Shown here one piece after another: positions 1 through 37,753 of a stretch of 37,753 bases of DNA. The number at the start of each line of letters is the position of its first letter. Position 1 is the first letter of the stretch. The position numbers and the translations under genes are program-made. The DNA lies in contig CANQDS010000016.1 in assembly GCA_947593655.1 (NCBI GenBank), positions 1-37,753 of the forward strand. Reading direction: 5' to 3'. Below the pieces are notes generated by a model. It worked only from the letters and a program-made list of their open reading frames with translations. It searched no databases and was not told the origin of the DNA. Source of the stretch: an uncultured Lachnospiraceae bacterium (GTDB lineage: Bacteria > Bacillota > Clostridia > Lachnospirales > Lachnospiraceae).

Positions 1-93
1 GGAGTACAGAAAAATAAGTCAAATATCATTTGAGAGAAAAACAATGGAAAAGTTGCCAACGATTACTTGACACAAACTTTTTCTTTTAATTTT

Positions 94-122
94 TTGACAA
101 CGATTAACGCCTATGATACACT
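94..122 (+). promoter_or_regulatory. Sigma-A-type promoter for the TPR/AAA gene
   Basis: TTGACA at 94-99 and TACACT at 117-122 are separated by 17 nt. The -10 is imperfect but the spacing is ideal, and the gene start lies about 50 nt downstream. The 9-mer CAACGATTA occurs at 57-65 and again at 98-106, inside the spacer, which could be a regulator-binding repeat or chance. Confidence 0.6.
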
Positions 123-172
123 AAAATAGATTAGCAGAACCTGTTATATGGTATTTTTTTGAGGTGACGGAA

Positions 173-3124
173 TTGGATAAGTACGAGTACAATTTAAAAA
201 TAGATCAGATGAAAACGCTTTGTGCGGAAGAGAATTATGAATCGGCAGCTGAAATCGCAGATACCATTAACTGGAATAAAGTCAAAAATGTCAACGCACT
301 TGTCCGTGCGGGTGAAGTGTATGAGAAGGTAGAGCGTTATGAGGAAAGCCGTGATATTCTGCTGATGGCTTATGACCGTTCCCCGATCGGAAGAATGATC
401 ATCTTCCGTCTGGCGGAAGTGGCGATCAAGATGAAGGATTTTGCCGCGGCACAGGAATATTACGATGAATTTGTAGAAATTGCCCCGCATGATAATCTGA
501 AATACATTCTCCGGTATGAGTTAAAGAAGGGGCAGGGAGCGGATATCAAGGAACTGATCACGATCCTGGAGGAGCTGAAAGAGCAGGAATACACGGAAGA
601 ATGGTCTTATGAGCTGGCGTATCTGTACCATCGGGCGGGCATGAGCGAGAACTGTATCGATGCCTGTGACGAATTGATCCTCTGGTTCGGGGACGGGCCG
701 TATGTGGAGCGTGCACTGGAGCTGAAAATGCTCTATCAGCCATTAACGAAAGCCCAGGAAGAGAAATACCGCAGATTCCGTTATGCGCGGGACGGCATTA
801 CGCAGATCGATGCGGGCGAGATGATGAATTCGGGGGAATTTATCCACGATACGGTGGAGATCCCGCAGGTATCCGTCAGCGCGGAAAGATATAATACCGT
901 GAATCTCCAGGAGGAGATCGCGAAAGGAATGGAACAGATCATCGGCGCCACGAAGAAAGAAACGGTGTCCGATACTATGGATAATATCAAAAAGATCGTC
1001 GAAGATATCCCGTATCTGCAGCTTCCGAGAGATGAGGAACCGAAAGAGGAAGAGCAGCATATTGAAACGGATGAGGAGATCGACGGTTCCTTAAAAACCA
1101 ATTTTCAGGAACTGCTGGGTGAGGATTCCGACGGACAGATCAGTCTGGTGATGGACGAGAAAACCCAGATTGAGAGGCAGATCACCGGCCAGCTTACCAT
1201 AGCGGATGTTCTGGATGAATGGGAGAAGACGAAGAGGGCCGCAGAAACCGTACTTCAGGAGGCGGAGCAGCGGAAGCTGGAATCCGCGAAAGCAAGGGCG
1301 CTTCTGCAGGCGGAAGATATCATGGGAAGGCTGAACGATGTTATTCCGAAACTGGATGCGGGAATCAGCCCGAAGGCCCTTCTGGAAGAAGAGTATCTGC
1401 AGGCGGGGCCGGTTCCGGAGGAGCCGGAAGTATCGCAGCCGCAGCCGGATTTCCAGCCGGAAGCAGATATCGTACCGGAAATTCCTGGATCGGAAGCAGA
1501 ACCGGCGCCGGGAGAAGATGTCTTTGCGGAAAGAGAAAGCGGCCTTTTGTTCCGGCAGGGAGCAAGACCGGGAGAAACCGTACTGTTTGCACCGGAATTA
1601 AATCCGGAGGCAGAAGCGGAAGCACAGCCGGAAGAATTGATATCGGAACCGAAGCCGGTGATGGAAGAACCGCCTAAATTGGGATTGGAGCCGGAGACAG
1701 AAGCGAAAGTATGGCCGGAACCGCAGCCAATGATGGAAGAGCCGTCTGAACCGGAATTGGAGCCGGAGGCAGAAGCGAAGACATGGCCGGAATCGCAGCC
1801 AATGATGGAAGAGCCGTCTGAACCGGAATTGGAGCCGGAAGCAGAAGCGAAGGCATGGTTTGAACCGGAAGGGCAGATACCGGAACCGCAGCCAGTGATG
1901 GAAGAATCGTTTGGAATCGAGCCGGAACCGCGAACTGAACGGAAAGAACTGATACCGGAAGAACCGTCTGAACCGGAATTGAATCCGGAGGCAGAAGCGA
2001 AGGCATGGCCGGAACCGGAAGAACTGCCCCCGCTGGAGCCGGAGTCGGAAGATGACGATATTGAAAAGGCGCTGGCGAAAGAGCTGGATGCCGAGTCAGA
2101 GCCGAGACCGAGACCGGAACCGAAGCCTGTTTTCCGAACGGTCAACACGGCAAAGCCGGCCGGAAGAACCGAAGCCGGATTTGATAAGATCGAGCAGATT
2201 GTCAGGGAGGAACTCGGTGATCTTCCGGAATCCAAACCGCAGTTTTCCGATACCAAGAAGCTCCTGGGGCGGGAGATCCTGCGCATGAGCCAGACAACCC
2301 GGATGGATTTTACTCCGGAAGACCTAGATCAGCTGAGAAGACCGGAGAAACCGAAAGTTGTTTACCATCTGACGCCGGAGCAGAAAGCGGTATTTTCTTA
2401 TTTTGTACCGGTTAAAGGAATGGAGGATCAGCTGGCCCGCACGTTAAAACAGGTTTCCCGGCATTTAGAGGAAGGATCGAATGCCGGAACGGGCAACATC
2501 ATCATTCAGGGCGGCCAGGGATGCGGGAAGACGGTTCTGGCTACAAGCATTATTAAGGCTCTGCAGAAAGAAACAGGCTGTCCGAACGGGAAGATCGGAA
2601 AGATCGATGCGGCGGCTTTAAATAAGAAAGATATCCAGCTTCTTCTGCGCAAAGTGGAAGGCGGCTGCCTGATCATCGAGCGGGCGGGAGAACTGTCGCG
2701 GGAAGCGGAAGTGACGCTGTCCCTGCTGCTTGAGCATGATAAGAGCGGTATCCTCATTATATTAGAAGATACTTCCAAGGGAATCCGCAAAGCGCTTTCT
2801 TTAAATGAGAGTTTTGCAAAAATGTTCACCGAAAAAATCGATGTGCCGATCTTTACCAACGACGATCTGGTAGTATTTGCAAAGTCCTATTCGCATGAGC
2901 TCGGTTACGAGATCGACGAAGTGGCGGTTTTGGCGTTGTACAACCGGATCAGCAGCATCCAGAGGCTGGATCAGTCTACAACGATCACGGAAGTCAAAGA
3001 GATCGTGGATGAAGCGATTGAGAGGGAAGCACGCAGAGGAATCAAAAAGGCGTTCAGTATTTTGACGGCGAAACGCTATACCGATGATGATCGAATCCTT
3101 TTAAGAGAGAAGGATTTTGAATAA
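173..3124 (+). CDS. TPR / acidic-repeat / AAA-type ATPase-like protein, function unknown
   Basis: A 983-residue protein in three parts. Residues about 1-200 are helical TPR-like repeats. Residues about 200-700 are low-complexity, rich in Pro and Glu, and include 24-residue repeats. Residues about 740-980 form a P-loop ATPase-like domain with Walker A GGQGCGKT (Lys near 786). The following strand reads CLIIERAG where an AAA+ protein would normally have a Walker B Asp-Glu pair, so the catalytic acidic pair looks altered. No signal peptide or membrane segment is visible. I chose the TTG at 173 because GAGGTG at 161-166 sits 6 nt upstream; a GTG at 164 would lie inside that ribosome binding site. 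glgB follows closely on the same strand, so they are probably cotranscribed. The domain order suggests a scaffold or assembly ATPase, but I cannot name a function. Confidence 0.85.
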   Translation: MDKYEYNLKIDQMKTLCAEENYESAAEIADTINWNKVKNVNALVRAGEVYEKVERYEESRDILLMAYDRSPIGRMIIFRLAEVAIKMKDFAAAQEYYDEFVEIAPHDNLKYILRYELKKGQGADIKELITILEELKEQEYTEEWSYELAYLYHRAGMSENCIDACDELILWFGDGPYVERALELKMLYQPLTKAQEEKYRRFRYARDGITQIDAGEMMNSGEFIHDTVEIPQVSVSAERYNTVNLQEEIAKGMEQIIGATKKETVSDTMDNIKKIVEDIPYLQLPRDEEPKEEEQHIETDEEIDGSLKTNFQELLGEDSDGQISLVMDEKTQIERQITGQLTIADVLDEWEKTKRAAETVLQEAEQRKLESAKARALLQAEDIMGRLNDVIPKLDAGISPKALLEEEYLQAGPVPEEPEVSQPQPDFQPEADIVPEIPGSEAEPAPGEDVFAERESGLLFRQGARPGETVLFAPELNPEAEAEAQPEELISEPKPVMEEPPKLGLEPETEAKVWPEPQPMMEEPSEPELEPEAEAKTWPESQPMMEEPSEPELEPEAEAKAWFEPEGQIPEPQPVMEESFGIEPEPRTERKELIPEEPSEPELNPEAEAKAWPEPEELPPLEPESEDDDIEKALAKELDAESEPRPRPEPKPVFRTVNTAKPAGRTEAGFDKIEQIVREELGDLPESKPQFSDTKKLLGREILRMSQTTRMDFTPEDLDQLRRPEKPKVVYHLTPEQKAVFSYFVPVKGMEDQLARTLKQVSRHLEEGSNAGTGNIIIQGGQGCGKTVLATSIIKALQKETGCPNGKIGKIDAAALNKKDIQLLLRKVEGGCLIIERAGELSREAEVTLSLLLEHDKSGILIILEDTSKGIRKALSLNESFAKMFTEKIDVPIFTNDDLVVFAKSYSHELGYEIDEVAVLALYNRISSIQRLDQSTTITEVKEIVDEAIEREARRGIKKAFSILTAKRYTDDDRILLREKDFE
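1661..2010 (+). repeat. Imperfect 72-bp coding tandem repeat (Pro/Glu-rich)
   Basis: Units beginning ATGGAAGA start at 1661, 1733 and 1805 (period 72 bp, 24 residues). A diverged unit starts at 1898 and a partial one lies near 1960-2010. Each encodes a variant of MEEPSEPELEPEAEAK followed by W and PEPQP-like residues. The reading frame is kept throughout, so the array could vary in copy number without frameshift. Confidence 0.8.
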
Positions 3125-3145
3125 AAAAATATGGAGGGGGAAAAT

Positions 3146-5050
3146 ATGAGTAACTTTACGGAAATGGACTGCTATCTGTTCGGACAAGGCACGCACTATG
3201 ATATTTACCACAAGATGGGAGCCCATTTAACAGAAATGGATGGTGTGAAGGGCGTATGCTTTAATGTATGGGCGCCTCGTGCGAGCAGGGTTTTTGTAGT
3301 CGGAGACTTTAACGGCTGGAACGAGTGGGAGTACGAAATGCATCGGGTGGAGCCGCAGACGATCGGCGTTTACGAGCTGTTCATACCGGGCGTGGAAAAA
3401 GGTGCGCTGTACAAATTTTTAATTCATACGCAGGATGGAAGAAGGCTGTTTAAGTCGGATCCGTTTGCGAATTTTGCAGAACTTCGTTCCGGTACTGCGT
3501 CAAGGGTAACGGATATCGACCATTTCAAATGGACGGACGGCACATGGATGAAGAAGCGTGCAGAACTGAAAGAGGAAGAGGTTTATGCGCAGCCGATGGC
3601 GATTTATGAAGTTCATCTGGGTTCCTGGATGCGTCATCCGTCCCGTGAAGACGAGGGATTTTATACTTACCGCGAACTGGCGGATTCTCTGGTAAAATAT
3701 GTGAATGAAATGGGGTATACCCATGTAGAACTGATGGGTATTTCCGAATATCCGTTTGACGGCTCCTGGGGATATCAGGTTACCGGCTATTATGCACCGA
3801 CTTCCCGTTACGGAACGCCGGAGGACTTTGCATATCTGGTCAATGAGTTCCATCGGCATAAGATCGGCGTTATCCTTGACTGGGTACCGGCGCATTTCCC
3901 GAGAGACGCCCACGGCCTTGCCGAGTTTGACGGGAGCTGCCTGTATGAGTATGCGGATACCCGGAAAGGCGAGCATCCGGATTGGGGAACCAAGATCTTT
4001 GATTACAGTAAAAACGAAGTCAAGAATTTCCTGATCGGCAGCGCACTGATGTGGGTTGAGAATTACCATATTGACGGTCTCCGCGTGGATGCGGTAGCCT
4101 CCATGCTCTATCTGGATTATGGAAAGCAGGACGGACAGTGGGTTGCAAATATCTACGGCGGAAATAAGAATCTGGAAGCGATCGAATTTTTCAAACATAT
4201 CAATACCCTGATCCTTGGAAGGAATCCAGGCGTTGTCATGATCGCCGAAGAATCGACGGCCTGGCCGAAAGTAACCGGGAAAGCGGAAGATGACGGGCTG
4301 AATTTCAGCTATAAGTGGAATATGGGCTGGATGCACGACTTTTTGGACTATATGAAGCTGGATCCGTATTTCCGTAAATTCAACCACAATAAGATGACAT
4401 TTGCGATGAGCTATAATGAGAGCGAAAAATACATTCTCGTGCTCTCCCACGACGAAGTGGTTCATCTGAAATGTTCGATGTTAAATAAGATGCCGGGGCT
4501 GGAAGGGGATAAATTCAAGAACCTGATGGCCGGATATGCGTTTATGATGGGACATTCGGGCAAGAAACTGCTGTTTATGGGGCAGGATTTCGCGCAGGCG
4601 CAGGAGTGGAGCGAAGAGCGCGAGCTTGACTGGTACTTATTGCAGAATCCGAACCACAAAAAAGTGCATGACTGGGTAAAAGAACTGCTTCATATTTATA
4701 TATCAAATCCATGCATGTATGAGCTGGACAGCAGCTGGGACGGATTTGAATGGATCAACGCGGACGACGGCGACAGGAGTATTTTCAGTTTCGTCCGTAA
4801 GAGCAAAGACAAGAAGAACAATCTGCTCTTTGTGATTAACTTTACTCCGGTGGAGCGTCTGGAATATCGTGTCGGCGTTCTGAAAAGAAAAGTGCACAAA
4901 CTGATCTTAAACAGCGAAGATCCGAAGTTCAACGGCTCGGATACCAGTCGTCCGGTTTCCTATAAACCGGAAAAGATCGAGTGTGACAACCAGCCGTATT
5001 CCATCGCTTATCCGCTTCCGGCGTATGGGGTTGCCGTATTTAAATTCTAG
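3146..5050 (+). CDS. glgB: 1,4-alpha-glucan branching enzyme
   Basis: Glycogen branching enzyme of family GH13, which cuts alpha-1,4 chains and re-attaches them through alpha-1,6 bonds. The protein has 634 residues. A CBM48-like N-terminal domain (FNVWAPRASRVFVVGDFNGW) precedes the catalytic barrel. The nucleophile is Asp315 in GLRVDAVAS, the acid/base is Glu368 in AEEST, and the third acidic residue is Asp436 in LSHDEVV. Their spacing of 53 and 121 residues is what I recall for E. coli GlgB (D405, E458, D526). I chose the ATG at 3146 because GGAGGGGG at 3133-3140 is 5 nt upstream; an in-frame ATG at 3131 precedes that site. No other glycogen genes are in the window, so here it is a solitary glg gene behind the TPR/AAA gene. 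Confidence 0.96.
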   Translation: MSNFTEMDCYLFGQGTHYDIYHKMGAHLTEMDGVKGVCFNVWAPRASRVFVVGDFNGWNEWEYEMHRVEPQTIGVYELFIPGVEKGALYKFLIHTQDGRRLFKSDPFANFAELRSGTASRVTDIDHFKWTDGTWMKKRAELKEEEVYAQPMAIYEVHLGSWMRHPSREDEGFYTYRELADSLVKYVNEMGYTHVELMGISEYPFDGSWGYQVTGYYAPTSRYGTPEDFAYLVNEFHRHKIGVILDWVPAHFPRDAHGLAEFDGSCLYEYADTRKGEHPDWGTKIFDYSKNEVKNFLIGSALMWVENYHIDGLRVDAVASMLYLDYGKQDGQWVANIYGGNKNLEAIEFFKHINTLILGRNPGVVMIAEESTAWPKVTGKAEDDGLNFSYKWNMGWMHDFLDYMKLDPYFRKFNHNKMTFAMSYNESEKYILVLSHDEVVHLKCSMLNKMPGLEGDKFKNLMAGYAFMMGHSGKKLLFMGQDFAQAQEWSEERELDWYLLQNPNHKKVHDWVKELLHIYISNPCMYELDSSWDGFEWINADDGDRSIFSFVRKSKDKKNNLLFVINFTPVERLEYRVGVLKRKVHKLILNSEDPKFNGSDTSRPVSYKPEKIECDNQPYSIAYPLPAYGVAVFKF

Positions 5051-5076
5051 GACCGGAAAACATATTCATAAGAAAA

Positions 5077-5103
5077 AGAGTCTGTCAGCAGACTCTTTTT
5101 TTT
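5077..5103 (+). terminator. Rho-independent terminator after glgB
   Basis: AGAGTCTG (5077-5084), loop TCAG, CAGACTCT (5089-5096), then a run of T to 5103. It separates glgB from the FliK-like gene. Confidence 0.92.
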
Positions 5104-5112
5104 GTTGATTCT

Positions 5113-5120
5113 GCCGATAT
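5113..5120 (+). promoter_or_regulatory. Possible sigma-28 -10 element before the FliK-like gene
   Basis: GCCGATAT at 5113-5120 matches the sigma-D/sigma-28 -10 consensus of Bacillus exactly, but there is no TAAA-like -35 about 15 nt upstream (that position is in the terminator T tract). The downstream gene looks flagellar, which supports the idea. Only half of a promoter is visible. Confidence 0.35.
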
Positions 5121-5171
5121 ATATATCAGATGCCATGAATATCGATCGAAAAAGGGGTGTAGTATTCCAAC

Positions 5172-8100
5172 ATGCATATAGATCAGTCAAATTATTTTGA
5201 ACCGGGCAGGAAAACCGATGCGCCGGAGCCTGCGAAGGGAATCGCAAATTACATACGGAAAGAGAATCCTCTTCCGGGAATGGCCGCGTCTTATCAGGCG
5301 GCGGAGGAATCCGGCGTTTCCGCTTCCGGAAGCGTATATTTGGGCGATGCGACTTATCCGTTTCCGGGAAGGGAGAAGGAAAATCCGACCGCTGCGGAAC
5401 AGTTAGAAGCCAGTGAAGCAAAATCCGTGACCGACCGGAAAAATCAGATGGCGGTGCTTGCCAATACGACCACGCCGGAAGATTTTGCGAAAATACAGGA
5501 GTCCGGTTTTTCTCTGACGGATGCGGACAGTGCCGCGATCATTACCGTTACGGATGAGATCAAGGCGGTTTTGGCGCGGGCGGGGGCAGACATATCCATT
5601 TACGGAGATCCGCTGAGCGAGGAGGAACTGGCGCAGATAACCGGAAACCGTGCGGTTGCCGTCCAGATCGCGCAGAAGCTGAAAGAATATGATCTTCCGG
5701 TAACGGAAGAGAACATAAACGATTCTTTGAAAGCGTACGAAGATGCGGATTCACTCGATCCGATGAGCGAAGATGCCGTGCAATATCTGATCCGCAACCG
5801 ATTGTCCCCAACGATCCGGAATGTTTACTGCGCAGAGTACAGCAGTACAGAGAACGGCGCGGGAGGCAGAAAGAATCTGCCGCTGTCGGAGAGCGATTTT
5901 GCGGCGATGAAGGATCAGATCTCCCGGATCATTACCGATGCGGGACTTCCGGTTAATGAAGAAACGATGGGCGAGAGCCGCTGGCTGATGGAAAAGGGGC
6001 TGCCGCTTACCGCAGAAAACCTTGCTTATCTGAACGGATTAAAAGGATTGGCCGCGCAGCTTGCTTCGCCGGAAGGAACCGGCCAGCAGTTTTTGATCTC
6101 TGCGATGGCAGAGGCCGTTTCCGAAGGGAAAAGACCGCAGGATGCTGTGATGATACCCGGTTATTCTTTGCATGACCAGGCGGAAGAGGTCATGGATGTC
6201 ATTCAGAATGTGCAGGAAGAAGATCTGGCTTACTGCGTAGAGCGGGGCGAGGAGCTGACGCCTGCCAATTTAAAAACCGCGATCGCCAACCGGGGCGAGC
6301 CGTCCGCGGCAAAAGAAGAGCTTGCGTTACTGACCGCGCGGCGCCAGCTGGAAGAAACCCGTCTTGTGATGACGGCGGAAGCCAATTATGCGCTTTTGAA
6401 GAAAGGGATCGCGATCGATACCAAGCCGTTAGAGGAACTGGTGGAGCAGCTGAAAGATCAGGAAAATCAGTATTATAAGGAACTTCTGGGGCAGGAAGGC
6501 GTAAAAGATGCGCCGGAAGCTGTCGCTGCGTTTAAAGAGACAACAGAAATTCTTTCGCATCTGAAGAGTTATCCGGCGTATCTGCTGAATGAGGCGTCGC
6601 CGGGCGACACGCTGCATATGCTCCATGAAAAAGGAGCGCCGTTAAAAGATGCGTTTGAAAAAGCAGGCAGAAGCTATGAAACGCTGATGACGGCGCCGCG
6701 GTCTGATATGGGGGATTCCATACAGAAGGCATTCCGGAATGTCGATGATATTTTACAGGATCTGGGACTTGAAACAACCGAAGCAAACCGCAGAGCCGTG
6801 CGGATTCTGGCTTATAATCAGGACGCAGTCACACAAGATGCCGTCAGCCGCGTGAAAGCGGTCGATGAAGAAGTCCAGCGCGCGTTCGGCAATCTGACGC
6901 CGAAAGTCACTCTGGAAATGATCCGGCGTGGAATGAATCTTCTGGATATGGGAATCGCCGAATTGAATCAGGCCGCGGAAGAGATCAGGAATGAGATCGG
7001 AAATCCGGAAGAAGAGCGTTTCCAGAAATTCCTCTGGAAACTGGAACAGAATCATGAGATTTCCAGCGAGGAGAGAAAATCATATATTGGAGTTTACCGT
7101 CTGATCGCCAGAGTGGAGAAAACAGACGGAGCAGCGATCGGATATCTGCTGGATCAGGGGGCGGACATTACGATGCGTTCCCTTTTATCGGCAGTCCGCT
7201 CCGGAAAAAAAGGCGGGATGAACTACCGCGTAGACGATACGTTTCAGGGCGTGGATGCGGTTCCGAAGAATGATCGCATTGACGACCAGATCAATGCGGC
7301 TTATCAGCAGAACTGTGTCCGTGATATCGCAGATACCGTAACACCGGCCTTTTTTAAAGCCGTACCGCAGAAAGACTGGGAAAACATGACGCCGGAGGCA
7401 ATGAAAGAGGCTGTCCGGAAAGCAAATTCCGAACATCCGGAAGCGGAAGAAGAGGCGGCTTATGCCAGAGAGCAGATCGAAACGTTTGCGAAAGCCCGGT
7501 CGGTTTCCGAAGATGTGTACGCCTTTTTGGAGCGCAGCGATCTGGCTAACAGCGCGGATAATATCCTGGCGGCGGAGCGGATGCTGCGGGATCCGGATCA
7601 GATGTTTGAAATCCTCTGGGATACCAAAGGCGCTTCGTTTGACGGCATGAAAGAGATTCGGAAAATGAAAGAAGAACTTTTGGAGCGGTTTCAGGAAGCG
7701 CTTCAAAATCCGGAAGAACTGGCCAAGGCGCAGGAGGAACTGGCGGAGACTGCAGAACGTGTGATGCAGACTATGATCATAGAGAAAGAACCGATCAGCA
7801 CGCTGGATCTGCGGGAACTGCGCCTGATGAACCGACAGCTTTCAATCTGTGCAAAGCGGGCTGAAGAAGAGAACTATATGATCCCGATGCAGACCGGCGG
7901 AAAGATTACCGGCGTAAATCTCAGGGTGGTAAGAGGCCGAGATACGAAAGGATTGGTTGATATCTGGTTCCGCGGCGGAAGTCTGGGAAAAATATCCGCT
8001 TCCTTTGAGGCAAAGGAGCACGGAATCAGCGGCATGATCGCGGCGGAGGATGAAAAAACCAGAAACTTCCTCTCCGAACACCTTGATATGCTGAAAGAAC

Positions 8101-8303
8101 GTTTAGGCGCTGACGGAGAAGAAGTGGATCTTAGGACGGCATGGGTTCCGGATCTGTCTCTTTCCCGCTATGCCGGAAGCGGCGCGCCGGAGAGGAAATT
8201 TTCTGGAGAGGAAGATCCGGACAGGAAAAATCCGGTGCAGACCAAACGATTGTACCGCATCGCAGAGAGCTTTCTGACGACGGTTCGGGAACTGGAGGCT
8301 TAA
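5172..8303 (+). CDS. Large FliK-like (hook-length control) protein, possible DUF6240 family
   Basis: A soluble-looking, strongly helical 1043-residue protein without signal peptide. Most of it has repeated helical segments with motifs such as the RNRLSPTIRNVY region near residue 215. The last ~150 residues resemble the FliK C-terminal (Flg_hook) domain. LGKISASFEAKEHGISGMIA then DEKTRNFLSEHLDMLKERL matches the family pattern of LG, a beta hairpin, 'aen..tr..L...l..Lr..L...G'. From memory, Lachnospiraceae carry such proteins (DUF6240) among flagellar genes. FliK measures hook length and switches the export gate. The only usable start is the ATG at 5172, since TAG at 5160 blocks the frame; the GGGGTG site at 5153-5158 is rather far upstream (13 nt). 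The gene converges with cwlD, overlapping by 4 nt. The flagellar role is inferred. Confidence 0.72.
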   Translation: MHIDQSNYFEPGRKTDAPEPAKGIANYIRKENPLPGMAASYQAAEESGVSASGSVYLGDATYPFPGREKENPTAAEQLEASEAKSVTDRKNQMAVLANTTTPEDFAKIQESGFSLTDADSAAIITVTDEIKAVLARAGADISIYGDPLSEEELAQITGNRAVAVQIAQKLKEYDLPVTEENINDSLKAYEDADSLDPMSEDAVQYLIRNRLSPTIRNVYCAEYSSTENGAGGRKNLPLSESDFAAMKDQISRIITDAGLPVNEETMGESRWLMEKGLPLTAENLAYLNGLKGLAAQLASPEGTGQQFLISAMAEAVSEGKRPQDAVMIPGYSLHDQAEEVMDVIQNVQEEDLAYCVERGEELTPANLKTAIANRGEPSAAKEELALLTARRQLEETRLVMTAEANYALLKKGIAIDTKPLEELVEQLKDQENQYYKELLGQEGVKDAPEAVAAFKETTEILSHLKSYPAYLLNEASPGDTLHMLHEKGAPLKDAFEKAGRSYETLMTAPRSDMGDSIQKAFRNVDDILQDLGLETTEANRRAVRILAYNQDAVTQDAVSRVKAVDEEVQRAFGNLTPKVTLEMIRRGMNLLDMGIAELNQAAEEIRNEIGNPEEERFQKFLWKLEQNHEISSEERKSYIGVYRLIARVEKTDGAAIGYLLDQGADITMRSLLSAVRSGKKGGMNYRVDDTFQGVDAVPKNDRIDDQINAAYQQNCVRDIADTVTPAFFKAVPQKDWENMTPEAMKEAVRKANSEHPEAEEEAAYAREQIETFAKARSVSEDVYAFLERSDLANSADNILAAERMLRDPDQMFEILWDTKGASFDGMKEIRKMKEELLERFQEALQNPEELAKAQEELAETAERVMQTMIIEKEPISTLDLRELRLMNRQLSICAKRAEEENYMIPMQTGGKITGVNLRVVRGRDTKGLVDIWFRGGSLGKISASFEAKEHGISGMIAAEDEKTRNFLSEHLDMLKERLGADGEEVDLRTAWVPDLSLSRYAGSGAPERKFSGEEDPDRKNPVQTKRLYRIAESFLTTVRELEA

Positions 8304-8998
8304 AGCGGAAGGCGGTCGTCCAGATAACTGCAGACGCCCAGATAGATCGCGCGGGCGAGTTTATCCTGATAGGTATTGTCTGTCAGCAGGGCGGCTTCGG
8401 TTGGATTGCTGAGAAACCCACACTCTATGATGATCGTAGGTGTGGGTGTTTTTCTGAGCAGATAGTAGTCGTTGTTCGCTTTGCAGGCCCGCCGGGTGGA
8501 AGGCTGTAAGGTTTCACAAAGACTCTGCTGGATGCAGGTTGCAAGCGCCTCTCCGTCTTCTGAACCGGAATAGTAGAAAACCTGAGGGCCGGATGCCGAT
8601 GCGTCCGGATAGCTGTTCTGGTGCAGACTGATCGTAAAAACCGGGTTGGCATCGGTGATGAGGCGGACGCGGTTTGCCATATCTTCTCTTTTTTTATTCG
8701 CAGAATCTTCAGACGCTAAAATATCGTCGGAGTCTCTGGTCAGGACGACCTGGATCCCTTTGTTTTCCAGCAGGGGTTTTAGTTTGAGGGCCAGCGCGAG
8801 GTTGATATCCTTTTCCAGCGCGCCGTTTACGCCTACTTTACCGGGATCGTTCGCTCCGTGTCCGGCGTCGATCACAATGCAGAGAGGAGCATTCTGCGCC
8901 TTTTTGTTTTCCGTCATTAGTGCCGCGCCCCGCCTCGCCAGAAAGAAGGACGCCAGAAAAAGCGTAAGAACCATGAAAACTTCAAATTTTTTTCGCAT
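8300..8998 (-). CDS. cwlD: N-acetylmuramoyl-L-alanine amidase, CwlD-like
   Basis: A zinc amidase of the Amidase_3 family that removes stem peptides from peptidoglycan. In spore formers CwlD starts muramic-lactam formation in the cortex. The protein has 232 residues, the usual size for CwlD. An N-terminal membrane anchor (residues about 6-21) is followed by a single catalytic domain. Zinc ligands are His47 (DAGHG), Glu62 (ALEKD) and His126 (SLHQN), and the catalytic Glu191 is in IIIECGF. The ATG is preceded by GGGAG at a 6-nt spacing. It lies downstream of the GH18 gene on the same strand, past that gene's terminator, so it is probably transcribed separately or by read-through. Whether it acts on the cortex or on vegetative wall cannot be told from sequence. 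Confidence 0.9.
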   Translation of the reverse strand: MRKKFEVFMVLTLFLASFFLARRGAALMTENKKAQNAPLCIVIDAGHGANDPGKVGVNGALEKDINLALALKLKPLLENKGIQVVLTRDSDDILASEDSANKKREDMANRVRLITDANPVFTISLHQNSYPDASASGPQVFYYSGSEDGEALATCIQQSLCETLQPSTRRACKANNDYYLLRKTPTPTIIIECGFLSNPTEAALLTDNTYQDKLARAIYLGVCSYLDDRLPL

Positions 8999-9036
8999 GA
9001 ATTACTCCCGTGTGCGGTATCAATTCATTTTATGTG

Positions 9037-9079
9037 CAAAAAAAAAGAATATGCCATGTACCTGCGGGTACACGGCATA
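9037..9079 (-). terminator. Rho-independent terminator after the GH18 gene
   Basis: On the minus strand TATGCCGTGTACC pairs with GGTACATGGCATA (9050-9079, one wobble, 4-nt loop), followed by a T-rich run (A run on the plus strand at 9038-9046). Confidence 0.88.
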
Positions 9080-9083
9080 GCCT

Positions 9084-10805
9084 TTAATTGATATATTTGA
9101 TGATAATATCCCAGATATCAGAGGTTTCAAATCCCAGTTTCCAGAAAGCGGCGCCCGCGAGGGAATTGGATTCCACAAGGCCGAGGCGCTTCTCCGCGGA
9201 GGAGGCATCTTCCAGCCAGACTTTATAAAGGATGTCATTATCTTCGTATTCTGCGTAATACTGTCCGCAGTCATCGAGCCAGGTTTTCTCGGCGTTGTGG
9301 CCGCTGACAAGGTTATTTGCGGCCTTCATGCCGTAAGCCTTTGACGACATATCGTAAGTGACTTCCGTACTGGAACTGTCTGTGGTCGGCGTAAAACTCC
9401 ATACGCGGGTGTAGAACGGCATTCCCAGGATCACCTGATCGGCAGGCACTTCTTTCAAAGTATTTTCCACGCCTTCTTTCACCCAGTTGAACGAAGCGAC
9501 CGAACCGGCTTCCTCCGAACCGGAATAGTGTTCGTCGTATCCCATGATCACAACGTAATCGGCAAAACAGGACTGTTCTTTCCGGTTGTAGAACGCAGTG
9601 TAGCTCATAGGTACATAGTTGTCCACCGAGAGAACCAGTCCGTTGTTATGGCACTTATAGGAAAGCTCGCGGACCAGCTGGATATAGGAATCCTGGACCG
9701 CGTTCCCATCGAGAGCCTCAAAATCCAGATTAATCCCGTCCAGATTGTACTGGATCGCGGCGGATACGATCTGATTGACCAGATTCTGGCGGGTGGAAGT
9801 ATGGGTTAAAACATAAGTGCTGTCCGCATCCGGATTTTCGAGATTGTTGACGGACGCCCACACTTCGATGTTGTTCTGATGGCAGTAATTGACATAAGAA
9901 GAACTGGCCAGATCAACAAGGTTGCCGTTGTTGTCATTCAGATAAAACCATGTCGGCGAAATAATATTAATCCCCTTCGTGGCGGACAGGATATTGGCGA
10001 TTTCGGAGTTAGAGTTCCGGCTCGTCACCTGATGCCAGGCCATGCAGATTTCAAAATCTTTTTTGATATGGCTGAATGTTTCCGGCACATAACCGCTTTC
10101 ATAGGCCTGACTGTCCCGCTTTTTGGAAAGCGTATTGATGCGGACGTAGCCGATGATCCCGTTTTCGGTCATAACTTCCGCCCATTCATCGCCTTCGGAA
10201 AGGACGTAGACGGAATCGTTTTTCCGGACGTCTGCAAGGATCGGGCTTTTGATGCCGCCTTTTACGCGGATGGCTGTCTTCCGTTTAAAAACAGTTGTTT
10301 CAAGAGCCTCTTTGTCATTCTTTATCACGATGCGGGAAGGATCTTCATAGTAAGCGTAAATAAGATCGGAATACTGCTTCACAAATTCAATATCAATGAG
10401 CGCGGAATCCGAAGTGGCCTTTACGACCGGCCGGCCGAAGTCAACGGAGGAACGGGTTATGGTATAACTCGTGCTTTCCGCAGGGATCGTGATCAGATCC
10501 GAAGCCGTGGAGTAAAACATGATATTCTCATTGGGATCCCAGTAAAACCGCTCGTTGATGGAATCGTGTACAAACTGGTAGTCGAGGTAAATATTGCCGT
10601 CGATCAGGGCGGCGGAAGAATCGGAAAGTTCCTGATTCAGGACAATGGCCGCCTGATCCTCCGAAGTAAGGTTGTAATATTCTGACAGGTCTTTTCTTTC
10701 TTTGGTCGGAGTGTATTTCTTAATCAGGGACGTAAGCAGCAGTCCGGCTGCGACTGCCAGGATCAGTCCGAATACGATAAGCACAGGTATTATTTTTTTC
10801 TTCAT
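9084..10805 (-). CDS. Membrane-anchored SH3 / glycoside hydrolase family 18 protein
   Basis: A 573-residue predicted cell-wall or spore hydrolase. It has an N-terminal membrane anchor (residues about 4-26), then a region like the copper-amine-oxidase N-terminal stalk domain (LIDGNIYLDYQFV). A bacterial SH3 domain follows (VLSEGDEWAEVMTENGIIGY), then a GH18 barrel with DGINLDFE, in which Glu363 is the expected catalytic acid. The usual DxxDxDxE motif has Asn at the second Asp, but the last Asp and Glu are kept. The architecture resembles clostridial YaaH/SleL-type N-acetylglucosaminidases. I chose the ATG at 10805 (MKKK...) because GAAAGGGG (10818-10825) lies upstream of it, while the in-frame ATG at 10838 has no ribosome binding site. 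It has its own promoter and terminator, so it is a single-gene unit. Confidence 0.87.
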   Translation of the reverse strand: MKKKIIPVLIVFGLILAVAAGLLLTSLIKKYTPTKERKDLSEYYNLTSEDQAAIVLNQELSDSSAALIDGNIYLDYQFVHDSINERFYWDPNENIMFYSTASDLITIPAESTSYTITRSSVDFGRPVVKATSDSALIDIEFVKQYSDLIYAYYEDPSRIVIKNDKEALETTVFKRKTAIRVKGGIKSPILADVRKNDSVYVLSEGDEWAEVMTENGIIGYVRINTLSKKRDSQAYESGYVPETFSHIKKDFEICMAWHQVTSRNSNSEIANILSATKGINIISPTWFYLNDNNGNLVDLASSSYVNYCHQNNIEVWASVNNLENPDADSTYVLTHTSTRQNLVNQIVSAAIQYNLDGINLDFEALDGNAVQDSYIQLVRELSYKCHNNGLVLSVDNYVPMSYTAFYNRKEQSCFADYVVIMGYDEHYSGSEEAGSVASFNWVKEGVENTLKEVPADQVILGMPFYTRVWSFTPTTDSSSTEVTYDMSSKAYGMKAANNLVSGHNAEKTWLDDCGQYYAEYEDNDILYKVWLEDASSAEKRLGLVESNSLAGAAFWKLGFETSDIWDIIIKYIN

Positions 10806-10840
10806 GTAAAAATTGTTCCCCTTTCTGAACTCATGCAATC

Positions 10841-10869
10841 ATTATATCATTGTGCCTATCCAGATTCAA
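10841..10869 (-). promoter_or_regulatory. Sigma-A promoter of the GH18 gene
   Basis: On the minus strand TTGAAT (10864-10869) and TATAAT (10841-10846) are 17 nt apart, about 35 nt before the ATG. Confidence 0.8.
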
Positions 10870-10967
10870 ATAAATCTGTCATAAAATCAACATACCAAAA
10901 TCGGCATACGACATAAAGGTTACCGTTCGCTGGTCAACCAGTGGCTGTAACACATAAAGAGACTTAA

Positions 10968-11006
10968 AGAGACTGCCCCCAAGAGCAGCCTCTATCTTTT
11001 TTCTTT
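10968..11006. terminator. Hairpin, probably a terminator usable on both strands
   Basis: AGAGACTGC (10968-10976) pairs with GCAGCCTCT (10985-10993) with one mismatch and an 8-nt loop. On the plus strand it is followed by ATCTTTTTTC; on the minus strand by the weaker TTTAAGTCTCTTT. It probably ends the minus-strand kinase operon. The better T tract on the plus strand has no obvious plus-strand gene before it. Confidence 0.6.
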
Positions 11007-11038
11007 CAAACTATTCTGCATTCAAAGAGAATCGGCAT
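11006..11038 (-). CDS. Possible 10-residue reading frame with strong ribosome binding site
   Basis: AAAAGGAG sits 5 nt before an ATG encoding MPILFECRIV and a TGA stop, just ahead of the hairpin that ends the kinase operon. It could be a genuine micropeptide, a leader, or chance. There is no other support. Confidence 0.2.
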   Translation of the reverse strand: MPILFECRIV

Positions 11039-11118
11039 TGAGACTCCTTTTCTCCATACAATTTATTTTTTTATTGATTTTTATTATTTTTAGAAAATTT
11101 TGTCGATGCTGCAAATGA

Positions 11119-11253
11119 TTATTCTGAGATGACCACCTCCTTTATTACGGGAGGAATATCCGGACAGGGCGGTTTTGGTATGTTGATCACCGCACCCCGG
11201 TATTCCATAGGGCTGAATTCAATCAGCAGCTGGATCGTAACTTCTTTTCTCAT
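11119..11253 (-). CDS. 44-residue protein of unknown function, last clear gene of the kinase operon
   Basis: A short reading frame beginning MRKEVTIQLLIEF and ending KEVVISE, with a Pro-rich centre (INIPKPPCPDIPP) and one Cys. It has no membrane segment or signal peptide. A clear ribosome binding site (AAAGGGG) lies 5 nt upstream of the ATG, which is why I call it real despite its size. It starts 47 nt after the stop of the lysine-less P-loop gene and is probably cotranscribed with it and the kinase. I do not recognise the family. A small partner or substrate of the kinase is possible but only inferred from position. Confidence 0.6.
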   Translation of the reverse strand: MRKEVTIQLLIEFSPMEYRGAVINIPKPPCPDIPPVIKEVVISE

Positions 11254-11300
11254 TGTTCCCCTTTCTTACAGTTGGAGAAACTTTGGGTATACTAATTCTT

Positions 11301-11894
11301 TTATAGCAGTTTCTCCAGAAATAACCAATCAGAGGGAGTTAAATGAAACGGATTTTCCAGATAAGGAACAGGCTGGACGGCAATGCGGTATCTGCGGCGG
11401 AAACGTTGTATCTCATCTTTTATCCCCATATTCCCCAGAAGCGTGATTTCTTCCGGATGACATTTATATTGATCGAAAAACGATTTCACCCAGGCCGCAT
11501 AGCGTTCCATTTTCCATGGACTGACACTTCCGACTGCCAGCTTTTTTTCCGTCCGCAGAAATTCCCGGCCGGCGGCAGAGTTCTCATCGAGCACGCCCAG
11601 ATCGAGAACAAAACAGGCGTACGGCTTTCCCAGGATTTCGGGAAGCTGATAAAACGTTGCTTCCGGATAAAAGTCGATTCTGAGAAATTGGAAGAAGGAT
11701 CCGGAAGAATCGGAGGAAAGCCCCCGGATCTGCCTGCCTGGATTCAGTTCCAGATAAGCGGTCTTTAAATTCTGCTTGTTTGCCAGAAAATTGGCGGCGG
11801 AGAGAGCAAGATGCGTTGCACCCGCTCCGTGTTCTATTCCGCCGATTCCAATGATCTGCGGGTTTTTAAAGCGCGTCGTTTTAAAATGGAAAAT
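11301..11894 (-). CDS. Lysine-less P-loop (MinD/ParA-like) protein with non-canonical start
   Basis: A 197-codon reading frame. Near its start GIGGIEHGAGATHLALSAA resembles the MinD/ParA deviant Walker A region, but Ala replaces the invariant Lys (GAGAT instead of GVGKT). Between the upstream stop near 11970 and codon 101 there is no ATG, GTG or TTG in this frame. The first canonical start, a GTG at 11594, would delete the P-loop region. I propose an ATT start at 11894 because AAAGGAAGG (11903-11911) lies 8 nt upstream. Alternatively it is made as a -1 frameshift extension of the kinase at a TTTAAAA heptamer. It overlaps the kinase 3' end by 61 nt. The kinase C-terminus has a related GCGATH segment, so the two may be duplicated domains that pair. 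Function unknown. Confidence 0.65.
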   Translation of the reverse strand: MFHFKTTRFKNPQIIGIGGIEHGAGATHLALSAANFLANKQNLKTAYLELNPGRQIRGLSSDSSGSFFQFLRIDFYPEATFYQLPEILGKPYACFVLDLGVLDENSAAGREFLRTEKKLAVGSVSPWKMERYAAWVKSFFDQYKCHPEEITLLGNMGIKDEIQRFRRRYRIAVQPVPYLENPFHLTPSDWLFLEKLL

Positions 11895-13210
11895 ATGCCT
11901 GACCTTCCTTTCTGAAACAGCAGCCGGGATACAAACGCGGCCTTTTCCTTTGTAATCCGAAACGGATCGCTATCATAAAGATAGGAATAGATCGGAAGGG
12001 AAAAGCGGTTTGCAAAGAAATTAGCAGAATTGCGGCTGCCTGGATTACAGATAATCCTGATGCGGTTCCGGTTCCGGGAAAGAAAATCGTCCTTGTCGAT
12101 GGCATCCGCCCTGCGCCAGAGAGCATCCGTGCACAGAAACAGGATAAGATCTGCATCGGAGAAAGCATCTTCATCCGTCAGGGATCCATAGTCTGTCACG
12201 CGGATGGCATTCTTTGGTTCGGGAACCTGTATGCCGGGTCCGTACTTGGGATAACCGCGAAAATTTTTGTAATACAGGCATCCGTCCTTTTCCCACATTT
12301 TTTTCTGGCAGGCGTACAGTTTACGCAGGCTGTCGGTTTCATTTTCTTCGAAATAACAGGCCGGATATCCCAGAAAATTTAACGTGGAAACAAGAGACAG
12401 TGCAAAGTGCGTTGCACCGCATCCTGGAAAACTCCCAGTTACTGCGATTGATTGCAAGAGATGCGGCTGACCGGTTTTTGAAAATTCTTTTTGAATTTCG
12501 GAACGGAGTGCCTCGACCGTTTCATAACGAAGCTCCGCTTCCGTTCGGGTTGCCTTTTGGATCATATGCTGAATGGAATGGGAAAGCGGGGGATCTACAT
12601 AGCGGCTCAGAAGTTCCATTATTTTTCCTATCGAGTAGATATCTGCCGAAACAGAAGGCTCTTCACCGGTGAAGCTTTCCGGGGCAGAAAATTCCGCATT
12701 CCCATACGTTTTGAAGTTATTTCCTAAACTGGTAACATAAGATGAGACACCGAAATCGATTAATTTCACCTGATCGCCGCATACTATAATGTGCTCTGGC
12801 TTTAAATCCTGGTAGAGAACCGGGCTTGGCATAGCGGTGTGCAGGTAAATAAAGATCTCGCATAACTGTCCGCAAAATGTATAAAACTGGTTTTGGGAAA
12901 TAAATGTCTGATGAAGCAAATACGACTCTAACGAATCTCCCCGGATATATTCTTCCACAAGATAATAATTTTCATTATCTTCTTCAATATCATAAATCAT
13001 GGGAATACCGGGATGCTTAAGAGATTTCAAAAGTCTTGCTTCCAATAGTACAGAGAGCTGGGACGAACTGTTCTTGGGGATAATTTTAACTGCCCGTTCC
13101 GACTCAAGAGACTGATGTCTGACAAGATAGACGGTGCCGAAGCTGCCATGTCCTAAAGTACGAAGGACTTCATACTTGCCTGACAAAATAAACTGGTTAT
13201 TCGTATTCAT
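11834..13210 (-). CDS. Ser/Thr protein kinase fused to a lysine-less P-loop domain
   Basis: A 458-residue cytoplasmic protein. Residues 13-245 form a Hanks-type kinase with glycine loop GHGSFGTV (21-27), Lys42 in AVKI, catalytic Asp135 and DFG at 152-154. The usual HRDLKPEN reads YQDLKPEH, so His140 replaces the metal-binding Asn. Residues about 255-458 form a MinD/ParA-like domain with GSFPGCGATHFAL, where Ala replaces the P-loop Lys. There are no membrane or PASTA domains, unlike PrkC. I chose the ATG at 13210 (AAAAGGAG just before it); an in-frame ATG at 13276 lies upstream but overlaps the promoter -35. It is first of an operon with the second P-loop gene and the 44-residue gene. A partner could be the FHA protein at 24943-26268; that link is inference. 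Confidence 0.87.
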   Translation of the reverse strand: MNTNNQFILSGKYEVLRTLGHGSFGTVYLVRHQSLESERAVKIIPKNSSSQLSVLLEARLLKSLKHPGIPMIYDIEEDNENYYLVEEYIRGDSLESYLLHQTFISQNQFYTFCGQLCEIFIYLHTAMPSPVLYQDLKPEHIIVCGDQVKLIDFGVSSYVTSLGNNFKTYGNAEFSAPESFTGEEPSVSADIYSIGKIMELLSRYVDPPLSHSIQHMIQKATRTEAELRYETVEALRSEIQKEFSKTGQPHLLQSIAVTGSFPGCGATHFALSLVSTLNFLGYPACYFEENETDSLRKLYACQKKMWEKDGCLYYKNFRGYPKYGPGIQVPEPKNAIRVTDYGSLTDEDAFSDADLILFLCTDALWRRADAIDKDDFLSRNRNRIRIICNPGSRNSANFFANRFSLPIYSYLYDSDPFRITKEKAAFVSRLLFQKGRSGIFSILKRRALKTRRSLESAE

Positions 13211-13247
13211 ATACTCCTTTTGGTCAGGAGCGCATCTCTTGAATACT

Positions 13248-13276
13248 CTTATAACACAATTTTTGGAGGAATGCAA
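13248..13276 (-). promoter_or_regulatory. Promoter of the kinase operon
   Basis: On the minus strand TTGCAT (13271-13276) and TATAAG (13248-13253) are 17 nt apart, about 38 nt before the ATG. Confidence 0.72.
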
Positions 13277-13350
13277 CAGTTTTTTTAAAAAAATTTGAAA
13301 AATTTTCCGGAAAAGGAAAAAGTTTAAGAATTTTTAATGACTCATCATAC

Positions 13351-13379
13351 TTTACATCATATGAGCATTTGATTATAAT
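13351..13379 (+). promoter_or_regulatory. Promoter of mecA
   Basis: TTTACA (13351-13356), 17 nt, TATAAT (13374-13379). It is divergent from the kinase promoter. Confidence 0.82.
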
Positions 13380-13425
13380 GAATGTACAATTTACAGGACG
13401 ATTTTCAAGATAAGGATGTGAGAAT

Positions 13426-14217
13426 ATGAAAATTGAAAAAGTAAATGATAATCAGATCCGCTGCACTCTGACCAGAGAAGACCTGGCGGACCGCCAGATC
13501 CGTTTAAGCGAGCTTGCGTATGGGACGGAGAAGGCCAAGACGCTGTTTCGCGATATGATCCAGCAGGCGAACTATGAATTCGGATTCGAGGCGAACGATA
13601 TTCCGCTGATGGTCGAAGCAATCCCGGTATCTGCGGATTCCATCATATTATTGATCACGAAGGTAGAATATCCGGAGGAACTGGATCCCAGATTTTCCAA
13701 GTTTTCCGAAGCAGATGATGATCTGTTCGACACGGAGGAGCAGGATTCCGGCCACATGGTCCAGACGAAGGGCGCGGATGATGTTCTGGGAATGTTCCGC
13801 AGGCTGCAGGGAGAGCAGAACCGCATGCAGGAATCTTCGGAAACCCGAAAGGAAGTTCTGACGGAGGAGTCCGGCGCACAGCAGACCGTCATTCCGGAAC
13901 TGCCGGAGGTATCTGCGGATATTACGAAGATCTTTGAATTCCGCCGGATCGAACAGGTGGAGCGCATCGCTCATGTGCTGGACGGTTATTATCAGGGGAT
14001 CAACGACCTGTATAAGAATGAAAGGCAGAAACGCTTCTATCTGCTTCTCCACAAGAGCGGCCATACGCCGGAGGAGTTTAACAAAGTCTGCAATATTATC
14101 TGCGAGTATGCCCTGCAGAAGAATTACAGCGACGCGGCGGAAGCGTATTTTTCCGAGCATGGGAAAGTCATCCTCAAAGGAGACGCCCTGCAGGTATTAG
14201 CTTCCCTCGGGATATAA
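13426..14217 (+). CDS. mecA: Adaptor protein MecA
   Basis: A 263-residue MecA-family adaptor, which delivers substrates to the ClpC/ClpP protease. The N-terminal substrate-binding region begins MKIEKVNDNQIRCTLTREDL, typical of the family. The middle is an acidic linker (residues about 85-160), longer than in Bacillus (about 218 residues in total). The C-terminal ClpC-binding region follows from about residue 165 (ITKIFEFRRIEQVERIAHVL). The ATG follows AAGGATGTGA. It has its own promoter and terminator, so it is a monocistronic unit divergent from the kinase operon. No ClpC or competence gene is in the window, so its substrates here are unknown. Confidence 0.92.
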   Translation: MKIEKVNDNQIRCTLTREDLADRQIRLSELAYGTEKAKTLFRDMIQQANYEFGFEANDIPLMVEAIPVSADSIILLITKVEYPEELDPRFSKFSEADDDLFDTEEQDSGHMVQTKGADDVLGMFRRLQGEQNRMQESSETRKEVLTEESGAQQTVIPELPEVSADITKIFEFRRIEQVERIAHVLDGYYQGINDLYKNERQKRFYLLLHKSGHTPEEFNKVCNIICEYALQKNYSDAAEAYFSEHGKVILKGDALQVLASLGI

Positions 14218-14223
14218 AGTGAG

Positions 14224-14250
14224 AAAGTGTGCGCAATGCGCACACTTTTT
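14224..14250. terminator. Terminator between mecA and the DUF1858 gene
   Basis: GTGTGCGC (14227-14234) and GCGCACAC (14238-14245) flank a 3-nt loop, extended by A/T pairs and followed by TTTTT on the plus strand. It lies between convergent genes and may serve both. Confidence 0.9.
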
Positions 14251-14254
14251 CGTC

Positions 14255-14464
14255 TTATGCCAGGTCATGTTCCAGAAAATCATTGATGTCGTTTACCAGA
14301 TCATCCGGTTCAATGCCGTGTACCATAGCGGCTTCCGCAATTGTTTCCATCTGCGAAGACGGGCATCCGAGACAGTGCATACCGATATTCAAAAGCATGG
14401 GTGCAATATTCTCGTCAATCTGAAGAAGTTCGCCAATCATGGTATCCTTCGTAATTTTTGCCAT
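14255..14464 (-). CDS. DUF1858 domain protein (redox-disulfide type)
   Basis: A 69-residue protein that is a complete DUF1858 domain. ITKDTMIGELLQIDENIAPML begins the fold (the first 20 residues shown are typical), and HCLGCPSSQMETI carries the CxxC that gives the family its 'hybrid-cluster-associated disulfide redox' name. Some homologues are linked to hybrid cluster proteins or flavoproteins, but none is adjacent here. The ribosome binding site AAAGGAGG lies before the ATG. It has a strong own promoter and is convergent with mecA. The exact function is unknown; iron-sulfur or redox handling is inferred from the family. Confidence 0.9.
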   Translation of the reverse strand: MAKITKDTMIGELLQIDENIAPMLLNIGMHCLGCPSSQMETIAEAAMVHGIEPDDLVNDINDFLEHDLA

Positions 14465-14503
14465 TGGATCATCCTCCTTTGCGTAATCTCATTTATCGTG
14501 GTT

Positions 14504-14532
14504 ATTATAATACGTTTCCCCCTTAATTGCAA
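14504..14532 (-). promoter_or_regulatory. Promoter of the DUF1858 gene
   Basis: On the minus strand TTGCAA (14527-14532) and TATAAT (14504-14509) are 17 nt apart. Confidence 0.82.
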
Positions 14533-14560
14533 ATTATACTTTTTCCGTTTATGCGGGCGG

Positions 14561-14587
14561 TTAAGATTTTTCAAAAAAAGTCGATAT
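14561..14587 (+). promoter_or_regulatory. Sigma-28 (SigD/FliA-type) promoter of flagellin
   Basis: TTAA at 14561-14564, then 15 nt, then GTCGATAT at 14580-14587. This matches 3 of 4 and 7 of 8 bases of the Bacillus SigD consensus TAAA-N15-GCCGATAT. It is correctly placed about 85 nt before the flagellin ATG. Confidence 0.72.
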
Positions 14588-14627
14588 ACAATGCAGATGA
14601 TAGTTTGACAGGGATTGTCGGGGAAAA

Positions 14628-14663
14628 CGCATGGATGCGAAATCAAAGGAACAGCAGGAAGGA
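14628..14663 (+). promoter_or_regulatory. Candidate CsrA-binding sites in the flagellin leader
   Basis: CGC-ATGGAT-GCG at 14628-14639 is a hairpin whose hexaloop fits the CsrA ANGGAN pattern. Further AAGGA motifs lie at 14646-14650 and 14659-14663; the last overlaps the Shine-Dalgarno of the flagellin ATG at 14672. In Bacillus, CsrA represses hag translation through two such leader sites. No csrA or fliW is in the window. Confidence 0.5.
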
Positions 14664-14671
14664 ATGAGAAT

Positions 14672-16105
14672 ATGAAGATCAATCGTAATATGTCGGCCGT
14701 ACAGACCAATAGCTATCTGCTCCGCACGGAAAACCGTCTGTCCGCATCTATGGAGCGTTTATCCAGCGGTTTTAAGATCAACCATGCGTCGGACAATCCG
14801 GCGGGGATCGCAATTTCGAACAAGATGAGGGCACAGATCGATGCGCTGGATCAGGCGGAGGCGAATGCGTCGAACGGAGTTTCGGTCATTCAGATCGCGG
14901 ACGGCGCGTTAAATGAGGTCAGCAGCGTTCTGCAGAGGATCCGCGAGCTGTCCGTACAGGCGGCGAACGGCACCAATTCGTTTTCCGATCGTGACAGTAT
15001 TCAAAAAGAGATCGACAATTTGAGAAGAGAAGTGGACCGTGTTTCGGCAAATACGGAGTTTAACAGCAAGGAACTGCTGGACGGTTCTTCGGATATCCGC
15101 GTATATGCAGAGGATGTCACCCGCATTGATATTTCCGATACGGTGGAGTCCGGCAATTATACGGTTTCGGTTACGGAAGCCGCAAGGCAGGCAGAGATTG
15201 TCATTACTCCTCCGCAGAATGCGCCGGAAGGTGATATTACGATCAACGGCGTTGTTATGAGAGTAACGGCGGGAATGTCGGAGGACGAGTTTTTCTATGA
15301 GATGCGGACTGCGGCGGAGGAAGCCGACTGCTGGGTGGAAAGAGATGGAGCGACGGGTGCGATCCGGCTGCTCTCCAACCGCTACGGAAGCAATGCCGAG
15401 ATCGAGCTTTCGGTTTCGAAAAATCTTGGCGAGTACATGGGATATGACCAGACCGGCGAGTATAATGAGGAGACGAGAAGCTACGAACTGGTGGAAGCCG
15501 GCCAGGATGCGCAGGTTTCCATTCCAACAGACAGAGCCGGTTCGGGATTTTCTTCTACGGCTACGGTGGAAGCGGACGGAAACCGCGTCCATATTTCGGA
15601 TCTGAACGGATTTTATATTGATTTTCTGCTGGATTCCGACTATGTGGCGAGCGGTCAGCCGGCCGATATCCTGGCGAACGGGAATCTGGAACTGGAAGTC
15701 ACCGATATCGGAACGATGACGCTGCAGATCGGTTCCAACCAGTATCAGACGATGGATGTCCGGATTCCGGAAGTTTCCGTGAACAGCCTCTATCTGGATA
15801 CGGTTGATGTCCGGGTTAAGAAGGGCGCGGAGCAGGCAATGGTCACGTTGGACGATGCGATCGCGAAGCTCTCGGAAATCCGTTCGCGGCTGGGTGCGTA
15901 TCAGAACCGCTTGGAGAGTGCGGTAAGCAGTCTTGCCGAGACGCAGGAAAACATGACTTCAGCGTATTCCGGCCTGACGGATACCGATATGGCGGAAGAA
16001 ATGACGGTATATACCCAGCAGAATATACTGGATCAGGCGACGATTTCCGTTCTTTCGCAGGCAAACGATCTGCCGCAGCAGGTGTTGTCCTTATTACAGC
16101 GCTAA
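14672..16105 (+). CDS. Flagellin
   Basis: The filament subunit, 477 residues. The N-terminal D0/D1 region (MKINRNMSAVQTNSYLLRTE, then RLSSGFKINHASDNPAGIAI and related conserved residues) and the C-terminal D1/D0 region (AIAKLSEIRSRLGAYQNRLE ... ending QQVLSLLQR) are both well conserved. The central ~220 residues are a variable, surface-exposed D2/D3 insert. I chose the ATG at 14672 because GGAAGGA lies 8 nt upstream; an in-frame start at 14615 lies within the leader. Transcription probably starts from the sigma-28-like promoter at 14561-14587, and translation may be controlled by CsrA. A fliS-like chaperone gene follows after 15 nt. No other filament or hook genes are here, so this is an isolated late flagellar module. 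Confidence 0.96.
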   Translation: MKINRNMSAVQTNSYLLRTENRLSASMERLSSGFKINHASDNPAGIAISNKMRAQIDALDQAEANASNGVSVIQIADGALNEVSSVLQRIRELSVQAANGTNSFSDRDSIQKEIDNLRREVDRVSANTEFNSKELLDGSSDIRVYAEDVTRIDISDTVESGNYTVSVTEAARQAEIVITPPQNAPEGDITINGVVMRVTAGMSEDEFFYEMRTAAEEADCWVERDGATGAIRLLSNRYGSNAEIELSVSKNLGEYMGYDQTGEYNEETRSYELVEAGQDAQVSIPTDRAGSGFSSTATVEADGNRVHISDLNGFYIDFLLDSDYVASGQPADILANGNLELEVTDIGTMTLQIGSNQYQTMDVRIPEVSVNSLYLDTVDVRVKKGAEQAMVTLDDAIAKLSEIRSRLGAYQNRLESAVSSLAETQENMTSAYSGLTDTDMAEEMTVYTQQNILDQATISVLSQANDLPQQVLSLLQR

Positions 16106-16120
16106 TCCGGGGGTGGCAGT

Positions 16121-16597
16121 ATGCAGAAGGAACAGATTCAGGATTTTACAAGGCGGTTAAGCCAGTGCAACCGGGGCGGAATGATCGTGATCATCTACGA
16201 TATTTATTTTGCCTATGCAGAAGATGCGAAACACGCGCTGGCGGAAAAGGACGATGCGGCCTATAAGACCGCAATCCGGAGGGTGCAGAATACGCTGGAG
16301 GAGCTGATCGGCGCATTGGATTTTTCCTATCCGATCTCTAAGAATCTGTATGCGCTTTATGTTTATTCCAGAAATTCGCTGGCCCGCGCACTCTATGAGC
16401 ACCGCGGGGACGGGATTTTAGAGGCGGAAAAAATTTTAAAGCGCCTCTACGCCGCATTTGTGAAAGCGGCGGAAGAGGACGCATCAGAGCCGTTGATGAG
16501 CAACGCCCAGCAGGTTTACGCGGGGATCACTTATGGAAAATCCGATCTTAATGAAAATTTTCTGGAAATGGATGATCACAGAGGGTTCTTTGTATAA
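16121..16597 (+). CDS. fliS: FliS-like flagellar chaperone
   Basis: A 158-residue helical protein. FliS caps the C-terminus of unsecreted flagellin and delivers it to the export gate. The pattern GMIVIIYDIYFAYAEDAKHAL, then a helix ending EELIGALDFSYPISKNLYAL, then a helix with YSRNSLARAL, fits FliS. The N- and C-terminal extensions (the latter ending DDHRGFFV) make it somewhat longer than the usual 125-135 residues. The ATG has GGGGGTGG 4 nt upstream and the gene starts 15 nt after flagellin. The last 22 nt overlap the convergent DUF2508-like gene. Sequence similarity is distant, so the assignment rests partly on position. Confidence 0.8.
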   Translation: MQKEQIQDFTRRLSQCNRGGMIVIIYDIYFAYAEDAKHALAEKDDAAYKTAIRRVQNTLEELIGALDFSYPISKNLYALYVYSRNSLARALYEHRGDGILEAEKILKRLYAAFVKAAEEDASEPLMSNAQQVYAGITYGKSDLNENFLEMDDHRGFFV

Positions 16598-16821
16598 GAA
16601 TCCTCTATCTGTTTTACGCAGTTGAGCAGGAATTTGTAGCGCATCTGGGCGGCTTTCGCCTGATAGATATAGTAATCGATCAGATCCGGATCTACGACAT
16701 TTTCCAGATTTGCATAGGTATTTTTCAGCTCCATTGAAGTTTCTGCAAGACTGTCCAAAAGTGATGCATACCTGTCATCGGTAACGGGGGTATTTTTAAA
16801 AAGCTTCAAATCTTCACCCAC
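16576..16821 (-). CDS. DUF2508/YaaL-like small protein
   Basis: An 81-residue helical protein. DPDLIDYYIYQAKAAQMRYK resembles the conserved core of the DUF2508 (YaaL) family, which I recall as dPdLid.aIy.l.AaE.rY. Function unknown. The start is uncertain: a GTG at 16821 gives the length stated, but GGGTGAAGA just inside would suit a TTG at 16809. Its 3' end overlaps the fliS-like gene by 22 nt in antisense orientation. It is not next to recR, where the Bacillus homologue lies. Confidence 0.7.
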   Translation of the reverse strand: MGEDLKLFKNTPVTDDRYASLLDSLAETSMELKNTYANLENVVDPDLIDYYIYQAKAAQMRYKFLLNCVKQIEDSYTKNPL

Positions 16822-16897
16822 TTTCTGCTTGGTTCCTTTTATCTAAATTATAATCAAAAAATAGGAAATCTATACAAAAATTTCCACCCTATTTTTG

Positions 16898-16924
16898 TAA
16901 AATATTACTGAAAAATGTCGATTA
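16898..16924 (+). promoter_or_regulatory. Possible sigma-28 promoter before the Tad operon
   Basis: TAAA (16898-16901), exactly 15 nt, GTCGATTA (16917-16924). The -35 is perfect and the -10 keeps G.CGAT. It lies just upstream of a sigma-A promoter for the same operon. Confidence 0.4.
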
Positions 16925-16937
16925 GGTAAAAAAGGAC

Positions 16938-16966
16938 TGGACAGATGGAAGAGCAGTTGCTATAAT
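16938..16966 (+). promoter_or_regulatory. Sigma-A promoter of the Tad-like pilus operon
   Basis: TGGACA (16938-16943), 17 nt, TATAAT (16961-16966), 33 nt before the TTG start of the first gene. Confidence 0.85.
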
Positions 16967-16999
16967 TCAATTCACAACAAAAAAGAGGTGATGCAGGAA

Positions 17000-17530
17000 T
17001 TGGATGCAGTTCATCAGGCATCAGATCCGGTGTTATTTGCAATTGTGCTTGTTGCGGTGATATTGGATTTTAAGTACATGAAGATCAGTAACCGGCTGAT
17101 CCTCGTGGGTTTGGTTCTGGCATTGGCATTCGGGCTTTTGGGTAGGGGAGTGCCAGATGTTGTTTTTGTTCTATGGAACATATCTTTTCCGGTGATCGCA
17201 TTATATCTTTTTTATCTCATTGGTGCGCTTGGCGCAGGAGATATCAAACTATTTTCCGTAATCGGGGGTTTTCTCAATTTCAAAGAGCTGGTTGTTTGCA
17301 TGTTGTTTTCGTTTCTCGCGGGCGCAGTGCTGTCGCTTGGAAAACTGCTGTATCTTGGGCGGTTTTGGGATGGGATCCGGCGGGGAGGCGGCCATCTCTG
17401 GGACGTTCTGCGCGGCGGGCCTGCCCGTTATGAGAGGGACGTCAACGGGAAAACAGATGTCATCCATTTTTCATTTGCAATCCTTTTAGGGTTGCTGTTT
17501 ACAAAATTTTTTGTGCTCTGGCATATCTAA
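17000..17530 (+). CDS. Prepilin peptidase, A24 family (first of two)
   Basis: An aspartyl membrane protease that cleaves prepilin leaders, 176 residues with about five to six membrane segments. The first catalytic Asp is in ILDFKYMKISN and the second in GALGAGDIKLFSVIGG (the GxGD motif). It lacks the N-terminal methylase domain of PilD, as in CpaA/TadV. The start is uncertain: GAGGTG at 16985-16990 serves best for a TTG at 17000 (9 nt), but ATG 16991 and GTG 16988 are in the same frame and lie on or next to that site. It is the first gene of an operon of eleven; the next begins 15 nt later. A second A24 peptidase lies at 24337-24759. Confidence 0.87.
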   Translation: MDAVHQASDPVLFAIVLVAVILDFKYMKISNRLILVGLVLALAFGLLGRGVPDVVFVLWNISFPVIALYLFYLIGALGAGDIKLFSVIGGFLNFKELVVCMLFSFLAGAVLSLGKLLYLGRFWDGIRRGGGHLWDVLRGGPARYERDVNGKTDVIHFSFAILLGLLFTKFFVLWHI

Positions 17531-17545
17531 GGGAAAGGAGCAGAT

Positions 17546-18586
17546 ATGCAGAAAGTAAGATTAGCGGTCTGCATCAGAGATCAGGAATATGCGAACCGCT
17601 TTACCAATTGTTTACTCGGCCACTATGGCAGCCGGTTCGAATTACATCTTTTTACCGGGGCGGTGCAGCTGTTAGAAGCGCAGCCGGAGTCCTATGATGT
17701 GCTTCTCTGTTCGGATCGTGCGGAGGAATTGGAAAAGATTCTGGGCAAATGGCAGATACCCGTCGTCTGCCTGCTGGAAGAAGAACAGGAAAGGGAACTG
17801 TATGCGCATATGGAAGATGCGGAAGGGAGGCTGTGTTTTGTGGATAAATATCAGGAAGTCAACCGGATCGTCGATGAGATACTAAAAAGGATCGGAGATG
17901 AGATCCGCAATGTGCAGCAGACGGGAAGCATTTCGCCAAGGTGCCGTCTGGCGGGCGTATATTCGCTTTCGGAAAATGAATACCAGCTTCCGTTTACCGT
18001 GACGCTGGGATCGATTTTGGGAGAACAGGAGCGGGCGCTGATCCTGGATCTGCAGGAGAACAGCGGGTTTTCCCAGCTTGCCGGGCGCGGCGGGAATATG
18101 GGACTGGAAGAGCTTCTGGTCATGGCGGAAACGGAGAAATTCGCACGGGGAAGGCTGATGTCGTGCATCGGCCATCTGGACCGCGTGGATTATATCTATC
18201 CGGTGGAGAATACGGAATGCCTCTGCGAGGCGGCTTTGGAAACTTATCTGAAAGTGCTGCAGATGCTGACGCAGGAACTGGACTATGGCGTCATCATTAT
18301 CAATTTCGGTGCGCGTTTCGTAGGATTTTTTGAAGTGCTGAACCGCTGTCAGGAGATTTATCTGATGCAGAAGCGGGGCGGGCTCTGCCAGTGGCGTGAA
18401 TCGGAATTCATGGAGGAACTGGAGGCGAAAGGCTATCAGGAACTGATGCAGCGGATGACCAAAGTAGAGCTTCCGATCATGACGGAACCGGCTGTATCCT
18501 GTGAACGGCTGGTCGAACAGTGGAAATGGAATGAATTCGGGGACTGCATACGCAAAATGACACCGGGGGCGGCAGGCATTGGATGA
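17546..18586 (+). CDS. TadZ/CpaE-like protein lacking the P-loop
   Basis: A 346-residue protein between a prepilin peptidase and CpaF, the usual place of TadZ/CpaE, which localises the pilus machine at the pole. The first ~115 residues resemble a degenerate receiver domain (YDVLLCSDRAEELEKIL, then a strand with VVCLLEE). The rest has the order of strands of a MinD-like fold (ERALILDLQENSGF in place of the switch I region; DYGVIIINFGARF as the later strand). The position of the ATP loop reads GVYSLSENEYQLPFTV with no GKT, so ATP binding is unlikely. The ATG has AAAGGAG upstream. It overlaps cpaF by 8 nt. The TadZ identity is from context and fold pattern. Confidence 0.68.
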   Translation: MQKVRLAVCIRDQEYANRFTNCLLGHYGSRFELHLFTGAVQLLEAQPESYDVLLCSDRAEELEKILGKWQIPVVCLLEEEQERELYAHMEDAEGRLCFVDKYQEVNRIVDEILKRIGDEIRNVQQTGSISPRCRLAGVYSLSENEYQLPFTVTLGSILGEQERALILDLQENSGFSQLAGRGGNMGLEELLVMAETEKFARGRLMSCIGHLDRVDYIYPVENTECLCEAALETYLKVLQMLTQELDYGVIIINFGARFVGFFEVLNRCQEIYLMQKRGGLCQWRESEFMEELEAKGYQELMQRMTKVELPIMTEPAVSCERLVEQWKWNEFGDCIRKMTPGAAGIG

Positions 18587-19823
18587 TCGGATCAGCAGAT
18601 TAAGGGAACGCGTGCTGGCGGGCATGGATCTGTCCAAAGAGATGACCGATGAGGAGATCGAAGACCTGATTGCAAAAGAAATGGCGCAGACCGCGCAGAA
18701 GCATCCGCTTTCCTTAAAGGAACGGATGTATCTGGGGCAGCAGGTGTTTAATTCCCTGCGCAGGCTGGATGTGATTCAGGAACTGATCGATGATCCGGCC
18801 GTGACGGAGATCATGGTCAACGGCCCCGAAAATATTTTTTATGAGAAAGACGGTGCCATGCATCACTGGGAAGGGCGGTTTGCATCGGAAGAAAGGCTGC
18901 AGGATGTTTTGCAGCAGATAGTGGCCAGACATAACCGGGTGATCAACCGGGCTTCTCCGATCGTGGATACGCGCCTTGCCGACGGTTCCCGCGTGAATAT
19001 CGTCCTCAATCCGATTTCGCTGGGCGGTTCTGCCGTGACGATCCGTAAATTCCCGGACGAGCCGTTTACTATGGACCGGCTGGTTGAAACAGGATCCATT
19101 ACGAAGGAAGCGGCAGATGCCCTGCGTATTCTGGTGCAGTCAAAATACAGTATCTTTATTTCCGGGGGAACAGGCTCCGGGAAAACAACCTTCTTAAATG
19201 CATTATCGCAGTACATTCCCTCCGAAGAGAGAATTATTACCATAGAGGATTCTGCTGAACTGCAGATTCAGAATGTTCCGAATCTGGTGCGCCTGGAAAC
19301 AAGAAATTCCAATATGGAAGGCGTTGCGGCGATCACGATCCGCGATCTGATCCGGACGGCACTTCGTATGAGGCCGGACCGCATTATCGTCGGAGAGTGC
19401 CGGGGAGCCGAAGCGGTCGATATGCTGCAGGCGATGAATACCGGGCACGACGGAAGCCTGTCAACCGGACATGCCAATTCCTGCGGGGATCTGTTAAGCC
19501 GACTGGAAATGATGGTGTTAATGGGGATGGAACTGCCGCTGCCTGTCATCCGGCGCCAGATTGCTTCCGGCATCGATATCATCATCCATCTGGGGCGTCT
19601 GCGCGACAGGAGCCGCAAGCTGATCGCGGTCGATGAGATCGCCGGGATTGCGGAGGGCGAAATTGTGTTAAAGGAATTGTTCCGCTTTGAGGAAACCGGG
19701 GTGTGTGTCGGAAAGGTCTGCGGGGAGGTCAAGATGGTGGGAAGCCTCTGCCATCAGGAAAAACTCGCCGCCGCGGGAATGCTGGAGGCTGCAAAGAAAG
19801 GGGGTTTGTGTGGATTATCGTAA
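18579..19823 (+). CDS. cpaF: CpaF/TadA-type pilus assembly ATPase
   Basis: The motor ATPase that powers pilin extrusion; a hexameric type II/IV secretion ATPase of 414 residues. An N-terminal helical region is followed by DDPAVTEIMVNGPENIFYEK, then Walker A GGTGSGKTT (around residues 196-204). Walker B is in RPDRIIVGECRG (around 262-273), and the His box is in DGSLSTGHANS. All catalytic motifs are intact. The start is a TTG at 18579, overlapping the end of the preceding gene by 8 nt, with GGGGGCGG about 8 nt upstream; no in-frame ATG lies near. Overlap with both neighbours (TadB begins 14 nt before its stop) shows tight translational coupling. Confidence 0.95.
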   Translation: MDDRISRLRERVLAGMDLSKEMTDEEIEDLIAKEMAQTAQKHPLSLKERMYLGQQVFNSLRRLDVIQELIDDPAVTEIMVNGPENIFYEKDGAMHHWEGRFASEERLQDVLQQIVARHNRVINRASPIVDTRLADGSRVNIVLNPISLGGSAVTIRKFPDEPFTMDRLVETGSITKEAADALRILVQSKYSIFISGGTGSGKTTFLNALSQYIPSEERIITIEDSAELQIQNVPNLVRLETRNSNMEGVAAITIRDLIRTALRMRPDRIIVGECRGAEAVDMLQAMNTGHDGSLSTGHANSCGDLLSRLEMMVLMGMELPLPVIRRQIASGIDIIIHLGRLRDRSRKLIAVDEIAGIAEGEIVLKELFRFEETGVCVGKVCGEVKMVGSLCHQEKLAAAGMLEAAKKGGLCGLS

Positions 19824-20547
19824 CTATACGCTGTCTCTTGCGGAATATGGAAAAGTGATCCTGGTGGCGCTTGTGATCACCTCATGCGTTGCGTACCTGT
19901 TTTTCTCGAGCGGCTGTGCGATGCTGCTGACTCCGCTGGCAGGAATAGCAGTATACCATCATTTCCGGAATCAGGGATTGGAAAAACAAAAAAAGGAACT
20001 TTCTGCGCAGTTTCTGGATGCGATGCGGGTAGTAAGCACGGCGCTGCTTGCCGGATATTCGATGGAAAACGCCTGGAAGGAAGCACAGAAAGAAACGGGG
20101 CTTTTATATGGAGAAAATGCGGTGTTTTATCTGGAATTGCAGGAGATCAACCGGTCTGTCGGACTGAATGTTCCACTGGAACGCCTGCTGGAGTCTTTTG
20201 CGGAACGTTCCGGAATAGAAGATATCATGAGTTTTGCGGAAGTGTTTTCTTTTGCAAAACGATGCGGGGGCGACTATGCCGCGATCATAGAAACGACGAC
20301 GAACCACATGTACCAGAAACAGGAGATCGAGCAGGAAATTGATGTACTGGTGGCCGGGCGGAAGATGGAACAGAAGGTAATGAATCTGATACCGCTTCTG
20401 ATCCTTGCCTATCTGCGCTTTACATCCGGGGATTATCTGGATGTGCTGTACCACAATCCGCTTGGCGTCGTGTTTATGTGCGGATGCCTGCTGGTGTATC
20501 TGGCCGCACTCTTTCTGGCGGAAAAGATACTGGCCATTCATGTATAA
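19810..20547 (+). CDS. tadB: TadB-like membrane protein (type II secretion F domain)
   Basis: An inner-membrane platform protein of the pilus machine, 245 residues. Two N-terminal membrane segments (about 14-32 and 34-48) precede a cytoplasmic helical T2SSF domain (QFLDAMRVVSTALLAGYSME; later EVFSFAKRCGGDYAAII). Two C-terminal membrane segments follow (LIPLLILAYLRF and GVVFMCGCLLVYLAALFL). I chose the GTG at 19810, 5 nt after AAAGGGGG. It overlaps the cpaF stop by 14 nt. A start further upstream would only add residues translated from the alternate frame of cpaF. Confidence 0.85.
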   Translation: MDYRNYTLSLAEYGKVILVALVITSCVAYLFFSSGCAMLLTPLAGIAVYHHFRNQGLEKQKKELSAQFLDAMRVVSTALLAGYSMENAWKEAQKETGLLYGENAVFYLELQEINRSVGLNVPLERLLESFAERSGIEDIMSFAEVFSFAKRCGGDYAAIIETTTNHMYQKQEIEQEIDVLVAGRKMEQKVMNLIPLLILAYLRFTSGDYLDVLYHNPLGVVFMCGCLLVYLAALFLAEKILAIHV

Positions 20548-20583
20548 GCGGCCGGATCCGGTGCGGCGGCTGACAGGAGGGAT

Positions 20584-21813
20584 ATGGAAAAGAAAGAGAC
20601 AAAGAATGAGAAGAAGAAAATCGCCCTGGTTCTGATCTTACTTCTGGCGCTGGCGGGCTATGCGGAAAAATCCGGCCGTTTGATCGGCAGGAACGGAACG
20701 CTGGAGCGGAACGCGGCTGGAGAAGGCGAAATGGAAGCCGAGCTGCGGCTGGATGCAGAGGATGTTCTTAAGGATTATCCTTATTCTATAACGCTGGAAG
20801 AGGAAAAACCGACGAAGGAAGAAGCCGGAGAGTATTTTCAGCAGGCCAAAGAAGAGATCGACGAAACGTTCTGCCGGGACGGGGAAACGATTTCCCATGT
20901 GACGGAAGCGGTGAATCTGAAGGAAAGCTACGCCGGAGGAGTGGTGCAGGCGGCATGGAATTTTGACGACTATACGGCAATACAGACGGACGGGATCCTG
21001 GCGGAAGAAGAACTTCCGGAGGACGGAATACTGATCAATGCCGAAGCGGAACTTGTTTGCGGGGATTACCGGGAAGTGTATGCGTTTTCTTTCCGGGCGT
21101 ATCCGAAGGAGCTGACAAAAGCGGAGGAGATTCTGGCGGAAGTGGAAAAAGCGTTAGATGAGCAGCAGAAGAAAGCCGGTGTCCGCCAGCTGACTCTGCC
21201 GGAAGAAGTGTCCGGAGTCAAACTTTCCTGGTCGGAAAAGAAAGAGCATATGGCCGGAAAAATGCTGCTTTTAGAAATTCTGGTTCTTGCGATGATTCCT
21301 GTGATAAAAAGGGAACAGCGGAGGCAGGAGGAGAAAAAGCGCAGAGAGTCATTTTTACTGGATTACCCGGATATTGTGAGCAAAATAACGGTTTTGATGG
21401 GCTCTGGCATGTCTTTAAAGCAGTCCTGGAATCAAATTTCCGCTCGATACAGCGAAAAGAGGCAGAAAAATAATATACAGATCCATGACGCTTATGAAGA
21501 AATGGTGAAAACAAACCGTGAGATCCAGGACGGGGAAAGCGAGCGCTTAGCCTATCAGAAATTCGGAGAACGGGTGGGGATTTATGCCTATTACCGCTTT
21601 GTGCGGATCCTGATCCAGAATCTGCAGAAGGGAACCAGGGGACTTTGCGAGCTGTTAAAGCAGGAATCGGAGACAGCTTTTGAGGAGCGGAAGCTTTTGG
21701 CAAAAAAAATGGGGGAGGAAGCGGGCACGAAAATGCTCATTCCGCTGATCCTTATGATGGCAATCGTTATGGCAATTGTAATAATGCCGGCAATCATTAA
21801 TTTTATGAAATGA
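20584..21813 (+). CDS. tadC: TadC-like membrane protein with large extracytoplasmic insert
   Basis: The second platform protein, 409 residues, longer than typical TadC (about 300). An N-terminal membrane segment (12-26) is followed by about 195 mostly acidic residues that should lie outside the cell (residues about 27-222). Then come a second membrane segment (224-240), a T2SSF-like cytoplasmic region (FLLDYPDIVSKITVLMGSGM; GERVGIYAYYRFVRIL) and a C-terminal segment (IPLILMMAIVMAIVIMPAII). The external insert is not what I expect of TadC and may contact a surface part of the pilus. The ATG at 20584 has AGGAGG 4 nt upstream. The Flp1-like pilin gene follows after 12 nt. Confidence 0.8.
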   Translation: MEKKETKNEKKKIALVLILLLALAGYAEKSGRLIGRNGTLERNAAGEGEMEAELRLDAEDVLKDYPYSITLEEEKPTKEEAGEYFQQAKEEIDETFCRDGETISHVTEAVNLKESYAGGVVQAAWNFDDYTAIQTDGILAEEELPEDGILINAEAELVCGDYREVYAFSFRAYPKELTKAEEILAEVEKALDEQQKKAGVRQLTLPEEVSGVKLSWSEKKEHMAGKMLLLEILVLAMIPVIKREQRRQEEKKRRESFLLDYPDIVSKITVLMGSGMSLKQSWNQISARYSEKRQKNNIQIHDAYEEMVKTNREIQDGESERLAYQKFGERVGIYAYYRFVRILIQNLQKGTRGLCELLKQESETAFEERKLLAKKMGEEAGTKMLIPLILMMAIVMAIVIMPAIINFMK

Positions 21814-21825
21814 AAGGAGAAAATT

Positions 21826-21993
21826 ATGTTAGGATTTAAGAATTTTATCAAAGAGGAAGATGCAATCGGAGTGGTGGAATTGATCTTGATTTTGGTCGTT
21901 TTGATCGGTCTGGTGCTGATTTTTAAGAATCAGCTGGTCAAACTGGTCAATAACATTTTTAAAACGATCACCAGCGAGGCGGGAAAAGTTTGA
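21826..21993 (+). CDS. Flp1-like major pilin candidate
   Basis: A 55-residue protein. A short charged leader (MLGFKNFIKEED) is followed by AIGVVELILILVVLIGLVLI and a short amphipathic tail (LVKLVNNIFKTI). The hydrophobic helix with a Glu near its start is the hallmark of Flp pilins; the G-V-V-E segment probably marks the peptidase site and Glu+5-type residue. It resembles the clostridial Flp1-like family (PF16982 from memory). The ATG has AAAGGAG 5 nt upstream, and its TGA overlaps the TTG start of the next gene. Being the only pilin of this type in the operon, it is the best candidate for the main subunit. Confidence 0.88.
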   Translation: MLGFKNFIKEEDAIGVVELILILVVLIGLVLIFKNQLVKLVNNIFKTITSEAGKV

Positions 21994-23462
21994 GCGGGCA
22001 GAAGGCCAGAGGCAGCATGACGGTCTTTGCCGCTATGAGTATCATGTTGGTCGCCGCTTTCCTGTTTGCGCTGCTGGAGTCGGCAAGGATCGTGGAAATG
22101 CGTAAAATGGTCCGGATTCAAACGGATTCCGTTTTGGAATCCGTGTTTGCGGCATATGTCAAACCGATGTGGGAAAATTACCATCTGCTGACGTGGAATG
22201 CCGGGGATGGCGAACAGCTGTCCTTTTCGGAGAAAGAAGCATATATCCGGGATCTGTCGGAAGAAATGCGCCTTTCCAAAAAGGCGTCCCTGATCCAGAT
22301 GGAAATGACCGGTGTTTCGTTTGACCGTTATCTGCTGCTTACCGATGAAAACGGAAAGGCGTTTGTCAGTGCGGCGGCCGCGTATATGCAGCGCTTTCTG
22401 CCTTTGGCGGAGCTCAAGCAGATCTACGGGAATTACGAGGCGGCAGATCTGCTGGAAGAGTCGCAGAAAGGAAAGGAAGACGCACTGGAGAAATCTTTAG
22501 AGACGATCAAAACGATCGAAGAGTCTGAAGAAGATCCAAAAGAAGAAAAGGCTGCGCTGCCCGAAGAACTGCAGGAAAATCCGCTGGAAACCGTAAAGAA
22601 GGCGAAAAATTCCAAAATACTGGATCTTGTGGTAACGGATAAAAATAACATTTCAAGTGCATCGATGGAGATGTCCCGGCTTCCTTCCCGGCGGAGACTG
22701 GCATCCGGAAATCTAAAAACGGATTTAAATGCCTCGTGGCTGGAGACGGTTCTTTTTGACCAGTATCTTGTCAGCAGTTTCTCCAATTATACAAACATCA
22801 TGGAAGGGCGCGCGCTGAATTATGAGCTGGAATATCTTCTGTGCGGAAAGGGAACGGATGTGGATAATCTGGAAGGGTGCGTTATGCGGATCATCGGGAT
22901 TCGGGAGGTGGCGAATCTTTTGTACCTTATGACAGATGCGGCAAAGCAGAGCGAAGCAATGGCGGCGGCGACCGCCATTGCCGGGGCGAGCCTGAATCCG
23001 GCGATCGTTGAGATCGTAAAGCTCGGTCTGCTTGCTGCGTGGGCGTTTGCGGAAAGCGTGCTGGATGTCCGGACGCTTCTGAATGGCGGTTCGATCCCTC
23101 TGATTAAAAATTCCGCACAGTGGACTTCGGATTTACTTCATCTGCCTTCCGTATTTACGGGATCGGTTCAGGCGGAATCCTCCGGCGGCCTTGATTATAC
23201 GTCCTACGTCGGACTATTGCTTTTCTCTCAGGATTCCGGCAGACTGGCCTACCGTGCGATGGATCTGCAGGAGAGTGCGGTTCGGATGCTGGACGGATAC
23301 CATGATTTTTGCATTGATCATATGGTGTTGGATGCAGAGATTACTGCCTGCTATCGTGCGCACAGCATCTTTCTGGGGATGGAGAGCATTACGGCCGGGA
23401 TGGACGGAGAGTTTCAATTAACGGGCAGCAGTTCCTACTCGTATCGAAAGGCGGGGATATAA
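21990..23462 (+). CDS. DUF5702-type pilus-associated protein
   Basis: A 490-residue protein with an N-terminal anchor (TVFAAMSIMLVAAFLFALLE, residues about 11-30) and a long part expected outside the cell. Helical stretches (LEKSLETIKTIEESEEDPKE) and a hydrophobic portion near residues 325-355 (AAATAIAGASLNPAIVEIVK) are visible. I associate this layout with DUF5702 proteins, which accompany Tad-like clusters in Lachnospiraceae and may correspond to TadG. The start is TTG at 21990 with GGCGGG upstream and a 4-nt overlap with the pilin gene; an ATG at 22017 is an alternative. Role in pilus tip or anchoring is inferred from context. Confidence 0.72.
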   Translation: MSGQKARGSMTVFAAMSIMLVAAFLFALLESARIVEMRKMVRIQTDSVLESVFAAYVKPMWENYHLLTWNAGDGEQLSFSEKEAYIRDLSEEMRLSKKASLIQMEMTGVSFDRYLLLTDENGKAFVSAAAAYMQRFLPLAELKQIYGNYEAADLLEESQKGKEDALEKSLETIKTIEESEEDPKEEKAALPEELQENPLETVKKAKNSKILDLVVTDKNNISSASMEMSRLPSRRRLASGNLKTDLNASWLETVLFDQYLVSSFSNYTNIMEGRALNYELEYLLCGKGTDVDNLEGCVMRIIGIREVANLLYLMTDAAKQSEAMAAATAIAGASLNPAIVEIVKLGLLAAWAFAESVLDVRTLLNGGSIPLIKNSAQWTSDLLHLPSVFTGSVQAESSGGLDYTSYVGLLLFSQDSGRLAYRAMDLQESAVRMLDGYHDFCIDHMVLDAEITACYRAHSIFLGMESITAGMDGEFQLTGSSSYSYRKAGI

Positions 23463-23464
23463 GG

Positions 23465-24325
23465 GTGTCTCAATGTGGAAACAGGCATTTTGCTTTAGTA
23501 TGTCAAAACGAATCTCTCCCAAAGAACGCACGCCAGAAAACAGAAGATGCTTTTTGCAATGGGGCACCCTTATGCGCCCGCAGGGGTTCGTTTACTCTGG
23601 AGGCGGCAGTCGTCATTCCGCTTACAGCAGCATTTTTAGCAGCGCTTTTGTTCTTCTTCCGGGTGCTCCAGATTCAGACGGCGGTATCCGGCGCTCTAAG
23701 CTATGCGGGAAGAAAATCGGCCGCCGCCAGCAGTTTTTCCGATTCGGAAACGGCGGAGCTTGCGGCGGCAAAGCTGTATTTTTTGAAAACCCTGTCCAAA
23801 GATGAAAATATCGACCGGTATGTCAGAGGAGGGAAACTGGGAATTTCTCTTGCCGGTTCTGATTTCTGCGGAGAATATATTGCATTGGAGGCGGCGTATG
23901 AGATCCAGCTTCCGGTTCATTTCTTTTCGGTGCGGGGAATTCCGGTGATCCAGAAAAGCGTGAACAGAAAATGGACCGGCGAGTCAGCGGATGGAGAAGA
24001 AGCGGATCCCTTTGTATATATCACGCCGGAGGGGACGGTGTACCATCTCTCAACCTCCTGTCATTATCTGGATCTGTCCATCCAAACGGTCAAAAGTGCC
24101 GAAATCGGGCGTCTGCGCAACCAAAATGGACACAAATACTACGCGTGTGAGCGGTGCGCGGCAGAAAATCCAAAACAAAAGGACCTGTATATCACGGATT
24201 ATGGAACGGTATACCATGCCAGTCTGCAATGCAGCGGTTTAAAGCGGACGATCTATGAAGTCCGCCTGTCAGAAGTCGGGACGCGGGGCGCATGCTCCAA
24301 GTGTGCGGCAGGGAAGAAAAAATAG
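23465..24325 (+). CDS. TadE-like pseudopilin with two C-terminal cysteine modules
   Basis: A 286-residue protein. After an unusually long ~41-residue leader ending CARRG comes SFTLEAAVVIPL, a prepilin peptidase site with the membrane helix of a TadE-like protein. The C-terminal 100 residues carry two copies of a module with VYHxSxxCxxL and a closing CxxC (YHLSTSCHYL...CERC, then YHASLQCSGL...CSKC). These look like metal-binding or disulfide modules on the outside of the cell. The GTG at 23465 has AAAGGCGGGG 8 nt upstream and follows the previous stop by 2 nt. It may be a minor or tip subunit; that is inference. Confidence 0.8.
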   Translation: MSQCGNRHFALVCQNESLPKNARQKTEDAFCNGAPLCARRGSFTLEAAVVIPLTAAFLAALLFFFRVLQIQTAVSGALSYAGRKSAAASSFSDSETAELAAAKLYFLKTLSKDENIDRYVRGGKLGISLAGSDFCGEYIALEAAYEIQLPVHFFSVRGIPVIQKSVNRKWTGESADGEEADPFVYITPEGTVYHLSTSCHYLDLSIQTVKSAEIGRLRNQNGHKYYACERCAAENPKQKDLYITDYGTVYHASLQCSGLKRTIYEVRLSEVGTRGACSKCAAGKKK

Positions 24326-24336
24326 GGAGGATCAAA

Positions 24337-24759
24337 ATGGAGCAGATCGGAAACTTTGTGGTTGGGAGCAGTTTGCTGGCAAACAGTATTATGGATTTGC
24401 GGAAACGGCGGATTCTGCTGCCGCTTACGGTTGTATGCGGAATATTCGGACTTGCGCTCCGCATATGGGAGGACGGTGTCGGCGTGTCTCTTTTCCTGCC
24501 GCTGATTCCGGGTTTGTTTTTTCTGTTGTTTGCTTTTCTCAGCAGGGAAAAGGTCGGCTATGGAGATGGAATCCTGCTGCTTGCGATCGGCGGGTATTTT
24601 CATGGAGAAGAACTGCTTACGCTGTGCATGACGGCGGTGTTTGCGGCAGGGATCGCTGGTTTGGTATTATGCGTCTTTTTCCATAAAGGGAAAGATTATG
24701 AGATCCCGTTCGTACCGTTTTTGTTTTTTGGATATCTGGCGGCGAGGTATTTCACATGA
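24337..24759 (+). CDS. Prepilin peptidase, A24 family (second of two)
   Basis: A 140-residue membrane aspartyl protease, shorter than the first one. The catalytic Asps are in ANSIMDLRKRRI and in REKVGYGDGILLLAIGG (GYGD). About five hydrophobic segments are visible. I chose the ATG at 24337 because GGGAGG lies 6 nt upstream; an in-frame start at 24292 is inside the preceding gene. It overlaps the next TadE-like gene by 4 nt (ATGA). Together with the peptidase at 17000-17530 this gives two in one operon, perhaps one for the Flp pilin and one for the pseudopilins. Confidence 0.85.
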   Translation: MEQIGNFVVGSSLLANSIMDLRKRRILLPLTVVCGIFGLALRIWEDGVGVSLFLPLIPGLFFLLFAFLSREKVGYGDGILLLAIGGYFHGEELLTLCMTAVFAAGIAGLVLCVFFHKGKDYEIPFVPFLFFGYLAARYFT

Positions 24760-24950
24760 AGGGAAGTTATACGATTGAAGCCTCGGTTCTGATCCCGCTG
24801 CTTCTGATGGTTATGGCGCTGGGAATGCGCATGGGGATCTATCTTTATCAGGAGATTCGGGAGCAGAAGGAGCAGCAGGCGGTGGAAGAGCTGTGGGAAG
24901 TAAAGGATTTTTACCAATACCAGTGGATAGGAGAGATGACCAATGATTAA
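24756..24950 (+). CDS. Small TadE-like pseudopilin
   Basis: A 64-residue protein: a three-residue leader (MKG), then SYTIEASVLIPLLLMVMAL, matching the prepilin cleavage and helix pattern of TadE with Glu at the fifth position. A charged helix (QEIREQKEQQAVEEL) follows. It overlaps the preceding peptidase by 4 nt and the FHA gene by 8 nt, so it is tightly coupled. Probably a minor pilin. Confidence 0.85.
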   Translation: MKGSYTIEASVLIPLLLMVMALGMRMGIYLYQEIREQKEQQAVEELWEVKDFYQYQWIGEMTND

Positions 24951-26268
24951 CAGAGAGATCATATACGAAAGAAATCTGACCGGAAGTTATATGAAGATCC
25001 CGGTCAGTTACGAAGGGGAATTTGATGAAAAAATGATGCTGAAACGGAAGCTTCCGGGGCTTCTGCCGGTGGAAAAGTGTTTTGTCAACGGAAACGGGCA
25101 GTATTGGTATCAGATATCCGGGAAGCAGTCTTTAGACACATATTGCCGGATGAAACCGGTCGGCATTCATTTTGTAAAGCAGATGGTCGTAAGCATCTGC
25201 AGCGAGATTGAGATTTTGGAATGGAATCTGTTAAAGCCGAATATTCTTCTGCTGGATCCGGAACTGATCTTTGTGACGAACAGCAATCAGGAGATCATTT
25301 TTACGATTTATCCGGGCGCAAAGACGGAAGTGGCACTGGAATTTCAGCAGCTGATGGAATATCTGCTGACGAAGATCGATCATAAGGATGCCGCCGCGGT
25401 GCATATGGCCTATGAGATTTACGAGAAAACACTGGATGAAGGTTACAGCCTTATGGATATCCGGGATTCCCTGATCGAAAGCAGGGAAGCGGCACAGGAA
25501 GAGGCGGCTGCGGATAACCGGTTTGAAAAACGGATAGAAAACCGGACGGAAAAGCGGAGCGAAAAACGGCTGGAAAACCGGGCGGAAAAGCGAAGCGAAA
25601 AACGGCTGGAAAACCGGGCGGAAAAGCGGAGCGAAAAGCAGACAGGAAAGCGGCTGGAAATAAAGAAGATGGGAAAACAGCCGGAAAAACAGGGCGAAAA
25701 CCAGACAGAAAAGAGCAGCATCCGGGAATATGTGAAAACATCCGGCATAGGCGCGCTAAAAGAACGCAGGGAAGAAATCGAGGGAATGATGAGGGATCAT
25801 TGGAGAGAGATTTCGGAGAAATGGAAAGCGGCGCTGAAATTTACGGGCAAAAAGACTAAGGAGCCAGAGGAGGTTCCCCTGCCGACTGTGACGTATCCGG
25901 GCGAAGCGGAACCGGAGGAGCCCGCGGCACAGGAACCGGTTTATCCTACGGTTTGTTTGAGCAGCTACCGGGAGCATCCGGAGGGGATTTTATTATATGA
26001 AGGGAAAGAACATTTTTCCAATATCCGGATCGAGGGCGAGGAGTGCCGGATCGGGAAAGGAGACGGTGTGGATGCCGCGATAGAAAAAGATACGATCAGC
26101 CGCTTTCATGCGCGGATCCACTGTGAGAATCAGGAATATTATATTGAGGATCTAAACTCTACAAATGGCACGTTTATTAATGATGAAACGCTTTCCTATA
26201 AAGAATGCAGGCAGTTAAAGCCGAATGACAGGATCCGTTTTGCGGATGTCCGATACCGTTTTCTTTGA
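24943..26268 (+). CDS. DUF6382-like protein with C-terminal FHA domain
   Basis: A 441-residue cytoplasmic protein. Residues about 1-180 match what I recall as DUF6382 (KQMVVSICSEIEILEWNLLK; LDPELIFVTN), usual in clostridial Tad clusters. Residues about 185-255 are a charged Lys/Arg/Glu repeat linker. The C-terminal ~90 residues are a forkhead-associated domain, with RIGKGDGVDAAI, the phosphopeptide-binding ISRFHARIHC and NSTNGTFI, all canonical. FHA domains bind phosphothreonine, so a Ser/Thr kinase must act on a partner. The kinase at 11834-13210 is the only candidate in the window. It ends the pilus operon and overlaps the previous gene by 8 nt. Confidence 0.85.
   Translation: MINREIIYERNLTGSYMKIPVSYEGEFDEKMMLKRKLPGLLPVEKCFVNGNGQYWYQISGKQSLDTYCRMKPVGIHFVKQMVVSICSEIEILEWNLLKPNILLLDPELIFVTNSNQEIIFTIYPGAKTEVALEFQQLMEYLLTKIDHKDAAAVHMAYEIYEKTLDEGYSLMDIRDSLIESREAAQEEAAADNRFEKRIENRTEKRSEKRLENRAEKRSEKRLENRAEKRSEKQTGKRLEIKKMGKQPEKQGENQTEKSSIREYVKTSGIGALKERREEIEGMMRDHWREISEKWKAALKFTGKKTKEPEEVPLPTVTYPGEAEPEEPAAQEPVYPTVCLSSYREHPEGILLYEGKEHFSNIRIEGEECRIGKGDGVDAAIEKDTISRFHARIHCENQEYYIEDLNSTNGTFINDETLSYKECRQLKPNDRIRFADVRYRFL
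25536..25643 (+). repeat. Three 36-bp coding tandem repeats (Lys/Arg/Glu linker)
   Basis: Units start at 25536, 25572 and 25608 and encode variants of ENRAEKRSEKRL. The repeats keep frame and lie between the DUF6382-like and FHA parts. Confidence 0.85.
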
Positions 26269-26279
26269 ACATTCGATAA

Positions 26280-26308
26280 TTGCTTTTTCAATAAGAAGAA
26301 ACTATAAT
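26280..26308 (+). promoter_or_regulatory. Promoter of the rhomboid gene
   Basis: TTGCTT (26280-26285), 17 nt, TATAAT (26303-26308), 29 nt before the ATG. It shows that the rhomboid gene is not solely dependent on the Tad operon. Confidence 0.8.
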
Positions 26309-26337
26309 GGTCTCATATTGGAAAGGAAGCGGAAACA

Positions 26338-26967
26338 ATGAATGAACAGGGCAGCAGTTACCGTTGGCAGGAAATCTGGGGCACGGTTTCCATGATCGTT
26401 ATCAATGCAGCGGCTTTTTTGGTTCTGGAGTGGATCGGGGATACGGAAAGCGCTGGTTTTATGCTGGAACACGGAGCCGCTTATCCGGAGCGGATCTTCG
26501 GGGAGCATGAATACTGGAGGCTGCTTACGGCCGCTTTTCTGCATTTTGGTTTCCCTCATTTGTTTAACAATATGGTGATGCTGGCCTGTGCGGGACCGAT
26601 TTTAGAACGGGAGGTCGGGCATTTCCGTTTTCTTCTGCTTTATTTGGTTTCTGCGGCGGGAGGAAGCGCTCTGTCCGTTTTTATGATGGAATGGAAAGGC
26701 GATTATGCGGTTTCCGCCGGGGCTTCCGGCGCGATCTTCGGCGTAGTCGGCGGGATTCTCTGGCTGGTGATCCGCAGCCGGGGGCATTACGCGGGAATCA
26801 CGATCCGGCGGATGATCCTTATGATCGTGCTGTGCCTTTTTGCCGGAATCAGTACGGGCGGTGTTGATAACTGGGGGCATCTGGGCGGTCTTGCGGCAGG
26901 ATTTCTTTCCGGCGTACTTTTGGCGTTCCGCGGAAAGAAAAGGATTGATTTTACTCCGGAAAGTTAA
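26338..26967 (+). CDS. Rhomboid family intramembrane serine protease
   Basis: A 209-residue membrane protease with six or seven segments. The catalytic Ser130 is in GASGAIFG and the His181 in NWGHLGGLAAG. The HFGFPHLFNNM segment matches the conserved HxxxxHxxxN motif of rhomboids. It cleaves substrates inside the membrane; no substrate can be named. AAAGGAAG precedes the ATG. It follows the FHA gene by 69 nt but has its own promoter. A role in processing surface proteins of the pilus system is possible only by proximity. Confidence 0.93.
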   Translation: MNEQGSSYRWQEIWGTVSMIVINAAAFLVLEWIGDTESAGFMLEHGAAYPERIFGEHEYWRLLTAAFLHFGFPHLFNNMVMLACAGPILEREVGHFRFLLLYLVSAAGGSALSVFMMEWKGDYAVSAGASGAIFGVVGGILWLVIRSRGHYAGITIRRMILMIVLCLFAGISTGGVDNWGHLGGLAAGFLSGVLLAFRGKKRIDFTPES

Positions 26968-26973
26968 TATACT
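26945..26973 (+). promoter_or_regulatory. Promoter of the flavodoxin/SCP2 gene
   Basis: TTGATT (26945-26950), 17 nt, TATACT (26968-26973). The -35 lies in the last codons of the rhomboid gene. Confidence 0.65.
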
Positions 26974-27007
26974 TAGATACATAGAATGTCTATTTGTGAG
27001 GTAGCAG

Positions 27008-28000
27008 ATGAATATTAATGTATATTACGGCGGACGCGGATTATTGGACGATCCGACAATCTATGTATTAAATAAGATGGAAGATGTGCTGAGGGAGCTT
27101 CGGGTAAATGTAGAGCGTTATAATATTTATGAGCATAAGAATGAGATCGCAACGCTCCCGCAGACTTTTAAAGATGCGGATGGGATCATTCTTGCTACGA
27201 CAATCGAGTGGCTCGGGATCGGCGGATATATGCAGCAGTTTCTGGATGCCTGCTGGCTTTATGGAGATAAGGAAAAGATCAGTACGACTTATATGCAGCC
27301 GATCGTTATGTCCACGACATACGGGGAGCGGGAAGGCGAACTGACGCTGATGAATGCGTGGGAGATCTTAGGAGGACTGCCGTCGTCCGGACTGTGCGGT
27401 TATGTTGAGGATCTGGTCACGTTTGAGATGAACAAGGATTTTACGCTGATCATTGAGAAGAAGGCGGAGAATCTGTACCGGACGATTTCGCAGAAGATGA
27501 AGAGTCTGCCGACCAGCAACCAGGCGGTGAAGCAGAGCGTGCTCCGCACGCAGCAGATGACGCTGACTCCGCAGGAGAGCGAGCAGCTTTCGCATTATGT
27601 TTCCGACGATTCTTATGTGAAGAAGCAGAAAGAGGATATCGAAGAGCTTGCTTCCATGTTCAAGGATATGTTAGGGCAGGTCAAGAAAGAAGAGGATGCT
27701 CCGTATATCGCGGAACTGCAGGCGCATTTTGTCCCGCAGGAGGATTTCAGCGCGAGTTATTCCTTTATGATCGAAGGATGCAAAAAGCCGCTTTATATCA
27801 TGGTGCAGGGAGAAGAATTGACAATCCATTACGGACAGGAGGATCATATCGATGTGTTTGCCAAAATGTCCGCGGAAGTCATGCAGTCCATCATAGACGG
27901 AAGAATGACGTTCCAACGGGCATTTATGACAGGTGAGATGACGGCAAAAGGCAATTTCAAGACGCTTCGCACACTGGATCAGATTTTTCATTTTGATTAG
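27008..28000 (+). CDS. Flavodoxin-like / SCP2-domain fusion protein
   Basis: A 330-residue protein. The first ~165 residues look like a flavodoxin-like or FMN reductase fold (MNINVYYGGRGLLDDPTIYV; DADGIILATTIEWLGIGGYM). A linker of about 70 residues carries KKQKEDIEELASMF. The C-terminal ~100 residues resemble an SCP2 sterol-carrier domain (YSFMIEGCKKPLYIMVQGEE; GEMTAKGNFKTLRTLDQIF). The SCP2 fold makes a lipid-binding tunnel, so a redox enzyme acting on a hydrophobic ligand is imaginable, but no substrate is known. The ATG follows GAGGTAGC. Its last 44 nt overlap the convergent histidine kinase gene. Confidence 0.8.
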   Translation: MNINVYYGGRGLLDDPTIYVLNKMEDVLRELRVNVERYNIYEHKNEIATLPQTFKDADGIILATTIEWLGIGGYMQQFLDACWLYGDKEKISTTYMQPIVMSTTYGEREGELTLMNAWEILGGLPSSGLCGYVEDLVTFEMNKDFTLIIEKKAENLYRTISQKMKSLPTSNQAVKQSVLRTQQMTLTPQESEQLSHYVSDDSYVKKQKEDIEELASMFKDMLGQVKKEEDAPYIAELQAHFVPQEDFSASYSFMIEGCKKPLYIMVQGEELTIHYGQEDHIDVFAKMSAEVMQSIIDGRMTFQRAFMTGEMTAKGNFKTLRTLDQIFHFD

Positions 28001-28640
28001 CAGTCAGCGGCAGGGAGATCGTGAAAGTGGTTCCCTGTCCCATAGTGGAAGCGAGCGAGAGGGTTCCGCCGTGGCTTTCGATGATTCCCTTGGCGATTAC
28101 CAGACCCAGACCGCTTCCGTCCTCTTTGGAGCTGAAGAAAGGATTAAAAATCTGATCTTGAATTTCCGGCGGGATCCCGCAGCCGCTGTCACAGACGTCA
28201 AAGCATAGGTGGTTTTTTCTGCAGTAAGTGCGGATGGTCAGGGTTCCGTGCCGGTTCATTGCTTCGGAAGCGTTTTTGATCAGATTCAGCAATGCATGGT
28301 GGATGCGCATAGTATCAAAATATCCTTCCGGAAGGCCGAAAGGAATATCAAAAGTGATGACGGCATCGTCGTCGAAGAGGGAATGCGCAGATGTACGTAA
28401 GACAGAGAGAAAATCATACAGATTGACATAGGATTTCTGCGGATTTTCACAAAGACTCGTAGAGGATACTTCAAGGATCATTTGGCGCAGACCGGCAACA
28501 TCTGCCAGCGTGTCTTCCCAGAAAGGGAAGTCTTTCACTTCAGGGTGTTTCTTCTCAATCAGCTGCAGAGAGCATCCGATCACAGCGACCGAGTTTTTGA
28601 TTTCGTGGAAAATGAATTTGTAATCTTCGTTTTTTAACAT
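27957..28640 (-). CDS. Cytoplasmic sensor histidine kinase without response regulator nearby
   Basis: A 227-residue kinase with no membrane segment or sensor domain. The phospho-acceptor His12 is in FIFHEIKNSVAV. The ATPase domain shows the N box (HALLNLIKNASEAMN), G1 (DSGCGIP), F box (FNPFFSSKE) and G2 (GSGLGLVIAKGII). I chose the ATG at 28640, with GGAGG 7 nt upstream; an upstream in-frame start at 28691 precedes the promoter. No response regulator gene is adjacent. The 3' end runs 44 nt into the flavodoxin/SCP2 gene, and the last ~15 residues are beyond the conserved domain. It may feed a phosphorelay such as the sporulation one, but that is speculation. Confidence 0.88.
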   Translation of the reverse strand: MLKNEDYKFIFHEIKNSVAVIGCSLQLIEKKHPEVKDFPFWEDTLADVAGLRQMILEVSSTSLCENPQKSYVNLYDFLSVLRTSAHSLFDDDAVITFDIPFGLPEGYFDTMRIHHALLNLIKNASEAMNRHGTLTIRTYCRKNHLCFDVCDSGCGIPPEIQDQIFNPFFSSKEDGSGLGLVIAKGIIESHGGTLSLASTMGQGTTFTISLPLTANQNEKSDPVCEAS

Positions 28641-28653
28641 ATAAAATCCTCCG

Positions 28654-28682
28654 CTTATATAGAGAGTAGCATTTGTGTCCAA
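28654..28682 (-). promoter_or_regulatory. Promoter of the histidine kinase gene
   Basis: On the minus strand TTGGAC (28677-28682) and TATAAG (28654-28659) are 17 nt apart, close to the ATG at 28640. Confidence 0.62.
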
Positions 28683-28745
28683 TTTGTGCAATCAAAAGTC
28701 ATTTACATAAATCGACAAATCAGGAGTGAAAGGGGACGAATAAGA

Positions 28746-29162
28746 ATGAAAAATGACAATTGTATCTTTTGTAAATTAGCAAACGGTATCATACCGACGA
28801 ATACGGTGTATGAAAATGAAGATTTTAGGGTGATTCTGGATGCCAGTCCGGCTACGAAAGGACATGCGCTGATCATTCCGAAGGAACATTATGCCAATAT
28901 CTATGAAATGGACAGCGAACTTCTCGGGAAAGCGGCGAAGCTGGCGCAGACGATCATTCAGAAAGAGACGCCGAAGCTGGCTTGCGACGGATATAATGTG
29001 CTGCAGAACAACGGAGAAACAGCCGGGCAGACGGTGTTCCATTTCCATATTCATCTGATTCCGAGGTATGCGGGAGACGATGCTGCCGGTATGCTGAAAA
29101 TGGGGCATATCGGATACACGGAAGAGGATCTGGCCAAGATCTGCGAAGAAATGAAACTATAA
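28746..29162 (+). CDS. HIT family protein (HinT-like)
   Basis: A 138-residue nucleotide-binding protein of the histidine triad superfamily, which hydrolyses AMP-lysine or related nucleotidyl amides. CIFCKLANGIIP is the N-terminal start (with a CxxC often binding zinc), and FHFHIHLIPR is the histidine triad. The length is normal. The ATG at 28746 has AAAGGGG about 10 nt upstream; an in-frame ATG at 28686 is inside the promoter region. It is probably a single-gene unit facing murG and separated from it by a perfect hairpin. Confidence 0.95.
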   Translation: MKNDNCIFCKLANGIIPTNTVYENEDFRVILDASPATKGHALIIPKEHYANIYEMDSELLGKAAKLAQTIIQKETPKLACDGYNVLQNNGETAGQTVFHFHIHLIPRYAGDDAAGMLKMGHIGYTEEDLAKICEEMKL

Positions 29163-29184
29163 AGGAATGGATCATAACCGGATA

Positions 29185-29211
29185 CGCCCTCCGTACCGGA
29201 TACGGAGGGCG
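29185..29211. terminator. Perfect hairpin between HIT gene and murG
   Basis: CGCCCTCCGTA (29185-29195) and TACGGAGGGCG (29201-29211) form an 11-bp perfect stem with a 5-nt loop between two convergent genes. There is no T tract on either side, so its efficiency as an intrinsic terminator is uncertain. Confidence 0.6.
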
Positions 29212-29222
29212 GGGTTAGGTTA

Positions 29223-30293
29223 TCAGGAACGCGCTTCTTTTTCGATCAGGTCTAAAATCGTGCGGATGGAATCCATTTGGCTGCTTTCGGCCATTGTTTT
29301 CCGGTAGGAATCACGGGATCGGTATACGGTTTCGACCGCTTTCAGCAGGGTCGGACCGGTCAGCGATTCTTCTTCGAGCACATAGGAAAATCCCTGTTTT
29401 TCAAATGATCTTGCGTTTAAGATCTGATCTCCGCGGCTGGCGGCTGCAGACAGTGGAATCAGGATGTTCGGCTTATGGAGGGCAAGCAGTTCGCAGATCG
29501 AATTGGCGCCGGCTCTGGAGATGACAAGATTGGCAAGCGCGAAGAGATCGCGGAGTTCTTCCCGTGCATATTCCAGCTGGGCGTATCCGGCCTGCTCCTT
29601 AAGCGAAGGATCCAGATTGCCTTTTCCGCAGAGATGCACGACGCAGTACGTTTTCAGCAGTTCCGGAAGAACGCCGCGCACGGCATCGTTGATCTTTTTG
29701 GAGCCGGAACTTCCGCCGACGACCAGCAGAACCGGTTTCGAAGCGTCGGCGAAACGGCAGAGGCGGCGGGCTTTATCCGGATCGCCGGTTAATAGTTCCT
29801 GACGGATCGGGGAACCGGTCAGCACCGCTTTTCCTTCCGGCAGATATTTTATGGTTTCCGGGAAATTGCAGCAGACTTTTTTCGCTCCGCGGATTGCAAT
29901 GCGGTTAGCAAGTCCCGGCGTGATGTCGGATTCGTGGATAATGGCGGGAATTCGGCAGTGCTTTGCAGCCAGTACCACGGGAACCGATACAAAACCGCCT
30001 TTGGAAAAGACGATATCCGGTTTCAGTTTCTTCATAAGTCGGATGGCCTGACGGTAGCCTTTCAGCACTTTTAACGGGTCGGAAAAGTTTTTCCAGTCGA
30101 AGTAGCGGCGGAGTTTGCCGGAAGAGATCCCATAGTAAGGGATGTTCTGCGCTTCGATCAGCTCTTTTTCCATTCCCTGGTAAGAACCGATGTACGAAAC
30201 CTCGTATCCGGCATCTTTTAACGCGGGCAGCATTGCGATGTTCGGGGTAACGTGGCCGGCCGTGCCGCCGCCCGTCAGAATGATCTTTTTCAT
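29223..30293 (-). CDS. murG: UDP-GlcNAc:undecaprenyl-PP-MurNAc-pentapeptide GlcNAc transferase
   Basis: MurG adds GlcNAc to lipid I to make lipid II at the inner face of the membrane. The protein has 356 residues, the normal length. The N-terminal GGGTAGHVTPNIAMLPALK loop and SKGGFVSVPVVLAA are the typical acceptor side. The C-terminal half has VVGGSSGSKKIND, VISRAGANSICELLAL and IPLSAAASRGDQ, the donor-binding signature. It lies outside the usual dcw cluster here, with unrelated neighbours. Its promoter is only partly visible upstream (TATAAT near 30341 on the minus strand). Confidence 0.95.
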   Translation of the reverse strand: MKKIILTGGGTAGHVTPNIAMLPALKDAGYEVSYIGSYQGMEKELIEAQNIPYYGISSGKLRRYFDWKNFSDPLKVLKGYRQAIRLMKKLKPDIVFSKGGFVSVPVVLAAKHCRIPAIIHESDITPGLANRIAIRGAKKVCCNFPETIKYLPEGKAVLTGSPIRQELLTGDPDKARRLCRFADASKPVLLVVGGSSGSKKINDAVRGVLPELLKTYCVVHLCGKGNLDPSLKEQAGYAQLEYAREELRDLFALANLVISRAGANSICELLALHKPNILIPLSAAASRGDQILNARSFEKQGFSYVLEEESLTGPTLLKAVETVYRSRDSYRKTMAESSQMDSIRTILDLIEKEARS

Positions 30294-30528
30294 ATGGATA
30301 ATCCTTTCTGCTATGTAAATGATCTGTTTCTTCTATATTATACTCCGCCGCTGAAAAGTCAAGAAAAGATTGTCGGGGAAACGTCGAAAAGAGAGGAAAC
30401 TTGCGGCGAAAAAACGGGGCGTCCTACTTTTTTCCGGAGGCGGTTTTCATTATAATAGAAGCAGCGGAACAATAAGATGGGGATTGACCATCAACAGGTT
30501 GCAGCGGAAAAGGAGGATATGGGACAGG

Positions 30529-30831
30529 ATGGAAGTTTTTTTGGCCGCCGGAGAGGCGTACATACAGGAGATCACACTGGGAGCGCAGATACTCTTATTG
30601 ATCTTATTCTGTGTCATGGCACATAAGATAACGGTAACGAAGCGGAAGATCGATACGATCACGAAGACGGTTGAGGAATATCTGGCCGCGGTGATGGAAG
30701 AAGAGGAAGCGGAAAGCGCAAAAGGCGTTTATTCCGTAAATCCGGGAGATGATGCGCTGATTCAGAAGCAGAGGGAAGAAGAAGCCCAGAATCAGTTAAT
30801 CTCTTCGGTGCTGCAGGAAATTTTTCCTTGA
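30529..30831 (+). CDS. Small single-pass membrane protein, unknown
   Basis: A 100-residue protein. One membrane segment (about residues 15-32: [20 protein letters not shown]) is followed by a basic stretch and an acidic helix ([16 protein letters not shown]), ending LQEIFP. I chose the ATG at 30529; AAAAGGAGG lies 13 nt upstream, and GGGACAGG is nearer. An upstream TTG at 30485 is possible. A TATAAT at 30451 could be its -10, with no clear -35. I do not recognise a family. It is 74 nt before pgi on the same strand. Confidence 0.6.
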
Positions 30832-30846
30832 TAATTGGCGGGCGCT

Positions 30847-30875
30847 TTGCTACAATTACTTACAATAGATATATT
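30847..30875 (+). promoter_or_regulatory. Possible promoter of pgi
   Basis: TTGCTA (30847-30852), 17 nt, TATATT (30870-30875), about 30 nt before the ATG. Confidence 0.55.
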
Positions 30876-30905
30876 GTGTTAATATCATCACAAAGGAGCG
30901 AGAGT

Positions 30906-32252
30906 ATGAGTAAAGTTACGTTTGATTATTCAAAAGCAGCAGCCTTCATCAGTGAAGAGGAAGTTTCCTATATGGAGAAACTCACCGCAGATGCAAAGGC
31001 ACAGCTGACAGCAAAGACCGGAGCCGGAAATGATTTTTTAGGATGGATCGATCTTCCGGTAGATTATGACAAGGATGAGTTTGCCCGGATCAAAAAGGCG
31101 GCGGAAAAGATCCAGTCGGATTCTGAGGTACTGGTTGTTATCGGAATCGGCGGTTCTTATCTGGGCGCAAGGGCGGCGATCGAATTCTTAAGACACGGGT
31201 TCTATAATAATGTATCCAAGGAAGTGCGCAAGACGCCGGAGATCTATTATGCAGGAAACAGCATCAGCAGTTCCTATCTGAAGGGGCTTTTGGATGTTGT
31301 CGGGGACAGGGATTTCTCGGTCAACGTGATCTCCAAATCCGGAACGACTACGGAACCGGCGATCGCATTCCGCATCTTTAAAGAGAAGCTGGAGAAGAAA
31401 TACGGCAAAGAAGAAGCGGCGAAGCGTATTTATGCGACAACGGATAAGGCGAAGGGTGCTTTAAAGAAGCTGGCGACGGAAGAAGGGTATGAAACATTTG
31501 TCGTGCCGGATGATGTCGGCGGACGCTTTTCCGTATTGACGGCTGTCGGCCTTCTTCCGATCGCTGTCAGCGGCGCGGATATCGATCAATTGATGGAAGG
31601 TGCGGCAGAAGGCAGGAAGCTGGCTTTAGAACAGGATTTTGCAGAGAACGACGCATTGCAGTATGCGGCAATCCGCAATATTTTACTGCGCAAAGGAAAA
31701 TCCGTCGAAGTGCTTGCAAACTATGAACCGAGCTGCCATTATGTTTCCGAATGGTGGAAGCAGCTGTACGGTGAGAGCGAGGGCAAGGATCAGAAGGGAA
31801 TTTTCCCGGCTTCCGTAGACCTGACCACGGATCTGCATTCTCTGGGGCAGTTTATTCAGGACGGATCGCGCCTGTTTTTCGAGACGGTGCTGAATGTCGA
31901 AACTTCCCGCGAAGAAATTCTGATCCGGGAAGAAGCGGAAGATCTGGACGGATTGAATTATCTGGCCGGCAAGAACATGGATTTTGTGAATAAGAGTGCA
32001 ATGAACGGAACCATTCTGGCGCATACGGACGGAAATGTGCCGAATCTGATGGTTAAGATTCCGGAGCAGAATGAATTCTACTTAGGCGAGCTGTTCTATT
32101 TCTTTGAGTTTGCGGTAGGCGTGAGCGGATATCTGTTAGGCGTGAATCCGTTTAACCAGCCGGGAGTAGAAAGCTATAAGAAGAACATGTTCGCGCTTCT
32201 TGGGAAGCCGGGTTATGAGGATGCGCGGGAAGAATTATTAAAGAGATTGTAA
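30906..32252 (+). CDS. pgi: Glucose-6-phosphate isomerase
   Basis: Interconverts glucose-6-phosphate and fructose-6-phosphate in glycolysis. The protein has 448 residues, the short bacterial (Bacillus-like) type. [19 protein letters not shown] and [19 protein letters not shown] are the phosphate-binding segments, and [20 protein letters not shown] is near the active site. The ATG at 30906 has AAAGGAGCG 7 nt upstream; a reading frame start further up at 30828 would precede the promoter. No terminator is visible after the stop, so read-through towards the hydrolase gene is possible. Confidence 0.97.
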
Positions 32253-32278
32253 CATTTGTAAAAAAATTGAAATAATAT

Positions 32279-32307
32279 TTGACAAACCGTAAAGACTTTG
32301 TTATAAT
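32279..32307 (+). promoter_or_regulatory. Strong sigma-A promoter of the SleB-type hydrolase
   Basis: TTGACA (32279-32284), 17 nt, TATAAT (32302-32307); a perfect consensus promoter. The leader to the ATG at 32407 is about 90 nt. Confidence 0.93.
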
Positions 32308-32314
32308 GACCACC

Positions 32315-32331
32315 GTAACAAATTCGTAACA
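32315..32331 (-). promoter_or_regulatory. WalR (YycF)-like box just downstream of the promoter
   Basis: Read on the minus strand, TGTTAC-N5-TGTTAC matches the Bacillus WalR consensus TGTWAH-N5-TGTWAH in all positions. It lies just after the -10, near +1 to +17, which in Bacillus is the arrangement of WalR-repressed genes. WalRK controls wall hydrolases, fitting the gene. A third GTAACATTTG copy lies at 32251-32260. Confidence 0.55.
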
Positions 32332-32406
32332 TTTGAAATAAAATGTTTAAAAACGAAACATAAGTGTAATACTTTTGCATAGGATTACACTGTATGGAGG
32401 TTCATT

Positions 32407-33660
32407 ATGAGACGAAGCAAAAAAGTAGTAGAAAGCACGATCGTTACAGCATTAACCATCGTGTTATCTATTACGGCAGTTACGGACAGCAGAAATATGA
32501 AGGCAGACCGTGCAGAAGAAGAAACCGCATTTAATGTCGGCTTGGAGAACAACGGGATTGCGGGAGTTTCGGAAGTATTGGTTGATTTTGAACTGTCAGC
32601 GGCAGAAGAACTGGAAGATCATGTTACGATCGAGAAAGAAATCGTCGATGTAGTGGCGGCTTCTGCGGAGGAGATCGTTTCGGAAGATACCAATGCAGAG
32701 GTAGAAGAGCAGGAGCCGGAACTGACTCCGGAAGAGCAGGAATGGCAGAATGCGCTGATGGCGGATGTTGATCAGACGTTAAATGTACGAGCAGAAGGAA
32801 GCACCGAGGCGGCGATTGTCGGCAGACTCCACAAGGGAGATAAGGCAGTCGTTGTAGAAGCCGGAGAGGAATGGACGAAGATTACTTCCGGTAATGTAGA
32901 AGGATACGTAAAGAATGAGTTCTGCGTATTCGGAAGCGATGCCCTTGCATATGCGAAAGCCAACTGCGATACAGTGGCGAAATCAACGACGGACGGCCTT
33001 CGGATCCGGAAAGGGCAGAGTACGGATTCCGGAGTTGTGAAGACGCTTGCGGCGGGTGATGAAATAAAAGTAGATACTTCTTTATCCGCAGAAAACGGAT
33101 GGGTGCCGGTAACGTATAACTCCGGAACCTGCTATGTCAGCGCGGAATATGTGGAGGTTTCTTTAAAGACGGGAACCGGCATAACGCTGGAAGAAGAAGC
33201 TCAGGCGATCGCGGAAGCAGAGGCGGCCAAGAAGAAACAGCAGGAGGCCGAAGCTGCAGCGGCGGCAGCTTCCAACCGTCAGCAGAGCGCGGGAATCACA
33301 CAGGGATCTTCTCTGGCGGCGTCTGTAGATGATATTACCCTGCTTGCGGCTTTGATCCAGTGCGAGGCGGGCGGCCAGTCTTATGACTGCCAGCTTGCAG
33401 TTGGTGCGGTAGTCGTGAACCGCGTGAAGAGTGGCCGTTATCCGGACAGCGTTTATGGAGTTATCTACCAGAGAAGCCAGTTTGGACCGGCTTCCAGCGG
33501 AAGATTAGAGAGCCGTCTGGCAAAGGGCGTCAGCAGTACCGCATATTCTGCGGCACAGGCAGCGCTCAGCGGTTCGGATAATACGGGAGGAGCGATGTCC
33601 TTTAAGCTTGCATCTTCCGGACATGGCGGAGTAGTCATCGGGCCGATTGTTTTTTATTAA
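32407..33660 (+). CDS. SH3-domain / SleB-type cell wall hydrolase
   Basis: A 417-residue exported protein. The signal or anchor segment is at residues about 10-26 (STIVTALTIVLSITAV). An acidic linker follows, then two bacterial SH3 domains (LNVRAEGSTEAAIVGRLHKG; LRIRKGQSTDSGVVKTLAAG). A short Ala/Glu-rich helix (AIAEAEAAKKKQQEAEAAAA) leads to a Hydrolase_2 (SleB-type) domain with IQCEAGGQSYDCQLAVGAVV, in which Glu320 is the expected catalytic residue. SleB enzymes are lytic transglycosylases of the spore cortex, but the SH3 domains and vegetative-type promoter suggest vegetative wall turnover. The ATG has TGGAGG upstream. A WalR-like box precedes it. Confidence 0.9.
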   Translation: MRRSKKVVESTIVTALTIVLSITAVTDSRNMKADRAEEETAFNVGLENNGIAGVSEVLVDFELSAAEELEDHVTIEKEIVDVVAASAEEIVSEDTNAEVEEQEPELTPEEQEWQNALMADVDQTLNVRAEGSTEAAIVGRLHKGDKAVVVEAGEEWTKITSGNVEGYVKNEFCVFGSDALAYAKANCDTVAKSTTDGLRIRKGQSTDSGVVKTLAAGDEIKVDTSLSAENGWVPVTYNSGTCYVSAEYVEVSLKTGTGITLEEEAQAIAEAEAAKKKQQEAEAAAAAASNRQQSAGITQGSSLAASVDDITLLAALIQCEAGGQSYDCQLAVGAVVVNRVKSGRYPDSVYGVIYQRSQFGPASSGRLESRLAKGVSSTAYSAAQAALSGSDNTGGAMSFKLASSGHGGVVIGPIVFY

Positions 33661-33681
33661 TGAAATACCGGGATTCCAATG

Positions 33682-33711
33682 AGGGGACTGTCAGCGGCAG
33701 TCCTCTTTTTT
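33682..33711 (+). terminator. Terminator after the SleB-type hydrolase
   Basis: AGGGGACTG and CAGTCCTCT form a 9-bp stem (one G-T wobble) with a 7-nt loop, followed by TTTTTT. Confidence 0.9.
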
Positions 33712-33713
33712 GC

Positions 33714-33742
33714 TTGTATTCCATAGAAAAATGGAGTAAAAT
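33714..33742 (+). promoter_or_regulatory. Promoter of the argF operon
   Basis: TTGTAT (33714-33719), 17 nt, TAAAAT (33737-33742), 30 nt before the ATG. Confidence 0.7.
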
Positions 33743-33772
33743 GTTTCCATTGTAATTAGGGAGGAACGGGCA

Positions 33773-34765
33773 ATGACACTAAAGGGACGTAATTTTTTAA
33801 AACTGATGGATTACACGCCGGATGAGATCCGGTATCTGATCGATCTGGCGGCGGAGCTGAAGCGCCAGAAGAAGCAGGGGATCCGCCATGACTGTCTGGC
33901 AGGAAAGAATATCGCATTAATTTTTGAAAAGACAAGTACCCGGACCCGATGCTCTTTCGAAGTAGCCGCGCATGATCTGGGAATGCATGTGACTTATCTG
34001 GATCCGGACGGTTCCCAGATCGGGAAGAAAGAAAGCATTGCGGATACGGCGCGCGTGCTCGGGCGGATGTTTGACGGGATCGAGTACCGCGGGTTTGAAC
34101 AGGAAATCGTAGAAGAACTTGCGCGTTTTGCCGGGGTTCCGGTGTGGAACGGATTGACGAACGAATTCCATCCGACGCAGATGATCGCGGATATGCTGAC
34201 GATACGCGAGCATTTGGGGCGTCTTTCGGGCGTAAAACTGGTATATATGGGCGATGCGCGTTACAACATGGGAAATTCCCTTATGGTGACCTGTGCGAAG
34301 CTGGGGCTGGATTTTACGGCATGTACCAATAAGAAATATTTTCCGGAGCAGAAGCTGGTGGATTACTGCAGGAAAACAGCGGAAGAAACCGGAGCGTCCA
34401 TAACGCTGACCGAAGATGCTGCAGAGGCGGCGAAGGATGCGGATGTGGTCTATACCGATGTGTGGGTATCCATGGGTGAGCCGCAGGAAGCGTGGGCGGA
34501 GCGGATCGCAGATCTGGTGCCGTATCAGGTCAATGCGAAAGTTTTTGAATACGCGAAACCGGAAGCCATATTCATGCACTGTCTTCCGGCTTTCCATGAC
34601 TTAAAGACCACGATCGGAAAACAGGTTTACGAGAAGTTCGGACTGGCAGAGTTGGAAGTGACGGATGAGGTTTTCGAAGGCCCGCGGTCGGTTGTTTTTG
34701 ACGAGGCGGAAAACCGTATGCATACGATCAAGGCGGTTATGAAGGCCACGTTATCCGATTCTTAA
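33773..34765 (+). CDS. argF: Ornithine carbamoyltransferase
   Basis: Makes citrulline from ornithine and carbamoyl phosphate, 330 residues. [20 protein letters not shown] holds the carbamoyl phosphate STRTR motif. [13 protein letters not shown] is the second substrate loop, and [12 protein letters not shown] is the ornithine-binding HCLP motif. No arginine deiminase genes are near, so the biosynthetic role (argF) is a little more likely than the catabolic (arcB) one, but the sequence alone does not settle it. The ATG has GGGAGGAAC upstream. It leads an operon with birA (14 nt later) and three more genes. Confidence 0.95.
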
Positions 34766-34779
34766 GCGCTGGAGGGGAG

Positions 34780-35583
34780 ATGGGTACGGCAATACAAGAA
34801 GAACTGCAGGAGAATCTCCGCGGTATGAATTGGGCCGGGAAAAAGCTGGTATACTGTGAAACGGTTGATTCTACGAATACAAAGGCAAAGGAGCTGGCGG
34901 AGCTGGGATATCCGTCCGGGACGCTTGTAACGGCGGAACAGCAGAAAGCCGGCAGAGGAAGAAGCGGCCGGGGCTGGGAATCGCCGCCGGGAACGGGGAT
35001 TTTTATGACGCTTCTTCTGCGTCCGGCAATCCGTCCGGACAGCGCTTCCATGCTGACGCTGGTTGCCGCACTGGCAGCGGTCCGGGGCGTCCGGGATATC
35101 ACACAGGCGGATGTGCAGATCAAGTGGCCGAATGATCTGGTGCTTAACGGGAAGAAAATCTGCGGGATTTTAACGGAACTGAGTGTTCAGGAGGGAATGA
35201 TCCGCTATCTGGTGGTCGGAATCGGGATCAATGTCCACAATGAATCGTTTCCGGAGGAGATCCGTTCCACCGCAAGTTCGCTTTTTCTGGAATGCGGCAG
35301 GCATTTCCACCGGGCAGAGATCATCGGGAAGCTCCTTAAGAATTTTGAAAACGATTATGAAATTTTCTGCCGGACGGAAGATCTAAGCGGACTTCGTGAT
35401 GAATATCATGCTTTTCTGGTAAACAGGGGAAGATCCGTGCGCGTTTTGGATCCGAGAGCCCCTTATGAAGGAAAAGCCCTTGGGATTACAGAAAAAGGGG
35501 AACTGATCGTGGATGTGCAGGGGCAGAAAAGGCTGGTATCCAGCGGAGAAGTTTCGGTAAGAGGAATTTACGGATATGTATGA
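34780..35583 (+). CDS. birA: Biotin-[acetyl-CoA-carboxylase] ligase without DNA-binding domain
   Basis: Activates biotin and attaches it to carboxylase proteins, 267 residues. CETVDSTNTKAKELAELG begins the catalytic domain. GRGRSGRGWESPPGTGIF is the biotinyl-AMP loop, and IKWPNDLVLNGKKICGILTE the biotin-binding strand. The protein starts near the catalytic domain, so the N-terminal HTH of repressor-type BirA is missing (class I ligase). It should not regulate biotin genes. GGAGGGG precedes the ATG. It overlaps the next gene by 8 nt. Confidence 0.95.
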   Translation: MGTAIQEELQENLRGMNWAGKKLVYCETVDSTNTKAKELAELGYPSGTLVTAEQQKAGRGRSGRGWESPPGTGIFMTLLLRPAIRPDSASMLTLVAALAAVRGVRDITQADVQIKWPNDLVLNGKKICGILTELSVQEGMIRYLVVGIGINVHNESFPEEIRSTASSLFLECGRHFHRAEIIGKLLKNFENDYEIFCRTEDLSGLRDEYHAFLVNRGRSVRVLDPRAPYEGKALGITEKGELIVDVQGQKRLVSSGEVSVRGIYGYV

Positions 35584-35914
35584 CGAGGTTATTTTATGCG
35601 CGGCGAGCGCATATAATCGAAAATATTATTTGAATGAACAGTTTAGCCGTCTCCCGGATTCGATCAAGGAGGAACTGCAGATCCTGTGCGTGCTTTTCAC
35701 GGAGGATGTCGGCGGTATCCTGCAGCTGGTGTTTGATGAGGACGGGGATCTGGAATTTCGCACTTCCTGCGAAGAGAATGACTTCTTTTATGATGAGATC
35801 GGGAGTGCATTAAAGATCAAGCAGTACCGGGAGCAGAAGAGGGAGCTTTTCGAGGCGCTCCAGACTTATTACCGGATCGTGTTTTTGGGAGAAGGGCTGG
35901 AGGAAGAAGATTAA
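35576..35914 (+). CDS. Small conserved hypothetical protein, DUF6145-like
   Basis: A 112-residue acidic, soluble protein: MYDEVILCAASAYNRKYYLN, then a region VGGILQLVFDEDGDLEFRTS and a helix KIKQYREQKRELFEALQTYY. I believe this is the family called DUF6145 in Lachnospiraceae, from memory. It overlaps birA by 8 nt and precedes coaX by 18 nt. Function unknown; its constant place between two cofactor genes is suggestive but not proof. Confidence 0.75.
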   Translation: MYDEVILCAASAYNRKYYLNEQFSRLPDSIKEELQILCVLFTEDVGGILQLVFDEDGDLEFRTSCEENDFFYDEIGSALKIKQYREQKRELFEALQTYYRIVFLGEGLEEED

Positions 35915-35932
35915 GCAAAGGGGGAACGGCAA

Positions 35933-36712
35933 ATGATATTAACGATCGATGCCGGAAATACCAATATAACCTGCGGGGTATTTGATTCGGATGAAATTAC
36001 GGCATCTTTCCGCATTACTACGAAGATGCCGAGGACGTCGGACGAGTACGGGATGATCCTCTGCACGCTGCTGGAGCGGAATAACCTGAAAATGTGCGAT
36101 ATCCAGGATGCGATCATCTGCTCGGTTGTGCCGAATATCATGCATTCTCTGGAGGGAGCCATTGTCAAGTATTTTCATATCAATCCGATCATCGTGGAAG
36201 CGGGAATCCGGACGGGAATCCGGATCGTTACCCCGAATCCGCAGCAGATCGGGGCGGACCGGATCGTAGATGCCGTTGCGGCCTATGAACTGTACGGCGG
36301 GCCGGTTCTGGTCATTGATTTTGGCACGGCTACGACTTATGATTATGTGGATGAGACGGGCGCGTTTCTGGGCGGGATCACGGCTCCGGGAATCCGGATT
36401 TCCGCGCGGGCGCTCTGGGAAGATGCGGCTAAGCTTCCAGAGATCGAGATTAAAAAGCCGGACCGCATTCTGGGGAAAGATACGATCACCAGTATGCAGT
36501 CGGGGCTGGTCTACGGCCAGATCGGGCAGACGGAATATATTATCCGGAAGACGAAAGAGGAGATGGGGCGGGAAGATGCCAAAGTCGTTGTGACAGGCGG
36601 TCTGGGGCGCATCATCGCGAATGAAACCGATGCCATTGACGCATATGATCCGAATCTGACGCTGAAGGGCATTTATCTTGTGTATAAAAAACAAAACCGG
36701 AAAATAAAGTGA
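35933..36712 (+). CDS. coaX: Type III pantothenate kinase
   Basis: First step of coenzyme A synthesis, potassium-dependent and not inhibited by CoA in this type; 259 residues. [20 protein letters not shown] is the ATP phosphate loop. [20 protein letters not shown] and [20 protein letters not shown] hold the catalytic and ATP-binding Asp residues, and [15 protein letters not shown] is the pantothenate side. The AAAGGGGGAA site precedes the ATG. It follows the small gene by 18 nt, and a birA-coaX pairing is common in Firmicutes. Confidence 0.96.
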
Positions 36713-36718
36713 TCGTTC

Positions 36719-37687
36719 ATGGGACAGAATATGATAAAGCCGCTTACGATCGGCAGCGTTACCATACCGAATAATTTAATACTCGCGCCTATGGCAGGAG
36801 TTACCGACCTGCCATTTCGTTTGCTGTGCAAAGAGCAGGGGGCAGGCCTTCTGTGCATGGAGATGGTGAGTGCGAAAGCAATCCTCTATAAAAACCGCAA
36901 TACGGAGGAGCTTCTGCGCATCGATGAGAACGAACATCCGGTTTCCCTGCAGCTTTTCGGCTCGGATCCGGATATCATAGCTTCGATCGCCGCGCAGATC
37001 GAGGAGCGGCCGTTTGACATCCTGGATCTGAATATGGGCTGTCCGGTGCCGAAGATCGTCAACAATGGCGAAGGTTCCGCGCTGATGAAAGATCCGCTTC
37101 TGGCCGGAAAGATCATTGAGAAAACGGTGAAAGCGGTGAAAAAGCCTGTTACGGTCAAGATCCGGAAGGGGTTTAGCGATGCAGATGCCAATGCCGTGGA
37201 AATTGCAAAGATCGCACAGGAATCGGGAGCGGCGGCGATCGCCGTGCATGGAAGGACGAGGGAGCAGTATTATTCCGGAGAAGCGGACTGGGAAATCATC
37301 CGGAAAGTGAAAGAGGCGGTATCGATCCCGGTCATCGGAAACGGAGATCTGCGGACGCCCGAAGATGTCGTCCGGATGGGGCGCCAGACCGGCTGCGACG
37401 GTTATATGATCGCGCGGGGGGCGCAGGGGAATCCGTGGATTTTCCGGCAGATCCTGCATTATTTTGAAACGGGGGAACATCTGCCGAAGCCGGATATGGA
37501 GGAAACGGCGGAAATGATCCTCCGCCACGCAAGAATGATGCTGGAATACAAAGGGGAATATACCGGGATCCGGGAAATCCGCAAACATGCGGCATGGTAT
37601 ACGGCGGGATACCCCAATTCCGCCAGGCTGCGGGGAAAGATCAATGAGGTGGAAACATATGACGAACTGGAACGGCTTCAGTTCTGA
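36719..37687 (+). CDS. dusB: tRNA-dihydrouridine synthase B
   Basis: A flavoenzyme that reduces uridine in tRNA to dihydrouridine, 322 residues. LAPMAGVTDLPFRLLCKEQG begins the barrel. LDLNMGCPVPKIVNNGEGSA contains the catalytic Cys, and AIAVHGRTREQYYSGEADWE and IPVIGNGDLRTPEDV are the FMN-binding strands. The start is either ATG 36719, 6 nt after coaX, or ATG 36731; neither has a good ribosome binding site, so translational coupling is likely. The window ends about 65 nt after its stop, in AT-rich DNA with no further gene visible. Confidence 0.95.
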   Translation: MGQNMIKPLTIGSVTIPNNLILAPMAGVTDLPFRLLCKEQGAGLLCMEMVSAKAILYKNRNTEELLRIDENEHPVSLQLFGSDPDIIASIAAQIEERPFDILDLNMGCPVPKIVNNGEGSALMKDPLLAGKIIEKTVKAVKKPVTVKIRKGFSDADANAVEIAKIAQESGAAAIAVHGRTREQYYSGEADWEIIRKVKEAVSIPVIGNGDLRTPEDVVRMGRQTGCDGYMIARGAQGNPWIFRQILHYFETGEHLPKPDMEETAEMILRHARMMLEYKGEYTGIREIRKHAAWYTAGYPNSARLRGKINEVETYDELERLQF

Positions 37688-37753
37688 AAGAAAAAAATAA
37701 TTCGCACAAAATAACCTGAAACAGAGCCTGTTTGCGATAAAAGTGATAAAATA

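Follow-up and report, generated by a model that had tools for sequence, protein, structure and literature searches.

The gene that follows a Ser/Thr protein kinase gene in an uncultured Lachnospiraceae bacterium (hereafter gene 2) very probably encodes a separate protein whose translation would start at an AUU codon (positions 11894-11892, minus strand), behind a strong Shine-Dalgarno (SD) sequence situated within the end of the kinase gene, and the use of a codon other than AUG at this site appears to be conserved across the genus Roseburia. The window, that is, the whole stretch of DNA analysed, comprises 37,753 nucleotides (contig CANQDS010000016.1 of assembly GCA_947593655.1), and the features of the locus are collected in Table 1. 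Comparison of homologous loci demonstrates the site of the putative start, its codon, its SD sequence, the spacing between them and the independence of gene 2 from the kinase frame.

Table 1. Features of the kinase/gene-2 locus in the window
Feature	Position	Strand	Evidence
Ser/Thr protein kinase ORF with C-terminal MinD-like domain	11834..13276	-	Pfam PF00069, E 1.6e-37, residues 35-264
Kinase C-terminal MinD/ParA-fold domain, paralogue of gene 2	11837..12469	-	AlphaFold, Foldseek, hhalign
Shine-Dalgarno sequence AAAGGAAGG, within the kinase coding sequence	11903..11911	-	read directly; SD-like sites in homologues
Spacer TCAGGCAT between SD sequence and ATT	11902-11895	-	read directly
Putative ATT (AUU) start codon of gene 2	11892..11894	-	aligned codon in 57 loci of the genus
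Gene 2, 197-aa MinD/ParA-fold protein without Walker-A lysine	11301..11894	-	
44-aa ORF with ATG start, directly 3' of gene 2, apparent third operon gene	11119..11253	-	sequence; tblastn

The kinase contains AVKI, QDLK and DFG motifs at residues 62, 156 and 174, respectively, and the ATG at 13210 appears to be a likelier start for it than the TTG at 13276. Its gene overlaps gene 2, which lies in the -1 frame, by 61 nt. The gene-2 frame opens after two adjacent stop codons near 11975-11970 and, in agreement with what a sequence-only reading of the window had reported, contains no ATG, GTG or TTG up to codon 101, a GTG at 11594. Given the frequency of these three triplets within gene 2 (3.4% per codon across 57 loci), a start-free run of 125 codons has a chance probability of about 0.013; for the window taken alone, the absence of start codons thus carries modest statistical weight. 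The same reading had pointed to AAAGGAAGG located 8 nt before the ATT, as well as to two TTTAAAA heptamers in the X XXY YYZ phase of the kinase frame (11885-11879 and 11870-11864), all of which are indeed present. The third apparent gene, the 44-aa ORF (MRKEVTIQLLIEFSP...), has tblastn matches just 3' of gene 2, with E values of 1e-7 to 1e-4 in L003, L005 and L007 and weaker matches (E >0.005) in other Roseburia loci, and is likely a member of the operon. A hairpin involving the SD sequence and the start was considered and rejected as a conserved element: the 141-nt fold in the window has a z score of -1.94, with 8 of 200 shuffles as good, but in the 57 homologous loci the 60 nt around the start give a median z of 0.0, with only two values below -1.5.

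Gene 2 was found by protein search in 57 of the 62 genomes of the genus, inferred to be Roseburia, and tblastn placed the kinase next to it in all 57 loci (in L035 only the kinase end is seen, as the contig stops there). The kinase/gene-2 junction was compared in all of them. At the aligned start position, the codon is ATT in 43 loci, ATC in 6, ATA in 4 and ATG in 4; in other words, 53 of the 57 loci have a non-AUG codon. It should be noted that in 10 loci the codon picked automatically was replaced by its neighbour in the aligned column; without this correction the counts are ATT 38, ATC 12, ATA 4, ATG 2 and TCT 1. The ATG occupies the same aligned column in three of the four exceptions (L003, L007 and L027) and lies elsewhere, at the P-loop strand, in L034. 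In the latter locus (genome G026), the N-terminal stretch of gene 2 seems to be missing, and the apparent ATG start is preceded by a weaker SD sequence. The first residue of gene 2 is at least 90% conserved in the 54 aligned rows, which were cut at this codon. An assembly error can be dismissed, since contigs longer than 3 Mb (ATC in L054, L048 and L029; ATT in L006) show non-AUG codons as well, as does the isolate R. inulinivorans DSM 16841, whose locus (ATT) is listed both as L150 and as L014. Thus, as judged from the aligned loci, gene 2 has a conserved non-AUG start (AUU, or AUC or AUA in some species) throughout Roseburia.

Further evidence concerns the surroundings and the identity of this codon. 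From the preceding in-frame stop to the P-loop, 37 of the 57 loci have no canonical start codon, against 20.5 expected (P about 2e-6); the expectation is based on codon frequency alone, the P value is approximate, given the relatedness of the species and the codon constraint imposed by the overlap with the kinase, and the P-loop position, taken from tblastn alignments, is likewise approximate. Furthermore, in 23 of the 57 loci the gene-2 frame is closed by a stop no more than 21 nt ahead of the start codon (no more than 9 nt in 7), and there is therefore almost no room for an upstream start in these cases. Besides the four loci with ATG, 16 of the 57 have an in-frame canonical codon either 5' of the ATN site or a short distance 3' of it, with SD pairing of -6.2 kcal/mol or weaker. 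Finally, internal isoleucine codons of gene 2 (754 codons) are 44.6% ATT, 34.9% ATC and 20.6% ATA, whereas ATT accounts for 43 of the 53 isoleucine-type start codons (P 8e-8; 38 of 54 and P 1.7e-4 with the uncorrected picks), both P values being optimistic because the species are related. The usage at the start departs from that within the gene, and hence the codon does not appear to be simply an isoleucine codon read in elongation. The second codon of gene 2 is TTT or TTC in 41 of the 43 loci with ATT (positions 11889-11894, minus strand, in the window), compared to 5 of the 14 others.

In the homologues, the start codon occupies a fixed place after an SD sequence resembling AAAGGAGG. The SD duplex energy at the 53 non-AUG sites has a median of -13.7 kcal/mol, against -9.2 kcal/mol for the best canonical codon of homologues from 59 loci of other genera, and the spacing from the end of AGGAGG is 8 or 9 nt in 46 of the 57 automatic picks. 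We also considered that a weaker SD sequence might compensate for an ATG; this idea was abandoned, as the four ATG sites (-13.8, -10.0, -16.5 and -8.8 kcal/mol) show no clear trend.

The sequence-only reading had proposed that either initiation at the ATT or -1 frameshifting operates at this junction, and had named the alignment of homologous operons as a way to tell them apart. The second route, programmed -1 ribosomal frameshifting at TTTAAAA, would yield a kinase with two MinD-like domains. It fits the window, with its two heptamers in the right phase and gene 2 in the -1 frame, and -1 is also the commonest frame relation in the genus; more broadly, kinase-frame heptamers of the form X XXY YYZ (Y being A or T, Z not G) occur in 28 of the 57 loci. 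However, the frame of gene 2 relative to the kinase is -1 in 38 loci, +1 in 18 and 0 in 1, corresponding to three changes on the tree, and TTTAAAA is found in the kinase frame in only 8 of the 57 loci and is absent from the nearest relative, L003. Given this distribution, -1 frameshifting cannot be the shared mechanism. In L008, L033 and L036 the kinase stop codon precedes the gene-2 start codon (in the other 54 loci it follows it), and the sister loci L008 and L033, in both of which the kinase ends before gene 2 starts, differ in frame (0 versus -1), yet both retain the SD sequence and the ATN codon. As for the proposed stimulator, ACCCGC and GCGGGT are indeed complementary, but the 61-nt stretch containing them folds no more stably than shuffled sequences (z -0.49, 59 of 200 as good), and its best fold lacks that pairing, as assessed in the window with a pseudoknot-free model. 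We consider that frameshifting has a very slim chance of being correct. Only independent initiation accounts for all species, with their variable frames, non-conserved heptamers and sometimes earlier kinase stops. Of the two routes, it is thus the ATT that the comparison strongly supports, together with its SD sequence, and not the heptamer.

Two other explanations have to be weighed against initiation at the AUU. The true start might lie elsewhere, either at an upstream or nearby ATG, GTG or TTG where one is present, as in the 16 loci mentioned above, or at a neighbouring ATN one triplet off, as suggested by the adjacent ATC or ATT codons chosen by the automatic rule in 10 loci. Yet the canonical candidates are poorly paired and missing altogether from 37 loci, the close upstream stops of 23 loci argue against them as well, and in three relatives the ATG coincides with the aligned codon; initiation at the adjacent ATN would in any case be non-AUG initiation too. 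This alternative is accordingly very improbable. Even less credible, with next to no probability in our judgement, is that gene 2 is decayed or mis-sequenced and has lost its ATG in this assembly. The source genome is admittedly a draft (186 contigs, 87% complete), and three relatives have ATG at this codon. Nevertheless, the non-AUG codon is present in 53 of 57 species, including those represented by contigs of more than 3 Mb and by an isolate, the homologous frames are open, the predicted fold is confident and residues are invariant. A sequencing error at the junction, which the sequence-only reading had named as one way in which its proposal could fail, is ruled out by this conservation. 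Another such way was the existence of homologues that have an ordinary ATG in this place; they do occur, three at the aligned codon (the fourth ATG being elsewhere), but, because ATG is a rare exception there, they mark the start site and do not refute initiation at AUU, which remains the preferred reading.

To place the codon in an evolutionary context, a quick protein tree was used, from which the start codon was left out and for which SH-aLRT values are the only support. On this tree the start codon has changed at least 10 times, with ATA requiring a single change. The four ATG rows are separate tips and account for four changes, three of them forced by starred branches; change counts of this kind give no direction. 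The simplest reading would be that the genus has a non-AUG codon as its standing state, AUG having arisen on single tips. Looking beyond the genus, a gene-2 profile matched 115 of the 396 family genomes, including two from Roseburia; since the profile also matches the kinase's own domain, some of the 113 genomes from other genera may represent kinase matches. We compared 68 loci from these 113 genomes, of which L088, with a frame of 506 aa, and possibly others may correspond to the kinase and not to gene 2. A canonical codon is found at most 25 codons before the P-loop in 59 of the 68 loci (by best SD sequence, ATG in 32, GTG in 15 and TTG in 12), and none is present from the upstream stop to the P-loop in 7. 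In ten loci of other genera (L061, L064, L067, L068, L078, L106, L107, L118, L125 and L128), the homologue likewise seems to begin with ATA, CTG, ATC, ACG or ATT, before which the better SD sequence stands. Judging from these sequences, weak starts recur in other genera, and the near-universal AUH start is a trait of Roseburia; it is assigned to the genus level because the homologue has an ordinary start in most other genera.

Two genes served as controls. For infC, the classical AUU gene, which encodes IF3 and is autoregulated by it, ATT AGC GA(G/A) follows GGAGG in all 30 loci compared (30 of the 54 genomes with a match). In 29 of the 30 loci the ATT is followed five codons later by an ATG, and in L179 another ATG lies two codons upstream; because of these nearby ATG codons, the ATT start of infC rests on homology with known infC genes. 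The start of mecA is ATG in 30 of 30 loci (from 30 of the 62 genomes). Among the three genes checked (gene 2, infC and mecA), an AUU start is thus shared by gene 2 and infC. In the window, mecA (13426-14217, plus strand) is the divergent neighbour of the kinase operon, and by eye it lies within a few kilobases of gene 2, on the same contig, in 56 of the 57 genomes; in G036, gene 2 is at the contig end.

The protein encoded by gene 2 is predicted to adopt a MinD/ParA fold spanning approximately residues 12-197. It has no Pfam or NCBIfam match up to an E value of 1, and a PDB sequence search returned a weak match to 4rz2 (FlhG; E 0.006). The deviant Walker-A motif of MinD/ParA proteins includes the lysine of GK[ST]; in gene 2 all 54 aligned rows have V, T, A or C at this position (column 26), three of the 57 loci having been left out. 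Thus, gene 2 would share the fold of the MinD/ParA family, FleN/FlhG and TadZ without the Walker-A lysine. The C-terminal domain of the kinase was modelled by AlphaFold with a mean pLDDT of 85.6, falling below 50 at model residues 188-192 and 194-204; its last ~20 residues, which are encoded in the overlap, are of low confidence. Foldseek matches of this domain are FleN, ParA and FlhG, and hhalign aligned it with gene 2 at a probability of 99.7 (E 1.1e-25). The gene-2 product probably pairs with the kinase, or with a partner of the kinase, as a non-catalytic (pseudo-ATPase) regulator.

How the start might work can be sketched from known systems. The ribosome would bind the strong SD sequence within the kinase message and the initiator tRNA would start at the AUU, with the SD sequence perhaps compensating in part for the weak codon. 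The AUU would keep gene-2 output low and would make it respond to initiation factor IF3, in the manner of infC, pcnB and sigR, and the overlap (the start precedes the kinase stop in 54 of the 57 loci) suggests translational coupling to the kinase. Together, the codon and the overlap could set a low ratio of free MinD-like domain to kinase, so that a little of the pseudo-ATPase domain, in an amount linked to the kinase, would be free to pair with the kinase's own copy or with its partner. By analogy with these genes, low, IF3-sensitive output of gene 2 relative to the kinase is the likely purpose of the arrangement, and the genus-wide occurrence of AUU, AUA and AUC suggests that the cell deliberately makes only little of the gene-2 protein. 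Much more tentatively, and less probably than not in our judgement, the overlapping cistrons of the kinase and of a free copy of its own C-terminal pseudo-ATPase domain might constitute a dosage switch read by IF3 in a signalling operon, in which the AUU holds the free domain scarce and ties it to initiation stringency (IF3 level or growth state), such that formation of the kinase complex would read the translation state.

Several precedents are relevant. The AUU start of Escherichia coli pcnB limits expression and keeps the protein scarce; it resembles gene 2 in its codon, and we know of no overlap of pcnB with a partner gene. According to one study, AUU-type codons, including that of infC, are repressed by IF3 (PMC5472188). 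The AUU and the SD sequence are common to infC and gene 2, but gene 2 encodes a different protein as a second cistron within an overlap, and its control by IF3 is putative. The same study reports that the GTC start of Streptomyces sigR is repressed by IF3, keeping SigR below RsrA, and that across the genus the codon is GTC in 32 of 34 species and GTT in 2, without being seen in other genera (PMC5472188). The sigR gene resembles gene 2 in its conservation within a single genus, its strong ribosome-binding site and, putatively for gene 2, the dosage of an operon partner; it differs in that the codon is GTC and not AUU, the gene is the upstream one of the pair, and genetics stands behind sigR, compared with sequence comparison for gene 2. 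In Staphylococcus aureus, reporters of cvfC1 (AUU) and ccpN (AUA) are described as giving about 10% of the AUG level, and ccpN up to 30% in rich medium (PMC13009471). These genes share with gene 2 a conserved non-canonical start and an extended SD sequence, but they encode other proteins, none a MinD-like protein of a kinase operon. Clostridia can use an engineered AUU start (PMC11040787) and pncA of Borrelia starts on AUU (PMC13398362). By sequence comparison, gene 2 is thus a putative addition to the small class of conserved non-canonical starts represented by infC, pcnB, sigR and ccpN. Among the literature matches listed (titles, with subscription journals thinly covered), we found no earlier mention of an AUU/ATT start in Roseburia, nor any of Lachnospiraceae with a non-canonical start.

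Documented cases of bacterial genes whose conserved start is none of AUG, GUG and UUG are few. In Roseburia, a large gut genus, a single base change at this site would produce AUG, yet AUG is found in only 4 of the 57 species, on separate tips, and the locus thus offers a natural experiment for studying how a strong start is selected against. Gene finders limited to ATG, GTG and TTG would miss or truncate the gene-2 protein (the first such codon in the window being codon 101), and a genome-wide screen for a conserved SD sequence plus ATH without a canonical start could uncover further genes.

Gene 2 was also considered as a TadZ/CpaE homologue. TadZ/CpaE proteins carry an N-terminal receiver-like domain before the ATPase domain, and Pfam contains a model for it (TadZ-like_ARD); the fold of gene 2 is alike, but its 197-aa product has neither a receiver domain nor the Walker lysine, and the assignment was rejected. 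Co-occurrence with Tad systems was likewise set aside: it carries no information in a family in which almost every genome has Tad markers (380 of the 396 for DUF5702 and 384 of the 396 for another), compared to 115 of 396 for the gene-2 profile. The window itself contains a Tad pilus cluster (16988-26268, plus strand) encoding two prepilin peptidases, a weak TadZ-like receiver match, T2SSE, T2SSF, DUF5702 and a DUF6382-FHA protein, and it is possible that this FHA protein acts as a reader of the kinase's products.
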